From Erysipelotrichaceae bacterium (GTDB lineage Bacteria > Bacillota_I > Bacilli_A > Erysipelotrichales > Erysipelotrichaceae), in NCBI GenBank assembly GCA_031272515.1, contig JAISTR010000004.1:1-56336 (forward strand): a DNA stretch of 56,336 nucleotides, read 5' to 3'. Numbering within the stretch: the stretch's first letter is position 1; every line of letters starts with the position of its first letter. Positions 1 to 56,336 of the stretch are shown in pieces. A program made the position numbers and the translations under genes. The notes beneath the pieces are model-generated. The model was not told the origin of the DNA and did not search any database. It worked only from the letters and a program-made list of their open reading frames with translations.

Positions 1-1956
1 ACCGACTCTTGGATTATCCTTATATGCAGCCGGCTTGGGCATGTTCGACTCATCCGGCATATTGGCATACGGATCCACATATTGACTGGAAACCACATAG
101 GGCGTTTCCACAAACCCGGCAACACTGCCCGCAATCTTTGCGACCGGTTTCACGACTTCCACAGTATCATAGGGGGAAACACTCGCTTTGACTTGCGCAA
201 CTTGTCCGGCTGCTGGTGCCCCATGCCGCGGGGTGTGCGGTGCTAAACTTGAAACGAAGCTCTCATTGGGTACGATAACCGGCATCAAACTCTCATTAAT
301 ATTGGGTAAAGCTGTCGCCTTGAAGGCAGCCGCATAAGAGCCGCGTGCCGGAGCCGGTGCTTTCCACTGACCAACTACTGGAACATAGCCTTCCTTGATT
401 TTGATACTACCGACTCTCGGATTATCTTTATATGCAGCCGGCTTGGGCATGTTCGACTCATCCGGCATATTCGCATACGGATCCACATATTGATTGGAAA
501 CCACATAGGGCGTTTCCACAAACCCGGCCACACTGCCCGCAATCTTTGCGACCGGCTTCACGACTTCCACAGTATCATAAGGGGAAGCACTCGCTTTGAC
601 TGGTGCAGCTTGTGCGGCTGGTGCCGCGTGCTGCGGGGTGTGCTGTGCAGGTTTTGAAGCAAAAGTTTCATTGACCACAACTACCGGCATCAGACTGTCA
701 TTGACATTGGAAAGCGGTGTATCCCGATACACAAAGGCATAGCTGCGCTTGGCAGGCGCCGGCGCTTTCCACTCTCCGACGATGGGAACGTACTGTTCCT
801 GTATGGCAATCGCCGCAACCCGCGGATTGTCCTTGTAAACGGCTGGTTTGGGTCTATTGGACTCATCGGGCATATTGGCATACGGATCGGCATATTGATT
901 GGATACCACATACGGGGTTTCCACAAACCCGCTTACCCGGTTTTCCGGTTGTGCTGACCGGCGCGGCGGAAGAGTCTCAGCCGGCTGCCCTAAGCTGACA
1001 TTATTATGGACCACAATTGGCATCAGGCTTTGATTGGGAAGCACTGGTGTTTCCTGGAAGGAAAAGGCGTAGGTTCCGCGTACCGGCTTGGGTGCCAGCC
1101 AGGAACCCACCACCGCCGTGGCAATGTTCTTGATGGAAATACTCGAAATCTTCGGGGTCGGTCGATAGCTTGCCGGCTGGGGCATATGCGATTCATCCGG
1201 CATATTCGCGTACGGGTCCACATATTGATTAGAAACGATATAAGGTGTTTCCACAAAACCCGGCATCCCCGTACCAACCGTTGCTGTATCGGCTACCGCT
1301 GCGCGCTGATGCACTGGCTGCGGGGCAGTGCGCTGCACCGTATTATTGACTATCACCGGCATCAGGCTGTCATTGACAGTCGGGATGGCGGTTGGTTTAA
1401 AGGTTGCCGCATAAGTCCCGCGCACCGGCTGCGGTGCTCTCCAGCTGCCGACAATCGGGGTTGGCATCAGCTTGATGTTGATATTGTTGATCTTGGGGGT
1501 CGGTTTATAGGCAGCCGGTTTGGGCATATTGGACTCATCCGGCATATTGGCATAAGGATCGACATAGCGGTTGGACACCACATAAGGCGTTTCCACAAAG
1601 CCCGGCATACTGATTACAGCGGCACTGGGTTGCGGTTCAAAGGTTGCCTGTGGCTCTACTGGCGCACCTGCTGGCATCCGGGAAACCGGATTAGTTACAA
1701 CCACCGGCATCAGCGAAGTGTTCTCCTCTGAGAGCGGAGTCTCCTTGAAGGTTGAGGCATAGGTCGCCCGGACCGGCACCGGTGCCCTCCAGCTGCCGAC
1801 AATCATCGTTGGCTGCTCTTTGATGGGGATGCTGCGCACCTTGGGGGTGGGACGATAGCTTGCCGGAGTTGGCATATGCGATTCATCCGGGGTATTGGCA
1901 TAGGGGTCTTCATAAACATTCGAGACAATATAAGGGGTCTCTACAAAGCCCGGCAT
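1..1956 (-). repeat. Six tandem coding repeats of 110-136 residues
   Basis: Units begin at the residue before GFVETPY: codons at 1954-1956, 1606-1608, 1264-1266, 934-936, 529-531 and 121-123, i.e. residues 680, 796, 910, 1020, 1155 and 1291. Periods are therefore 116, 114, 110, 135 and 136 codons. The sixth unit is cut by the window. The last two units match at a spacing of 408 bases with 8 differences over the first 180 aligned bases (1-180 against 409-588). This points to a recent duplication, while the earlier units have diverged. The two longest units gain a linker containing SPYDTVEVVKPVAKIAGSVA. Confidence 0.92.
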
Positions 1957-3993
1957 CACGCTATTGACTGCTGGTGTTGGCTGTGGCATGACAGGCTCTT
2001 TTACTGGCATGGTAAAAAGCGAGGCAGGCGCATAGTGGATTTCATTATCAATATCCACAGCAGCGGCGTGTGCCGCTTTCGGGGCTGCCTGTTCTTTGGC
2101 ATCGCTGCCGACAATGGTCTCTTCGATGACTTCGCCACTGGCAATACTGGTATCTTTCGGCGCAAAGCGGCGGCTGATGGTGTTGAACGGTGCCCGTTCA
2201 CTGGCCGGTAATGCTTCCAATGGCTGCATCAGTACTTCCGGTTCGCGGAAGTCCGGAATCAGTTCCTCAGTACTGACCGGAATGGCTTCCGGCAGCGAGA
2301 CCAAATCATCGATGATTCCCAAGCCATCATCCAGGTGTGAAAATTCGCCGCTGTTGGGGGAGAAGAAGATCCCTTGGGGGGCTTCCTTCAAATCCAACTG
2401 AATGTCCGGGGCACTGATCAGTTCTTCAATGTCCGGCAGTTCGCGGGTTTCATTTTCAAAACTGTCTTGTGCTTTATCTATGGTTTGTTTCGCTGGCGCG
2501 GTTTCGCTGCTTTGATCATCCTCGATAAAGGAGCGGGCGACCGCTGCCAGTTTGATTTCATCACTGTAGTGCTGCTCACTTTCCGAAAGGCTGAAACGGC
2601 GGGGCACTTCCTTCGTCTCCGCTTTACTCTCCATAACCGGTTCCGGTTTTTCTTCGGTTTTTATTTCCTGAATCGACTCAAAGGGCAATACCGGGTCCGG
2701 TATAATTTCGGCCAGCGGTTCCACAAACGGCTCCAGCAGCACTTCTGCCTCAGGCTCTTTTTTTGCGGCTGGCGCTATAGCCGGCTCCGGTGTGATTTCT
2801 ACCAGCGGCTCCACCAGTGTATCCACATAAGGTTCCAGCTTCACTTCATCCAGCGGCTGCTCTGGGGCACTTTCCTCTGGTGTGATTTCTACCGGCGCTT
2901 CATCTACCACCGCTTCTTTTAAAGAAACAGCTTCTTGAACAGGCTTGTCAGCCAGAATCGCATCCAGAACTTCCGGTATTTCCCCGCTGTCCTCCGGCTG
3001 TGACCAGCCGACATTCAACAGCAGGCTTTCGATGATGCTGAAGTCCAAATCATCCGCCTTATTGGTAGCTTCGTCCACCACCGGTACCAAAAGCTGAATC
3101 GGCTCGGCGGCGACTGCCTTAAACTCTTCTGGCTCTACCGCAAAGGGATTGAGGTTTTGTTGTGGCTCATCGCTCTCTACAAACACCGCCGGCTCTGGCT
3201 CAGACTGGGTCTCAACTTCGACTGGACTTTCCGGCTCTTTGACTGGTTCTGCTTTTATCAAGCGCTCCTTCTCCAGTGCGGGCTGTTTGGGCTCTTCTTT
3301 TTCAATGACCCCCGCAAAGAGATTGCTGTCAGCCTCTTCGCCAGCGGTTTTTAATACATCCGCAACCGTCGGCTCAGCTGGTTCTTCTATAACCGCCGTC
3401 TTTGGCTCTGGTTCTTTTGCTTCCTCTTTTTGCGGTTTTGGGCTGCTTTGTAAATCCGCTTCGTTATTCCCGTAGATTTCGGTTAAGATTTCATCCGCCT
3501 TCTCATCCAGCTGCTCATTGGAGAGCGCTGCGGGTTTAAAAGCGGAAGCCTCTCGCTGTATGGATTTTTTGTCTTCTTCCTTATTGTCACTTACATCCAG
3601 GGAATAGATGCTGTCCACCAGTTCATCGAGCTGCTTCTCCTGCTCTTGAATCACCTGGGAGGGCTCCGGTTTACTCTCTTCCACGGAGTTGATTAAAGAA
3701 TCCAAAGCCTGATAGGAGGAAAATTCCGGGTCCAGAATCGGTTTGGAATTGACCGCTTCACCAAGCAGTAAAGAGTTCGCATATTCCTGCTGCCCTACCG
3801 GCCCCATCATCGCCTCGTAGATCGCATATGGCAAATCCGGTGAAATCGCCTCTGGCGCTTCGCTGTTGCTATGTCCATTTTTGGATACGGCGGCGTGGTA
3901 CTCTGACTCGTTCACAGAGGAAAAACCCGAATCAATCGAGTCAGGATTGTTTTGGTTGTTGTCAAGATCACCGAATGGTCTCAGCTGTGACAT
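1..3993 (-). CDS. Large acidic repeat protein, C-terminus beyond the left edge
   Basis: Reading the minus strand from the ATG at 3993 gives 1331 codons with no stop to position 1; I checked every codon of this frame. The start follows a GGAGAGAAAGGGG ribosome site, and an in-frame stop lies upstream at 4015-4017. Residues 1 to about 679 are rich in Glu, Pro, Ala and Ser, likely disordered, with short recurring VEITPE-type phrases. From residue 680 six copies of a 110-136 residue unit follow, with core motifs GFVETPY, DPYANMPDES, VGSWRAP and SLMPV. No signal peptide or membrane span is visible. I recognise no family. Its length and unit structure suggest a scaffold or surface/cytoskeletal role, but that is inference. 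The 53-residue membrane peptide immediately upstream may be co-transcribed. Confidence 0.9.
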   Translation of the reverse strand, partial: MSQLRPFGDLDNNQNNPDSIDSGFSSVNESEYHAAVSKNGHSNSEAPEAISPDLPYAIYEAMMGPVGQQEYANSLLLGEAVNSKPILDPEFSSYQALDSLINSVEESKPEPSQVIQEQEKQLDELVDSIYSLDVSDNKEEDKKSIQREASAFKPAALSNEQLDEKADEILTEIYGNNEADLQSSPKPQKEEAKEPEPKTAVIEEPAEPTVADVLKTAGEEADSNLFAGVIEKEEPKQPALEKERLIKAEPVKEPESPVEVETQSEPEPAVFVESDEPQQNLNPFAVEPEEFKAVAAEPIQLLVPVVDEATNKADDLDFSIIESLLLNVGWSQPEDSGEIPEVLDAILADKPVQEAVSLKEAVVDEAPVEITPEESAPEQPLDEVKLEPYVDTLVEPLVEITPEPAIAPAAKKEPEAEVLLEPFVEPLAEIIPDPVLPFESIQEIKTEEKPEPVMESKAETKEVPRRFSLSESEQHYSDEIKLAAVARSFIEDDQSSETAPAKQTIDKAQDSFENETRELPDIEELISAPDIQLDLKEAPQGIFFSPNSGEFSHLDDGLGIIDDLVSLPEAIPVSTEELIPDFREPEVLMQPLEALPASERAPFNTISRRFAPKDTSIASGEVIEETIVGSDAKEQAAPKAAHAAAVDIDNEIHYAPASLFTMPVKEPVMPQPTPAVNSVMPGFVETPYIVSNVYEDPYANTPDESHMPTPASYRPTPKVRSIPIKEQPTMIVGSWRAPVPVRATYASTFKETPLSEENTSLMPVVVTNPVSRMPAGAPVEPQATFEPQPSAAVISMPGFVETPYVVSNRYVDPYANMPDESNMPKPAAYKPTPKINNINIKLMPTPIVGSWRAPQPVRGTYAATFKPTAIPTVNDSLMPVIVNNTVQRTAPQPVHQRAAVADTATVGTGMPGFVETPYIVSNQYVDPYANMPDESHMPQPASYRPTPKISSISIKNIATAVVGSWLAPKPVRGTYAFSFQETPVLPNQSLMPIVVHNNVSLGQPAETLPPRRSAQPENRVSGFVETPYVVSNQYADPYANMPDESNRPKPAVYKDNPRVAAIAIQEQYVPIVGEWKAPAPAKRSYAFVYRDTPLSNVNDSLMPVVVVNETFASKPAQHTPQHAAPAAQAAPVKASASPYDTVEVVKPVAKIAGSVAGFVETPYVVSNQYVDPYANMPDESNMPKPAAYKDNPRVGSIKIKEGYVPVVGQWKAPAPARGSYAAAFKATALPNINESLMPVIVPNESFVSSLAPHTPRHGAPAAGQVAQVKASVSPYDTVEVVKPVAKIAGSVAGFVETPYVVSSQYVDPYANMPDESNMPKPAAYKDNPRVG

Positions 3994-4051
3994 GTTTTCC
4001 CCTTTCTCTCCCCATTATTTCTCCCAAAAGAGTTCCCGTAAATATGGTGCG

Positions 4052-4213
4052 TTAAGAAAGATGACTGTCGCTTTTTTCTTCGCGTTCCAGATCGTCCTTG
4101 GATATAATCGTTTTTTCCAGTTCTTCGTCCTGGTCAGAGGTGGAATTCATAATAACAGTAATTACCGCGGCAGCGGCGGCTAAAAGGGCTACTGTCGAAA
4201 GTAGTTTTTTCAT
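4052..4213 (-). CDS. Small membrane-anchored acidic peptide, 53 aa
   Basis: The ATG at 4213 is preceded by AAAAGGAG at good spacing. The product starts MKKLLSTVALLAAAAAVITV, a single hydrophobic segment. A strongly charged tail of about 30 residues follows (DQDEELEKTI, then DDLEREEKSDS). The gene lies 58 bases upstream of the large repeat protein on the same strand, with no terminator seen between them, so the two may share a transcript. It could be a secreted peptide or a membrane anchor for an acidic tail; no family is recognised. Confidence 0.7.
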   Translation of the reverse strand: MKKLLSTVALLAAAAAVITVIMNSTSDQDEELEKTIISKDDLEREEKSDSHLS

Positions 4214-4254
4214 AAACACACTCCTTTTCTGTATTTTATCATTATTTTTCAGTT

Positions 4255-4271
4255 TATGATATAGTGTTTAC
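4255..4271 (+). promoter_or_regulatory. Candidate promoter, near-leaderless start of the GlpA-like gene
   Basis: A TATGAT hexamer at 4255-4260 ends 11 bases before the ATG at 4272, and there is no Shine-Dalgarno sequence in between. Transcription would begin about five bases before the start codon. No convincing -35 element is seen. The divergent small-peptide gene starts at 4213, so both promoters share a 58-base gap. Confidence 0.45.
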
Positions 4272-5705
4272 ATGAAATCTTCGCAAGATGTTGTGATTGT
4301 AGGAGCAGGAATCATCGGGAGTTCAATTGCCCGGCAACTGTCTCAATATCAGCTCAATATCACCCTGTTGGACCAGGCAAGCGATGTCAGCTGCGGCACT
4401 ACCAAAGCGAATTCCGCCATCATTCATGCCGGCTATGATGCCAAACCGCAGACCCTGCAAGCCAAATACAATGTGCAGGGCAGTTTGCTGTGGCCGCTTT
4501 TGGCCAAAGAATTGGCTTTTCCCTATCGGCAGCTGGGCTCCCTGGTCCTCAGTTTCGATGAAAAACAGGATGAAATTTTAAAGGAATTGTTAAACCGCGG
4601 CCAACAAAATGGCGTCAGCGGCCTGGAAATCTGGAATCAAAAAAAAATCCTGCGGGAAGAACCTGCCCTGAGCAGCCGCGTACATAGCGCCCTCTATGCC
4701 CCCAGTGCCGCCATCGTCTGCCCCTACCAGGCAGCCATCGCCCTAACAGAGAATGCAATCCATAACGGGGTGACCTGGCTTCCCTCTTATCCTGTTAAAA
4801 AAATCAGTCAGGACAAGGATGGCTTTGTCATCAATGATGAAATCCACACCCGCTATCTCATCAATGCGAGCGGCGTCAACAGCGACAAAGTCGCGGCCTT
4901 AATTGGCGATACCAGCTTCACAATTTCCCCAAGACGTGGGGAATACCTGATATTGGACAAGCAGCAGCTGGTCAACCACGTACTCTTTCAAACCCCGACT
5001 CCACTAGGCAAAGGGGTGCTTTTGGCACCGACAGTGGACGGCAATGTACTCTTGGGCCCAACTGCCATCGACTGCAAAGACCCTACCGACACCCAGGTCA
5101 CCCAAAACGGCATTGATCTGATTCTAAGCCAGGCCAAAACCATCCTCAAAGATCCGGTACCGCCGGTTATTTCCGGCTTTGCCGGCATCAGAGCCTTGGC
5201 CGGGGACGACTTTATTGTCGGACCCAGTCAAGTCCATCCGCACTTTTTTAACTGTGCCGGCATCGGTTCCCCCGGCTTGGCCAGTAGCCCGGCGATTGCC
5301 TTGGCAATCCGGGATTACTTGCAAGAAGCCGGCTTAAAGCTTATCGAAAAGCCTGATTTTGATCCCTGTCGCCATCAGCGGCTGCCCATACACAGCCTTT
5401 CAAACCGCAACAAAGATCTCTTGATTCAAGAAAATCCCAACTATGGAAAGATTGTCTGCCGCTGTGAAACCATCAGCGAGCAGGAAATCATCGATGCCAT
5501 TACCGCTGAACTTCCCGCCCTGACTTTGGATGGGCTCAAGCGCCGGCTGCGGGTGGGCATGGGCCGCTGCCAGGGCGGTTTCTGCACACCCCGTCTCTTG
5601 CGCTTACTGGAGCAGTACGGTCATCTAAAGCCCGCTCAAATCAATAAGAATGAACCCGGTTCCAACCTGATTTATAACGAAACCAAAGGAGCCCGCCATG
5701 CGTGA
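4272..5705 (+). CDS. FAD-dependent oxidoreductase with C-terminal [2Fe-2S] domain, GlpA-like
   Basis: 477 residues. The N-terminus has the FAD-binding dinucleotide fold (VVIVGAGIIGSSIARQLS). The middle resembles the DAO/GlpA catalytic domain, including FAGIRALAGDDF and GIGSPGLASSPA. Residues near 395-450 carry the BFD-like cysteine set: CRC, then GRCQGGFC. This architecture is typical of anaerobic glycerol-3-phosphate dehydrogenase-type proteins, which oxidise a hydroxy acid or glycerol phosphate and pass electrons to partner subunits. It overlaps the next gene by 8 bases, and the three-gene order (this, pyridine-nucleotide-disulfide-like, DUF1667) is a known Firmicutes arrangement. No glpK or glpF lies in the window, so the substrate is unproven. 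Confidence 0.85.
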   Translation: MKSSQDVVIVGAGIIGSSIARQLSQYQLNITLLDQASDVSCGTTKANSAIIHAGYDAKPQTLQAKYNVQGSLLWPLLAKELAFPYRQLGSLVLSFDEKQDEILKELLNRGQQNGVSGLEIWNQKKILREEPALSSRVHSALYAPSAAIVCPYQAAIALTENAIHNGVTWLPSYPVKKISQDKDGFVINDEIHTRYLINASGVNSDKVAALIGDTSFTISPRRGEYLILDKQQLVNHVLFQTPTPLGKGVLLAPTVDGNVLLGPTAIDCKDPTDTQVTQNGIDLILSQAKTILKDPVPPVISGFAGIRALAGDDFIVGPSQVHPHFFNCAGIGSPGLASSPAIALAIRDYLQEAGLKLIEKPDFDPCRHQRLPIHSLSNRNKDLLIQENPNYGKIVCRCETISEQEIIDAITAELPALTLDGLKRRLRVGMGRCQGGFCTPRLLRLLEQYGHLKPAQINKNEPGSNLIYNETKGARHA

Positions 5706-7005
5706 GTTTCAGTGCGACCTGGCCATCATCGGCAGCGGCCCGGCCGGTTTGGCCTGTGCCAAAAGTGCAGCAGAGCACGGGGTCAAAAAAATCGTCATCC
5801 TGGAGCGCAACCCGCAAAGCGGCGGCATCCTGAACCAATGCATCCATAACGGCTTCGGCTTAAGCGTCTATAAAGAGGAACTCACCGGGCCGGAATATGC
5901 CTACCGGGCTTTACAGCTCATACAAAGAAACTTTCCCTTTCATAAAGATCCGGATATGGTGGAAGACGGCATCAGCCTGTTCACCGAAACCATGGTCACA
6001 TACATCTCAAAAGTGGTCACAGACATCGCAAAGGACCACCAGATTCAAGCCCTCTCCCCCAAAGGGGTGCTGATCATTCACGCGCAAAAGGTCTTTCTGG
6101 CGATGGGCTGCCGGGAGCGGACCCGCTTCAATATCCTGACCCCTGGAACCCGGCCGGCGGGAATCTTTACCGCCGGTGCCATCCAAAAAATCATCAACCA
6201 GGAAGGCTTGATGCCGGCCAAGGAAGCCGTCATCATCGGCAGCGGCGACATCGGCTTAATCATGGCCAGAAGACTGACCCTGGAGGGCGCAAAGGTCAAG
6301 CTGGTCAGCGAAATCCTGCCCTATTCCAGCGGTTTGACCCGCAATATCGTGCAATGCCTCCAAGATTACAATATTCCCCTGCGCTACAATACCGCACTGG
6401 TAGACATTATAGGCAAAAAGCGGGTGGAAGCGGTGGTGGTGGCCCCGGTGGATGAAAACCGCCGCCCCGACCTCAGTCGAGCAAAAACCATAACCTGCGA
6501 TACCGTCGTGTTCTCGGTCGGCTTGACCCCGGAGACGGACCTGACCAAAACCCTGGGCCTGGTGATTGACCCCGCCACCAACGGCTACCAGGTCGACGAG
6601 ACCCTGCAAACCAGCCTGCCCGGTTTTTACAGCGGTGGCAATGTCGTGCATGTCCATGATTTGGCAGACCTGGTCACCATGGAGAGCGAGCGGGCAGGAG
6701 CCGGATTGGCGATACCCAGAGTCCCGCGCAGCGCACCGGTCTATCTTACGCATAACGAAAACCTGCGCTATATCGTCCCGCAGCTTTTGCGCTATCAAAG
6801 CTTTGGACCCCTGGTCTTGTCCATGCGCTCCACCCGGGTACTTCCCAAAGCGACACTAACGATTATCAGTGAAGGCCAGGTCATCCTGAAACAAAAGCGC
6901 GAACATGTGACCCCCGGCGAGATGCTGGTGGTCACCCTGCCGGAAGTTCTGGCACAAAAAATCGGGAATGACTTAACTGTAAACCTGGATGAGGAGACAC
7001 TATGA
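5698..7005 (+). CDS. NAD(P)/FAD-dependent oxidoreductase, partner of the GlpA-like protein
   Basis: 435 residues with two nucleotide-binding folds: DLAIIGSGPAGLACAKSA at the N-terminus (FAD) and AVIIGSGDIGLIMARRL near residue 180 (NAD(P)). An SGGILNQCIHNGFG stretch near residue 41 resembles the region following the FAD fold in this family. LPGFYSGGNVVHVHDLADLV near residue 305 is the usual C-terminal FAD contact. It starts inside the end of the upstream gene and ends in an ATGA overlap with the DUF1667 gene, which implies translational coupling. It probably shuttles electrons between the GlpA-like subunit and NAD(P)H. Confidence 0.85.
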   Translation: MREFQCDLAIIGSGPAGLACAKSAAEHGVKKIVILERNPQSGGILNQCIHNGFGLSVYKEELTGPEYAYRALQLIQRNFPFHKDPDMVEDGISLFTETMVTYISKVVTDIAKDHQIQALSPKGVLIIHAQKVFLAMGCRERTRFNILTPGTRPAGIFTAGAIQKIINQEGLMPAKEAVIIGSGDIGLIMARRLTLEGAKVKLVSEILPYSSGLTRNIVQCLQDYNIPLRYNTALVDIIGKKRVEAVVVAPVDENRRPDLSRAKTITCDTVVFSVGLTPETDLTKTLGLVIDPATNGYQVDETLQTSLPGFYSGGNVVHVHDLADLVTMESERAGAGLAIPRVPRSAPVYLTHNENLRYIVPQLLRYQSFGPLVLSMRSTRVLPKATLTIISEGQVILKQKREHVTPGEMLVVTLPEVLAQKIGNDLTVNLDEETL

Positions 7006-7382
7006 AACAGGAACTGATCTGCATCATCTGCCCGCGCGGCTGCCATTTAAGCGTGGAAGTAAAAGACAAAACCGTCACCTCCGTAAAGGGCAATGCCTGC
7101 CCGCGCGGGGAAGCCTACGCAAAAAAGGAGCTGCTCGCTCCGGCAAGGACGCTCACCACCACCATGAAGGTAGAAGGCGGCCAAACGCCTTTGGTCAGTG
7201 TAAAGAGTCAGGGGGAGATCCCCAAGGAACTGATGATTTGCGCTGTGCAGTATTTGGACACCCTGACCCTGAAGGCTCCGGTTTTAGTCGGTCAGGTACT
7301 GGTGGAAAATCTCTTGGACACCGGTATTGCGGTGGTAGCCACCGCGGAAAACCTAGAACAAAATCTCGAACCCGTCGCGTAA
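7002..7382 (+). CDS. DUF1667 cysteine-motif protein
   Basis: 126 residues. It begins with ICIICPRGCHL, and NACPRGEAYAKKE follows at about residue 32. This gives a four-cysteine pattern (CxxC, C, C) likely to bind a metal or iron-sulfur centre. DUF1667 proteins consistently follow the two flavoproteins seen upstream. The start overlaps the upstream stop (ATGA), so this is the last gene of a coupled trio. The 3' end overlaps the convergent GNAT gene by 30 bases. Confidence 0.85.
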   Translation: MKQELICIICPRGCHLSVEVKDKTVTSVKGNACPRGEAYAKKELLAPARTLTTTMKVEGGQTPLVSVKSQGEIPKELMICAVQYLDTLTLKAPVLVGQVLVENLLDTGIAVVATAENLEQNLEPVA

Positions 7383-7856
7383 GCCACCATCTGTTACCAT
7401 CACCACCGCGACCTTCACAAAACCGAGTTTGCGCACATACTTCTGCATTCTGACATTATCCGCATGCGTATCCACACAGATGCCTTTGGCATCTTTTTCT
7501 TTGGCGATTTCAATTAGTTTCTCACCGAAGTAAACCGCACTGCCGTTATGGCGCTGTTGGTTTTTGACGGTGATGCGATGGATGGTGGCGTAAGGTTTAG
7601 ATACCGTAAAACCGCCCTTTAAGGGATGCTCATAAGCCTCTTCAACACCGATTACCAAAGCTGCCACCCCGATGACTTCCCCGGCTTTTTTTAATACATA
7701 CAGGCTACCTTCGTCTATGTCCTTTAAAAAATCCTCTTTTCCCGGATAGCTGTCCTGCCACTGGGGAATCGACAGCTGTTTCAGCTCTGCCCTGGCACTT
7801 TGTACCAATTCCAAAATAGCTGGCAGGTCTTCTTTCGTTCCAGGTTCAACCTTCAT
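7353..7856 (-). CDS. GNAT-family N-acetyltransferase
   Basis: 167 residues with the GNAT pattern: an N-terminal alpha-beta start (VEPGTKEDLPAILELVQSAR), a central YATIHRITVKNQQRHNGSAVYFGEKLIEIAKE region carrying the acetyl-CoA-binding strand and helix, and CVDTHADNVRMQKYVRKLGF near the end. The R/QxxGxG/A loop is degenerate (QQRHNGSA). It overlaps the upstream Ddl-like gene by 4 bases and ends inside the convergent DUF1667 gene. The substrate is unknown; the position beside a ligase of the D-Ala-D-Ala type makes a peptidoglycan or detoxification role possible but unproven. Confidence 0.82.
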   Translation of the reverse strand: MKVEPGTKEDLPAILELVQSARAELKQLSIPQWQDSYPGKEDFLKDIDEGSLYVLKKAGEVIGVAALVIGVEEAYEHPLKGGFTVSKPYATIHRITVKNQQRHNGSAVYFGEKLIEIAKEKDAKGICVDTHADNVRMQKYVRKLGFVKVAVVMVTDGGLRDGFEILF

Positions 7857-9034
7857 AGCTTCTTGGCCCCCTTGGCTCCGGGTTTATAGCCGGCCAAAAT
7901 ATTGGTGTCATAGGAGAAAATCATCTGTGCCTGGCGGCGTTTGCGGGCGATTGCCAGCTGTACCAGCTCATCCATAAGCTGGGTAAAACTCACCCCCAGC
8001 GGCGTCCATAGGTAATAAGCCAGCGAACCCGGGCAGGTATTGATTTCATTGACGTAGATTTTTTCACTGACGCCATCCATCAGAAAATCGATGCGGCAGA
8101 CCCCGGCGCAGTCCAATGCCCGAAAGGTCTTCAAGGCCAAATCCTCAATGTGTTTTTTCTGTTTTTCACTGATTGGTGCCGGTACAATCCGGCTGGCGGA
8201 AACCATGCCTTTGGCATTGCCGCTCTTTTTTCCTTGACCCAGATACTTGTCTTTGTAGGAAAGGATTGCTTCCGATTTCCCCACTTCCTCCAAAACCGAT
8301 ACCCTAGCTGAAGCAGAGTCTCCCAATACCGAAGCATTGATCTCCCGTAGATTTACAACTGCCTTCTCGATTACAATCTTCGCGTCATACTGTCCGGCCT
8401 CCAGTATTGCGGCCTTCAAGCCCTCTGGTTTTACTACGACTTCAATGCCGACGGAGGAGCCCAGGCAGGCAGGCTTCACCACTACCGGGTATCCCAGTTT
8501 TTCCGCTTTCTTTAATATTTCCTTCTCGTCTTTCTTGAAATCCCCAAAGTAAAACCAGAACCAGTCCACGACTGGCAAACCGCTGTTTTGTAAGATGTGG
8601 TGCATGAAGACCTTGTCCTGCCCCACCGCCCCGGCTTTCACATCGCAGCCACCATAGGCGACTCCCAGGGTTTCCAGATAGCCGGCCACGCTGCCATCCT
8701 CGGTATTGGTGCCATGCACAATCGGAATCACCACATCGATTTCCCGGGGCTTGATGGCAGAGAAAAGCTTTTGATGAATCGGTCTTACAAAGACCTGACT
8801 TTCCTCCTTGATCAAGCACATCGGTTCATACTTCTTTTCCAGTTCATCCAAATCCTTATAGACTTCAATATCACAAAGGGCTGGATCACTGAAAAGCTGG
8901 CGTTTCTTGGAAAGATACAAGGGAATCACTTCATACTTGCTTTTGTCCAGGGCGGCTATGCCCTGGAGCGCCGAAATAATACTGACTTCATGCTCGACGG
9001 TCGCTCCGCCGAAAATCACACCGACCTGTATCAT
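7853..9034 (-). CDS. D-alanine--D-alanine ligase-like ATP-grasp enzyme
   Basis: 393 residues, longer than a typical Ddl. Recognisable are FGGATVEHEVSIISA (N-terminal ligase loop), EDGSVAGYLETLGVAYGG, the ATP-grasp VVKPACLGSSVGI, and the metal-binding CRIDFLMDG with NEINTCPGSLAYYLW. Classical Ddl proteins have GxxGEDG and NTxPGFT at these places; here they read GTNTEDG and NTCPGSL. This suggests a divergent branch that may not be the housekeeping enzyme, or may prefer another second substrate. AGGAGG precedes the ATG. It lies 8 bases after the NUDIX gene in the maf-NUDIX-ligase-GNAT unit. Confidence 0.8.
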   Translation of the reverse strand: MIQVGVIFGGATVEHEVSIISALQGIAALDKSKYEVIPLYLSKKRQLFSDPALCDIEVYKDLDELEKKYEPMCLIKEESQVFVRPIHQKLFSAIKPREIDVVIPIVHGTNTEDGSVAGYLETLGVAYGGCDVKAGAVGQDKVFMHHILQNSGLPVVDWFWFYFGDFKKDEKEILKKAEKLGYPVVVKPACLGSSVGIEVVVKPEGLKAAILEAGQYDAKIVIEKAVVNLREINASVLGDSASARVSVLEEVGKSEAILSYKDKYLGQGKKSGNAKGMVSASRIVPAPISEKQKKHIEDLALKTFRALDCAGVCRIDFLMDGVSEKIYVNEINTCPGSLAYYLWTPLGVSFTQLMDELVQLAIARKRRQAQMIFSYDTNILAGYKPGAKGAKKL

Positions 9035-9042
9035 CGCTCCTC

Positions 9043-9639
9043 CTAGTCAAAGGGCACCTGCTGGCCCGTTTTTATATACGCCAATGCCTGCCGCAGTTCC
9101 GCTTCGGTATTCTTGCGGGAAAGCGGCGGCAGCTCTTTTAAATCAAAGAAACCCGCTTCGCTGACTTCATGGTTGTGGTGCAGCGTTTCATCCGTGGTGG
9201 TTGCCCAAAAGTAGTGGACATACTCCGATACCAATGTCGGGTAGTCCTTGTACTTCTCCCTTTGAAAGACCCCGATCAAGGCTTGAATCTCACAATGGAT
9301 CCCCGTCTCCTCAAAGACTTCCTTCACGGCGTTTTTTTGTAAGGAATAAAACACCTCGCACCAGCCGCCGGGCACCGCCCAGCCGCCATCATCCTCTTTG
9401 ACCATCAAGAGTCTGCCCTGCGGATTAAAGACCAGCACCCGGACGGTGCTGGAGGGAGTCGGATAGACATCCCGGACATAGAGGTTGCGCACCAGCTCCG
9501 GCTCCGTCCTGCCTTCCATCATCTTCAAAGACAGCTCCTCCAGCTCCTGGTAGTTCTCCAGGGCATAGGGATCCTTGGAATACTTCTGGCCAATCCGGCA
9601 GATAGCCAGAACCCGGCTCGCATACTCTTCCCACTTCAT
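9043..9639 (-). CDS. NUDIX hydrolase with N-terminal helical domain
   Basis: 198 residues. Residues 1 to about 65 match the helical N-terminal domain found in a NUDIX subfamily (PF12535-like), and the NUDIX domain follows from STVRVLVFNPQGRLLMV. The NUDIX box reads GWCEVFYSLQKNAVKEVFEE then TGI. Against GX5EX7REUXEEXGU, the first Glu is Tyr and the Arg is Lys, while the metal-binding EVFEE glutamates remain. It would hydrolyse a nucleoside diphosphate linked to another moiety. It overlaps maf by 4 bases. Confidence 0.85.
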   Translation of the reverse strand: MKWEEYASRVLAICRIGQKYSKDPYALENYQELEELSLKMMEGRTEPELVRNLYVRDVYPTPSSTVRVLVFNPQGRLLMVKEDDGGWAVPGGWCEVFYSLQKNAVKEVFEETGIHCEIQALIGVFQREKYKDYPTLVSEYVHYFWATTTDETLHHNHEVSEAGFFDLKELPPLSRKNTEAELRQALAYIKTGQQVPFD

Positions 9640-10205
9640 GTCTCTACTTCCTCTCTGGCCTTGATACGGGCAACGGTTTCTGCCAAAGGCAGACCCATGA
9701 CCGTATAGTAGTCCCCGTTGATCTTCTCCACCAACAAAGCTCCCAGCCCCTGAATCGCATAGGCACCGGCTTTGTCCAGCACTTCCTTGGTTTGTACATA
9801 AGCGCTTGCCTCGGCTTCGCCGTATGCGCGCATCACTACTTCGGTGATGCTGGAAAACACCTCGGTTTTACGATCATCCATCAGACAGACCGAAGTGATG
9901 ACCTGGTGGGTCTTGCCAGAGATCTTCATTAGCATCCGCAAAGCCTCCGCTTCATCCCTGGGCTTGCCCAGGATTTCCCCGTTTAAGACCACGACCGTAT
10001 CAGCGGCAAGAACCAGTGCTTCCTTATGCTTTAAAAACACCTCTTTGGCTTTCTGCCTGGCGATTTCCTCAATCGCTGCCGGCAAGCCCAATGAGAGGTC
10101 CAATACCTCATCCGATTCTGGTTTGACGGCGCAAAAAGGCAGCTGCACCATCTGTAGCAGCTGCTGTCTTCTGGGGGATTGACTGGCGAGTATCAAGGGT
10201 TTCAT
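9636..10205 (-). CDS. maf: Maf-family nucleoside triphosphate pyrophosphatase
   Basis: 189 residues. The N-terminus LILASQSPRRQQLLQ is the Maf signature, followed by VLAADTVVVLNGEILGKPRD with the catalytic Asp and AGAYAIQGLGALLVEKINGDYYTVMGLPL. Maf proteins hydrolyse non-canonical or modified pyrimidine/purine NTPs and are linked to division arrest. It is the first gene of a tightly overlapping unit (maf, NUDIX, ligase, GNAT) that pairs two house-cleaning hydrolases. The ATG lies 9 bases after a -10 box with no Shine-Dalgarno sequence. Confidence 0.93.
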   Translation of the reverse strand: MKPLILASQSPRRQQLLQMVQLPFCAVKPESDEVLDLSLGLPAAIEEIARQKAKEVFLKHKEALVLAADTVVVLNGEILGKPRDEAEALRMLMKISGKTHQVITSVCLMDDRKTEVFSSITEVVMRAYGEAEASAYVQTKEVLDKAGAYAIQGLGALLVEKINGDYYTVMGLPLAETVARIKAREEVET

Positions 10206-10214
10206 ATGAATGAT

Positions 10215-10243
10215 ATTTTACAACGGTTTGCAAGCTGTGGCAA
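10215..10243 (-). promoter_or_regulatory. Promoter of maf, predicted leaderless
   Basis: On the minus strand TTGCCA (10238-10243) is followed by a 17-base spacer and TAAAAT (10215-10220). The maf ATG comes 9 bases later (10205), so transcription should start within about two bases of it. No ribosome site is present. The promoter sits directly behind the nitroreductase stop codon, so maf need not depend on the upstream transcript. Confidence 0.65.
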
Positions 10244-10253
10244 TTGCGCCAAC

Positions 10254-10997
10254 TCAATCCCCGTCAAACTCTTCAAAGTACTTCTTGACCGAACGCTGCA
10301 TCTCCCGGGCAAAGTCCACATCATACTTGCGCTTGAAGAAAGCGGTCAGCCAGTCTTGGTAATTGTAGTCCAGATTGTCTTTCTCTCCCCTTTGTGTAAA
10401 CATCGCTTTGAGCTCGTCCTGATTCAGGCTTTTGTACTTGTTTTCAAATACCACATACTCCGGCGCAAAGCGTGCCGGTTTTTTGCGGTCTTTCTGCTGC
10501 GGGGTCGGATAGCCGAATACCAGCATCGCCACCGGCACCACCGTAGCGGGTAAACCCAATAGCTCCTTGTGAAATTCGTACTGTTCCAAAATATCGCCGA
10601 TATAGCAGGAACCGATGCCCAAGGACCAGGCAGCCACCACAGTATTCTGGGCAGCGATGAAGGCATCACTCGATGATAAAAGCAGGCTGCCGGGTCCCGG
10701 CTTCTTGGGATTCAAACCAATCGATTTGAGGGCACCGTCCCACTTGGTCAAATCCACGCAGAAAATCAGGCACATCTTGGCAGTGGCGATGAATGGCTGA
10801 TGGTCACAGCTTTCGGACAGCGCCTGTAATACCTTCGGGTCGGTGATATCCAGGATGCTGTAAGGCATCTGATTACCCCCGGTCGGAGCTTCCAGGGCAC
10901 AGCGGATGATCAGTTTCTTGTCATCCTTTGATATCTCCTGATTGGTGAATGATCTTACAGACTTGCGGCTGATTAAGCTTTCAATGATTTCGTTCAT
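10254..10997 (-). CDS. Nitroreductase-family FMN oxidoreductase
   Basis: 247 residues. The N-terminus SLISRKSVRSFTNQEIS is the FMN-binding start of the nitroreductase family. ALEAPTGGNQMPYSILDI (FMN loop), NTVVAAWSLGIGSCYIG and GLPATVVPVAMLVFGYP follow. Size and layout match NfsA/NADPH-dependent flavin oxidoreductase types, which reduce nitroaromatics, quinones or flavin. AGAGGAGAG lies before the ATG. It stands alone between the YdjC-family terminator and the maf promoter. Confidence 0.88.
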   Translation of the reverse strand: MNEIIESLISRKSVRSFTNQEISKDDKKLIIRCALEAPTGGNQMPYSILDITDPKVLQALSESCDHQPFIATAKMCLIFCVDLTKWDGALKSIGLNPKKPGPGSLLLSSSDAFIAAQNTVVAAWSLGIGSCYIGDILEQYEFHKELLGLPATVVPVAMLVFGYPTPQQKDRKKPARFAPEYVVFENKYKSLNQDELKAMFTQRGEKDNLDYNYQDWLTAFFKRKYDVDFAREMQRSVKKYFEEFDGD

Positions 10998-11030
10998 GGG
11001 TTCTCTCCTCTTTTACAGAAACAGTAGCAC

Positions 11031-11062
11031 AAAAAAGTGAAGACTTGATGAGAATCTTCACT
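11031..11062 (-). terminator. Intrinsic terminator after the YdjC-family gene
   Basis: Inverted arms AGTGAAGA (11036-11043) and TCTTCACT (11055-11062) are followed on the minus strand by a run of T (11031-11036). It lies 12 bases past the stop codon at 11075. Confidence 0.8.
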
Positions 11063-11074
11063 CTTTCAATTTTT

Positions 11075-11932
11075 TTAACCGATGTACAGCGGACTGCCTA
11101 GCAGTTTCAGATGGTTCTGATATTCATGAGTTCCATAGATGGCATCCCGGAAGGTGACCAGTTCCACTTTGTGGTCGATGATCCACTGTTTCATTTCATC
11201 GCTGCATAACCCTTCGACATCCACAATTCTGGCTAAAGTCACAGAGGACTCCAGCACCAGTTCATCGACATAGCCGGGATGCCAGGGTGTCACATAGGTG
11301 GTATTGCTCGCAAACATCTCTTCAGTAAAATAGGATTTGTAGAAGGCCATCGGTGAATAGTCGGGGAATTTGTCAAATTCCTTGCTGGAAGCACCCGGGT
11401 ATTGCAGGGAAGGATCCACACAAATGATATCCCGGCTAAGATATTTTTCATCTGCCGGTCTGGTTCTGCCAAAGCCATGGGTAGTCATAAACCCGGTCAC
11501 TAAGCCATACTCTTCGATCACTGCTTTCATCGCCCTGTCCATTGGTGAGTCCCCCGGATGAAAGCCGGCGGTATCCGGAACCCTTCCCAAAATCGCAATA
11601 CAGCGATCCAGCTCTGCCCGCAGTTCAATCAGGCATTCCTCATAGACGAAGGTGTCCCTCGCTTTGCGGTCATGGCGCCCTTTGAAGCGTCCCCGTTTGT
11701 CAATCAGGCTGGGGATCAGTTTGGGGTTTGCTACCGGTGTATTCCATAGATGGGCATGCCAGCCCACACTCAGCCAGGGATGGGCTTTAGAGTAAAGCAA
11801 GGCATCCTCTGTACCCGGACTGTCCAGCATCACATCCACATGGGTGCTGATGCCCTCTTCAAAACTGCGGAAGGTCCCGATGTTGTGCACCAGGGTGTAA
11901 CCGACATCATCTGCTCTGACAATCAATTTCAT
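11075..11932 (-). CDS. YdjC/ChbG-family carbohydrate deacetylase
   Basis: 285 residues. It begins KLIVRADDVGYT, the metal-binding DD motif of the YdjC family. SVGWHAHLW and AGFHPGDSPMDRAM supply the histidines of the active site, and TPWHPGYVDE is the late conserved histidine motif. Members deacetylate N-acetylated oligosaccharides such as chitobiose. A rich AAAGGAGGAAACGT site precedes the ATG. It has its own terminator and no sugar transport neighbours in view, so the physiological substrate is not known. Confidence 0.88.
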   Translation of the reverse strand: MKLIVRADDVGYTLVHNIGTFRSFEEGISTHVDVMLDSPGTEDALLYSKAHPWLSVGWHAHLWNTPVANPKLIPSLIDKRGRFKGRHDRKARDTFVYEECLIELRAELDRCIAILGRVPDTAGFHPGDSPMDRAMKAVIEEYGLVTGFMTTHGFGRTRPADEKYLSRDIICVDPSLQYPGASSKEFDKFPDYSPMAFYKSYFTEEMFASNTTYVTPWHPGYVDELVLESSVTLARIVDVEGLCSDEMKQWIIDHKVELVTFRDAIYGTHEYQNHLKLLGSPLYIG

Positions 11933-12227
11933 ACGTTTCCTCCTTTTACTTGTATCGTTATGTGTTTCTTTTGAACTGCTCTTCTTAATACTAAAGTATC
12001 ACAGGTTAATAATTTTCTCACTGTCCATTTTTGCGTTAAGGTTTTGGCAATTCACCAAATTCTTTCACTGCCGCTCCTGACTCCATTATGAAAAAGAATA
12101 CGCTTTTCCTCCAGACCCGTTGTTTCGCTAAATTGCGGAAACCGCGGCGCTGATTCATCTTGTCCAAGCCCAGCTTCTTATAATCGTCTATCAGGTCTCT
12201 GCAGTCTTCCTATGCTATAATCACTTC
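11933..12227. other. Intergenic stretch with a possible gene remnant
   Basis: The 295 bases between two divergent genes hold the promoter regions of both. On the minus strand 12036-12158 is an open 40-codon frame beginning MNQRRGFRNLAKQRVWRKSV. The frame opens further upstream, after a stop, with DLIDDYKKLGLDK. No ribosome site is convincing. It reads like the end of a protein gene rather than random sequence, but I cannot name it. Nothing else is evident. Confidence 0.3.
12213..12227 (+). promoter_or_regulatory. Extended -10 promoter, leaderless start of the YfhO gene
   Basis: TGC-TATAAT (12213-12221) is an extended -10 element, and the ATG at 12228 follows after only 6 bases. The predicted transcription start coincides with the start codon. 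No ribosome site exists and no clear -35 element is present, as is common for extended -10 promoters. Confidence 0.7.
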
Positions 12228-14519
12228 ATGAAGTTTAAGTGGGAAAAACTGATTCTTTTATACGCTGTTATCTCAATTACTGCCTTTATTTTTTTGTTTT
12301 TGTCCGGAAACCTCTTTGCCTATGGCTATGATGCCAGGAACCAGGCCTATCCCTTCTATACGGAATACCGGCGGCTGTACCTGCAGTTTTTTACCACTGG
12401 CAGCCTGCCCTTTTATTCCTTCAATCTGTTTCTGGGCAACAGCGTCTATTCCACCCATGCCTTCTACGGTTTCTTTGATATCGTGAATTATCTGACTTTC
12501 CCTTTGGATATCTCCTATTTCTATATCCGGGTCTTGCAGACGATGCTGCGGATTTTCATCAGCATGGTGACCTTCACTTGTTTTTTGAAATACTGGGTAA
12601 AGAAGGAAAGCACCCTGATTCTGGGCAGTGTCGCCTATGGCCTTTCCAGCTGGTTTGCCTACTTCACCTCCCAGCCCAATTTTTTAACCTTCTACGCTTT
12701 TACCCCGCTTTATTTCGCCGCTATTGAACATTTTTATAAAACCAACAGAAAAGCCTTCTTTATCGGGATGGCTGCCTTTCTTTGTATCACCAATTACTAT
12801 TTCTTCTTTACGCTCTCCCTGTTTACAATCTTTTATTGCCTCTACCGCTACTATAACCTGAATGGCAGTTTCAAGGGTGTACTGAAATCTGCCCTCTCTT
12901 TGATTGGCGCCTATGCCATTGGTCTGCTGATGGCGATGGTTGTCCTATTACCCAGTATTTACGGATTATTGGGCAATTCCCGTTTGGCAACCGGCGCAAA
13001 TGCCCTCTTCTATCCAGCCGTCACTTACCTCAATCTGCTGCAGGCCTTTGTCCAGCCCAATCTGTTTGTACAGATGTTTGACCACAATGCCTTTCTGACT
13101 TCCTCCTACCGCTTGTATGAACTGACCCTGTTTGCCAGCAGCGTGACCTCCCTGTTACTGCCGCAGATTTTCTCTGACAAGGAAAAACAATTCAAAAAAA
13201 GCACCCTGGTACTCTATGGGGTACTGCTGTTATGTTTACTTTTGCCGCTGGGCGGTTCACTGTTTCACGGCTTCGCCGAAGCCAGCTTCCGCTTCACTTT
13301 CCTGGTGATTCTGCTCAATATCACCCTCGCCTGCCGCTATCTGGACCAACCGGAGCGCATCTCGAAAAAAAATCTGCTAATCACCATTAGTATTTTTACC
13401 CTTGTCTCTTTGATTGCCATCCCTCTAGCAAAACTGAGTAACACCTACAAGCTCTTTGACTGGCAGAATCTCTGGCTTCCCTACCTGATTGCCTTAGGCG
13501 CAATTCCTGTCTATTTCCTGGTTTACTGGCTGCTTCAAAAACAGAAGACCAGAATCCTGATTGCCTTCTCGATCCTGGAAGCCCTGCTTTTTTTCCAGAT
13601 TTTCTTCTTTGAGGTCTATGACCCGAAAATCTATCAAAAGGATTTCCTCTGGGAACAGGCACATATGCTGGAGCTTGAGAGCCAGGGCTTGAATCAGTAT
13701 CTGGATTCCCTGGATTTTGATAACCAAAGCTCGTTCTATCGCATCTTTACCCCGGTCAATGAAGAGTACTATCCCCTCAACATGAATCTGCTGTACGACA
13801 TCAAGGGGGTGACCGGCTACAACAGCACCAATTCCCCTGCCCTCAATGATCTTTTGCTCTTTCCAGAGCACTCCTTTGATGACTGGCACATCAATATCGA
13901 GGATGGCGATTTGATCAATTTCTTCAGCGTCAAGTATGTGGTTCTCTATAACCCGGCTGAACTGCCCCCAGGGGACTGGCAGCTGGTCGCTGAAAACTAC
14001 TACCAGGGCTTTTACATCTATGAAAATTTGAACTACAGGCCTTTGGGCACCACCTACACAAAGGCTGTCACCTACGACAAGGCAGAACAAAATCAGACCC
14101 TGCACTTCGCCAATTTAATGGATACGGTCTTTGTCAAGACTGCTATGGAAGAGCAGGAAATCAACAGCATCATGCAAAGTGATACGACGAATTCCTTCAC
14201 CGACATCCGCTATGGACAAAACCAGATTACCGCCTCCCTTACCAGTGACCAGTCCAGCTTTGCGGTGCTCTCGCTTCCCTATGATGCCGGCTGGCAGGTC
14301 ACCATAAACGGCACCAGCGTCAAGACCTATCAGGTGAGTGGCGGCATGCTGGGGTTTGGGGTATTTGCCGGTGACAACCAGATTGAAATGCACTATGTGC
14401 CCCAGGGCTTCTATACCGGGGTATGGCTCTCCCTCGCGGGTGTTTGCCTGTTTGTCATAGTCTTGTCTACCGAAATAAAAAAAGGAAGGCAAGCGGGGAA
14501 ACTTGCTTCCTGTCAATAA
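12228..14519 (+). CDS. YfhO-family multi-pass membrane protein
   Basis: 763 residues with about a dozen hydrophobic spans through residue 460, then a soluble domain of about 270 residues, one more span (GVWLSLAGVCLFVIVLS) and a basic tail. The N-terminal loop GYDARNQAYPFYTEYRRLYLQFF followed by LPFYSFNLFLG is characteristic of YfhO (PF09586) proteins, GT-C-like membrane proteins implicated in glycosylation of lipids or wall polymers. The C-terminal part contains SLPYDAGWQVTINGT, another family feature. It is monocistronic as far as can be seen. Confidence 0.85.
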   Translation: MKFKWEKLILLYAVISITAFIFLFLSGNLFAYGYDARNQAYPFYTEYRRLYLQFFTTGSLPFYSFNLFLGNSVYSTHAFYGFFDIVNYLTFPLDISYFYIRVLQTMLRIFISMVTFTCFLKYWVKKESTLILGSVAYGLSSWFAYFTSQPNFLTFYAFTPLYFAAIEHFYKTNRKAFFIGMAAFLCITNYYFFFTLSLFTIFYCLYRYYNLNGSFKGVLKSALSLIGAYAIGLLMAMVVLLPSIYGLLGNSRLATGANALFYPAVTYLNLLQAFVQPNLFVQMFDHNAFLTSSYRLYELTLFASSVTSLLLPQIFSDKEKQFKKSTLVLYGVLLLCLLLPLGGSLFHGFAEASFRFTFLVILLNITLACRYLDQPERISKKNLLITISIFTLVSLIAIPLAKLSNTYKLFDWQNLWLPYLIALGAIPVYFLVYWLLQKQKTRILIAFSILEALLFFQIFFFEVYDPKIYQKDFLWEQAHMLELESQGLNQYLDSLDFDNQSSFYRIFTPVNEEYYPLNMNLLYDIKGVTGYNSTNSPALNDLLLFPEHSFDDWHINIEDGDLINFFSVKYVVLYNPAELPPGDWQLVAENYYQGFYIYENLNYRPLGTTYTKAVTYDKAEQNQTLHFANLMDTVFVKTAMEEQEINSIMQSDTTNSFTDIRYGQNQITASLTSDQSSFAVLSLPYDAGWQVTINGTSVKTYQVSGGMLGFGVFAGDNQIEMHYVPQGFYTGVWLSLAGVCLFVIVLSTEIKKGRQAGKLASCQ

Positions 14520-14682
14520 CAACAGTTCAGGGTTCATTGATTTTGGGAGATTGTTATTCTGTTTAGGGAGAACAGATTTTCATGAGAAAGAGGATGGTGT
14601 TCATCGTTGTCCTTCTGTCCCAAACTGCAGCTATTGCCATGTGAACTTCCCAAAGGGGGCGTGCTCACTTGTACAGAATATC

Positions 14683-14711
14683 CAAAAAAAAGCCTGATAG
14701 CAAGGCTTTTT
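14683..14711 (-). terminator. Terminator downstream of murF, possibly bidirectional
   Basis: AAAAAGCC and GGCTTTTT arms flank a 9-base loop, with T runs on both strands. It lies 50 bases after the murF stop and about 165 bases after the convergent YfhO gene, so it could serve both. A second inverted repeat (TTTTCCAGT/ACTGGAAAA, around 14752-14771) straddles the murF stop codon but has only a short T run. The rest of 14520-14682 shows no gene. Confidence 0.7.
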
Positions 14712-14759
14712 GGTTTGTTTAAGAAAGGTTTAAGGATTTGCCTGGTAAGTTTTTCCAGT

Positions 14760-16352
14760 CTAACTGGAAAAGGCATCCGGCAGATCGTTTTCCAATAAGA
14801 TGGTATCCGATGTCGTGAAATTCTTGTAGACCAAAGCGAAGCCGTCACGCACCGATTTGACGATATGAATATGCTTTTCATCAAAGCCAATCTCCGCCAG
14901 GCCTTCCGCAATCGCTTTGGTGCGGTTTTGGCCGACCAGAATCACCTCATCCGCCTTGCCCTTCATCTGCTTGCCGAAGTTGCGGTTGGCGCTCTCTTCC
15001 TGGGCACCCAGATCAATCATGCCCGGGGTGATGATGATGCGTTTGCCCGGCATCCGGGAGAGTACCTCCAAAGACATTGCGGCCCCGGCCGGATTGGAGT
15101 TGAAGGCATTGTCGATGAAAGTGTAGCCATTGATCTGCTTGATCTGCAAACGGTGCTCCACCTGACTTAGATTCTTGACCCCAATAATCAAATCCTCCCA
15201 GCTAATGCCAAGCTCCCTGGCCAGGGCGATGGCACAGAGGATGTTGGTGATGTTGTGCTCGCCCAATAAACCGGTACTGAAGTCATAGGACTCCCCGCTG
15301 GTCACGACCTTGAAACGGCTGCCTGCTGCATCATAGGTGATGTCGGTTGCCCGATAATCCACATCACCGCTTAAGATACCGATGCTGCGCAGTTCACAAA
15401 GGCACTGCAGCGGATATTCACGCACATACTGGTTGTCCTTGTTGATGATGCCTACCCCATCAGCCGGCAGCAGTTCAATCAGCGCCATCTTCTCCTTCAC
15501 GATGTTTTCAATCGAACCGAAGGTATTGAGATGCTGGGGACCGACGGCGGTCACGATGCCATACTTGGGCTCTACGAAACGGGCCAGATAACTGATCTCC
15601 CCTACTTTATCCGCTCCCATCTCGCATAAGAACACCTGGTGCAGCTTTTCCAGCTGGGAACGGATGGTGATGGTGATGCCCATCGGGGTGTTGTAGGAGG
15701 CCGGCGTCATCAGGGTATAGAAATGCTGGGACAATAACTGCTGGGCGATATTCTTGCAGGAGGTCTTGCCATAGCTGCCGGTGATGCCGACCTTGATCAG
15801 GTCCGGCATGGTGGAGAGCTTTTTCTTTGCCAGGCTGAGATAGTGGTTCCACACCAGCTTCTCCACCGGCATCAATAATAACGCCACCACATACAGCAAA
15901 AACCAGGGCAAAACCAAAACGATGACATAGAGGTAGGAATATAGGCCCAGCGGCAAAGCCGCTATGGCATAGAGGTAAATCCCCAGCCACAGAAGCACAA
16001 AGACCAAAGCCTGGCGCAGGACCCGGTGGGTCCAGCGCAGCGGTTTAATCGCCGTCTTTTTGGGCACAAACAGATAGAAGAAGACCAGTACCACCACATT
16101 GAAGATGCCGCTCAAAAGCAGCTTGGTCAAATCACTGAAGGGCAGAATAATCCAGATGGTCGCTCCCACCAGCACCCCCACCATCCCCAGCCAGAAGCCA
16201 GGTTGAAACTTGTGGCGCTCGCCAAGCCAACCGCTATAGCGCCTGAGTTCATAGCGGTTTTGTTGGAAGGTGTGCAGCACTTTGACAAAGGGCTCTGCTC
16301 CCATCGCCGCAATACTGATGATGGCAAACAGCCTTGCTAATAACAGTTGCAT
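14760..16352 (-). CDS. murF: MurF-type Mur ligase with N-terminal membrane domain
   Basis: 530 residues. The first ~155 residues contain several hydrophobic spans (for example LGMVGVLVGATIWIILPF and LVFVLLWLGIYLYAIAALPL). The Mur ligase core follows: VGITGSYGKTSCKN is the ATP loop, CEMGADKVGEI and GPQHLNTFGS the central region, and HRLQIKQINGYTFIDNAFNSNP the C-terminal domain. MurF adds D-Ala-D-Ala to UDP-MurNAc-tripeptide; membrane-fused versions occur in Firmicutes. The hydrolase gene ends 2 bases upstream of it, so the two are co-transcribed. Confidence 0.85.
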   Translation of the reverse strand: MQLLLARLFAIISIAAMGAEPFVKVLHTFQQNRYELRRYSGWLGERHKFQPGFWLGMVGVLVGATIWIILPFSDLTKLLLSGIFNVVVLVFFYLFVPKKTAIKPLRWTHRVLRQALVFVLLWLGIYLYAIAALPLGLYSYLYVIVLVLPWFLLYVVALLLMPVEKLVWNHYLSLAKKKLSTMPDLIKVGITGSYGKTSCKNIAQQLLSQHFYTLMTPASYNTPMGITITIRSQLEKLHQVFLCEMGADKVGEISYLARFVEPKYGIVTAVGPQHLNTFGSIENIVKEKMALIELLPADGVGIINKDNQYVREYPLQCLCELRSIGILSGDVDYRATDITYDAAGSRFKVVTSGESYDFSTGLLGEHNITNILCAIALARELGISWEDLIIGVKNLSQVEHRLQIKQINGYTFIDNAFNSNPAGAAMSLEVLSRMPGKRIIITPGMIDLGAQEESANRNFGKQMKGKADEVILVGQNRTKAIAEGLAEIGFDEKHIHIVKSVRDGFALVYKNFTTSDTILLENDLPDAFSS

Positions 16353-16354
16353 AG

Positions 16355-17104
16355 TTACTCCTTACTCGCCAAAAATATATCGATGACCCGCAAAAAGCGG
16401 TCCATCTGATGCCAATAGGCAAAGTGATCATCATTTTCAAAGACGGCCAGGCCGCAGTTGGGAATCAGTGCCTCCATTTTCTTTCCATCGCTTAATGGCA
16501 CCGCGGTATCGTTTTCCCCCCAGACCAGCAATGTCTCCGCTTTGATCTGTTTCAGACAATCCGTCAAATCCTGATTGACGACCTTGACGAAGGTTGCCCG
16601 CATGATGCCGCTGGTACTTTGGTAGTCGCTGGAGCCCGCCTGCCGCAAGAGCGATGTTTGATAGCGTTTTAAAAACGGCAAGGACAAGATGCGTTTCGCA
16701 AGTTTATAAGAGTAGACCTTCAGGTAGTAGGTAAGACCGCGTTTGGGGCGGATGCCAGCCGCTCCGGTCAGCACCATTTTACAAACCGGGTTTTTTGATG
16801 CATACAAAATCGCGACCCGGGCCCCGAAGGAATGGGCGATCAGAATCGGGTTTTCAAGCTTTTCTTCTTTCAGTAAAGCTTCCAGCATTGCGGTATAGTC
16901 CGCAACTCCCCAAGCTTCTTTGGGTTCGGGGCTTTCACCAAAGCCGGGAAAGTCCAAATTGATTACCCGGTACTGCTTTTTCAGGTGCTCTTCAATCGGT
17001 GCCATCATTCCGCGGTTTTGTCCCCAGCCATGCAAAAGCACAACCGGTTTTCCGGTTCCCGTCAAGCTGTAGTGGATATCTGTGTCACGGTAATGAAAGA
17101 TCAT
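16355..17104 (-). CDS. Alpha/beta hydrolase
   Basis: 249 residues from the ATG at 17104, giving MIFHYRDTDIHYSLTGTGKP, a usual family start. A TTG at 17122 would add six residues but lacks support. VVLLHGWGQNRG is the oxyanion loop, LIAHSFGAR the nucleophile elbow (Ser), LLVWGENDTAVPL carries the acid and ENDDHFAYW the histidine. It directly precedes murF with a 2-base gap, so they form one unit; a link to cell-wall precursor metabolism is possible only by position. Confidence 0.85.
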   Translation of the reverse strand: MIFHYRDTDIHYSLTGTGKPVVLLHGWGQNRGMMAPIEEHLKKQYRVINLDFPGFGESPEPKEAWGVADYTAMLEALLKEEKLENPILIAHSFGARVAILYASKNPVCKMVLTGAAGIRPKRGLTYYLKVYSYKLAKRILSLPFLKRYQTSLLRQAGSSDYQSTSGIMRATFVKVVNQDLTDCLKQIKAETLLVWGENDTAVPLSDGKKMEALIPNCGLAVFENDDHFAYWHQMDRFLRVIDIFLASKE

Positions 17105-17236
17105 AGGTTTCTCACTTCCCAATCATTGTACTTTTTTAAAGAGCGGATTGCCAGATTTCCGGTCGTCCGAACCTCATTTTTTTTCAAAAACTGAGGTTTC
17201 ACATACGGTTCCCGCATTGTTGGTGTCATTATCTAC

Positions 17237-17249
17237 TATAATAAACCAT
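17237..17249 (+). promoter_or_regulatory. -10 element, leaderless start of the YdcF gene
   Basis: A perfect TATAAT at 17237-17242 ends 7 bases before the ATG at 17250. There is no ribosome site. The upstream 17150-17236 stretch contains an AACCTCA/TGAGGTT inverted repeat but no gene. Confidence 0.65.
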
Positions 17250-18023
17250 ATGAAAAAGTTCTTCTTGACCCTTTCAGCATTCTTAACCATCCTGCTTGGC
17301 GGATCCTTAATTGGCTACACCCTGTTTCAGATGAGTATTTCCATCCTCAATCTGGGAACCTACCTGCCGGCAGCACTGGGCATTTTGTTGTTACTGGCTT
17401 TAGGCTACCGCCGCTCAAAAACTGCCAAACTCGGTTTTCCGCGTTTTATCAAAGTGGTGTTGCACCTGGGTCTTGTCTTCTTTCTATTGACCTTCTCTTT
17501 CTTTCTTTACAATATCAACTCCTTTGAAAAAGCGGATGAGAAGGAAGTCGACGCCATCATCGTCCTGGGAGCCGGCCTCAACGGCACCAGCCCCTCCTGG
17601 ACCCTGGCCAAGCGCCTGGACCGGGCGCTTGCCTACTACAAAGAGCATCCTGACACCATCATTGTGGTCACCGGCGGCCAGGGGCCCGATGAAGTTTTAC
17701 CCGAGTCCCAGGCAATGGCGAACTACTTGCTCAAGCGCGGGGTTTCCTCAAAGTCCATCTATCAGGACGACACTTCCCTTTCCACCCAGCAGAATCTGTC
17801 CAATGCGAAAAAAATCCTGGATAAAGAACTCGGAAATTCCTATACCACCGCTTTGGTCACCGACTACTTCCATTGCTGGCGGGCTTTGCAGCTGGCCAAA
17901 ACCGTCGGCCTGGATGCCATTGCCTTACCAGTCAGCAGTGTCTGGTACATGGTCCCCAGCTACTATTTGCGGGAATATGTCATCTTCTACAAAGACCTGC
18001 TTTTGGGCACTTTCCGTCAATAA
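17250..18023 (+). CDS. YdcF/SanA-like DUF218 membrane protein
   Basis: 257 residues starting MKKFFLTLSAFLTILLGG; three hydrophobic spans occupy residues 5-100. The DUF218 domain follows: VDAIIVLGAGLNGTSPSWTLAKRLDRAL, IVVTGGQGPDEVLPES, TSLSTQQNLSNAKKIL, and ALVTDYFHCWRALQLAKTVG. The acidic Glu of the PES motif and the STQQN motif are conserved family residues. DUF218 proteins such as ElyC and SanA act in envelope or lipid-carrier metabolism. The frame extends upstream of 17250 but lacks a plausible start there. Confidence 0.85.
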   Translation: MKKFFLTLSAFLTILLGGSLIGYTLFQMSISILNLGTYLPAALGILLLLALGYRRSKTAKLGFPRFIKVVLHLGLVFFLLTFSFFLYNINSFEKADEKEVDAIIVLGAGLNGTSPSWTLAKRLDRALAYYKEHPDTIIVVTGGQGPDEVLPESQAMANYLLKRGVSSKSIYQDDTSLSTQQNLSNAKKILDKELGNSYTTALVTDYFHCWRALQLAKTVGLDAIALPVSSVWYMVPSYYLREYVIFYKDLLLGTFRQ

Positions 18024-18057
18024 GAAAAAACAGATTGCAAAAACTATAAATAAAGTA

Positions 18058-18086
18058 TTGCAAAAAAAGAAGAAAAATAATATAAT
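18058..18086 (+). promoter_or_regulatory. Promoter of the unknown-NfeD-SPFH operon
   Basis: TTGCAA (18058-18063), a 17-base spacer and TATAAT (18081-18086) form a standard vegetative promoter. The ATG of the first gene is at 18111 after AAAAGGAG, so this operon has a normal leader. Confidence 0.75.
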
Positions 18087-18110
18087 GGTTCTTGAAAAGG
18101 AGTGACCACT

Positions 18111-18476
18111 ATGCTGGAATGGAAAAATGGGAACACTTTCACCCCCATCGTGACGCTGTATCCCAATAACTTCACTTTGAATTCCCCGGCTGGCGTTCAT
18201 TTTCAGGATTCGCGCTATTGTATGATTGGCATTGATCCGGTACAGAAGCAGGTAGCCATACGACCGGTCAGCAAGCAGGAGATTGACCAGAATGTAGTCA
18301 ACCTCCAGCAGCTGCACAAGGTCTCCATCGGCAAAGGCTATGTCCGCATCAGCAACAAAGCGGTCATCAGTGAAATCGCAAGTCTGATTGGAAAAGATGT
18401 CAACGGGGACAAATTCGCTGCCAACTATGATGTTGGCAACGGCATGCTGATGGTGGATCTGCAGCAGAAGCTGTGA
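18111..18476 (+). CDS. Uncharacterised protein leading an NfeD-SPFH operon
   Basis: 121 residues, MLEWKNGNTFTPIVTLYPNN at the N-terminus. The ATG at 18111 has AAGGAG 8 bases upstream; a GTG at 18102 lies inside that site and is not the start. No membrane span, signal or cysteine motif is seen. The fold looks mixed alpha-beta with HFQDSRYCMIGIDPVQKQVAIRPV in the middle. I do not recognise a family. The stop is 13 bases before nfeD, so a function with the SPFH/NfeD pair is likely. Confidence 0.8.
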   Translation: MLEWKNGNTFTPIVTLYPNNFTLNSPAGVHFQDSRYCMIGIDPVQKQVAIRPVSKQEIDQNVVNLQQLHKVSIGKGYVRISNKAVISEIASLIGKDVNGDKFAANYDVGNGMLMVDLQQKL

Positions 18477-18489
18477 TAAGGAGGAAACT

Positions 18490-18921
18490 ATGACGAACTA
18501 TATCTGGCTCATCATTAGCGCTGCTGCCCTGTTTGTGGAAGTCATTACCCCGCTGGCTTTAGTCAGTGTCTGGTTTATCATCGGGGGACTGGCGGCGCAG
18601 CTGATTCATCTGTTGAACATTGGTTTTATCTGGGAAGTATTGACCTTTATCTTTGTTTCCCTGATTGCCCTGATTCTCTTGCGGCCGGTACTGCTGGAAA
18701 TGTTGAGAGGCAATACCATCCCAACCAATCAGGACCGTGCGGTCGGACAAAAAGGCAAATTGATTAAGGCCATCAGCGAAGAAAATTGGGGAGAGATAAA
18801 AATTTTGGGTTCGGTTTGGAGCTGTGTGGAGGCTAATCACAAGCCTTTGGCAGCCGGTACGGAAGTGATTGTACTGAAAGTGGATGGGGCTAAACTCATC
18901 GTCGCCGAAATAAACAAGTAA
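18490..18921 (+). CDS. NfeD-family membrane protein, short form
   Basis: 143 residues. Three hydrophobic segments (IWLIISAAALFVEVITPLAL, FIIGGLAAQLIHLLNIG, IWEVLTFIFVSLIALILL) precede a C-terminal OB-fold domain from TNQDRAVGQKGKLIKAIS. This is the short NfeD type without a protease domain. NfeD proteins are encoded next to SPFH proteins and are thought to assist membrane microdomain formation. An AAGGAGG site precedes each gene of the operon. Confidence 0.88.
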   Translation: MTNYIWLIISAAALFVEVITPLALVSVWFIIGGLAAQLIHLLNIGFIWEVLTFIFVSLIALILLRPVLLEMLRGNTIPTNQDRAVGQKGKLIKAISEENWGEIKILGSVWSCVEANHKPLAAGTEVIVLKVDGAKLIVAEINK

Positions 18922-18934
18922 GGAGGAAACGGAA

Positions 18935-19861
18935 ATGATTGATTTTGGATTGATTCTGTTAATCGTATTTATCTTGCTGGGAGTGCTGTTTGCGATCTAT
19001 TGCATCCGCATCATCCCGCAAGCCAATGCCTATGTGGTTGAGAGACTGGGGACCTATGACCGAACTTTGGCACAGGGTGTGCACTTCATCATGCCCTTTG
19101 TCGACCGGATTGCCTCGAAGGTAACCCTGAAGGAGTTGGTTAAGGACTTCGCACCGCAGCCGGTGATTACCAAGGACAACGTCACCATGCAAATCGATAC
19201 GGTGGTTTACTTCTCGATTACCGACCCGAAGATGTACACCTACGGGATTCATAATCCAATCAACGCCATTGAAAACCTGACGGCAACCACCCTGCGGAAC
19301 ATCATCGGTGATCTGGAACTGGATGAAACCCTGACTTCCCGGGATATCATCAATTCCAAGATGAGATCCATCCTGGACGAAGCAACTGACCCCTGGGGCA
19401 TCAAGGTGCACCGGGTGGAAGTGAAAAACATCATCCCGCCGCGCGATATTCAGGAAGCGATGGAAAAACAAATGCGGGCAGAACGGGAAAGACGGGAAGC
19501 GATTCTGAGAGCCGAAGGTGAAAAGAAGGCCAACATCCTGACGGCCGAAGGCGAAAAGGAAGCGATGGTCTTGAAAGCCACCGCCAAGAAGGAAGCCATG
19601 ATTGCGGAGGCAGAAGGTCAAGCCCAGGCGATGGAGCGCATCTTCACAGCCCGTGCCTATGGCATTCAAGCCATCAAGGATGCCGCACCCAATGATGCCT
19701 ATATCGCCCTGCGCGGTATGGAAGCCTTTGAGAAGATGGCTGACGGTCAGGCAACCAAGATTATTGTGCCCTCGGATTTGCAGAATGTCGCAACATCCCT
19801 GACCGCGGCCAAGGAACTGCTGTTTGAAAAGGACGCTCCGGCCGCAGAGAAAAAGAAATAA
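18935..19861 (+). CDS. SPFH/band 7 (stomatin-like) membrane protein
   Basis: 308 residues. One N-terminal membrane span (LILLIVFILLGVLFAIYCIR) precedes the SPFH domain beginning IIPQANAYVVERLGTYDRTL, with GVHFIMPFVDRI and VTMQIDTVVYFSITDP. A coiled coil rich in Glu, Ala and Lys follows at about residues 170-230. This is the stomatin/QmcA arrangement: an oligomeric ring protein of membrane microdomains that controls nearby proteins. It is the last gene of the operon, before a perfect terminator. Confidence 0.92.
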   Translation: MIDFGLILLIVFILLGVLFAIYCIRIIPQANAYVVERLGTYDRTLAQGVHFIMPFVDRIASKVTLKELVKDFAPQPVITKDNVTMQIDTVVYFSITDPKMYTYGIHNPINAIENLTATTLRNIIGDLELDETLTSRDIINSKMRSILDEATDPWGIKVHRVEVKNIIPPRDIQEAMEKQMRAERERREAILRAEGEKKANILTAEGEKEAMVLKATAKKEAMIAEAEGQAQAMERIFTARAYGIQAIKDAAPNDAYIALRGMEAFEKMADGQATKIIVPSDLQNVATSLTAAKELLFEKDAPAAEKKK

Positions 19862-19870
19862 ACATTGATT

Positions 19871-19912
19871 GACAAAAGTAAAAGCACCCGAGCGGGTGCT
19901 TTTACTTTTGTC
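19871..19912. terminator. Bidirectional terminator, 20-base perfect arms
   Basis: Arms of 20 bases starting GACAAAAGTAAAAGC pair perfectly around a 2-base loop (AG). T-rich tracts occur inside both 3' arms, so the structure can stop the SPFH operon on the plus strand and the small peptide gene on the minus strand, whose stop codon overlaps its right end. Confidence 0.85.
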
Positions 19913-20070
19913 TATAACAATCTCGTACAATGAACAACTCTATGGACAGCGACATCGCCTGCTTTAACAAAATCTTCGGGTTGGTTATAAGCTTTGAGCC
20001 TTGCCACCGTATTGATACAAAGCAGTGTGCTTAGCGTGAGTGTTATAAGCAGATGCACTAGTTTCTTCAT
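19912..20070 (-). CDS. Small secreted or membrane peptide, 52 aa
   Basis: The ATG at 20070 is preceded by AGGGGAGAAGAACG. The product starts MKKLVHLLITLTLSTLLCIN, a signal-like segment; TVARLKAYNQPEDFVKAGDV and HRVVHCTRLL complete it. The mature part would be about 28 residues with one cysteine. A candidate promoter lies upstream on the same strand (TTGTTT, 17 bases, TACGAT). No family is recognised. Its stop sits in the terminator shared with the SPFH operon. Confidence 0.6.
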   Translation of the reverse strand: MKKLVHLLITLTLSTLLCINTVARLKAYNQPEDFVKAGDVAVHRVVHCTRLL

Positions 20071-20177
20071 CGTTCTTCTCCCCTACCATAATCGGTAGGT
20101 TTCTATCGTACCAGTTTCCCAAATCAGAAACAACCGCCAAAACCTGCCAATTTTTGCCATAAACAGTTGATTTTACC

Positions 20178-20204
20178 AAACAAAAGGAACGTACATGCCG
20201 TTCC
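20178..20204 (-). terminator. Terminator of the two-component operon
   Basis: GGAACG (20186-20191) and CGTTCC (20199-20204) flank a 7-base loop and are followed on the minus strand by TTTTGTTT. It lies 11 bases past the histidine kinase stop. Confidence 0.75.
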
Positions 20205-20214
20205 CTGTTCACTT

Positions 20215-21636
20215 CTATTTCCCGGCAGCCTTCGCCTCGTCTTTGACCTTGCCGGTAGTCTTGGTGCGGATTACCCGGCGCTTGGGACGCAGCGGCCGCA
20301 GGTTTTCCTTCTTCTTGATGCGGAAGATTACACCACCCTGGGTATTCTCCCCATAGATTTCATACTGGAAAGCCTGGACGGCCCGGTAGACAATGTACAA
20401 GCCCAGTCCGGACTGACCGCCCTGCCCCTTCTCAAAGGGGCGAAACAGCTTGGCCTGCACATCCTTGGAGATCTGCGGGCCATCGTTTTCTACCCCCAGG
20501 TAGTCCTTCTCCAACCGCAGGCTGATTTTCGTTTTGGCATAGCGCAAAGCATTGTCGAGCAGGTTTTCCACCACCACCCGCCAGGATTCCTCAAAGCCGA
20601 TGAAGGTGATTCCCTCTTCCGAGGCGCTGTAGCTGATCTGAATATCTTTTCTCACCGCTTTCAATGACAGCACCGCCTTGCGCACCACTTCGTTCATGTT
20701 CACATCCACATAGTTCTTCTCAGAGACGATGTAACCGATGCGGTTTAATAACAGCAGGCGGTAGACCTTGTCTTCCAGCCGGCCGGCATGCTCGATGATG
20801 ACATCGACGGAATTCTCCAGGGTGTCATAGGGATAGACACCGTCCTTGATGCTTTCCGCATAGGACTTGATGGCGGCAATCGGGGTCTTCAGGTCGTGGG
20901 AGATGTTATGAATCAAATCTTCCTTGGCCTGCTCCTGCTTTTCCAATTCGACATTGAACTCCACCAAAGCATCGGCAATCTGTCCGATTTCATCCTGGCG
21001 GTTGAGCTGCAGGGTTGCCGGTTCCTTGCGGCGGATCTTGTTTAGATAGTCGCGGATCTGGTTGATGGGATGAATCAAAAAGGTCACCCATACCATCAAT
21101 AAGAAGAACAAGAGTGAACAGACCAAAAGCAGGACATTGACGATGCTGGTCACCAGCGCGCTTTGGAACGCGTTGAGGTAGGTGTCGGAGAGCACCGTCA
21201 CAAACTTGGTATTGTCCTCAAGGATGGTAATCCGGTAGAGGATCTTGCGGCCTTCGATAGACAGGGAGTAATCTTTGGTTTCCTCCTGCTGGATCCTTAG
21301 ATTGGCATCGATGTCATCCTTGATGCGGGTATCCATATTCAGGTAGGATTCCGAGAAAAAGACCCCATAGTCCAGGGTAAAAATTGCCTGGGGCGTATTG
21401 GGGTCACTGTAGTTTTTTAAGAAATCAACCGGATGTTCCTGGGATAGATAGGTCTCGATAATCGGCGTCTGTGACGCTGAAATCACATCCTGCAACTGGT
21501 TGTTCATGAAGTCGTCGACAAAGCGGGTAAAGTACAGATAAAAGAATGAGACCATCGTCACCAAAAAAAAGGTAATGACGAAGATCATCTGCTGTGTCAA
21601 AGACAGATGTCTAATCCAGTTGCTGATTTTGCGCAT
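20215..21636 (-). CDS. Sensor histidine kinase
   Basis: 473 residues. Two membrane spans (about 14-36 and 165-190) enclose an extracytoplasmic sensor of about 125 residues. A HAMP-like linker, the phospho-acceptor region LIHNISHDLKTPIAAIKSYA and an ATPase domain with NLLDNALRYA and GQGGQSGLGLYIV follow. A basic tail of about 35 residues (RPLRPKRRVIRTK onward) extends past the ATPase domain, which is unusual. It starts at the stop of the response regulator gene, so the pair is translationally coupled. Confidence 0.92.
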   Translation of the reverse strand: MRKISNWIRHLSLTQQMIFVITFFLVTMVSFFYLYFTRFVDDFMNNQLQDVISASQTPIIETYLSQEHPVDFLKNYSDPNTPQAIFTLDYGVFFSESYLNMDTRIKDDIDANLRIQQEETKDYSLSIEGRKILYRITILEDNTKFVTVLSDTYLNAFQSALVTSIVNVLLLVCSLLFFLLMVWVTFLIHPINQIRDYLNKIRRKEPATLQLNRQDEIGQIADALVEFNVELEKQEQAKEDLIHNISHDLKTPIAAIKSYAESIKDGVYPYDTLENSVDVIIEHAGRLEDKVYRLLLLNRIGYIVSEKNYVDVNMNEVVRKAVLSLKAVRKDIQISYSASEEGITFIGFEESWRVVVENLLDNALRYAKTKISLRLEKDYLGVENDGPQISKDVQAKLFRPFEKGQGGQSGLGLYIVYRAVQAFQYEIYGENTQGGVIFRIKKKENLRPLRPKRRVIRTKTTGKVKDEAKAAGK

Positions 21637-22295
21637 TAGCCCAACCGGTAGCCGAAACCGTACATTGTTTGAATGGAGAGGTTCGGCATCTTCTTGCGCA
21701 GACGCCGCAGCGTATCATCCACTACACGGTCGGAGCCGAAATAGTTCTGCTCCCAGACCAGTCCCAGAATCTGCTCCCGGGAAAAAGCCTTGCCGCGGTT
21801 TTTCGCAAACAGCAATAACAGGTCGAATTCCTTGGTGGACAAATCAATCGGCTTGCCCTGACCATAGACGAGTCTTTGCAGCTCATCGAGCTCGTATCCG
21901 TCCACATCCAACCTGGTGTTGTCGTTTTTGTACACGCGGCGGATGATGTTGTTCACTCTTAAGACCAGTTCTTTCGGTGAGAACGGCTTGGTGATGTAAT
22001 CATCACTGCCTTTTTCCAAACCGATGATGCGGTCAAATTCCTTGTCCCTGGCGGACATGAAGATGACCGGTACCTCATGGGAGTGATGGCGGATCTCATC
22101 AATGAGGTCATAACCGGAACGGTTGTCCAGCATGATGTCGAGGATCCACAGATTTACGTCCTTGTCCTTGACATGCAGCATCGCATCATCAAAGGTCAGA
22201 TAGGAACGCACTTCATAACCATCTTTTTCCAGATAACGACATACCAATTCATTCAAATCTCGTTCATCTTCTACGATACATACAACACGTTTCAT
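21636..22295 (-). CDS. OmpR/PhoB-family response regulator
   Basis: 219 residues. The receiver domain has the acidic pair (VEDERDL), the phosphorylated Asp in LWILDIMLD, FMSAR and the late Lys in YITKPFSPKEL. The C-terminal winged helix has LSTKEFDLLLLFAKNRGKAFSREQIL and DRVVDDTLRRLRKKM, the OmpR recognition helix. It is first in the operon, expressed from a TTGAAT/TATAAT promoter that overlaps one arm of an inverted repeat. Confidence 0.94.
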   Translation of the reverse strand: MKRVVCIVEDERDLNELVCRYLEKDGYEVRSYLTFDDAMLHVKDKDVNLWILDIMLDNRSGYDLIDEIRHHSHEVPVIFMSARDKEFDRIIGLEKGSDDYITKPFSPKELVLRVNNIIRRVYKNDNTRLDVDGYELDELQRLVYGQGKPIDLSTKEFDLLLLFAKNRGKAFSREQILGLVWEQNYFGSDRVVDDTLRRLRKKMPNLSIQTMYGFGYRLG

Positions 22296-22319
22296 TTCAT
22301 ATTCACCACCATTAACGTC

Positions 22320-22348
22320 ATTATAACAAAAAGATTTTTGTCATTCAA
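22320..22348 (-). promoter_or_regulatory. Promoter of the two-component operon
   Basis: On the minus strand TTGAAT (22343-22348), a 17-base spacer and TATAAT (22320-22325) precede the ATG at 22295, with GGTGGTG as ribosome site. Confidence 0.7.
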
Positions 22349-22408
22349 TTATGTGATTTTTTCAATAATCAAATAATTATTGTGTATTCATTGTTAAAAT
22401 GACAAAAA
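22335..22408. repeat. Separated inverted repeat around the two-component promoter
   Basis: TTTTTGTCATT at 22335-22345 overlaps the spacer and -35 element, and its exact inverse AATGACAAAAA lies at 22398-22408. The left arm also forms a local palindrome (ACAAAAA-GA-TTTTTGT). Such spacing fits an autoregulatory operator pair, although this is inference. Confidence 0.55.
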
Positions 22409-22784
22409 GTGTGGTATTTATGGGGATAAAATCACATATTTAAACCATAAACAAAATTCTTTCGTTTGACAATTGAACCTGATTTTGGCTGTTTCAAGGG
22501 AGATTTTCCAGGATTTGGCAATTCCCCATTGGTTTTATATCACTTTACGGTTGGCTGAAAATCACAAAAAACATGGAAAATGAAACCTTGGTGAAATATC
22601 ATGTGAGCGCTGTGTGATTGACAGGAGCCGGTGAATAAAAAGTCATCGTGGATGGATTGTGATAACCTCACAAACTCAAATCGATGGACGTCCTGAAACG
22701 CAGTATATCCCCTTTCCAACCATACAGTTGAAAACCAACCTGCAGGCACTTCGATACTTACCCCGCAAACAATCTTCCCTTCAT
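22409..22784. other. Intergenic region without a recognised gene
   Basis: About 375 bases between the two-component promoter region and the tRNA terminator. Short open frames exist on both strands, but none has a ribosome site, a signal peptide or a recognisable motif. I see no riboswitch or known small RNA fold by eye. A TTGACA occurs near 22466 on the plus strand without a good -10 partner. Confidence 0.4.
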
Positions 22785-22812
22785 AAAATAAAAGCCGTTA
22801 AAAACGGCTATT
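22785..22812 (-). terminator. Terminator downstream of tRNA-Ser
   Basis: AGCCGT (22793-22798) and ACGGCT (22804-22809) arms around a short A-rich loop are followed on the minus strand by TTTATTTT. It lies about ten bases past the CCA end. Confidence 0.8.
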
Positions 22813-22821
22813 TCTTTACTA

Positions 22822-22909
22822 TGGCGGACGACATGAGATTCGAACTCACGGAAGCTTTCACTTCGCCACCTTTCCAAGATGGTGCCTTAAACCGCTCGGC
22901 CAATCGTCC
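22822..22909 (-). tRNA. tRNA-Ser (anticodon GGA)
   Basis: 88 bases including an encoded CCA. The acceptor stem GGACGAT pairs with GTCGTCC (one G-U pair). The D arm contains GGCCGAGCGGTTTAAGGC, and the anticodon loop TTGGAAA between CCATC and GGTGG gives anticodon GGA. A long variable arm (class II) and the T loop GTTCGAATC follow. The long variable arm and GGA identify serine. It precedes its own terminator. Confidence 0.95.
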
Positions 22910-22935
22910 GTGCATTAAATATAATACCGGAGTTC

Positions 22936-23457
22936 TCACGAATTTGCAATCGTCCACACACAATTCCACGCACAAATTAGTGCTGGAAGCGTAAACTTCG
23001 CATTGGCCGGACTGGTGGAGGGCAGGATTGTCAATAACGGCTTTAAACTTTCAAAATGCTTTAATAACAGTTTTCCCGCGCTTTGTCCGTTCGCAAAGAC
23101 AAAGGTGATGCCTGGATTTTGCAATAACAGTTTATCAATCGCATTGACTTTCACTTCCCGAATCATCGCATCGCTGCTGCCTCGCCGCACACAGGAGCCC
23201 ACCACATCCCACAGTGCGATGTGGTGCTGTTTCAAAAACTCCAGACGCTGTTTGTAATCGCTGAGTTGTGGGTGCCCTTCTCTTTGGGCAAAGTGATTCA
23301 TGATCTGCCAGAAGCGGTTTTGGGGATTGCCATAGTATTCTGCCTTTTCAAGTGACAGCACCGAGGGCATGGAGCCCAGAACCAGGACCTTGGGTTGACT
23401 GCCCAGCACTGGTGGAAAACCCTCAATCCGCTTTGATTCCATAGAGGTCATAGGCAT
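22936..23457 (-). CDS. DNA-deoxyinosine glycosylase (uracil-DNA glycosylase superfamily)
   Basis: 173 residues from the first ATG; an internal ATG at 23442 (MESKRIEGFPPV) is an equally good start. VLVLGSMPSVLSLEKAEYYGNPQNRFW is the strongly conserved N-terminal block of this family, with IALWDVVGSCVRRGSSD and a late LPSTSPANA loop. Members excise deaminated bases such as hypoxanthine or uracil. The start lies inside the end of rimO (35-base overlap), so translation is probably coupled. Confidence 0.88.
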   Translation of the reverse strand: MPMTSMESKRIEGFPPVLGSQPKVLVLGSMPSVLSLEKAEYYGNPQNRFWQIMNHFAQREGHPQLSDYKQRLEFLKQHHIALWDVVGSCVRRGSSDAMIREVKVNAIDKLLLQNPGITFVFANGQSAGKLLLKHFESLKPLLTILPSTSPANAKFTLPALICAWNCVWTIANS

Positions 23458-24718
23458 CCGCCTTTTTGACTAACACCGATACAAAAGTCCCGGCAGTCAG
23501 CTTTTCTTTGCTGGTGAAATAAGTATAACCATCCACTTCATCCGGAGCCTGGCTTCTCGTTCGCCCGCGGTAGCGCTGGCGCAAGCCATCATATTCCTCC
23601 ACCAAGACTTCAATCTTCTGCCCGACATATTTCTGCGCCAAATCGTACGCAATCGACTGCTGCAGGGTCATCAATTCCTGAAAGCGTCTTTGTTTCTCTT
23701 CATCCGAAACATCATCTTTTAATAGTGCCGCCGCAGTCCCTTCCTCTTCACTGTAGACAAAGGCACCCAGTTTATCCCAGGGATTCCTTTGCACGGCGCT
23801 TAACAGCTCCTTAAAGTCGCTTTTTTGCTCATTGGGATAGCCGACAATCAGGGTTGTACGCAAAGTCGGATCCTGGAATCGGTTTTTGATCTTTGTCATC
23901 AATTCCCCGCTTTGAAGAAGCGGCCGTGCCATGGATTTCAGGAGTTTGGGGCTGGCATGCTGCCAGGGAATATCAAAGTAAGGCAATACCTTTTCACACT
24001 CAGAAAAAGCGTCAAGCAGCGCATCATCCACCTCGCCGGGATACAGGTATAAAACCCGGATCCAATAGAGACCAGCGATTTCATTGAGTTCTCTTAGTAA
24101 ATCCGGCAGGCGGCGTTTCTGATAGAGGTCATAGCCATAGTAGCTGGAATCCTGGGCAACCAGAATCAGTTCCCTGACACCGTGCTCTGCCAAATCCTTT
24201 GCCTGCTGCACTAAATCCTCCAGCGGTTCGGAAACATACTTTCCGCGAATACCGGGTATGGCACAAAAGCTGCAGTTATGATTGCAGCCCTCCGCAATCT
24301 TCAAATAAGCAAACCAAGGCTGGGTGGAAAGTACCCTGTCTGCAGAATCAAAGCGCACCGCTTTGCCCTGCCCCAAAGTTCTGTTCACCAGTTCGGAGAA
24401 ATTGCGGTATTGGTCCAAGCCGACAAACAGGTCCACCTCCGGCAGTTCCGCCTCCAGCTGTTTCTGATAGCGGGTCACCAGACAGCCGGTCACCACCAGA
24501 TAGCGGCAATTCTGCCCTTTATAGGATGCAGCTTCCAGAATGGTATCGATCGCTTCCTCTTTGGCCGGACCGATAAACCCGCAGGTGTTCACAAAAATCG
24601 CTTGTGCCTCTTTCAGTGCGGTCACCAGTTGATGCCCGCTTTTTTGCAGTACCGCCATCAGCCGTTCCGAGTCCACCCGGTTTTTGGCACAGCCCAGGGA
24701 AATAAAAGCAACCTTCAT
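23423..24718 (-). CDS. rimO: Ribosomal protein S12 methylthiotransferase
   Basis: 431 residues. The N-terminal UPF0004 domain starts KVAFISLGCAKNRVDSE, the family hallmark, with cysteines in VNTCGFIGPAKEEAID and VTGCLVTRYQ. The radical-SAM motif is EGCNHNCSFCAIPGIRGKY (CxxxCxxC). A C-terminal TRAM domain starts near residue 370 (QKIEVLVEEYDGLRQRYRGR). RimO adds a methylthio group to an Asp of S12. It is divergent from the threonine ammonia-lyase gene and overlaps the glycosylase gene. Confidence 0.93.
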   Translation of the reverse strand: MKVAFISLGCAKNRVDSERLMAVLQKSGHQLVTALKEAQAIFVNTCGFIGPAKEEAIDTILEAASYKGQNCRYLVVTGCLVTRYQKQLEAELPEVDLFVGLDQYRNFSELVNRTLGQGKAVRFDSADRVLSTQPWFAYLKIAEGCNHNCSFCAIPGIRGKYVSEPLEDLVQQAKDLAEHGVRELILVAQDSSYYGYDLYQKRRLPDLLRELNEIAGLYWIRVLYLYPGEVDDALLDAFSECEKVLPYFDIPWQHASPKLLKSMARPLLQSGELMTKIKNRFQDPTLRTTLIVGYPNEQKSDFKELLSAVQRNPWDKLGAFVYSEEEGTAAALLKDDVSDEEKQRRFQELMTLQQSIAYDLAQKYVGQKIEVLVEEYDGLRQRYRGRTRSQAPDEVDGYTYFTSKEKLTAGTFVSVLVKKADAYDLYGIKAD

Positions 24719-24832
24719 ATCCTAAAACCTTTCGTTTTTCTCAACATTTTTATCACCGAAGCCTATTATAACACTCTCTCTTTCAGCCTTTTGTTTTATA
24801 ATGAAAACAAGGGGAGTCAGGAGTCATTGTAC

Positions 24833-26056
24833 ATGTTTGAAATCGAAAAAGTATACCAGGCACAGGAAGCATTGAAGAATGTCCTTTATCCCACCCCGTT
24901 ATTGAAATTTGAAAATCTGCTGCCCAGCGGTACCTGTTATCTCAAATGCGAAAATCTGCAGCACACCGGATCCTTTAAAATCCGCGGCGCCTATTTTCGC
25001 ATTTCCCAGTTATCCAAAAAGGAACAAAAACGCGGGGTGATTGCGGCTTCTGCCGGCAATCACGCCCAGGGCGTTGCCCTGGCTGCGCAGCTGAAAAACA
25101 TCAAGGCCACCATTGTCATGCCCAAGGGGGCACCGATTCTAAAGGCTGAGGCTACCCGCCGCTATGGGGCAGAGGTAATTCTGGCGGGGGACAGCTTTGA
25201 TGAAGCCTACCAGCATGCCAAGGAAATTCAAAAACAGACCGGTGCCATTTTTATTGAACCCTTCAATGATGAAAGCATCATTGCCGGACAGGGAACCCTG
25301 GCTTTGGAGATCCTGAGCCAAAAACCGGATTTGGAGGTTTTGTTATTACCGGTGGGCGGCGGCGGCTTAGCCGCCGGGATTGCCAGCGTCATCAAAAACC
25401 TGAAGCCGCAGGTCACCATCTATGGTGTAGAAGCGGCTGATTGTGCCTCAATGGCTCTGTCGTTTGAAAAGAATCAGCCAACCACACTGTCAAGCGCCCA
25501 TACGATTGCCGATGGCATCTTTGTCAAGCGCCCGGGTGACTTGACCTTTTCGCTTTGTCACAAATACCTGGATGCCATCCTCACCGTGAGCGAAGAGGAA
25601 ATCGCCTCCGGTATTCTGACATTGATGGAGAAAACCAAGCTGGTGGTGGAAGGCGCCGGGGCGGTGGCTTTCACCGCTGCCCTCTATGAGAAAGCGGATT
25701 TAAAAGACAAAAAAACCGTCTGTCTTTTATCCGGGGGCAATATCGATGTCAACATGCTTGCCCGCATCATCGACCGCGGCCTGGCCAAGACCGGCCGCAA
25801 GCTGACCTTCGGAACCATCCTGCCGGACAAGCCGGGCATGCTGTATGGCTTATTGCAGCTGTTGGCCAATCACAATGCCAACATCATCTCCATCCAGCAT
25901 GACCGCAGCCACCCCCTTTCCACACCTGACCGCTGCTTTGTGGAAATATCGATTGAAACCGCCAACGTCAATCACCGGCAAAGTATCATTGACCTTTTGG
26001 CCAATCAAGGCTATAAGATTGTCCTTTTGGAAGAGCAGGAAGTTCTGCCAGAGTGA
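24833..26056 (+). CDS. ilvA: Threonine ammonia-lyase, catabolic/short form with ACT domain
   Basis: 407 residues from the ATG at 24833; the frame opens far upstream, but only this start matches the family. KCENLQHTGSFKIRGAYFR carries the PLP lysine. SAGNHAQGVALAA and LLPVGGGGLAAGI (phosphate-binding glycine loop) follow. The C-terminus from about residue 330 (PDKPGMLYGLLQLLANHNANI) is one ACT domain. It converts threonine to 2-oxobutanoate and ammonia. A TATAAT at 24797-24802 lies upstream. No other isoleucine genes are nearby, so a catabolic (tdcB-like) role is equally possible. Confidence 0.92.
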   Translation: MFEIEKVYQAQEALKNVLYPTPLLKFENLLPSGTCYLKCENLQHTGSFKIRGAYFRISQLSKKEQKRGVIAASAGNHAQGVALAAQLKNIKATIVMPKGAPILKAEATRRYGAEVILAGDSFDEAYQHAKEIQKQTGAIFIEPFNDESIIAGQGTLALEILSQKPDLEVLLLPVGGGGLAAGIASVIKNLKPQVTIYGVEAADCASMALSFEKNQPTTLSSAHTIADGIFVKRPGDLTFSLCHKYLDAILTVSEEEIASGILTLMEKTKLVVEGAGAVAFTAALYEKADLKDKKTVCLLSGGNIDVNMLARIIDRGLAKTGRKLTFGTILPDKPGMLYGLLQLLANHNANIISIQHDRSHPLSTPDRCFVEISIETANVNHRQSIIDLLANQGYKIVLLEEQEVLPE

Positions 26057-26070
26057 AACGCACCAACCAA

Positions 26071-26099
26071 AAAACACGGTCTGTCATTGACCGTGTTTT
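26071..26099. terminator. Bidirectional terminator between convergent genes
   Basis: AAAACACGGTC and GACCGTGTTTT arms flank a 7-base loop, with A runs on the left and T runs on the right. It ends transcription from both the threonine ammonia-lyase gene and the PadR operon. Confidence 0.85.
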
Positions 26100-26103
26100 T
26101 GTA

Positions 26104-26580
26104 TTAAGGCAATAGCTTGTAGTCTTCTGGCGAGATTCTGACCTCCAGGGAAAAATAGGAATTGAACACCCACTGGTCAAAGTTGAAGTTGGCGATTTTA
26201 TGCTCGAGGCTGTAGCGGACCAATTGGACGATGCACCAGGCATTGGGTATAAAGGTAACCGAGATATACAGATTGGTTTTACCATAATCCAGGTGCTTTT
26301 GGGTCCAGATGGCTTCATGGGGACCGATGACGGTGATTTCCACCGTACCCGGTTTAACCTTTTCATCGCTTATAACCTTAACCGGGATATTGGCCTCAAT
26401 GGTATACAGGGGGCTGCTTTGCAAATAATAGGTCTGGGTGGACTGGGTGCTGTTATATCCCAAGTCCTGCAGCTTGATAAAGGTATTGGTCTTCCAGTCT
26501 TTGCTTTCAAAAACCAGAATTGCACTCCCCGCCCCAATCAAGATACAGCCAATAATCAGGCTTATAAAGAATTTACGCAT
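26104..26580 (-). CDS. Membrane-anchored protein of the PadR-DUF1700 operon
   Basis: 158 residues. An N-terminal span (KFFISLIIGCILIGAGSAILVF) anchors an extracytoplasmic domain of about 130 residues that looks beta-rich (YTIEANIPVKVISDEKVKPG, LYISVTFIPNAWCIV). Its place, third after PadR and DUF1700, is where DUF4097-type putative adhesin proteins usually occur, but the sequence is not clearly of that family. The start overlaps the DUF1700 stop by one base (TGATG). Confidence 0.75.
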   Translation of the reverse strand: MRKFFISLIIGCILIGAGSAILVFESKDWKTNTFIKLQDLGYNSTQSTQTYYLQSSPLYTIEANIPVKVISDEKVKPGTVEITVIGPHEAIWTQKHLDYGKTNLYISVTFIPNAWCIVQLVRYSLEHKIANFNFDQWVFNSYFSLEVRISPEDYKLLP

Positions 26581-27629
26581 CAGTGATACCCCCTATTCTT
26601 GGGAAAGAGGAAGGATCCGACCGCAGCAGCCATCCCCCCAAAGATGACCAGCAAACCCAAGAAGATCAGGGTCAGACCAATCGAACCCAAGCCCATCAAA
26701 AGCCAGATAATCAACAACCCGGTAATCACCGCAAACACCGTCACGACAATCACCAGCGGGAAGAAACAGATTAGGCCGACAAAGAAGCGGACCAGCCCCA
26801 TCAGGGTCCTTGACAGAAATCCGACATTGCTGGAGGGATTGCTGGCGCGGCTGTTGATGCGCTCAATCACTTCCTCATGAACCGACTGGGCACTGGCAGC
26901 AGGCCTTTCTGCTGCTATACTCTCGACTGTTTCCTCTTGCATCACTTCAGGCTGTACAGCCTTTTTTTTTGCGGCTTTGCGCTCTTCTGCTTCCTTCATT
27001 TCCCGCTCTTTTTTGATTTGCCATGCTGGTTTGCTGCTGGTGGTGCTTGTGCTTTGGCTGGCCGCAACAGTGCTCTTGTCCTTATCCTTGCTGTTTGCTT
27101 CATTTTGACTTTGCATATTCTTGACCCGGCTTGTGGCATAGACATACAGGATAAACAATGCCAGAATCGCATACAGCAGATTCAAAATCCCTGAAATAAA
27201 GGACAGAATAAAGCCTGGCAGAAAACCGACGATGGTCAAGAAGAGTCCGGCGATCAGCTTTACAATCAAGCTGCCAACCGTCAACACCAAACACAGGATA
27301 ACCAGTTCGATGATCAGCTGAATCAGCTGGTCGCTCTTCATCTTGGTGATGCTTTTGGCGGCAGCGGAAATTCCAGCCCCAATCTTTTCGATCCACTCCA
27401 TGATGAAGTTGCTGTCAACATGGGAACGGTTGAGATGGTAGGCATCCAGGATTTCCTTCACCAGCTCATTCAAATCCCCGAAATCCGCAATGGCCTCCGC
27501 TTCGCTTGCCCCGTTTTCCACCTTCATGTCGATATGCTGGGTATACTCATCAATGATGTCCTGACGCTCCTCATCACTGAGCACCGCCAGCTTTTGATTG
27601 AGATAATGGATGAACTCTTGTTTCGTCAT
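26580..27629 (-). CDS. DUF1700 membrane protein
   Basis: 349 residues. The N-terminus MTKQEFIHYLNQKLAVLSDE and DIIDEYTQHIDMKVENGASE, then EAIADFGDLNELVKEIL, match the DUF1700 (HAAS-like) domain. Hydrophobic spans near residues 105-165, a Lys/Glu/Ser-rich linker to about residue 265, and more spans at the C-terminus follow. DUF1700 genes typically follow a PadR regulator and are thought to be envelope-stress proteins. It overlaps padR by 4 bases, with GGAGGAGAAG as ribosome site. Confidence 0.88.
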   Translation of the reverse strand: MTKQEFIHYLNQKLAVLSDEERQDIIDEYTQHIDMKVENGASEAEAIADFGDLNELVKEILDAYHLNRSHVDSNFIMEWIEKIGAGISAAAKSITKMKSDQLIQLIIELVILCLVLTVGSLIVKLIAGLFLTIVGFLPGFILSFISGILNLLYAILALFILYVYATSRVKNMQSQNEANSKDKDKSTVAASQSTSTTSSKPAWQIKKEREMKEAEERKAAKKKAVQPEVMQEETVESIAAERPAASAQSVHEEVIERINSRASNPSSNVGFLSRTLMGLVRFFVGLICFFPLVIVVTVFAVITGLLIIWLLMGLGSIGLTLIFLGLLVIFGGMAAAVGSFLFPKNRGYH

Positions 27630-27946
27630 GTCTTCTCCTCCTTGGTAATGTAGGCATTCACCTCATCTACAAACTTCAGCCACTCCTGTTTCAGATTATC
27701 CCGATACAGGGCACCCTTCTTGGTCAGGGCGTAATACTTGCGCGGCGGACCTTCCGAGGATTCCTGCAGGTAGGTCTCAAAATAGCGCTCATTGGTCAGC
27801 CGCTTCAACAGCGGATAGATGGTCCCCTCGTTGACGTCGATAATCTTGGAGACATCACTCACCAATTGATACCCGTATTTGTCCTGGTCGGAAATGGCCA
27901 GCAGGACGACCAGTTCCAGGACTCCTTTTTTGAATTGAACATTCAT
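27626..27946 (-). CDS. PadR-family transcriptional regulator
   Basis: 106 residues from the ATG at 27946 (MNVQFKKGVLELVVLLAISD, the standard PadR start). The winged helix has KYGYQLVSDVSKIIDVNEGTIYPLLKRL and the wing GPPRKYYALTKKG. It is a short PadR without a long C-terminal domain. It probably represses its own operon (PadR, DUF1700, membrane protein), because a duplicated sequence overlaps the promoter. The ATG follows the -10 box by 6 bases with no ribosome site, so the mRNA is probably leaderless. Confidence 0.92.
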   Translation of the reverse strand: MNVQFKKGVLELVVLLAISDQDKYGYQLVSDVSKIIDVNEGTIYPLLKRLTNERYFETYLQESSEGPPRKYYALTKKGALYRDNLKQEWLKFVDEVNAYITKEEKT

Positions 27947-27952
27947 GCTATT

Positions 27953-27989
27953 ATAATAATCCAAGTACTATGCATTGTCAAGTACTATG
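27953..27989 (-). promoter_or_regulatory. PadR operon promoter with duplicated operator candidate
   Basis: On the minus strand TTGACA (27976-27981), a 17-base spacer and TATTAT (27953-27958) form a near-ideal promoter. CATAGTACTTG occurs twice in direct orientation with a period of 17 bases (27979-27989 and 27962-27972). One copy abuts and enters the -35 element; the other lies in the spacer. Each contains the palindrome AGTACT. This placement suits repression by the encoded PadR protein. Confidence 0.7.
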
Positions 27990-27990
27990 T

Positions 27991-28026
27991 AAAAAATAAA
28001 TCTGCCCAAGGTTTTCAAGGCAGATT
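27991..28026 (-). terminator. Terminator of the aromatic operon
   Basis: AATCTGCC and GGCAGATT arms flank the loop, and a T-rich tract follows on the minus strand. The upstream arm is made by the last codons of the amidase, whose stop is inside the loop. The tract runs directly into the PadR promoter. Confidence 0.75.
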
Positions 28027-28668
28027 ATTTCGTTTCATATAGAGGGTTAAGTAGTACTCGACCTGGTTTAAAAAGTCATCCATCAGACCCTGTTCACGGA
28101 TCAGATGCGGACAGTCCTTCCCGGAGAAGTCGTAGTGCTGCTTCACCGCTGAGATGTCCAGGTCATAGGTAATAATCAGCATCGCCGTCAGTTTCGCGGC
28201 ATTGTCCATGGTCTGCTCAAAATCCGCCCCTTCGTTGACGCAAAGCTCAATGCCGATGCCATAGTAGTTGCCCTCCCAGGTACCGGCATGATATGCCACC
28301 TCATTGTCCGGCACATGATGGTAGATGGAGCTTTCATCCACCGTATAGTGCCAGCCGTTGACCGCCTCCCCCAATAACAGGTACTTGGCATGGTTGAGGG
28401 CTCCGGCGGAAGCCGAGTAATTGTCGGTTTCATGGATGACGATATACTTGATGGGCCGGGGAATCAAAGTGCGGTTGACATTGGCGGCGGGAATATAGGA
28501 GTGGGTGATGGTAAGTCCAAAGACTTCGTCTAGCATCACCGCTTCACTGTTTTTCTCCGGTTTTTCATACAGCAGAAAAACCACCGTACCGATGACAATC
28601 GGCAAAACGATAATCAAAGCCAACAGGATAATGCGAATCTGCTTTTTCTTTCTGCGCTTCTTTTTCAT
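28015..28668 (-). CDS. Membrane-anchored N-acetylmuramoyl-L-alanine amidase (Amidase_2)
   Basis: 217 residues. A basic N-terminus (MKKKRRKKKQ) and one membrane span (IILLALIIVLPIVIGTVVFLL) precede the amidase domain. Zinc and catalytic positions are visible as YIVIHETDN, WHYTVDESSIYHHVPD, YGIGIELC and HYDFSGKDCPHLI. Such enzymes cut between MurNAc and L-Ala. It overlaps tyrA by 4 bases and is the last gene of the aromatic operon, an unexpected position for a wall hydrolase. Confidence 0.9.
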   Translation of the reverse strand: MKKKRRKKKQIRIILLALIIVLPIVIGTVVFLLYEKPEKNSEAVMLDEVFGLTITHSYIPAANVNRTLIPRPIKYIVIHETDNYSASAGALNHAKYLLLGEAVNGWHYTVDESSIYHHVPDNEVAYHAGTWEGNYYGIGIELCVNEGADFEQTMDNAAKLTAMLIITYDLDISAVKQHYDFSGKDCPHLIREQGLMDDFLNQVEYYLTLYMKRNNLP

Positions 28669-29516
28669 TTTGCCTCGTCAAACTTCTCACGTTCACTGGT
28701 GGACAGCTGCATCATCTCTTTCATTGCCTCCCGGTCCCCTTGCTCTAAGGCATTGGTGAAAGTTTGCAGCTGCTTTTGAAAGGACTTTAGCTCCTCAAGC
28801 AGCACTGACTGATTGAGCAGAAACAGCTCACTCCACATCTCCTCATTGATCTTCGCAATCCGGGTCAAATCCCGGAAGGAATCACCGGAATAAACCGCCA
28901 GGTCCTCTCCGGGATGGGTGTTCATCAGACTCACCGCCAGGATATGGGAGAGCTGGGAGAGGAAGGCAATGCGCTGGTCATGGGTAGCGGCATCACAGGC
29001 GATGATGCGCCCAAAACCCAAACATTCAGCAAGCTTTAAAACCCGCTCTTTGGCTTTGTCATCCGCCCCGTCTTCAATCAGAATCAGATTGGCGCCATGA
29101 AACAGCTGTGCAGAGCTGTTGATGATGCCGCTCTTCTCCCTTCCCGCCATCGGATGGGTGGCGATGTAATCCGCAACCCCCGTCAAAAGTTGTTTGCACT
29201 GCGGATAGCAGGCACCCTTGACTCCGGCGACATCGATCACCAGGGGATGCTGCTTCATTTCATTCTTGTGGGCCTTGACCCAGTCAATCTGGCTTAAGGG
29301 ATACAGACAAAGGATGATGAAAGTGGCCTCTTCAATCAGCTGTGACATCGGATGGGTGGCGTTGGATCGATCCAACAAACCCTCCTCATGCCCATAAGCC
29401 AAAGTCAGCTCATCGCTGTCAATCCCGTCCACCAGACAGCCCTTCTCTTTCAGGCGGCGGGCAATGCTGCCGCCAATCAAACCGGTACCGACAATCAGAA
29501 AACGTTCACTCGTCAT
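28665..29516 (-). CDS. tyrA: Prephenate dehydrogenase
   Basis: 283 residues. RFLIVGTGLIGGSIARRLK is the NAD-binding fold and IATHPMAGREKSGI is the signature substrate-binding motif with the catalytic histidine. It converts prephenate to 4-hydroxyphenylpyruvate for tyrosine. No ACT domain or fused chorismate mutase is present. It overlaps aroA by 11 bases. It is the only tyrosine-specific enzyme of the operon, which fits the tyrosine leader peptide in front of aroB. Confidence 0.93.
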   Translation of the reverse strand: MTSERFLIVGTGLIGGSIARRLKEKGCLVDGIDSDELTLAYGHEEGLLDRSNATHPMSQLIEEATFIILCLYPLSQIDWVKAHKNEMKQHPLVIDVAGVKGACYPQCKQLLTGVADYIATHPMAGREKSGIINSSAQLFHGANLILIEDGADDKAKERVLKLAECLGFGRIIACDAATHDQRIAFLSQLSHILAVSLMNTHPGEDLAVYSGDSFRDLTRIAKINEEMWSELFLLNQSVLLEELKSFQKQLQTFTNALEQGDREAMKEMMQLSTSEREKFDEAK

Positions 29517-30765
29517 AACTTACCTCCACCCCGAATCGGCTCAATTTTTCAAAAAAATCCGGATAAGATTTTGCCACTGCTTGTGCTTCTTCAATGATGA
29601 CCGGATGCTTCAGCACCGTGGCCAGTACTGCCATTGCCATCACAATCCGGTGATCGCCAAACCCGCGCACACTCATCACATGAGTACGCGGGGTATGGCT
29701 GGTTAGAAACAGGGCATCCTCCTGCAGTTTTACAAAAAATCCGAGAATCGTCAAGTCCTGGGCTAATGCTGCCAGCCGGTCCGACTCCTTATAGCGAAGC
29801 CTCTCAGCATTCATTAAGGCACCGCCTTGGCCGCTTCCGGCAATAAGTGCCGCCAATGCCGGGCCCAGATCCGGGCAGTCGGACAAATCAAATTCTGCAT
29901 GCTGCAGTGCTCCTTTAGAGACCCGCAGGGCCTCATCCTGCCATACGGCTTTAGCACCGCTCTTTCTTAAATAATCGAACAGAATCCTATCCCCCTGCTG
30001 CGAATCTTTGTTTAAACCCAGCAAAGACACCGGCTCGCCCAGGGCTCCCAGCACGCCAAAGAAGGCCGCCTGGGACCAGTCCCCTTCAATGGTGCATTTT
30101 GCCGCTTTATAGCACTGGCCGCCGGCAATCCGGAAGACATTGTGCTGTTCTCTGTAAATTTCAATTCCAAACTGCTTCAATACTTCCAAAGTCAGCTGTA
30201 CATAGGAAGCCGATTCAAAAGGCAGCTGTACCTCCAGACGGCTGTCGCCATCCAATAAAGGCAAGGCGTACAGCAGACCGCTGATAAACTGGCTGCTGAC
30301 ATCTCCCTGAACCCGAAAATTCCCGGGTTTTAACTGCCCGTCCACCAGATAGCCGTTTTCTCTCTTTTCAAAGCGGATATTCTGGGCTTCAAACAGTTTT
30401 TCATAGACGCTCTGGGGCCGCCTCAACAGCTGCCCGCTGCATAAAAATGCAACCGGGGTATTGAGGGTGGCGGCAAGCGGCAACAGAAAGCGCAGGGTCG
30501 AGCCGCTGTCTTGACAATCCAGCGGCAAGCCGGTGTACGCAAGCCTGCCTTTGACCAAACAGCTTCCGTTTTCTGTATGGATGCGGGCGCCCAGGGCACT
30601 TAAACAGGCCATGCTTGCCTGAATGTCCTGGCTGTCTCCCAGGTTTTTGATCGTACTTTCCCCGTTTGCTAAAGCCGCTGCCAACAAAGCCCGGTGCGAT
30701 AAGCTTTTGGAGGGCGGCACCGTGACGCTGCCGCTGTGGTGGCGGCCGCTGATGCAGACCTTCAT
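29506..30765 (-). CDS. aroA: 3-phosphoshikimate 1-carboxyvinyltransferase (EPSP synthase)
   Basis: 419 residues from the ATG at 30765 (MKVCISGRHHSGSVTVPPSK). The PEP- and shikimate-binding motifs are PPSKSLSHRALLAAALA near the start, LDCQDSGSTLRFLLPLA near residue 80, and a C-terminal ESDRLAALAQDL and GFGDHRIVMAMAV. It forms EPSP from shikimate 3-phosphate and PEP. The frame extends 12 codons further upstream into aroF, but the ATGA overlap with the aroF stop marks the true start. Confidence 0.95.
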   Translation of the reverse strand: MKVCISGRHHSGSVTVPPSKSLSHRALLAAALANGESTIKNLGDSQDIQASMACLSALGARIHTENGSCLVKGRLAYTGLPLDCQDSGSTLRFLLPLAATLNTPVAFLCSGQLLRRPQSVYEKLFEAQNIRFEKRENGYLVDGQLKPGNFRVQGDVSSQFISGLLYALPLLDGDSRLEVQLPFESASYVQLTLEVLKQFGIEIYREQHNVFRIAGGQCYKAAKCTIEGDWSQAAFFGVLGALGEPVSLLGLNKDSQQGDRILFDYLRKSGAKAVWQDEALRVSKGALQHAEFDLSDCPDLGPALAALIAGSGQGGALMNAERLRYKESDRLAALAQDLTILGFFVKLQEDALFLTSHTPRTHVMSVRGFGDHRIVMAMAVLATVLKHPVIIEEAQAVAKSYPDFFEKLSRFGVEVSYDE

Positions 30766-31778
30766 AGCCGGCGTCCCACCACCGGCGCAATCGCTTTGCA
30801 TTTTTCCATCAATAAGGTAAAGTTGTCAATTTTCAAGGACTGGGCACCATCGCTCTTGGCTTTCTCCGGGTGATTGTGCACCTCGATGATTAAGCCATCC
30901 GCCCCGGCGGCAGTTGCTGCCAAAGCAGCGCTTTCCACCAGTTCCCAATCGCCGGTGGCATGGGAGGGATCGATGATGATGGGCAGGTGCGAGCGCTTTT
31001 TGATAATTGGAATCACCGCCAAATCCAGGGTATTGCGGGTGGCGCTCTCAAAGGTGCGGATGCCGCGCTCGCATAGGATGATGTTGGGGTTTCCATACGA
31101 GGCCAGATACTCCGCCGCCATCAGCCACTCCTCGATGGTATTGGCAAAGCCGCGTTTCAATAACACCGGCTTTTTGGTTTGGCCCAGTGCCTTCAGCAGC
31201 GCATAATTCTGCATATTCCGCGCCCCGATTTGAATCAGGTCGACCTTTTCTTCAAACAGTTCCAGCTGGTTTTCATCCATCAGTTCACTGACGACTGGTA
31301 AACCGGTAATTTGCTTTGCTTGCACTAACAGGTCCAAAGCCTCTTCGCCCAAGCCCTGAAAGGAGTAAGGGGAGGTGCGGGGTTTGTAGGCACCGCCTCT
31401 TAATATCCTGGCCCCCGCCTGCTTTACGCCTTGGGCAATCTCCTCGAGCTGCTCTCTGTCTTCCACTGCACAGGGACCGGCCATAATGACCATCGGCTCG
31501 CTGGCGCCGACTTTCACCCCGGCGACATCGACGATGGTATCCTGGGGATGAAAGAGCCGGTTGACCAGCTTGTACGGGGCCCCGATGCGGGTGACATGGT
31601 CGACATAGGGCAGCGCCTCAAAGGAGCGGGCATCGATGCCGGTGGTATCCCCTACCAAGCCTAAAATCGTGTAGTTTTCACCAGTGGATTCATGAATCAC
31701 AACCCCCAGCGAGAGCAATCGCGCTTTGAGTTCCTCTTTGTCTTTTGTGTTGGTATGCGGTCTTAAGGTGATAATCAT
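30762..31778 (-). CDS. aroF: DAHP synthase, AroG/KDPS type with N-terminal FL domain
   Basis: 338 residues. Residues 1-70 form the ferredoxin-like domain (IITLRPHTNTKDKEELKARL) that carries feedback control in this type. The barrel has MVIMAGPCAVEDREQL, RGGAYKPRTSPYSFQGLG, KRGFANTIEEWL and IDPSHATGDW. It condenses PEP and erythrose 4-phosphate. There is no chorismate mutase fusion. The overlap with aroQ is 4 bases. Confidence 0.94.
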   Translation of the reverse strand: MIITLRPHTNTKDKEELKARLLSLGVVIHESTGENYTILGLVGDTTGIDARSFEALPYVDHVTRIGAPYKLVNRLFHPQDTIVDVAGVKVGASEPMVIMAGPCAVEDREQLEEIAQGVKQAGARILRGGAYKPRTSPYSFQGLGEEALDLLVQAKQITGLPVVSELMDENQLELFEEKVDLIQIGARNMQNYALLKALGQTKKPVLLKRGFANTIEEWLMAAEYLASYGNPNIILCERGIRTFESATRNTLDLAVIPIIKKRSHLPIIIDPSHATGDWELVESAALAATAAGADGLIIEVHNHPEKAKSDGAQSLKIDNFTLLMEKCKAIAPVVGRRL

Positions 31779-32218
31779 ACAGAACTCCTTTCATACAGAA
31801 AGTCAATGGCTTTCAGATAACTCTCAAAGCCCAGCCCGCTTATGGTCTTTACACAGGCACTTGAGAGATAGCTGGTTTTGCGGAAGTCCTCCCGTTTTTT
31901 AGGATCACTGAGATGCACTTCCACACAGGCAATCCCTATAGCCATAAGTGCATCATAGAGGGCGATGGAGGTATGGGTATAGGCACCGGCATTGAGGATC
32001 AAACCGTCCGCCTTTTGATAGTAGGCTTCCTGAATCCAGTCCACCAGCTGCCCCTCATGATTGCTCTGACGGTGAACCAGGGCAATATTTTTGTTGGCAC
32101 AATAAGCTTGCAGTGTATCCTTGAGGTCCTGATAGCTTCGATTACCATAGACCTCCGGTTCACGGATCCCCAGAAAGTTGAGGTTGGGCCCGTCAAGAAC
32201 CCAGATTGTTTTTGTCAT
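31775..32218 (-). CDS. aroQ: Type II 3-dehydroquinate dehydratase
   Basis: 147 residues from the ATG at 32218, which has AGGAGG seven bases upstream. WVLDGPNLNFLGIREPEVYG is the type II N-terminus with the catalytic Tyr; RQSNHEGQLVDWIQEA, LNAGAYTHTSIALYDAL and VEVHLSDPKKRE follow. It dehydrates 3-dehydroquinate by the trans mechanism. It begins within the last codons of the aroE-aroK fusion. Confidence 0.94.
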   Translation of the reverse strand: MTKTIWVLDGPNLNFLGIREPEVYGNRSYQDLKDTLQAYCANKNIALVHRQSNHEGQLVDWIQEAYYQKADGLILNAGAYTHTSIALYDALMAIGIACVEVHLSDPKKREDFRKTSYLSSACVKTISGLGFESYLKAIDFLYERSSV

Positions 32219-33437
32219 TATAAGCCTCCTGTATTTGGGCAAGCGTATGCTCTATCACCAGATTCTCACACACATAGTCCGCTGCCTTTTGATAAAGGTG
32301 CGCCCGCTTTTGATAGAGGATTTCCAGCTGTGTTTTGTTTTGCGCCAAAGGGCGCTCTGCACTTACAGCCAAGTCAGACAAGGGGCGCTGCAGATAGACC
32401 AGCCAGCCGTTTTGTTTCAACAGCCTGACATTTCCATCGTCCAGGATACTGCCACCGCCGGTGGCAATGATCAGGGATTGTCTGGCTGCCAGCGCCGCAA
32501 TCACATTTCGCTCTTTCTTTCGAAAACCCTCCTCCCCGCTTTCCTTGAATATTTCAACTATGGACTTTTTTTCCTGTTTTTCAATCAGGGTATCCACATC
32601 CGCAAATTCCCGGTTCAAACACTTTGCCAAGGCCTGGCCGATGGTGGTCTTGCCGCTATCGGGCATGCCAATCAGCACGATGTTGGTCATTTGTTTGACT
32701 AAGGTATTCAGTACCGTTTCCGGTTGATTTTTTAATTTACGGACACCAAAATCCAAGAGGGCTTCCACCCCCTGTCCCACTAACATCGCCAGGCCCCCAG
32801 CTGTTTGTTTGCCCAAATCCTTTGCCTGCATAAGCAGGCTTGTACGCAGGGGATTGTAGATGATGTCGATGACGGTTTCAATTTGCGGATAAACTGACAA
32901 ATCCAGGGGACTGTCCTTCAGGTTTGGGTGATTGCCGACCGGGGTCGCATTGATTAAAAGGGAGGCGGGATAGCTTATTAAATCAGAATAGCTAAGCTGC
33001 CCTTGTGTAGGGGTACGCGAGACCAGCCTCACTTCCTTCGCACCGGCTTGTCTTAAAGCATAAGAGATAGCCAGGGCGGCTCCGCCGCTGCCCAAAACTG
33101 CCGCGGTTTTGTTTTGAACATCTATATGGTATAAGGATAAAAGCCAAACAAAGCCGGCGGCATCGGTGTTGTCACCATAGAGGTGCCCTTTTTGATTGAT
33201 GATGGTATTGACAGAGCCGATGGCTTTGGCCCGCTCTGAGAGCTCGTCACAAAAGGCCATCACGGTCTTCTTATAGGGGATTGTGACATTGAGGGATTCA
33301 AAGTCCCTGCACTCTAAAAGCGACTTCAAGCCTGTTTCATCCACTTCCAATAACTGATAGTCCCGGATACCTGCCAACAGGTTATAAACCTGCGGGGACA
33401 GGCTGTAGGAAAGTCTTTCGCCAACCAAGCCTCTCAT
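32193..33437 (-). CDS. aroEK: Shikimate dehydrogenase-shikimate kinase fusion
   Basis: 414 residues. Residues 1 to about 245 are AroE: VGERLSYSLSPQVYN, ESLNVTIPYKKTVMAF, AIGSVNTI, DNTDAAGF and VLGSGGAALAISYAL. Residues from about 250 are AroK: IVLIGMPDSGKTTIGQALAK (Walker A), FADVDTLIEKQEKKSI (Asp of the shikimate site), FRKKERNVI and IATGGGSIL. One chain would reduce dehydroshikimate and phosphorylate shikimate. No stop or frame break separates the halves, so this is a true fusion. It overlaps aroC by 4 bases. Confidence 0.93.
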   Translation of the reverse strand: MRGLVGERLSYSLSPQVYNLLAGIRDYQLLEVDETGLKSLLECRDFESLNVTIPYKKTVMAFCDELSERAKAIGSVNTIINQKGHLYGDNTDAAGFVWLLSLYHIDVQNKTAAVLGSGGAALAISYALRQAGAKEVRLVSRTPTQGQLSYSDLISYPASLLINATPVGNHPNLKDSPLDLSVYPQIETVIDIIYNPLRTSLLMQAKDLGKQTAGGLAMLVGQGVEALLDFGVRKLKNQPETVLNTLVKQMTNIVLIGMPDSGKTTIGQALAKCLNREFADVDTLIEKQEKKSIVEIFKESGEEGFRKKERNVIAALAARQSLIIATGGGSILDDGNVRLLKQNGWLVYLQRPLSDLAVSAERPLAQNKTQLEILYQKRAHLYQKAADYVCENLVIEHTLAQIQEAYNDKNNLGS

Positions 33438-34540
33438 CCTTCGCTCCTTTGATTCAGATACCCGAACCTAAGTGTAAGCAGGTCCAAAATCCCCAACGCT
33501 GTCAAGGCGTCAATGATGATGGCCGCCCGGGGAAAGATTGCCGGGTCATGGCGGCCTTCTATGGCAAGTAGGGTTGCTTCTTTGGTATCACGTTTGATGG
33601 TCGCCTGCGCTTTGGCGATTGAGGAGGTCGGTTTGATGACCGACTGAAACACGACCGGCATGCCGTTGGTGATCCCGCCGTTGAGTCCACCGTTGTGATT
33701 GCTTTTGGTTTTGACCCTGCCTTCCATCACCCATTCATCGCGCACTTCAAAGCCTGAGTGGTTCGCAAAGTCAAAGCCGCTGCCAAACTCCAGGCCTTTT
33801 AGCCCCGGTATGGAAAACAACAAATGCGCCAGCACGCTTTCGACGCTGTCGAAAAACGGCTCGCCCAAGCCCGGCGAGAGCCCCAAAACCGCACTTTGCA
33901 TAACGGCTCCCAATGAATCCCCATTTTCCTTCGTTTTTAGTATCAAGTCCTTGACTTTGTCTTTGAAAGTGTCATCCAATGCCGGAAAGTCTTTTTTGGC
34001 AAGGCTTTGGATTTGACGCAGCAGCACCGCTTCCTTGTTGGCAAAGCAACTATCGCGCAAATCCATTACTTTATAGATGTGGGTGGCTATTTCAATGTGC
34101 TTTTCTTTGAGAATCGATAAGGCAATTGCCCCGGCAGCGACAATTGCGACCGTCATCCTTCCGGAGAAGGCACCGCTGCCGCGCTCATCTTCAAAGCCCA
34201 GATACTTCGCCTCACCGCTATAGTCCGCATGCCCGGGCCGGTAAACCTGCTTCAGGGCATCGTAATCTTTTGATTGGGTATTCTTGTTTTCAATCAACAT
34301 GGTCAAAGGACCACCGGTGGTATGGTGGTTGTAATAACCGCTGACAAACTGAATCTCATCCACTTCCTCTCTTGTTGTCGAGATCCCCTTTTGCGGGGAT
34401 CTTTTTTTCAAGCAGCTGCGGATAAAGTCCAGGTCCAGTTTTAGCCCCGGTGCCAGCCCATCCAGGGTGGCTCCAATCAGGGGACCATGCGACTCACCAA
34501 ACAGCGTGAGCCTGACTGCTTTATTGATGGATGCGCCCAT
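33434..34540 (-). CDS. aroC: Chorismate synthase
   Basis: 368 residues. Signatures include LTLFGESHGPLIGATLDGL, EDERGSGAFSGRMTVA and KTKSNHNGGLNGGITNGMPV, then GRHDPAIFPRAAIIIDA near the C-terminus. It converts EPSP to chorismate using reduced FMN. It overlaps aroB by 20 bases. Confidence 0.95.
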   Translation of the reverse strand: MGASINKAVRLTLFGESHGPLIGATLDGLAPGLKLDLDFIRSCLKKRSPQKGISTTREEVDEIQFVSGYYNHHTTGGPLTMLIENKNTQSKDYDALKQVYRPGHADYSGEAKYLGFEDERGSGAFSGRMTVAIVAAGAIALSILKEKHIEIATHIYKVMDLRDSCFANKEAVLLRQIQSLAKKDFPALDDTFKDKVKDLILKTKENGDSLGAVMQSAVLGLSPGLGEPFFDSVESVLAHLLFSIPGLKGLEFGSGFDFANHSGFEVRDEWVMEGRVKTKSNHNGGLNGGITNGMPVVFQSVIKPTSSIAKAQATIKRDTKEATLLAIEGRHDPAIFPRAAIIIDALTALGILDLLTLRFGYLNQRSEG

Positions 34541-35537
34541 AATTTTCCTCCAGTTTCGCGATGACTTTTTCCATGGACCAGTGCTCTATCAGTGCCTCCC
34601 CCAAATCCTTGACCAGTACCATGTCGATGCCGTTTTCATGTGCTTTTTTATCGGCTTTAAGGTAAGGCAGAAGACTGTTTAACGGAAGATCTGTTTTTAA
34701 CGGCAGCCCCAGGTTCTCGCCGATTTTCAAGAGCCTCTGATACAGCGGTTCTTCGCTCATTAATAACATCCCCAGAAATACTGCTTCGCCATGATAGTAC
34801 CCGGACAGTCCGCCGGCACTCTCCAAAGCATGCCCATAGGTGTGGCCATAGTTGAGAATCTTGCGAAGATGCTGCTCCTTCGGGTCGACTTCCACGATTT
34901 TCTGCTTAACCAGTAAAGCTGAATAAAGGATTTCGGGGATTTGATCGAAGGAGATTGGTTGTTCAAAGCGGGAAAACAAACCTGCATCCCCAATCACTCC
35001 GGCCTTGACGGCTTCGACCAGTCCGGCCGCATAATTCCTTTGATCCAGAGTCCGTAAGGTCAGCGGATCAATCAGTACCGCCTTGGGATGATAGAAGGCT
35101 CCAACCTGGTTTTTGGTTTCACCCAGGTTGATGGCGGTCTTGCCGCCGATGGAAGAGTCAATCTGGGCTAAGGTCGTTGTGGGAATTTGAATGTAGTCAA
35201 TCCCCCGCAGATAGGTAGCCGCAACAAACCCGGCCAGATCCCCTACCACACCCCCGCCCAGGGCGAGAATCAGGGCTTTGCGGGAAAGCTGGAATTTCGC
35301 ACAGGCATGAAGTACCTGCCCATATTGAAATAAGCTCTTGGAATGCTCCCCCTGGGGTATGATCAAAAGCGAAGCCTGGATTTGTTTTTGAATGCTTTGA
35401 TAGTATTGGGCTGGAACCCCTTCATCGGTGAGAATCAAGACTTCCGGATTCGACACAAAATCCAAAACCCGGGATAAAATCCCGGTTTCAAGGTAGATGT
35501 GATAGCTGCCATCAGGCACATGCATGATCAGTTCCAT
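34521..35537 (-). CDS. aroB: 3-dehydroquinate synthase
   Basis: 338 residues. The NAD-binding segment ALGGGVVGDLAGFVAATYLRG, TLAQIDSSIGGKTAINLGETKN and the metal-binding KILNYGHTYGHALE are typical. It is slightly shorter than most AroB proteins. First structural gene of the aromatic operon; the ATG follows GGAGGGG and lies 14 bases after the T tract of an attenuator-type terminator. Confidence 0.95.
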   Translation of the reverse strand: MELIMHVPDGSYHIYLETGILSRVLDFVSNPEVLILTDEGVPAQYYQSIQKQIQASLLIIPQGEHSKSLFQYGQVLHACAKFQLSRKALILALGGGVVGDLAGFVAATYLRGIDYIQIPTTTLAQIDSSIGGKTAINLGETKNQVGAFYHPKAVLIDPLTLRTLDQRNYAAGLVEAVKAGVIGDAGLFSRFEQPISFDQIPEILYSALLVKQKIVEVDPKEQHLRKILNYGHTYGHALESAGGLSGYYHGEAVFLGMLLMSEEPLYQRLLKIGENLGLPLKTDLPLNSLLPYLKADKKAHENGIDMVLVKDLGEALIEHWSMEKVIAKLEENYGRIHQ

Positions 35538-35550
35538 AAACCCCTCCGCT

Positions 35551-35583
35551 AAAAAAAAGCACCGAATCCGTTGCTTCCGTGCT
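35551..35583 (-). terminator. Attenuator terminator in the aro leader
   Basis: On the minus strand AGCAC-G-GAA pairs with TTC-G-GTGCT (one internal mismatch), followed by eight T. It stands between promoter and aroB, so it must be conditional. Its 5' arm overlaps GGAGC (35581-35585), which can instead pair with GCTCT (35619-35623). Confidence 0.8.
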
Positions 35584-35625
35584 CCTTCAAACCAAAAGAA
35601 CCAAAATCTTGGCTGTCCAGAGCGA

Positions 35626-35658
35626 TTAGTTTTTATAATAATACAGCTTCTTGTTCAA
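35626..35658 (-). CDS. Tyrosine leader peptide of the aromatic operon
   Basis: A TTG start at 35658, six bases after GAGGGA, encodes MNKKLYYYKN and stops at 35626. Three successive Tyr codons in ten is the pattern of attenuation leader peptides. The codons lie within a GCTGT segment (35643-35647) that can pair with ACAGC (35612-35616). A ribosome stalled for lack of charged tRNA-Tyr would cover the first and free the second. No in-frame ATG alternative exists upstream. Confidence 0.7.
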   Translation of the reverse strand: MNKKLYYYKN

Positions 35659-35680
35659 GGTGATTCCCTCACTTGGCTTT

Positions 35681-35709
35681 ATTGTACTCCCACAAGAAGG
35701 GCATTGCAA
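35681..35709 (-). promoter_or_regulatory. Promoter of the aromatic operon
   Basis: TTGCAA (35704-35709), a 17-base spacer and TACAAT (35681-35686) on the minus strand. The predicted start near 35674 gives a leader of about 137 bases ahead of aroB, enough for the leader peptide and the two alternative stems. Confidence 0.75.
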
Positions 35710-35781
35710 ACGATAAAGATTTCAGAACAATACTCCACTTTCGTAAAATCCCATAAATCAATAAAACATGGCATACACATA

Positions 35782-35832
35782 ACAACAAACAAAAAAAACA
35801 GACCTTAGCGCCTGTTTTTTTGGTTTGTTGTT
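35782..35832 (-). terminator. Terminator of the lipoprotein gene
   Basis: Long A-rich and T-rich arms (CAACAAAC...ACAG with CTGT...GTTTGTTG) form a hairpin directly after the lipoprotein stop. The T tract is seen on the minus strand. Confidence 0.75.
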
Positions 35833-36267
35833 TTACTTGCAGCTGATGCCGATTTGCGATTCCATCGATGCCTTGATATCCGCATGCGACATGTTCACTA
35901 TATCGGTGGTATCAGAACCGGTTAAGTTTGACAGCTCTGAGAGCGATTCACCCGGAATCTCCAAATCAATAATCACATTTCCATCTTTCAGTTCAACTTT
36001 TGCCGTTGAATTTGAAAACATGGACTCAAATGAACTGACAATAATTCCTTGTACCAGCGCAAAGCTTGTTTCGTCAATATCGTTTTCTTCGGCATTCATC
36101 ACTATGTGCATAGTCATGGTTTTGACGGGTTTCTCACCCACAAAGGTCATGGTCGCTTCAGAACCCTCTATCGTTCCTGAACAGACCAGGGTTTTACCGC
36201 CGGAACTTCCGGAACAGCCGACCAATAAGCCCAACAACAGGCTAAACAGTAAAATTCGTTTCATCAT
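35833..36267 (-). CDS. Lipoprotein of unknown function
   Basis: 144 residues. The N-terminus MMKRILLFSLLLGLLVGCSG is a lipoprotein signal with the lipobox cysteine (LVGC). The mature part begins SSGGKTLVCSGTIEGSEATM and includes a second cysteine there and one at the C-terminus (GISCK), which may form a disulfide. It resembles small YehR/DUF1307-type lipoproteins in size and layout, but I cannot confirm the family. AGGGAGGG precedes the ATG, and a TATAAT -10 lies upstream. The 36268-36428 gap beyond shows no other gene. Confidence 0.8.
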   Translation of the reverse strand: MMKRILLFSLLLGLLVGCSGSSGGKTLVCSGTIEGSEATMTFVGEKPVKTMTMHIVMNAEENDIDETSFALVQGIIVSSFESMFSNSTAKVELKDGNVIIDLEIPGESLSELSNLTGSDTTDIVNMSHADIKASMESQIGISCK

Positions 36268-36428
36268 AAATTCAATTGCCCTCCCTTGGCATATGGTAAT
36301 TATACTTGAATATCGTTATTCTGAAAAGAAAAGCGCCCTCATTTCCTGTCATCCATGCTTATTTTTTTACCATTTTTACTGAAATAATGCTCATTATTCT
36401 TTGCGGGAAAGGCTGACGCCGCTCTTGC

Positions 36429-36839
36429 TTAGAGCTTCTCTTTCAAGCGTACGATCCGGCTTGTTTGATTCAAGCCGCAGCGGGTAAAGAAGTCCTCACT
36501 CTGAAGCTGCGCCTGTACCAGCTCACAATAGAATTCCCCCTTGCCAGTTTCCTTTGCATAGTCGCGCAAAGCCTGCAGCAAAGCCCTGCCGATGCCCTGA
36601 TAGCGGTGCTCAGGCGCCACATAGATGGCATCCACCTCCAAAGCATTTTCAAGTAAGGAGCCTCTCGCAAAGCCGACCGCCATCCTTTGCGCATACGCAA
36701 GAAAATAGACGACTTCCGGATCAGTATTCTCCTCTTCAATAATCTTGATGCAATTTTTATGCGGTAAATTAAAATAGTGACTGATTAAGATGGAAAGCAC
36801 ATGATTGTCAACTACAAAGGCCCTGCGAATTTCCGCCAT
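36429..36839 (-). CDS. GNAT-family N-acetyltransferase
   Basis: 136 residues. The acetyl-CoA core is well preserved: LEVDAIYVAPEHRYQGIGRALLQALRDYA, with the RxxGxG/A loop, then FYCELVQAQLQSEDFFTRCGL. It lies back to back with rarA across a palindromic promoter region, with AGGAGGC before the ATG. The substrate is unknown. Confidence 0.85.
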   Translation of the reverse strand: MAEIRRAFVVDNHVLSILISHYFNLPHKNCIKIIEEENTDPEVVYFLAYAQRMAVGFARGSLLENALEVDAIYVAPEHRYQGIGRALLQALRDYAKETGKGEFYCELVQAQLQSEDFFTRCGLNQTSRIVRLKEKL

Positions 36840-36864
36840 ACGATGGGTGCCTCCTTTTTCTTAC

Positions 36865-36882
36865 AGTATATCATGATATACT
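36865..36882. promoter_or_regulatory. Perfect 18-base palindrome with two opposed -10 boxes
   Basis: AGTATATCATGATATACT is its own reverse complement. It holds TATACT on the plus strand (36877-36882, toward rarA) and on the minus strand (36865-36870, toward the GNAT gene), so both genes can be read outward from a shared centre. Neither direction has a good -35 element. Confidence 0.6.
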
Positions 36883-36904
36883 TTTAACAACAGGAGGTGT
36901 TCTT

Positions 36905-38230
36905 TTGCAGCAGGCTTCTCTCTTCGACAATTCAAGCCGCTATGAACCGCTGGCAGCCAAGTTGCGGCCAGCCGCTTTAAGCGAGTATATCGGTCAAAGT
37001 CACCTGCTTGGCCAAGGGCAGATGTTAAGGCAGCTGATTGAAAAAGATCAGGTGCCTTCAATGATCTTCTGGGGTCCGCCCGGGGTTGGCAAGACCACCC
37101 TGGCCCGCATCATCGCCGCCACCACCAAGTCTGCCTTCATCGACTTTTCGGCAGTCTCCAGCGGCATCAAGGAAATCCGGGCAGTGATGAACCAGGCCCA
37201 GGAAAACCATCAGATGGGTCAGAAGACCATCCTCTTTATCGATGAAATCCACCGTTTCAACAAGGCGCAGCAGGATGCCTTTTTGCCCTATGTCGAAAAG
37301 GGCTCGATTATCCTGATTGGTGCTACAACCGAAAACCCCTCCTTTGAAATCAACTCCGCCCTGCTCTCCCGCTGCAAGGTCTTTGTCCTCAATCCCCTGA
37401 GTGTCAGTGAACTGAGCGAACTGCTTAAAAGGGCGATTATGTATCTGAGCAATGAACATAAAATCGAAATCCGCTATGATGAGAAATATCTTTCTGCCAT
37501 CAGCGAATTCGCCAATGGCGATGCCAGAATTGCCCTGAATACCATCGAAATGATCACCTCCAACCTGCCGGTGAAAAACGGCGCGATTGAAATCGATGAG
37601 GCGATTATCGAACAGGCGCTCTCCCGCAAGTTTCTGCTCTATGACAAGGATGGCGAGGAGCACTACAACATCATCTCCGCCCTGCACAAGTCCATGCGCA
37701 ACAGCGATGTCCACGCCGCCATCTATTGGCTGGCCAGGATGCTGGAGGGCGGCGAAGACCCGCTTTATGTCGCCCGCCGCATTGTCCGCTTTGCCAGTGA
37801 AGACATCGGCATGGCTGACTCTAACGCCCTCACCATAGCCATCAACGCCTACCAGGCCTGCCACTTTATCGGCATGCCCGAGTGCACGGTTCACCTGACC
37901 CATGCGGTCACCTACTGCGCCCTTTCCCCCAAGTCCAATGCCCTCTATACCGCCTATGGACAGGCAGCGGGGGATGCTCTTAATACCATGGCGGAACCGG
38001 TGCCTTTGGTGATACGCAACGCGCCGACCAAACTCATGAAAGAGCTCAACTATGGCGAGGGCTACCGCTATGCCCATGACTTTGAGGACAAGATCACCGA
38101 TATGGTCTGCCTGCCCGACTCCCTGAAAGAGCGGACCTACTATCACCCCACCAACCAGGGCCGGGAAGAAAAAGTGCGCCAATGGATGGCGCACCTGGAA
38201 GAACTCCGCAAAAAGAATTTCCAAAAATAG
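36905..38230 (+). CDS. rarA: Replication-associated recombination protein A
   Basis: 441 residues with a TTG start at 36905, supported by AGGAGGTG at good spacing. [19 protein letters not shown], the Walker [33 protein letters not shown] (Walker B) and [19 protein letters not shown] (sensor 1) are typical. The C-terminal tetramerisation region contains [14 protein letters not shown]. RarA/MgsA acts at stalled forks. A 407-codon antisense frame is only its shadow. It converges on recD2 with a 1-base gap and no terminator. Confidence 0.94.
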
Positions 38231-38231
38231 T

Positions 38232-40451
38232 CTAGAGATCAAACTCCGGCAGATACTCCTCTTCTTCCTGCCGGATTTCATAACGGCTTTCCGTCAGTTC
38301 TCCGCTTAGCCGCTCCTTGAGCGTGGTGTAGCGGATTTTTTTATCCAGGGTTGCAATCGCCTGGAAGAACACATCCCGGTTTCCCACCAGCACCAGCTTT
38401 TTGGAAGCCCGCGAGATGGCAGTATAGACCATCCGGCGGTCCAACATGAACAGATTATCACGGGTAAAGGGCATGATGACCAAAGGATACTCGCTGCCCT
38501 GGGACTTGTGCACGGAGATGCAGTATGCCAAGCGCAGATGCGAGAAATACTCGCTGGTGTACTCGACGATGTTATCGTCGAAGTCCACCTGCAGCCGCGG
38601 TTCATTTTTATCGGAGGCATCAATTTCCACCAGCGTGCCGATATCGCCGTTATAGACATCATCATCCGCCTGGTTTTTCAGTTGCAAAACCTTGTCCCCT
38701 TCCCTGAAAAAGAAGAAGGAGTGCTTGAGTTCCTTTTTGAAGGCACCAGAAGGATTGCACAGCTGCTGCAACAAATCATTGAGAGTATCGATGCCGCTGT
38801 TGCCGCCATAGCGGGCAGCCAGCACCTGAATCTGTCCTACTTCCCACTTCTTCAAAGCCTCTTCCACCGTGAAGAGAATCGCTTTGTTGACACCGGTACC
38901 GGAAGCCTCCAGAAAGGAAACATCACTGCCAAATTCAATCAGCTCCGGGGTATTGTTGCGGATGGCATGGGCCAGCTCGATGACCCCCGAGCCCTCCTGC
39001 TGCCGGTAGATCCGCTTAAGGGTCACCACCGGAAAACGCGCACAGCCTAAAAGGTCCGCCAAAAGCTTGCCGGGCATCACCGGCGGCAGCTGCGCCTCAT
39101 CACCAATCAAAAGGATTTTCTTCACCTGCGCACTTGCTTTCAAGAGATTCGCAAACAGCCAGGGGTCCACCATCGAAGCCTCATCCATAATCAACAAGTC
39201 CAAAAGCAAAGGCTGCTTGGCATTCATGCCGAAGGTATTGGATTCCAAGTCCCACTTCAAAAGCGAGTGGATGGTGGTGGCTCCGGTCTGGGTCAGCTCA
39301 CTCAAGCGCTTGGCGGCTCTGCCGGTTGGCGCACATAGGGCGATTTGGTGCTCTGGATAAAGGCGCTGAAACAGCGTCACAATTCCCCGCACCACCGTGG
39401 TCTTGCCGGTTCCCGGACCGCCGGTTAAAATCATGATATCCTTGTCGAAGAAGGTCTCAACCGCTTCGCGCTGAATCGTATCGTAGGTGATGCCGATTTT
39501 TTCCTCGACTTCCGCAATGAGTCCGGGCAAAAGCTCTTTCTCAACCGGTGGCAAAGGCTCTTGAGGGAAGCGGTTTAGAAAGCGGGTGATCGTAACCTCG
39601 GCATCGTATTGGGTATGGTGATAAACCCGGTCGTCTTCCACGACCAACAGGCGCTCGCGCACCAGCTCTTGCAAATACTCTTCGTAGCCGCTGTCAAACT
39701 CCCGCAGGTACAAAGCCTCCAAGTCGTCCAGGTACAAGAAGCTGTTGCCGCTTTTGACAGAGCTCTCCAGACTCAAAGACAAAAGAAAGGCCTTCTTGCG
39801 GTAGGGATGATCAAGGTCAAAGCCCATGCCCAAGGCCAGCTTGTCGGCGGTGGCCATGCCGATGCCATCGACCTCCACCACCAGCCGGTAGGGATTTTCC
39901 TTGACCTTATTCAACGCTTCCTTGCCGTAAATGCGCTCCAGGCGCATGATGTTGCGGATGCCCAGGCCATAGGTGGAAAAGAAGGCAATCGCCTGCTCCA
40001 GGTCATCCTGATTCAATAGCCCGTCCAAAAGGACGTCCTTTTTGGCCTTGTTCATGTTGGGCATCTCATCCAGAATGTCCGGATCGTTTTGTACCTTCTC
40101 CACCAAATCTTTACCATAGTAAGTCACCAAGCGTTTCGCAAAACGCTTGCCGATGCCGGGAAAGGAAGGTCCAGAAAGGTAGGCGATCAGGGAATCCTCA
40201 TCACTGGGCAGTTGCCGGGTGTAGCTGCTGATTTGAAACTGGCGGCCGAACTTGGGATGAAAGACAAAGTCCCCGCTTAAGACAAACAGGGTATCCTTGG
40301 GCAGTACCGGCAGATGACCAACCACCGTGATCTGACGCTCGCTCACATCATCATACAGACGAAAGCGCGCGACGGTATAGTGGGTCTCGGCATTGCGGAA
40401 AACGGTCTTGACAAAGCGCCCGCGCAGCTCATCCGCCATGCTTAAAACCAC
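38232..40451 (-). CDS. recD2: RecD2-type ATP-dependent DNA helicase
   Basis: 739 residues. An N-terminal OB-like and helix-hairpin-helix region (FPGIGKRFAKRLVTYYG, VDGIGMATADKLAL) precedes the SF1B helicase core: LTGGPGTGKTTVVRGI (Walker A), LLIMDEASMVD (motif II), LLIGDEAQLPPVMPGKLL (motif III) and YCISVHKSQGSEYPLVIMP (motif V/VI region). RecD2 unwinds 5'-3' without RecBC. It overlaps the CPBP protease gene by 10 bases. Confidence 0.94.
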   Translation of the reverse strand: MVLSMADELRGRFVKTVFRNAETHYTVARFRLYDDVSERQITVVGHLPVLPKDTLFVLSGDFVFHPKFGRQFQISSYTRQLPSDEDSLIAYLSGPSFPGIGKRFAKRLVTYYGKDLVEKVQNDPDILDEMPNMNKAKKDVLLDGLLNQDDLEQAIAFFSTYGLGIRNIMRLERIYGKEALNKVKENPYRLVVEVDGIGMATADKLALGMGFDLDHPYRKKAFLLSLSLESSVKSGNSFLYLDDLEALYLREFDSGYEEYLQELVRERLLVVEDDRVYHHTQYDAEVTITRFLNRFPQEPLPPVEKELLPGLIAEVEEKIGITYDTIQREAVETFFDKDIMILTGGPGTGKTTVVRGIVTLFQRLYPEHQIALCAPTGRAAKRLSELTQTGATTIHSLLKWDLESNTFGMNAKQPLLLDLLIMDEASMVDPWLFANLLKASAQVKKILLIGDEAQLPPVMPGKLLADLLGCARFPVVTLKRIYRQQEGSGVIELAHAIRNNTPELIEFGSDVSFLEASGTGVNKAILFTVEEALKKWEVGQIQVLAARYGGNSGIDTLNDLLQQLCNPSGAFKKELKHSFFFFREGDKVLQLKNQADDDVYNGDIGTLVEIDASDKNEPRLQVDFDDNIVEYTSEYFSHLRLAYCISVHKSQGSEYPLVIMPFTRDNLFMLDRRMVYTAISRASKKLVLVGNRDVFFQAIATLDKKIRYTTLKERLSGELTESRYEIRQEEEEYLPEFDL

Positions 40452-41182
40452 CCAATCATATTGGAAACAGCCAGGATATTAATCAACATATGCAATATCA
40501 GACTGGCGGTAAGGGTGCCGGTCTGTTTATAGAGCACCACCAAAAGAAAACCGGTATAGAAATAGGGCAAAAAGTTGACCAGCTGCCCCCACTGTCCGGT
40601 AAAGAAAATCGTGTAGATATGCATCAGGGCGAAAAGGATGGAACTGGTGAGAATCCCAAACAAAGGATGATTCTTGAAAAACTGGCTGCCCAAAGCGGCC
40701 CGGAAGACAATCTCCTCACAAAACGGCCCAATCAGGGTCGCACAAAACGTCATCCCCAGCGGATTGACCGCGAAGTAGACTGTGATTAAGCTCTGGTTGT
40801 TGTTGCCGGTTGCCCGGGCAGTGATAAGGGAAAGCAGAACGGTGCCCACAAAGTAGAGACCAAAGGAAATCAAAACCCATTGAATGACTTCAAGCCAGTT
40901 GCGCTTGCTGTTTTGGACTTCATTTTTCCATAGAGGCAGACTGAGCCAAAAGAGAATCAGGGCGGTGATGATGGTGGAGATAACCGACAAAAGGCTTGCT
41001 TGCAAAGCAAGGCTATACAGGCGGTAAGCCGGCCATACACGCAAAAAGAGCCAATGGAGGATCTGCGAAAAAAAGACCATGTGTCCGCCGAAAAAGACCG
41101 CCAGGATACAAAGCCAGCGCCACCAGGGAAGCGGTGTAAACACCGGTGATTTAACAGCTGAATTTTCTGATCTAAAGGTCAT
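40442..41182 (-). CDS. CPBP-family intramembrane metalloprotease
   Basis: 246 residues from the ATG at 41182, preceded by GGTG; an ATG at 41197 would add five residues. About seven membrane spans. The metalloprotease motifs are visible: GPFCEEIVFRAALGS (EExxxR), SSILFALMHIYTIFF (FxxxH) and a late HMLINILAV (HxxxN). It is second of two tandem homologues between mnmA and recD2. CPBP proteases mature or degrade membrane substrates, or protect against bacteriocins. Confidence 0.88.
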   Translation of the reverse strand: MTFRSENSAVKSPVFTPLPWWRWLCILAVFFGGHMVFFSQILHWLFLRVWPAYRLYSLALQASLLSVISTIITALILFWLSLPLWKNEVQNSKRNWLEVIQWVLISFGLYFVGTVLLSLITARATGNNNQSLITVYFAVNPLGMTFCATLIGPFCEEIVFRAALGSQFFKNHPLFGILTSSILFALMHIYTIFFTGQWGQLVNFLPYFYTGFLLVVLYKQTGTLTASLILHMLINILAVSNMIGWF

Positions 41183-41186
41183 GGGT

Positions 41187-42011
41187 TCACCACACATAAC
41201 GCGCGAGCACCGCGATGGTGGCGGTCGCGTTGAATAACATATGCAATAAGACCGGAGCGGCAGCGGTCTTGGTCAGCCGGTAGATCCCCATGATCAACAA
41301 ACCATCATAGAAATAACCCACAATGGCGGAGAGCTGATACCATTGACCGTGCGTAAACTCCGTCCAGACATGCAATAGCGCAAAGAGAAATGTGGAAAAT
41401 AAGAAGCTGAAGATTGGGTGCTTGCGAAAAAAGGAACCGGCCAAAGCGACCCGAAAGGTCATCTCCTCCACAAAAGGTCCAAAGAAAATCAGGATCAAGG
41501 ACATCCAGAAGGGATTGGTCAGTAGGCAGGAAACAACGACCTGCTGGTTGATGCTGACAGAGCCCATGATGAAGATATTGGAAAAATAGTTGAGCACAAA
41601 ATAGACACCATAGAAAATAAACAGCCAGCGGAAGACCTGGCGCCAGTTGCGTTTGCGGTTTTGGTATTCATAGCGAAACAATGGCAAACAAAGCCAGCCG
41701 ATTACAAAAAAGGAGGTAATGGTCATGATGGTGTAGATGATGGTTAAGGTTTTATAGGAGTCGGACCAAAGCCAGATTACCGGATAAATCCCCCGCACCA
41801 GATTCAAAATCGCTTGCGCAAACAATTCAAGGGCATCCTGGTCAAAGAGGAAAAACCACAATAAAACCAACACTGCCCGCCAGCGCGGCAAAACAAAAGG
41901 CTCGTCTTTTTTAACCGCTGGCTGGTTTGGTCTTTCATCATAGTTGAGCCCTGCCTGTAAGCTCAAGGCAAAAAGCTCATCGGTATCGTAAAGGTAGTTG
42001 AGCCTATCCAT
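41187..42011 (-). CDS. CPBP-family intramembrane metalloprotease
   Basis: 274 residues, paralogous to the next gene over much of its length (for example both share NSKRNW/NRKRNWR and the same span order). Motifs: GPFVEEMTFRVALAGSFF, STFLFALLHVWTEF and HMLFNATATI. A cytoplasmic N-terminal extension of about 50 residues precedes the first span. The start overlaps mnmA by 8 bases. Tandem duplication and divergence is the simplest history. Confidence 0.88.
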   Translation of the reverse strand: MDRLNYLYDTDELFALSLQAGLNYDERPNQPAVKKDEPFVLPRWRAVLVLLWFFLFDQDALELFAQAILNLVRGIYPVIWLWSDSYKTLTIIYTIMTITSFFVIGWLCLPLFRYEYQNRKRNWRQVFRWLFIFYGVYFVLNYFSNIFIMGSVSINQQVVVSCLLTNPFWMSLILIFFGPFVEEMTFRVALAGSFFRKHPIFSFLFSTFLFALLHVWTEFTHGQWYQLSAIVGYFYDGLLIMGIYRLTKTAAAPVLLHMLFNATATIAVLARYVW

Positions 42012-43152
42012 GATAAAGGTGCTCCTCTATCCACTGATCTCTATCCAAGTGGTTAAAATAGACTTTGGCAATGACCCCGCCGCCCAGTACCTGGCCATCC
42101 TTGTACAGGACCGCCTGCTGCCCTTCGGCAATCGCGCCGCTGGCACTTTTCACAGTTAAATGCAGGGTCGCTTTATCGCTGATTTCCGCTTTGACGGCCA
42201 CGTTTTTTTGACGGTAGCGAAACTTCGCTTCACAATCAAACACCCCTTGCGGACGTTTTGATAAGAGCCAGTTGAAGTCCTCCACCACCACCTTTTCTCC
42301 TGATAACAGGGGATGGGACAGCCGGTTGGTGACATAGAGTTCATTTTTTTCAAGGCTCTTGCCGCAGACATACCAGGGGCCAAGGCTCCCGCCGATGTCC
42401 AGGCCGCGGCGCTGGCCGATGGTGTAGTACATCACACCCTGGTGCTCTTGCAAAACCGCTCCGCTTTCAATATCGATGACCTGTCCGGCTTTGGCAGGCA
42501 AGTAGTTTTTCAAAAACTCCCGAAAATTGCGCTCGCCGATAAAACAGATCCCGGTGGAGTCTTTCTTCTTCGCAATTTTAAGCGCCAGTTCACCAGCCCA
42601 CAAGCGCACCTGTTTTTTATCTACATCCCCCAGCGGAAACAGGCACTTTGATAAAGCCCCGTAAGGCACCTGGGAGAGAAAGTAGGTCTGATCCTTACTT
42701 ACATCCAGCGCACAGTAAAGCCCCACACCATTTTCATCAGACTGTATCCTGGCATAGTGGCCGGTTGCGATTGTATCAAAACCATGGCTTTGCGCAAAGC
42801 GCACAAAGGCATCAAACTTGATGTACTTATTGCACAAGACATCCGGGTTGGGGGTGCGCCCGGCTTCGTATTCCTTTAAAAAACGCTGAAAAACCTCATC
42901 CCAGTACTCTTTGATAAAATCCATCCGCAATAAAGGCAGGCCCAGCTGGTCGGCTACGCTTTTTGCATCCAGGTAGTCCTGTTCCTGGGGACAGATCTCT
43001 TCATTGAGCGTCGGGTTTCCCAGGGTATCCTGATTGGCCAGTGAATCCCAGTTGCGCATGTAACAGCATGACAAATCCACGCCCTGCTTTTGCAATAACC
43101 AGGCCGCAATCGCACTGTCCACACCTCCCGAGAGTCCCAGCAGCACCTTCAT
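42004..43152 (-). CDS. mnmA: tRNA 2-thiouridine(34) synthase
   Basis: 382 residues from the ATG at 43152 (MKVLLGLSGGVDSAIAAWLL, the PP-loop ATPase start). Cysteines are present in the catalytic pair: NPDVLCNKYIKFDAF and DSTGICFIGERNFREFL. MnmA thiolates U34 of Lys, Glu and Gln tRNAs. AGGAGG lies 12 bases upstream, a wide spacing; a TTG nine bases before the ATG is an alternative start. TATAAT lies further upstream. Confidence 0.93.
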   Translation of the reverse strand: MKVLLGLSGGVDSAIAAWLLQKQGVDLSCCYMRNWDSLANQDTLGNPTLNEEICPQEQDYLDAKSVADQLGLPLLRMDFIKEYWDEVFQRFLKEYEAGRTPNPDVLCNKYIKFDAFVRFAQSHGFDTIATGHYARIQSDENGVGLYCALDVSKDQTYFLSQVPYGALSKCLFPLGDVDKKQVRLWAGELALKIAKKKDSTGICFIGERNFREFLKNYLPAKAGQVIDIESGAVLQEHQGVMYYTIGQRRGLDIGGSLGPWYVCGKSLEKNELYVTNRLSHPLLSGEKVVVEDFNWLLSKRPQGVFDCEAKFRYRQKNVAVKAEISDKATLHLTVKSASGAIAEGQQAVLYKDGQVLGGGVIAKVYFNHLDRDQWIEEHLYHG

Positions 43153-43249
43153 GAAACCCAAAGCACCTCCTGAATAAAAAAAACATGCACCTTTATTATA
43201 AACTATCCCCACTGCTAAAAACAGCCGGTAAATAATGGCAGGCCAAAAC

Positions 43250-43281
43250 AAAAAAAAGAGTGCTAAACGGGTTTAGCACTC
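43250..43281 (-). terminator. Terminator overlapping the end of the Spx-like gene
   Basis: GAGTGCTAAAC and GTTTAGCACTC arms with a 2-base loop are followed on the minus strand by eight T. The Spx stop codon (43263-43265) lies inside the stem, so the last codons double as terminator. Confidence 0.9.
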
Positions 43282-43712
43282 TCGCTTTCCTTGTTCCAAT
43301 GTCCGCATTCCCCGAAGGTCGGGCAGGATACGTTGCAGGCATTGCTGGCAGCTCCACGCAGCTGAGGCGGAATGAATACATCGATTTCTTCTTCATCATA
43401 ACCAACCAGAAAATTCTTTTCACTGACTATGATTGGTCTGCGAAGCACGGAGGGGTTTTGTTGGACAAAACGCACCAGTTCGCCGGTCGTCATCTCTTCC
43501 ACATCAATCTTATTCTCCTGAATAATCTTGGAGCGTTTGGAGATGATATCATCTGACCCGTTGTCACATCGGGACAGAATATGCTTGATTTCCACTTCGT
43601 TGAGCACGAAGGAGAAGATATTTTTTTCGATGTATTCCAGGTTGTGGTCTTTCATCCACTGCTTGACTTTGCGGCAGGAGGCACACCCTGGTGAGGTATA
43701 AACAATAATCAT
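43263..43712 (-). CDS. spx: Spx/ArsC-family protein with cysteine-rich C-terminal tail
   Basis: 149 residues from the ATG at 43712 after GGGAGG. YTSPGCASCRKVKQWMKDHN has the CxxC redox switch of Spx, and VLRRPIIVSEKNFLVGYDEEEI is the typical late motif. Spx proteins bind RNA polymerase alpha and control the thiol-stress response. They usually end near 131 residues; here a tail adds ACNVSCPTFGECGHW, three cysteines plus a histidine, before the terminator-encoded end. The tail could bind zinc or form a second redox switch. Confidence 0.87.
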   Translation of the reverse strand: MIIVYTSPGCASCRKVKQWMKDHNLEYIEKNIFSFVLNEVEIKHILSRCDNGSDDIISKRSKIIQENKIDVEEMTTGELVRFVQQNPSVLRRPIIVSEKNFLVGYDEEEIDVFIPPQLRGAASNACNVSCPTFGECGHWNKESESAKPV

Positions 43713-43854
43713 GGATTTTTCCTCCCTTCTATACTGGATTATTATACAACCAACAGCCTTGAATAGAAACACTATTTGAAAATTTATTTGTGATGATTTT
43801 CTGAAAGATTTTTCTCATTTCAAACACAATCATGTTAAAATGGTATCAAGGCTG

Positions 43855-44043
43855 AAGAAATGAAGTAGCGAAGGCCTTAAAGATCCAGAGACATCGCGGT
43901 TGGTGCAAGCGATGATAAAACCTTCGTGAATTGGGATTTTGGAGCTGTTTATAGCGTCAGTTGTAAACCGGTGGCACCGTTATCACCATCAAGAACAAAG
44001 TCAGGTGGTACCGCGCAATTGCGCCTTGGCATCACCTTTTTTG
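43855..44043 (+). promoter_or_regulatory. T-box leader of trpS, UGG specifier
   Basis: The leader has the T-box landmarks in order: GAAGGCC and AGAGA near 43870-43890, GCGGTTGGTGCAAGCG distal stem I, GTGAATTGGGAT with a UGG specifier (Trp), and AGGTGGTACCGCG at 44003-44015. The T-box sequence runs into GCGCAATTGCGC and a CACC-TTTTTT terminator. Uncharged tRNA-Trp should bind and favour readthrough into trpS. The promoter is probably the TTAAAAT around 43833. Confidence 0.9.
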
Positions 44044-44061
44044 TTTCTTAAGGAGGCATTT

Positions 44062-45057
44062 ATGAAAACCATGTTGAGCGGCGTCAAGCCCAGCGGTCAA
44101 CTGCATTTAGGCAACTATATCGGCGCTCTGCGCAATTTTGTGGCCTATCAGGACGATTATCAGATGATTGTCTTTATTGCCAATCTGCACTGCATTACGG
44201 TCCCCCAGGATCCAATTGAACTGCATACCAACCTGCGGGATTGCATTGCCCTGTATTTGGCCTGCGGACTGGACCCCAAGAAGTCCATCATCTTTTTGCA
44301 AAGCGATGTCATGGCCCATGCCCAGCTGGGTTTCATCATCGGCTGCCACACCTATCTGGGCGAGCTCAACCGCATGACCCAGTTCAAGGACAAGTCCAGC
44401 AAGGGCGAGCAGAACCTGTCGTCGGGCTTCTATACCTACCCGACCCTGATGGCATCCGATATCTTGATCTATGATGCTGACTTTGTGCCGGTGGGCGAGG
44501 ACCAGAAACAGCATGTGGAACTGGCCAGGGATGTTGCCATCCGCATGAACAACCGCTATGGTCCCCTCTTTAAGGTTCCTGAGTGTCTGACCGCCAAGGT
44601 CGGGGCCCGGATTATGTCTTTGAGTGACCCCTTAAAAAAGATGTCCAAATCGGACCGGGATGGCGACAAAGGCTGCATCTATTTACTGGATCCCTTGGAC
44701 AAGGCCAGAAAGAAAATCATGTCGGCCGTGACCGACAGTCTCGCCAGCGTCCGCTTTGACAAAGAGAATCAACCAGGGGTATCCAACCTTTTGCAAATAC
44801 TCAGTGCGCTGACCAGCGAACCAATCGATTCCATCACCAACCGCTATCAGTCGCTTGGCTATGGCAGCCTGAAGAAGGAAGTCGCCGATGCCGTCTGTGC
44901 GACCCTGGAGAAAATCCAGTCGCGCTATAAGGAAATCCTGGCTTCCGGCTTAATCGAGTCAACCCTGAGTGACGGAGCCTATCGGGCAAAGATTTTGGCG
45001 AATGCGAAACTGAAGCTGGTGCAGGAAAAAATCGGTCTGGAAATCGAAACGCAATGA
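44062..45057 (+). CDS. trpS: Tryptophan--tRNA ligase
   Basis: 331 residues from the ATG at 44062 after AAGGAGG; the frame is open further upstream within the T-box but that is not translated. SGVKPSGQLHLGNYIGALRNF holds the class I HIGH-like motif (HLGN) and SLSDPLKKMSKSDRDG the KMSKS motif. Standard length. Its expression is governed by the T-box leader. Confidence 0.95.
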   Translation: MKTMLSGVKPSGQLHLGNYIGALRNFVAYQDDYQMIVFIANLHCITVPQDPIELHTNLRDCIALYLACGLDPKKSIIFLQSDVMAHAQLGFIIGCHTYLGELNRMTQFKDKSSKGEQNLSSGFYTYPTLMASDILIYDADFVPVGEDQKQHVELARDVAIRMNNRYGPLFKVPECLTAKVGARIMSLSDPLKKMSKSDRDGDKGCIYLLDPLDKARKKIMSAVTDSLASVRFDKENQPGVSNLLQILSALTSEPIDSITNRYQSLGYGSLKKEVADAVCATLEKIQSRYKEILASGLIESTLSDGAYRAKILANAKLKLVQEKIGLEIETQ

Positions 45058-45077
45058 CGGGTCAAGTGACCCGTTTT
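45057..45077. terminator. Hairpin after trpS
   Basis: ACGGGTCA and TGACCCGT arms around AG, followed by TTTTC. It overlaps the trpS stop codon and also the end of a 31-codon gene on the other strand. Confidence 0.75.
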
Positions 45078-45172
45078 CATTTGTCTTTGAAATGAAAATA
45101 CATGATTGTGATGACAGTCAGAAAAACCGCGGTTAAATAATATGGAAAGTGCTTGTCCATCTGCGAAAACAT
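45077..45172 (-). CDS. Hydrophobic micro-protein, 31 aa
   Basis: The ATG at 45172 is preceded by a perfect AGGAGG seven bases upstream. The product begins MFSQMDKHFPYYLTAVFLTV and ends YFHFKDK, one short membrane span with a charged tail. No family is recognised. It follows the TGVxD micro-protein gene on the same strand, separated by a terminator. The strong ribosome site is the main support for a real gene. Confidence 0.5.
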   Translation of the reverse strand: MFSQMDKHFPYYLTAVFLTVITIMYFHFKDK

Positions 45173-45276
45173 ACGCAAACCTCCTAAAAAAAAGCAATCC
45201 TCCCCGCTTTGATTGTAAAAGGATGAAGCCTTTGCAAAGGATGAAGAAAGCAACTGTTCTATAAATGATTGTTAAC

Positions 45277-45304
45277 AAAAAGCGAAGCATTACGCTTCGC
45301 TTTT
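45277..45304 (-). terminator. Terminator of the TGVxD micro-protein gene
   Basis: AAAAGCGAAGC and GCTTCGCTTTT arms with a 5-base loop, then T on the minus strand, 4 bases past the stop. Confidence 0.85.
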
Positions 45305-45307
45305 ACC

Positions 45308-45508
45308 TTATTGTTTGCGTTTCTTTGTGACCAATACAATGATGACGACCAGGATGGCTGCAATGCCCATCGCCAGCGCATAATAGGGAACCATGTCCTG
45401 GACACCGGTGGGGATGATAGCATAAAGCAATGAGCTTGCACTGATTTGACTGCACAGTAATCCAAAACTGACGCATAGTGTGACTAACACTACGATGACT
45501 TTTCTCAT
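45308..45508 (-). CDS. 66-aa surface micro-protein with TGVxD anchor signal
   Basis: The ATG at 45508 is preceded by GGGAGA. Residues 1-24 (MRKVIVVLVTLCVSFGLLCS then QISA) are a signal peptide. Only about ten residues (SSLLYAIIPT) separate it from GVQDMVPYY, a membrane span and the basic tail KKRKQ. The tail matches the C-termini of the two larger proteins at 45752-49837 and 50093-51400. After processing only a short peptide would remain outside the cell. The ORF is open further upstream but without a ribosome site. Confidence 0.75.
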   Translation of the reverse strand: MRKVIVVLVTLCVSFGLLCSQISASSLLYAIIPTGVQDMVPYYALAMGIAAILVVIIVLVTKKRKQ

Positions 45509-45595
45509 AACCAATCTCCCTTTTGCACATACCCCTGTAAAAAGTCTTTGGATAATGGTCCCATCATAGACAGATAAGAATATTCCTACCCCCTT

Positions 45596-45625
45596 AGTAT
45601 AAAGCCGCCTGTCTCTCAAATTCAA
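45596..45625 (-). promoter_or_regulatory. Promoter of the TGVxD micro-protein gene
   Basis: TTGAAT (45620-45625), an 18-base spacer and TATACT (45596-45601) on the minus strand. The large adhesin upstream uses the same pair of hexamers, which suggests coordinated control. Confidence 0.6.
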
Positions 45626-45714
45626 GCGATTTCCAGGCCGCAAAGATGAGAGTTAGGTGAGAATTTTCTGATGGTTTTGTGAATGAAATTGGGATTTTCA
45701 AGGTGGTCCAGCAG

Positions 45715-45746
45715 AAAAAAACAAGCGGATCACCAAGATCCGCTTG
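45715..45746 (-). terminator. Terminator of the large surface protein gene
   Basis: CAAGCGGATC and GATCCGCTTG arms with a 5-base loop, followed on the minus strand by seven T, just past the stop at 45752. Confidence 0.9.
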
Positions 45747-45751
45747 CGGTT

Positions 45752-48700
45752 TTAATGTGTTTGTTGCCTTTTGTTAAGTACCAGCATAAGCGCCAGCACA
45801 CCCGCCAAAAGCATCATGGCCGAATAGACAGGTACTGTATCTGTGACTCCGGTTGCCATCGGCGTTGCCGGCTGTACCGGTGTCGCCGGGTCTGCCGGCG
45901 GGGTCCAGATCGCGTAGAGGGTGATGCTGGAGTTGATGGAGGGGATGCTGTCTCCCAACACATAGATGGTCCCCAGAATCACTTTGTCCATGGCCGAGAG
46001 CGAAATCCCGCCATCACTGGAGTAGGCAACCGCCTTGAAGACTGCTGCGCCGCTCGGGCTGGTTCCCCAGCCGGAGAAGATGTAGTTGCCATTGCTGTTA
46101 TAAGGAGCTCCGGTTGGCGCATGGCTGGGCAGAATCGCAAAGCTGCTTCCAGCTGTGATGGTTTCCGTTGCCGGTACCGCCGTCACCCCATCCGTAGCAC
46201 CGCTGGGGATGTTCTTGTCAAAGGTGATGGTGATTAATGCCGGGATAGCCGTCCAGCCCGCATAGATGGTGGTATCGGTTGCCGGCATTGTATCTGAGGA
46301 GGTCACCGCTGTTGTGCAGCTGCTGTCCAGATACCAGCCGTCAAAGGTATAACCGCTGCGGGTGGGCGCATTGGCCCCGCCCACATCCTGGCTGCTGTAG
46401 CTTGGCGCACTGGTGATCAAGCTGCCGATGGCGACCGTATCGGTGGCATTACCGCCATTGATCAGGGCGGTGCCGCTGCCGCCGTCATTGAGATCATAGT
46501 GCAGATAGACTATGGCATCGGTATAGTAGGCTTTCAAATGGAAGATGAGGCCGTCGGTATCCGTTCCCCAGTCATCGATCAGATCACCGGCAACGCTGGA
46601 GCTGGTAACCGTTTGATCACCCAGCGTCAGGGTATCGGAAGATGCGGACGGATAGCTGATTTCCGTGAGTTCCCAGTGGTCAAAGACCTTGCCATAGGGA
46701 GCCGTAAGTGATCCAGAAGGCAACAAGCCGCTGTCGGTGTAATGGACCCCGGTCTTGTTGGCAATTGTGGTGGCACCACTGATGTCACCGCCATTTAAAT
46801 CATAGGCAACCTCATAGCTGTTGAGTTTGTAGTAGACATACAGCTTGAGCGGATAGCCGCTGTCGCCAACAGCAATCACAGTCCCGCTTAGCACTTCACC
46901 GCTATGGCCTGAATCCCAGGTATAACCGGTAACAGGCGAAGGCGTCGTGATGGTAATCACGGTCCCGGCGCTTGCCGCTATCGAATCCACACTGGATGCA
47001 CTCGTCGGCCAGGTGCTGTCCGAATTTTGCAAGAAGGTATGCACTTCATAGTGCGGGGTATTGAACTTCGCATGGAAGTTGAGCTCCACCGTCGTATCAT
47101 CAATCAAAGGCTTCAGGACACTCAGCGCTGAAGTCGTCAGATAGGTGTTACTCAAGCCGGAAAGGGTTTGCGCGGATCCCACCGTTACCGAACTGGCATC
47201 CTTCAGGGAAGCGGTAGCCAGTTCCACGCCATAGTTGGTATCAGGGGTCGCTTTTAAGGTCAGACCGGTGAATTCCTTGCTGGGATCTACGCTGTAGTAG
47301 AACTTGTTTACACCCTTGTCATAGATGACTTGGAAGGAAGTATCCGTGTTGGCTGTCAGCCCCGGATAGCTGCCGCCACTGTTGATATAGACGAAGGTTC
47401 CCCACGAAGCCTGTTCATGGGTCACGGTAACCGTCAATACCTGCGTAATCGGATAGCAGTATTTCACGATGCCATAGCTTTTGACACTGGCATCATAGGG
47501 AATGGTGAAGTCCAGCGAAGAACTCCCGGCTGTCAAGCCTTCCCCGCTGTTGGTAGTCAATACCACCGGGTCTTTGCCGGCAATGATATTGCCGCTGTCA
47601 TCCAGCGCCCGGTAAGAAACAACATAGACATAGCCGGGACGGTTGGCAACCGCGATGTCATCCGGGTAGTTCAAAGAGACATTCAAGGCGGAAGTCGTAT
47701 CCGCGGCAATCCAGATGTTGCCCTTGTAGGTCAGCTTGCTGATTTCATAGCTGTTGAGCGGTTTGGTACCCGCATAGCCGGTAGTGGTATTGGTAACGGC
47801 ATCAATCAGCGAGACGATTTTATCGGTGCCATTGGTGGAAGCTGTAAACTGGTCCAAAACCCCGAAGTACAGGGTCTCACTGCGGGAGGCAGGAAGGATA
47901 TAGGCCTGATTGAGCTTATGGGCTGAAGTGCCGGTGCTGTTATAGGCCGGGGTTTGGTTTTGCATGCCGATCCAGCCGCTGCCGACCACCGCCGTGGGGG
48001 CAATCTCCACATAGTGTCCACCTGTTAAGCTTGAGGTATCCGAGCCTGCCAGGATGGCGATGTCAGAGCCCCATTTGGAGCCGGCTGGCGAAATGGCTGA
48101 AGCGGTTTGGGTGTTGTCCTTGATGGTTCCGCCCAGCATCACAAACTGGGTGTTGTTGGTACCGGTGACAATGACCCCGCCGCCGATGTAGGCTTTGTTT
48201 CCGGAAATCTCGCCGTCTTCCATGATGAATTTGGCCGCTTCCGAAACCTGCACCGCGCCGCCGCCGACGTTGTTGTAGCTTTGGTCTTCCACCCCTTTGG
48301 TGATGGCGATGGAGCCGATGGAAGAGTCATTCCCCTTCATTTCCCCGCCATGCATGACCAGCTGGGAGGAAAGTGTCAATTTAAAGACACCGCCGCACAT
48401 TCCGGTCTTGTTGTCGTTCAGTTTGGCGCCGTTGAAAATTTCGATGTCGCCCTGCTGATCATAGAAGACCCCCTGTCCGGATAAGGAGCAGATGGAAATT
48501 CCCAAGACGGAAGTACAGCTGTAGCCTTTGTTGATATTGCCGCTGACTTCCCCGTAGATATTGATGTGATTGGTACCGGCGTTGGCGGAATAGAACACCC
48601 CATACGGCTGATAGCCAAAATTGTTGTTTACTTTCCCGGTGGGGTTGACATTGAAGGTCACCCCGCCGCCGGAGATAAAGGTGTAGAAATAGTTGGCCTT

Positions 48701-49837
48701 GTTGCCATTCATCTCCCCGTCGATATCAATGGTCAGTTTATCATCGACGCCAAGGGGGCGGATGACATAATCCAGTGTATCCGTCCATTTTTCCACAGTG
48801 ATGCCACTCACGGTTGTGGAAGCCAGCGCACCGATGCCTTCGTTGTTATTGACCTTGCCGCCATTCTCCACTTTCATGGAACCGGTAATCCAGATCACCG
48901 CTACACCGAGGTGGTTGTCGGAAAGCTCGCCGCCGTTTTTAATGGTCAGGCGCACCTCCTCCCAGTCACTTCCGGTATTGAGGAGATCGTGGATGCCATA
49001 GTCGGCGGTATTGTTTTTAATCGGCCCTTCAATGGTGACAATCGCATCCTTCTCCCCACCATCCGCTGAGCCGGTATCTTTCATTTGAATCAGATTGCCG
49101 CCGATAAAGGTGTTGTTGGTAATATTGGCATTAGGCCCAACAGTCAGCTCTCCGCCAAAGACATAAGCGATACTGCCCTTGGGAATGGTATTGTTGGCAA
49201 TCGTGCCGTTGATGGTCGCTTTGCCTTTGAAGTTATAGATGGCTGTGGAGAAGGTTTCATCCCCGCCCAGCCAGTCTTTGATTTCCGAGCCCGGGTCCAT
49301 GATAAACTCGGCGCCGTTTTCCAAAAAGACCACACCGCGGTTGCCGCCGTTATTGGTCAATACCGCCCCGCTTCCCAGGGTGACGGTAATACAGGCGTTG
49401 TATGCGGAAATTGTCCCTTCATAGGCAATTCCTTCGGGGTTATTGGCATCATCGATGATGATGTCTTCTAATAGCAGTCCGGAAGAAACCGAGCAGTCTG
49501 CGGGGTTTACATCCACCTCAATCATGGATGGATAATAACCGCCCGGTCTTACTGCATCGGTTGCCAAAGGCCAGCCGCTGCTGGCGCGGGTGATGGTATA
49601 GGGCCCCCCGGCACCGCTTTTGATGGTAAGGTTTTTTGTCCAGTAGCGGATGGGAGATTCCAGGGTGATATTGGCTGTGATTTCAATGACATCCCCATCC
49701 ACTGCCGAGTTGATGGCAGTATGCAGGTCCGCATCAGTGCCAACAGAAAAAGTGGCTGCCTTGATTTTAATCGGAGCATTCGCCCACATCAGTAAAAGCA
49801 TTGCAAAAGCCACCAGAAAGTTTATCTTTCGTTTCAT
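45752..49837 (-). CDS. Large cell-surface protein: parallel beta-helix, InlB-type repeats, TGVxD anchor
   Basis: 1361 residues from the ATG at 49837; eight earlier codons merely translate the ribosome site. A signal peptide ends near APIKIKA. TDADLHTAINSAVDGDVIEI and many short Asn/Gly-rich turns to about residue 640 suggest a right-handed beta-helix of the pectate-lyase type. Later come MucBP-like and InlB/Flg_new-type repeats (YDLNGGDISG; GYTFDGWYLDSSC). The C-terminus is Pro/Thr-rich, then TGVTDTVPVY, a membrane span and NKRQQTH. It is an adhesin-like wall or membrane protein. Confidence 0.87.
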   Translation of the reverse strand: MKRKINFLVAFAMLLLMWANAPIKIKAATFSVGTDADLHTAINSAVDGDVIEITANITLESPIRYWTKNLTIKSGAGGPYTITRASSGWPLATDAVRPGGYYPSMIEVDVNPADCSVSSGLLLEDIIIDDANNPEGIAYEGTISAYNACITVTLGSGAVLTNNGGNRGVVFLENGAEFIMDPGSEIKDWLGGDETFSTAIYNFKGKATINGTIANNTIPKGSIAYVFGGELTVGPNANITNNTFIGGNLIQMKDTGSADGGEKDAIVTIEGPIKNNTADYGIHDLLNTGSDWEEVRLTIKNGGELSDNHLGVAVIWITGSMKVENGGKVNNNEGIGALASTTVSGITVEKWTDTLDYVIRPLGVDDKLTIDIDGEMNGNKANYFYTFISGGGVTFNVNPTGKVNNNFGYQPYGVFYSANAGTNHINIYGEVSGNINKGYSCTSVLGISICSLSGQGVFYDQQGDIEIFNGAKLNDNKTGMCGGVFKLTLSSQLVMHGGEMKGNDSSIGSIAITKGVEDQSYNNVGGGAVQVSEAAKFIMEDGEISGNKAYIGGGVIVTGTNNTQFVMLGGTIKDNTQTASAISPAGSKWGSDIAILAGSDTSSLTGGHYVEIAPTAVVGSGWIGMQNQTPAYNSTGTSAHKLNQAYILPASRSETLYFGVLDQFTASTNGTDKIVSLIDAVTNTTTGYAGTKPLNSYEISKLTYKGNIWIAADTTSALNVSLNYPDDIAVANRPGYVYVVSYRALDDSGNIIAGKDPVVLTTNSGEGLTAGSSSLDFTIPYDASVKSYGIVKYCYPITQVLTVTVTHEQASWGTFVYINSGGSYPGLTANTDTSFQVIYDKGVNKFYYSVDPSKEFTGLTLKATPDTNYGVELATASLKDASSVTVGSAQTLSGLSNTYLTTSALSVLKPLIDDTTVELNFHAKFNTPHYEVHTFLQNSDSTWPTSASSVDSIAASAGTVITITTPSPVTGYTWDSGHSGEVLSGTVIAVGDSGYPLKLYVYYKLNSYEVAYDLNGGDISGATTIANKTGVHYTDSGLLPSGSLTAPYGKVFDHWELTEISYPSASSDTLTLGDQTVTSSSVAGDLIDDWGTDTDGLIFHLKAYYTDAIVYLHYDLNDGGSGTALINGGNATDTVAIGSLITSAPSYSSQDVGGANAPTRSGYTFDGWYLDSSCTTAVTSSDTMPATDTTIYAGWTAIPALITITFDKNIPSGATDGVTAVPATETITAGSSFAILPSHAPTGAPYNSNGNYIFSGWGTSPSGAAVFKAVAYSSDGGISLSAMDKVILGTIYVLGDSIPSINSSITLYAIWTPPADPATPVQPATPMATGVTDTVPVYSAMMLLAGVLALMLVLNKRQQTH

Positions 49838-49902
49838 ACTCTTCTCCTTCTTCTTCAACAAGATTCCCCAAATTTAAAATAACAGTACCCAAATACAAAG
49901 AA

Positions 49903-49931
49903 AGTATATCCCACAGATTTTACAAATTCAA
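49903..49931 (-). promoter_or_regulatory. Promoter of the large surface protein gene
   Basis: TTGAAT (49926-49931), 17 bases, TATACT (49903-49908) on the minus strand, giving a leader of about 60 bases. Confidence 0.65.
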
Positions 49932-50031
49932 TAGATTATGGTATTTTTCAATTTCTTTATGAGATTTTAATGTGGTTATTACCGGTTTAAAATACAATCA
50001 TGGTATTTTTTTGGATTTTCTAAGTTTACTA

Positions 50032-50055
50032 TTTTTACCGTATATACGGTAAAAA
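50032..50055. repeat. 24-base perfect palindrome beside a terminator
   Basis: TTTTTACCGTAT is followed directly by its exact inverse. It has no loop, so it is better suited to a dimeric DNA-binding protein than to a hairpin, though it can also add a bidirectional stop signal. Two ATGGTATTTTT motifs lie to its left, between the two surface protein genes. Confidence 0.6.
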
Positions 50056-50084
50056 AACAAGCGAACCTCAGAATGGTTCGCTTG
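50051..50084 (-). terminator. Terminator of the 435-aa surface protein gene
   Basis: CAAGCGAACC and GGTTCGCTTG arms with a 7-base loop (50058-50084), then seven T on the minus strand. Confidence 0.88.
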
Positions 50085-50092
50085 TGGATCAA

Positions 50093-51400
50093 TCAGTTTT
50101 CTTCTTTCTTGCGCTTTGTTAATAGCAGGAGTGCAGATGCCAGCGCCAGCATCGTCGCATAGAGTGAGAGACCATCGGGCACTCCGGTTGGTGCCGGGGT
50201 AGTCGCAGCCGGGGTCGTCACGGTTGGTGCGGGATCATCGTAGTACAGGTAATAGATATAATTCACACCGCTCGCAAATGTTCCCGAAGGTGTTCCTGCA
50301 GTTCCAAGCGAGCAATCCACCGGACTGGCCAGAGCGGTTGTGCTATAGCACTTGAGAACTTTCGGTGCAAACCCCGGGTCAGTTACCGTAAACGCTGCTC
50401 CGGCAGTTCCAGTTGTAGAATACGCTGCAGCTAAATCGTTGTTGTCCATATCCCGATAGTAAGCAGTATAGGATGATCCGGCTACCGCAATCGGAACAGA
50501 TTTAACAGCATTGCCATTATCATTGAAATTCATAATTACTTTGGCGACATAAGGGTCTGCACCCTTCACCAGATTAATGAAATAGTTGTAGCCTCCTGGA
50601 GCAGTGTCCAGTTCCACCACAGCCACTTGGTCCAAAGTAGCCGGGACCAGCTGAGCGGTATCCGTATAAAGGCTCGGATCTACATCGAGAATTTCTTCCA
50701 AATAAATGTTCAAATTCTTTAAATCCTCTGCATGTGAATCAGGATTGCTTCCAGTCGGGTCTGAGGATGTTGGATATGGATCAGGAAGTACATGTTTTCC
50801 AAGCACACCGGTACCATTATAAGCAGGATCCGTTTCACAGATGACGGTAATTGTATTGGTGGCGGAATTATAAGTCAATGTGGTTACATTAAACATTGCC
50901 CGGTATAACGCCGAACTCGGGTCACTACCGTCTCCAAACAACTCCTCAGTATTTGCCTGCAAATAAGCAAGCTTAGAGGCATTTACCGTAATCCTGGGGT
51001 CATTAATTGTATAGGTCAACGTAATTTCGGCTCTGATTACAGCGTCTTTCGCAAAGTCATGGATGTAATTGACGATGGTCGAGCCAAATATCGCAAAGGG
51101 CGAACTTCCGTCATTCGCAACAATCGTATTGATTACCCCTTCAATATCTGAAAAATTGAAATCCACTTCCATGTCCAGCGTCTGACGATCATCGAAATGC
51201 AATAAGTCCTCATCATCTGTGCTGGTAGCATCCAGTGCCCGCGTTGTGATTCCATCACTTTTTACGGTGTAGTAGTAAACATCGGAAATGGTGTTTACAT
51301 CATAGGTTGATCCCTGGAGAGTCAATCCCGCACTGACTGTACTGCTAAACAATCCCAAAGCAAGGCACAGTGTCAATAACACTGTCAATGTTTTTTTCAT
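50093..51400 (-). CDS. Secreted surface protein with TGVxD anchor
   Basis: 435 residues. A signal peptide (MKKTLTVLLTLCLALGLFSS then TVSA) precedes an extracellular part of about 370 residues without recognised domains. It includes DFNFSDIEGVINTIVANDGS and EITLTYTINDPRITVNAS, probably beta-rich. A Thr/Pro linker (TVTTPAATTPAP) leads to TGVPDGLSLY, a membrane span and TKRKKEEN. AAGGAGAAGAGG precedes the ATG, and a TTGTAA/17/TATATT promoter lies upstream. It shares its C-terminal signal with two other proteins of this cluster. Confidence 0.82.
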   Translation of the reverse strand: MKKTLTVLLTLCLALGLFSSTVSAGLTLQGSTYDVNTISDVYYYTVKSDGITTRALDATSTDDEDLLHFDDRQTLDMEVDFNFSDIEGVINTIVANDGSSPFAIFGSTIVNYIHDFAKDAVIRAEITLTYTINDPRITVNASKLAYLQANTEELFGDGSDPSSALYRAMFNVTTLTYNSATNTITVICETDPAYNGTGVLGKHVLPDPYPTSSDPTGSNPDSHAEDLKNLNIYLEEILDVDPSLYTDTAQLVPATLDQVAVVELDTAPGGYNYFINLVKGADPYVAKVIMNFNDNGNAVKSVPIAVAGSSYTAYYRDMDNNDLAAAYSTTGTAGAAFTVTDPGFAPKVLKCYSTTALASPVDCSLGTAGTPSGTFASGVNYIYYLYYDDPAPTVTTPAATTPAPTGVPDGLSLYATMLALASALLLLTKRKKEEN

Positions 51401-51511
51401 ACCTCTTCTCCTTAAAATTTAAAAACAATCCCCCAAATAGTTTCCCTTAACTACAAATCAAATATAGTACAAAACAAACAAGATTACAAGTCTGTTTTTT
51501 TCCGGTTTTTT

Positions 51512-51541
51512 GCGAATGTGGGATTTCATCCCATTTTTCGC
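51512..51541. repeat. Inverted repeat downstream of the YitT gene
   Basis: GCGAATGTGGGAT and ATCCCATTTTTCGC pair imperfectly around TTC. There is no T tract on the side that would stop the YitT gene, so a terminator role is unsupported. Confidence 0.4.
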
Positions 51542-51559
51542 GACTAGACCAAAGAGCAA

Positions 51560-52417
51560 TTAATCATAGGGCTCCTGGTAATAGTTGCCGATGACCCGGG
51601 ATGATTTCATCTCATTGACAAAGGCTTTGTCATCCACTTTCCGGATAATCGACAGCAGCAGATTTACCTGATAGCCCCAGGCGACAATGTACAGCAAGGT
51701 ATGCGGCTGATGCGAGTACATGCCGATGCCATCGATTTTGGTGATGCCATGACGGATCCTCTGAAGAATTGCTGCACTGACCTCATCCGGCTTATCGGTA
51801 AAGATATGCAAAGTCACCAGCTTGTAGCGGTTATGAAACATATTTAAAGCCACGGTGGCGGTCGCCTGATACACGACCGAGTACAGGGATGATTCCAGAC
51901 CATAGATCCTTCCGGATATTAGTAAGACCGCCGCATTCATTATCAGGGTCTCATTCCAGAAAGCGCGGTGGTACTTGTTGGAAAGCCAGATTGCGATAAA
52001 ATCGGTGCCGCCGGTACAGGCACTCGCCCTTAAGGTAAATAACATCCCGCAAGCCGAGACCATACCGCCAAACAGGCAGCCCAGCAAGCGGTCATCACTG
52101 AGCTTAATCACCGGTAATATCGAAGTGAATAAACTCACCAGCAGGATATGCAATACCGAATAGAGGGTAAACTTTTTGCCCACATACTTGAGCACCAACA
52201 GCGTCGGTATCGCATTGAATGCCAGATAAAACCAGGAAAAGGACACCTGCAAATGCAGGAAGTCAGAAAAAAGACGGCTCAGCAGCATCGAGATGCCGCT
52301 GAACCCCCCGGACAGCAATCCTTCTGATTTTACAAAAAAGTTGATTGCGATGCTGGAGAACAAAGCTCCCAGCACCACCAGGGCAACGCGCTTGCCCTGC
52401 TTAATCAGTTCATTCAT
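51560..52417 (-). CDS. YitT-family membrane protein
   Basis: 285 residues from the ATG at 52417. Five to six spans in the first ~190 residues (ALVVLGALFSSIAINFFV; GGFSGISMLLSRLF; SACTGGTDFIAIWLS), then a C-terminal DUF2179 domain from KLVTLHIFTDKPDEVSAAIL to MKSSRVIGNYYQ. Family function is unknown. A TTG four codons upstream lies inside the rpsO terminator T tract, so the ATG is preferred, with GGTGGG as ribosome site. Confidence 0.88.
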   Translation of the reverse strand: MNELIKQGKRVALVVLGALFSSIAINFFVKSEGLLSGGFSGISMLLSRLFSDFLHLQVSFSWFYLAFNAIPTLLVLKYVGKKFTLYSVLHILLVSLFTSILPVIKLSDDRLLGCLFGGMVSACGMLFTLRASACTGGTDFIAIWLSNKYHRAFWNETLIMNAAVLLISGRIYGLESSLYSVVYQATATVALNMFHNRYKLVTLHIFTDKPDEVSAAILQRIRHGITKIDGIGMYSHQPHTLLYIVAWGYQVNLLLSIIRKVDDKAFVNEMKSSRVIGNYYQEPYD

Positions 52418-52427
52418 TTTACCCACC

Positions 52428-52450
52428 AAAAAAGCTCTGCGTCAGAGCTT
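52428..52450 (-). terminator. Terminator of rpsO
   Basis: AAGCTCTG and CAGAGCTT arms followed on the minus strand by a T run. It is only 10 bases from the YitT start, so readthrough may supply YitT mRNA. Confidence 0.85.
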
Positions 52451-52716
52451 TATTTTCTCAAACCTAAACGTGCAGTCAAATCACGGTAACGGACAACATC
52501 CGTCCGGCGCAGATATGCCAACAGCTTGCGGCGTCTGCCTACCATCTTCAAGAGTCCGCGATTGGAATGGTAATCATGCTTGTGCTGCTGCATGTGGACG
52601 GTCAGGCGGTTGATCTCTTCGGTCAATACCGCAACCTGAACCTCTGGCGAACCAGTGTCCCCTTCATTCCGTGCAAAATCTTTAATCAACTGCGTTTTTT
52701 CTTCTTTTGTTAACAT
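52450..52716 (-). CDS. rpsO: 30S ribosomal protein S15
   Basis: 88 residues, standard length: [60 protein letters not shown] and LLAYLRR. It binds the 16S rRNA central domain. GGAGGAAAC precedes the ATG. The leader of about 70 bases between promoter and start could hold an S15-binding autoregulatory fold, which is known elsewhere; here it is only possible. Confidence 0.97.
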
Positions 52717-52794
52717 GTTTCCTCCAGTGTTAGTGTCCTTTTACTCCGCGTAAACGGTTGAGGAAATCCGTAAACCCAGAATAAAAGCATGATT

Positions 52795-52823
52795 ACTATA
52801 CCATTTCTGACCTGGCATCGCAA
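52795..52823 (-). promoter_or_regulatory. Promoter of rpsO
   Basis: TTGCGA (52818-52823), a 17-base spacer and TATAGT (52795-52800) on the minus strand. Confidence 0.7.
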
Positions 52824-52878
52824 GTCGGAATAAGCCGCAAAGTCTTAAAAATCCTTAAATTTACAGATTTAAAAGCCG

Positions 52879-53826
52879 TTAAGCTACATTTCGATCCAGA
52901 CTCAGCTCATCAATAATATCTTTAATCAATCCTGCCTCCTCCACAATCGCATCCAAAGCCTTTTGGTCCAAAGGCGCAAACAGGTTGGGTTCAAACAGGT
53001 CTTTGCTGCTGAGCGTGCTCATATGCAGCTCTTTATTCAGGAAGGCGATATTGAGCTCACAATTCAGTTTTTCCCTTAAAGCCAGCAGCTTTTCCATAAA
53101 GTGCGGCGTGAGAATATAGTAGGCATCATGTGCGGATTGTCCATAGACATCAAAGGACTCTTCAAACACCGGGTTCTCCAGTTCAATCTTTTCCTGATTG
53201 TCATAGAGTGATTTCTTGGTATAGGGGGACCTGGCATTGCTTTTGCGCTTGTTTTTGTCCCGGATCTGCATATATGAAGTAAAAGTTTTAGGGAAAGTAA
53301 AGATCCGGTACTGTCCCAGAAAAGTCGTTACATAGGTGGTGTGTTTTTCACTTTCGTGCTTTTCCTGGATGTGGATATCCGCCTGGCAAAAATCCACCCC
53401 CTTGTATTTCGCCTTTAACAGGTCGTTGGTGCTGTAGGTGTCACCCCCGGCAATCAACTCCCCTTCCCTGACCTGCTGCCAGTCCAGACCCTGCTCGGGC
53501 TCAAACTGCACTTCACCATAGACATCTTCAAACAGCTTGTGCACCAGCTCTGCTTTAAACTTGGCCTTAAAGGGCTTGAAAGAGCGGACCGCCTTGACAA
53601 TCCTGAAGATATTCACAATCAGCCAGCCAACCATGGCGACTTCCAAAAGCACTACGACAAAAGACGGAAGTACAATATGGATTCCTGTTACAAAGAGGAC
53701 TGCTGCCAGTGGAATAAACAGCAAGGCAATCAGCCAAAAGCCCATTCCCAAAAACACATTCACAAATTTCTTTGAAACTTCAGCCCGCTGAGCCTCAAGC
53801 TCTGCCAATACTTTTTGATCAATCAT
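52879..53826 (-). CDS. DUF3137 membrane protein
   Basis: 315 residues. Two adjacent N-terminal spans (FLGMGFWLIALLFIPLAAVL; IVLPSFVVVLLEVAMVGWLI) precede a long cytoplasmic domain. FEPEQGLDWQQVREGELIAG, YKGVDFCQADIHIQEKHESE and FEESFDVYGQSAHDAYYILTP fit the DUF3137 pattern. Function unknown. A TATAAT lies at 53855-53860 upstream, and AAGGGAAGAGG precedes the ATG. Confidence 0.8.
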   Translation of the reverse strand: MIDQKVLAELEAQRAEVSKKFVNVFLGMGFWLIALLFIPLAAVLFVTGIHIVLPSFVVVLLEVAMVGWLIVNIFRIVKAVRSFKPFKAKFKAELVHKLFEDVYGEVQFEPEQGLDWQQVREGELIAGGDTYSTNDLLKAKYKGVDFCQADIHIQEKHESEKHTTYVTTFLGQYRIFTFPKTFTSYMQIRDKNKRKSNARSPYTKKSLYDNQEKIELENPVFEESFDVYGQSAHDAYYILTPHFMEKLLALREKLNCELNIAFLNKELHMSTLSSKDLFEPNLFAPLDQKALDAIVEEAGLIKDIIDELSLDRNVA

Positions 53827-53862
53827 GTTTTTACCCTCTTCCCTTTCCAGTGTTATTATAGC

Positions 53863-53892
53863 GAAAAAAAATTCTTTTTCAGAATTTTTTTA
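53863..53892 (-). terminator. Terminator of the aldolase operon
   Basis: AAATTCT/AGAATTT arms flanked by A and T runs form a near-symmetric hairpin about 12 bases past the aldolase stop; it can work in both directions. Confidence 0.75.
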
Positions 53893-53903
53893 GGTTCTTT
53901 GCT

Positions 53904-54791
53904 TTATTCCCTTAACGACCCAGCCTTTTGATTCCAACTGAAATCAGGGCTCCAGGCTTTATTGGCGCTGCCATAAAGTTCAATTGCCTGCTTCAGGCGC
54001 TCTTTAATCGCTTTCTGTATGACCACCCACACATCGTAGGCCTTGTTGCCTTCCATATCACTGTTTAAGATTGCCGCAACCGCCGCCTTGCACAAATCAT
54101 TGGCGATATTGACCTTATTGATTCCCAAGCTGCAGGCTTTCCTTAATGACTCGGGATCGGTTCCAGATGAGCCATGCAAAACCAAAGGAAAGTTCCCTGT
54201 TGCTTTTTTGATTTCCTGCAAACGCTCAAAGTCCAGATAAGGCACAAAGCCCTTGGGATAGGCACCATGGGCAGTGCCGATGGCAACCGCCAGCGCATCC
54301 ACCCCGGTCATAGCAATATAGTCCACCGCTTCTTTGGCACTGGTCAAGGCCGCATCACGGTCGTTTTCATAATTGTCCGCCTGTCCGACATGCCCCAGCT
54401 CCGCCTCCACGCTGACCCCGCAGCTGTGGGCAATCTCCACAATTTCCTTCACTTCTTTGACGTTTTGATCAAAGGGCAGTGATGAGCGGTCCACCATGAC
54501 CGCCGGAAAACCGCAGGCAATCGCCTTAAGAATATCCTCTTTTTTATTGCCATGGTCCAGATTGATTGTCACCGGAATCGGGACCTTGTTTACCATATCC
54601 TCCAGAATCCGGATAAAATACTTGGGATCAGGATGCACTCCCCAGCCCAGATCCAGAATCAGCGGGGCATTCAGCTCCACTGCGGCCTCTACAAAAGCCC
54701 TGGCATCCAGTTCACTGTTGATGTTGGGGGCTGCTACCGCATAGTTCTCAGCACTGGCTCTTTGTAACATTTCCTTAAAACTCACTAACAT
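53904..54791 (-). CDS. Class II ketose-bisphosphate aldolase
   Basis: 295 residues. TINLDHGNKKEDILKAIACG carries the Asp and first zinc His, EAELGHVGQADNYEND the zinc Glu region, AIGTAHGAYPKG a zinc His, LHGSSGT the phosphate loop with the last zinc His, and KVNIANDLCKA the end. The set places it in the FbaA/GatY/KbaY family; the exact sugar (fructose, tagatose or another) cannot be told. It sits with an epimerase and a BtpA/SgcQ protein, suggesting a ketose phosphate catabolic pathway. Confidence 0.88.
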   Translation of the reverse strand: MLVSFKEMLQRASAENYAVAAPNINSELDARAFVEAAVELNAPLILDLGWGVHPDPKYFIRILEDMVNKVPIPVTINLDHGNKKEDILKAIACGFPAVMVDRSSLPFDQNVKEVKEIVEIAHSCGVSVEAELGHVGQADNYENDRDAALTSAKEAVDYIAMTGVDALAVAIGTAHGAYPKGFVPYLDFERLQEIKKATGNFPLVLHGSSGTDPESLRKACSLGINKVNIANDLCKAAVAAILNSDMEGNKAYDVWVVIQKAIKERLKQAIELYGSANKAWSPDFSWNQKAGSLRE

Positions 54792-54795
54792 AGCC

Positions 54796-55443
54796 TTACC
54801 TCCATAGTGCCGGCAGTCCGCTGCAGTGCTCTCTTAATAGTGACAGCGGCTCTTTCGCCTGAAAGACTGCCCGGCCCATAATCACCATATCCACGCCGAC
54901 CTCTTCCAACAGCTTCAACAGTTCGGCCTTAATACCACCATCCACAATCACCAAGAGCGAAGGATTGACCTGCCTCAACTTCTTGACCTTGCCCAAAACA
55001 TTAGGCAAAAACGCCTCTCCCCACAAGTCCGGCTCACAGCTCATCAAAAGTACATAGTCCAGCTCAGGCAGGCAGTAGTACAGTGACTCCACCTCCGTCT
55101 TGGGATTGATGGCCATGCCGCAGATCAGCTGATGCTTTTTCATCTGCGCCAGTATCCTTCTGGGATACATCACGTTTTCCAGATGAAAAGAAATCGCCCG
55201 TACCCCCATATCTGCCAAAGGATCGATGTACTCCGAAGGCCGGTCCACCATCAGGTGAACATCATACAAAAGCTCAGGAAAAGTATTTATGACCTTTTGT
55301 ATTGTCTTTAAGCCGAAGGTGATATTAGGCACAAAGACACCGTCCTCGATATCAATATGCAAGACCCCATAAGGTTTGATTTTTTCAATTTCACTTTGAT
55401 AACAAAGCGGATTGGCTGCCGCCAGCGAGGGCAGAATAAACAT
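54796..55443 (-). CDS. Ribulose-phosphate 3-epimerase family protein
   Basis: 215 residues forming the TIM barrel of the family: ILPSLAAANPL, HIDIEDGVFVPNITFG (metal His and Asp; the usual MDG is EDG), YDVHLMVDRPSEYI, CGMAINPKTEVE, IVDGGIKAEL and VIMGRAVFQ. An AlsE or SgcE-like role on a hexulose 6-phosphate is more likely than housekeeping Rpe, judging by neighbours. It starts at the stop of the SgcQ-like gene. Confidence 0.87.
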   Translation of the reverse strand: MFILPSLAAANPLCYQSEIEKIKPYGVLHIDIEDGVFVPNITFGLKTIQKVINTFPELLYDVHLMVDRPSEYIDPLADMGVRAISFHLENVMYPRRILAQMKKHQLICGMAINPKTEVESLYYCLPELDYVLLMSCEPDLWGEAFLPNVLGKVKKLRQVNPSLLVIVDGGIKAELLKLLEEVGVDMVIMGRAVFQAKEPLSLLREHCSGLPALWR

Positions 55444-56267
55444 CAGTATCCTGCTTTTTGGCGGAACTCCTTCACAATCTTCATAAAGGACTTCACCCGG
55501 TTGACATCCACTTCATTTTCAAAGACACCGTCGCGCTTGAAGGTGGTTCCCACCACCGCCCCGTCGGCGATGCTTAAAATATGCTCAATGGTATTCTCCC
55601 GGCTGCCGGTATTGGCAAACACCACCGTATCCCCTACCGCTTCCTTCGCTTTCTTCAAAAGCGAGGTATCGGTGGGAGCACCGGCGGTTAAGCCCGACAC
55701 ACATAAGGCATCCGGCTTGCAGTTGAAGACCGTGGTCTTGGCAATATCTTCAATGCTTCTGGCTCCCAGATAGGCGGAAGCCTCGGGATAGATATTGAAT
55801 AACAGCTTGACATGCTGGGCATCGATTTCCTTTTGATGGCGAACCGTTTCCCCGAAGTTGGTGTTCCATAAGCCGAAGTCACTGCCATAGACCCCGGAGA
55901 AGATCTCTCTTACAAACAAAGCCCCGGTGGCTGCCGCCAAATCCAGGGAAGCCTTGCCATCCCAGAGGACATTGACCCCAAAGGGCACTTTGATTAAAGG
56001 CAACAGTTCACCAATGACCCGTCCCATGGCTGCCAGTGTTTCCTTGCGCACATCTGTTAAATAAGGCAGGGAAAACTCATTGGAGAACATGACGGCATCC
56101 ACCCCGCCCTCCTGCAGTGCCAATAGGTCCTGCTTCGCTGCCTCTACGACATGCTTCATGCCTTTGCTTACATCATAGCCGCTGTCGCCTGGCAATGCCT
56201 GCAGATGGCACATGGCGATAATCGCCTTCTCTGTGCCGATTACTTCTTTCAACCAACTCATACTCAT
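55443..56267 (-). CDS. BtpA/SgcQ-family protein
   Basis: 274 residues; a second ATG two codons in (56261) has better spacing to AGGAGG and may be the start. KAIIAMCHLQALPGDSGYD, EGGVDAVMFSNEFSLPY, PFGVNVLWDGKASLDLAAAT, FVREIFSGVYGSDFGLWNTN and LCVSGLTAGAPTDTSLL mark this barrel family. The SgcQ proteins of enteric sgc operons accompany sugar-phosphate epimerases and PTS genes, as the epimerase here supports. Biochemical role unproven. Confidence 0.85.
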   Translation of the reverse strand: MSMSWLKEVIGTEKAIIAMCHLQALPGDSGYDVSKGMKHVVEAAKQDLLALQEGGVDAVMFSNEFSLPYLTDVRKETLAAMGRVIGELLPLIKVPFGVNVLWDGKASLDLAAATGALFVREIFSGVYGSDFGLWNTNFGETVRHQKEIDAQHVKLLFNIYPEASAYLGARSIEDIAKTTVFNCKPDALCVSGLTAGAPTDTSLLKKAKEAVGDTVVFANTGSRENTIEHILSIADGAVVGTTFKRDGVFENEVDVNRVKSFMKIVKEFRQKAGY

Positions 56268-56274
56268 CTTCCTC

Positions 56275-56336
56275 CTAGTCTCCGATAATTTGAATAAAAC
56301 ACTTGCGGTCGCGCACGCGCTGATGGTCCCAGTCCA
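56275..56336 (-). CDS. C-terminal end of an unidentified gene
   Basis: Only the last 19 codons are inside the window: DWDHQRVRDRKCFIQIIGD then TAG. The stop overlaps the ribosome site of the SgcQ-like gene, so this is the upstream member of the same operon. The fragment is too short to name. Confidence 0.6.
   Translation of the reverse strand, partial: DWDHQRVRDRKCFIQIIGD

Follow-up and report, generated by a model that had tools for sequence, protein, structure and literature searches.

The question raised by this locus was whether a giant repeat-containing open reading frame (ORF), which runs off the left edge of the window, encodes an orphan protein or belongs to a recognizable family. 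The window, by which we mean the whole stretch of 56,336 nucleotides that was analysed, is contig C6 of a 2.13-Mb assembly of 55 contigs from an Erysipelotrichaceae bacterium. The frame was found to extend on the minus strand from position 3993 to position 1, with 1331 codons and no stop, as described in the initial annotation, and to begin with an ATG codon that is preceded by an AAAGGGG ribosome-binding site when read from the sequence. The acidic and proline-rich character reported for its first half was borne out by a net charge of −102 and by glutamate and proline contents of 15.4% and 10.3%, respectively, over residues 1 to 680. Likewise in keeping with the earlier description, no signal peptide was detected in the window frame, nor was a transmembrane (TM) segment or a long hydrophobic stretch (highest 19-residue Kyte-Doolittle mean of 1.21). 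Scans of the giant against Pfam, NCBIfam, and PHROGs returned no credible match, with the Pfam scan covering the window half and residues 601 to 1326 of the presumed continuation on contig C53, whose repeat units are in residues 1 to 600. The features considered here are as follows:

4052..4213, minus strand: small ORF of 53 amino acids (MKKLLSTVALLAAAAAVITVIMNSTSDQDEELEKTIISKDDLEREEKSDSHLS), TM anchor and short acidic tail, located with the N-terminal profile of relatives
3999..4005, minus strand: ribosome-binding site of the giant gene, AAAGGGG, read from the sequence
1..3993, minus strand: giant protein, N-terminal 1331 residues, an open frame to the contig end with a presumed continuation on contig C53
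1951..3993, minus strand: residues 1-681, acidic and proline-rich, predicted to be disordered, with a composition resembling the E/P-rich linkers of relatives
1603..1950, minus strand: repeat unit 1, residues 682-797, by unit profile and sequence reading
1261..1602, minus strand: repeat unit 2, residues 798-911, by unit profile and sequence reading
931..1260, minus strand: repeat unit 3, residues 912-1021, by unit profile and sequence reading
526..930, minus strand: repeat unit 4, residues 1022-1156, with a longer spacer SPYDTVEVVKPVAKIAGSVA, by unit profile and sequence reading
118..525, minus strand: repeat unit 5, residues 1157-1292, with the long spacer SPYDTVEVVKPVAKIAGSVA as in unit 4, by unit profile and sequence reading
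1..117, minus strand: repeat unit 6, first 39 residues, cut at the contig end, by unit profile and sequence reading

The repeat consists of a 90-residue unit plus spacers. Where six units of 110 to 136 residues had been noted previously, five whole units and a sixth cut after 39 residues were identified, with starts at residues 682, 798, 912, 1022, 1157, and 1293 (spacings of 116, 114, 110, 135, and 136 residues), and all of the motifs quoted for them were present. Each copy scored between 77 and 164 bits with the unit profile, and the divergence between units was found mostly at silent sites (mean pS of 0.69 versus pN of 0.25; dN/dS of 0.08 to 0.28 where computable). Based on these scores and on the excess of pS over pN, the units are not a product of chance and the protein sequence of the unit is under purifying selection; since the units differ mostly at silent sites, the window frame is a protein under selection. 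The unit profile detected 11 copies in the source genome and had no hit in the other genomes searched, 294 from the order and 391 from the phylum (overlapping sets), and searches of Pfam, NCBIfam, PDB sequences, plasmids, and IMG/VR gave no match. Thus, the profile search that had been proposed as a check on the novelty of the unit assigned it to no known domain and, as far as the tools reach, the unit is undescribed within these databases and genomes. A Rhizobium locus encountered in the contig scan (43% over 47 residues) was rejected as a relative, its score with the unit profile being 7.5 bits (E-value 0.1). Structure prediction, which had also been proposed, was performed with AlphaFold2 and yielded no confident fold for one unit (pLDDT 58, pTM 0.14; 5 alignment rows) or for two (pLDDT 41, pTM 0.16; 4 alignment rows); as the alignments had only 4 to 5 rows, the missing fold is weak evidence that the unit may be disordered. 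The conservation of the unit, together with the lack of a predicted fold, would fit an array of binding motifs.

Extension of the contig leftwards had been suggested initially, and a matching continuation was found at the start of contig C53 (L006, 3-3983, plus strand), where a frame in the right orientation encodes 1326 residues up to a stop codon. This piece includes five further units, 629 residues of P/K/E-rich (disordered) sequence, and a C-terminal domain of about 110 residues. Directly behind the stop is a terminator-like hairpin of 8 pairs and a T run, after which the next gene, identified by reading the sequence, encodes a pyruvate:ferredoxin oxidoreductase (PFOR). Within the genome, units were found only at the left edge of C6 and at the start of C53; the former piece is without a C-terminus, the latter is without an N-terminus, and each runs off its contig end in matching orientation. 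Because the truncations match in this way, we infer that the two contigs hold one gene, which when joined would encode at least 2,657 residues and at least 11 units. A comparison of the contig ends revealed no exact overlap, such that these values are lower bounds, and further units may be located in the gap. The lack of overlap would also be expected if the two halves were different genes and the window frame had another, unseen C-terminus. This alternative is considered highly improbable, as the unit is confined within the genome to these two pieces, each truncated on the matching side, and as units close to the gap (N5 and C1) are those most alike across it, with 83% amino-acid identity.

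When the end domain of the C53 piece was used to search the order, weak matches were found at the ends of other proteins, and these relatives were found to share an architecture of (i) a short N-terminal TM segment; (ii) an acidic linker, which ranges from about 20 to 740 residues; and (iii) a conserved C-terminal domain. The domain profile detected this family in 174 of the 273 genomes of the taxonomic family, mostly in single copy and in ORFs of up to 865 residues, with the domain at the C-terminus in the family ORFs examined; matches outside the taxonomic family were only marginal. The source genome (G000) has one family match, as do nearly all of the relatives. With a profile that excluded the giant's own sequence, the end domain of the giant was recovered at an E-value of 1.1e-9 (residues 1218-1325 of 1326). 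A relatives-only profile from which the closest relative was also removed scored 32.6 bits (E-value 1.8e-8), and neither any of 3,000 shuffles nor any non-family ORF exceeded 8.2 bits. Since a broader profile of 29 rows did not report the giant in the genome search at an E-value ≤ 0.001, the relation of its end domain to the family is distant.

The other end of the shared architecture was located immediately upstream of the giant gene. An N-terminal profile, built solely from the relatives and run on 752 ORFs from the window and 20 kb of C53, identified the small anchor ORF as the counterpart of the relatives' N-terminus (E-value 2.4e-8, frame 4052-4219, minus strand), while the next best ORF had an E-value of 0.52. 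The anchor ORF is preceded by a AAAGGAGTG ribosome-binding site and ends 58 nt before the ATG of the giant. Anchor and giant are therefore adjacent genes, in the same order as the corresponding parts of the relatives' single gene, which suggests that an ancestral gene was probably split into the anchor ORF and the giant, with expansion of the linker. The possibility that the two are one frame broken by error was rejected, as the anchor's frame is not continuous with that of the giant, which is served by a ribosome-binding site of its own.

On the basis of the C-terminal domain on C53 and the upstream TM ORF, the giant is recognized not as an orphan but as a split and hugely enlarged representative of a family that is conserved and apparently undescribed. 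The initial statement that no family was known thus holds for the unit, which matches nothing searched, but not for the protein as a whole. Like the family, the giant has a homologous C-terminal domain, a homologous anchor, a single copy, and an acidic disordered linker. Unlike the relatives, which are encoded by one ORF of about 160 to 865 residues (e.g., L042 7871-8413, L043 8103-8639, and L080 5216-7813), it is distributed over two ORFs, has a length of at least 2,657 residues, carries 11 units that were found nowhere else, and occupies another genomic location. The giant's own chain has no N-terminal TM anchor, this being a separate ORF, and the anchors of some relatives are weakly recognizable; a TM anchor in the same chain is a typical, not a defining, feature of the family. 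Two family members, L098 (G023:C1) and L097 (G043:C19), were observed to have a very cysteine-rich linker (e.g., CCCEAEPEAACSCAEESCGCDESCTCEEGCACEDE), which suggests a metal-binding or redox-active variant with a cytosolic location.

The charges that flank the TM segment bear on the side of the membrane to which the linker is exposed. In the relatives, the mean K/R count is 2.9 behind the TM segment versus 1.8 in front of it, and the count behind is at least as high as that in front in 34 of 39, a bias that favors a cytosolic linker. The window anchor has 1 after versus 2 before; with so few positive charges behind its TM segment, its tail could face outward, in which case it would be unable to hold the giant.

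The nature of the end domain was then considered. The domain of the giant itself had no significant Pfam match, including none to RraB up to an E-value of 10, and the source genome had no RraB match up to an E-value of 1. Among the relatives, Pfam RraB (PF06877) was above the cutoff in 5 of 41 and, in G013 and G018, was placed at the same position as the domain profile. Over half of the end domains scanned (16 of 29) matched RraB at an E-value ≤ 1, with a best value of 1.1e-11, while every other family was matched by at most 2; in L094, the match covered positions 3-100 of 102 at 45.6 bits (cutoff 23.3). A profile of eight RraB-related relatives, six of which were over the Pfam cutoff, scored 25.3 bits on the giant's domain, compared with 6.9 bits for the best shuffle. 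As the giant's own domain is without a Pfam match, it is related to RraB by two steps, and it is not filed as RraB here. The end domain of the family is a divergent relative of Pfam RraB, by a link that is weak but consistent and that is based on Pfam and intermediate members rather than on direct comparison with the E. coli protein: hhalign of the family profile against E. coli RraB (NP_418676.1) alone was weak, with 31.7% probability over 41 columns. Matches of the end-domain profile to PDB entries (designed Rossmann-like proteins and PdaA) were scattered and weak and were rejected.

The wider family resembles RraB in the order of its elements, a conserved His before the central strand, a GY, and an end motif of Y.G(W/Y/F). 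E. coli RraB, an inhibitor of RNase E, is small and soluble. Here, unlike in E. coli, the domain ends membrane-anchored proteins or a giant acidic protein, and does so in bacteria without RNase E/G: PF10150 was found in 0 of 41 genomes, including the source genome, while the control genomes were positive. RNase Y was present in 21 of 21 genomes, the source genome among them. Given the absence of RNase E/G, the RraB-like domain must have another partner in these bacteria, and membrane-bound RNase Y is a candidate by analogy to E. coli, where the scaffold half of RNase E is the binding site of RraB, which remodels the degradosome (PMC3997798, PMC10126417).

A model consistent with these findings is that one ancestral gene, encoding a TM anchor, an acidic disordered linker, and an RraB-like domain, gave rise to an anchor gene and a giant gene; the anchor would have become its own ORF, and the linker would have been inflated in the source lineage by at least 11 copies of the new 90-residue unit plus spacers. 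The giant would be cytosolic, as it has no signal or TM segment. Its units may act together as a string of conserved, unfolded linear binding motifs to which several copies of one partner are recruited, while the end domain may dock on a partner protein as RraB does on the RNase E scaffold, and the anchor/giant system may work at the membrane. The docking partner might act in RNA decay, RNase Y being one guess. The anatomy and homology of the anchor and giant are advanced with high confidence. That the giant is a flexible, membrane-linked multivalent scaffold, which presents an RraB-like domain perhaps at the membrane, is a reading we hold with about as much belief as doubt, and an RNA-decay partner for the end domain is doubtful. 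More speculative still is the proposal of a new type of intracellular multivalent scaffold, in which the 11 or more conserved, unfolded units would gather many copies of one partner (e.g., the RNase Y-based decay machinery) at the membrane through the anchor peptide and the RraB-like dock, possibly as a condensate. Of the two possibilities raised initially, a cytoplasmic scaffold remains the best reading, whereas nothing was found to support nonclassical export. The second half on C53, the anchor, and the family were not part of the initial annotation.

Three other functions were weighed against a multivalent scaffold. HMW1 and HMW3 of Mycoplasma pneumoniae are large, acidic, proline-rich cytoskeletal proteins, and the giant is similar to proteins of this type in gross composition and size. 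An internal cytoskeletal or spacer protein of HMW1/HMW3-like use, which would bridge a distance within the cell and in which length itself is selected, would account for a giant acidic, proline-rich chain without a signal and for linkers that are extremely variable in length across the family while the ends are conserved. It was judged unlikely, as no EAGR box or other mycoplasma domain was found (by Pfam, over the window half and C53 residues 601-1326), and purifying selection on the unit sequence implies that more than length matters. The giant further differs from the HMW proteins in that no sequence relation to them was found and in that the organism is walled and has Mur ligases. Less probable still is an adhesin-like repeat protein that is exported or displayed at the surface by a route other than a classical signal. 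Surface proteins often have long repeat arrays, and an N-in/C-out orientation of the relatives' anchor is conceivable; yet the giant is devoid of a signal peptide, a TM segment, and any extended hydrophobic stretch, the same Pfam scan of the window half and C53 residues 601-1326 matched no profile of a known surface repeat, and the K/R bias of the relatives (34 of 39) favors a cytosolic linker. Lactic acid bacteria have giant extracellular repeat proteins at their surface (PMC12863079); the giant of the window resembles these proteins in being a very large repeat protein of a small Bacillota genome, and differs from them in having no export signal.

A regulator of RNA decay, in which the end domain binds membrane-bound RNase Y or a degradosome partner and the giant would recruit the machinery or keep it sequestered, would draw on the family's relation to RraB, the occurrence of RNase Y in 21 of 21 genomes with RNase E/G in 0 of 41, and the binding of RraB to RNase E through the scaffold half of the latter (PMC3997798, PMC10126417). 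We give this function little credence, since most members resemble RraB only weakly and the giant does not do so at the Pfam level, RNase Y also occurs in genomes from which no family member was recovered and was not a neighbor in the loci read, and Pfam RraB-like folds may have other partners. Overall, these findings connect a giant that seemed an orphan with a conserved family whose RraB-like domains occur in bacteria with RNase Y and without RNase E/G, such that the role of RraB-like domains without RNase E becomes testable. Furthermore, a fixed anchor and a fixed end domain joined by a linker whose length spans from about 20 residues to over 2,000 would provide a natural experiment on the purpose of disordered linkers, and the 90-residue unit adds a conserved repeat without a known relative or a confident fold.

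In many relatives, although not all, the family gene is located between an O-methyltransferase (OMT) gene or asd upstream and the ecfA1-ecfA2-ecfT-truA-rplM-rpsI cluster downstream. No family gene precedes the ecf-truA cluster of the source genome (contig C46, L148), and the giant is instead between glpO-like and PFOR genes, which is not the usual place of the family. In G073 (L091 7757-9295, minus strand), the asd frame is stop-free into the family gene, which has kept its own ribosome-binding site (AAAGGAG) inside the run-on frame; a reading of the frame as an Asd fusion was set aside on this account, and the run-on may be either a natural fusion or an assembly error.

Additional genes of the window were also observed, all on the minus strand. 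A 435-residue frame (50093-51400) had no Pfam match. At 32193-33437, one frame combines the N-domain of shikimate dehydrogenase with a shikimate kinase domain, as fused enzymes of the aromatic pathway. At 40442-42011, a pair of neighboring multi-pass membrane proteins that resemble each other carry E-E-x-x-(F/Y)-R motifs and look like putative CAAX-protease/CPBP proteins. A 1369-residue frame (45752-49861), in which a Listeria-Bacteroides repeat (Flg_new) near residues 1158-1201 is the only known element, probably encodes a surface protein.
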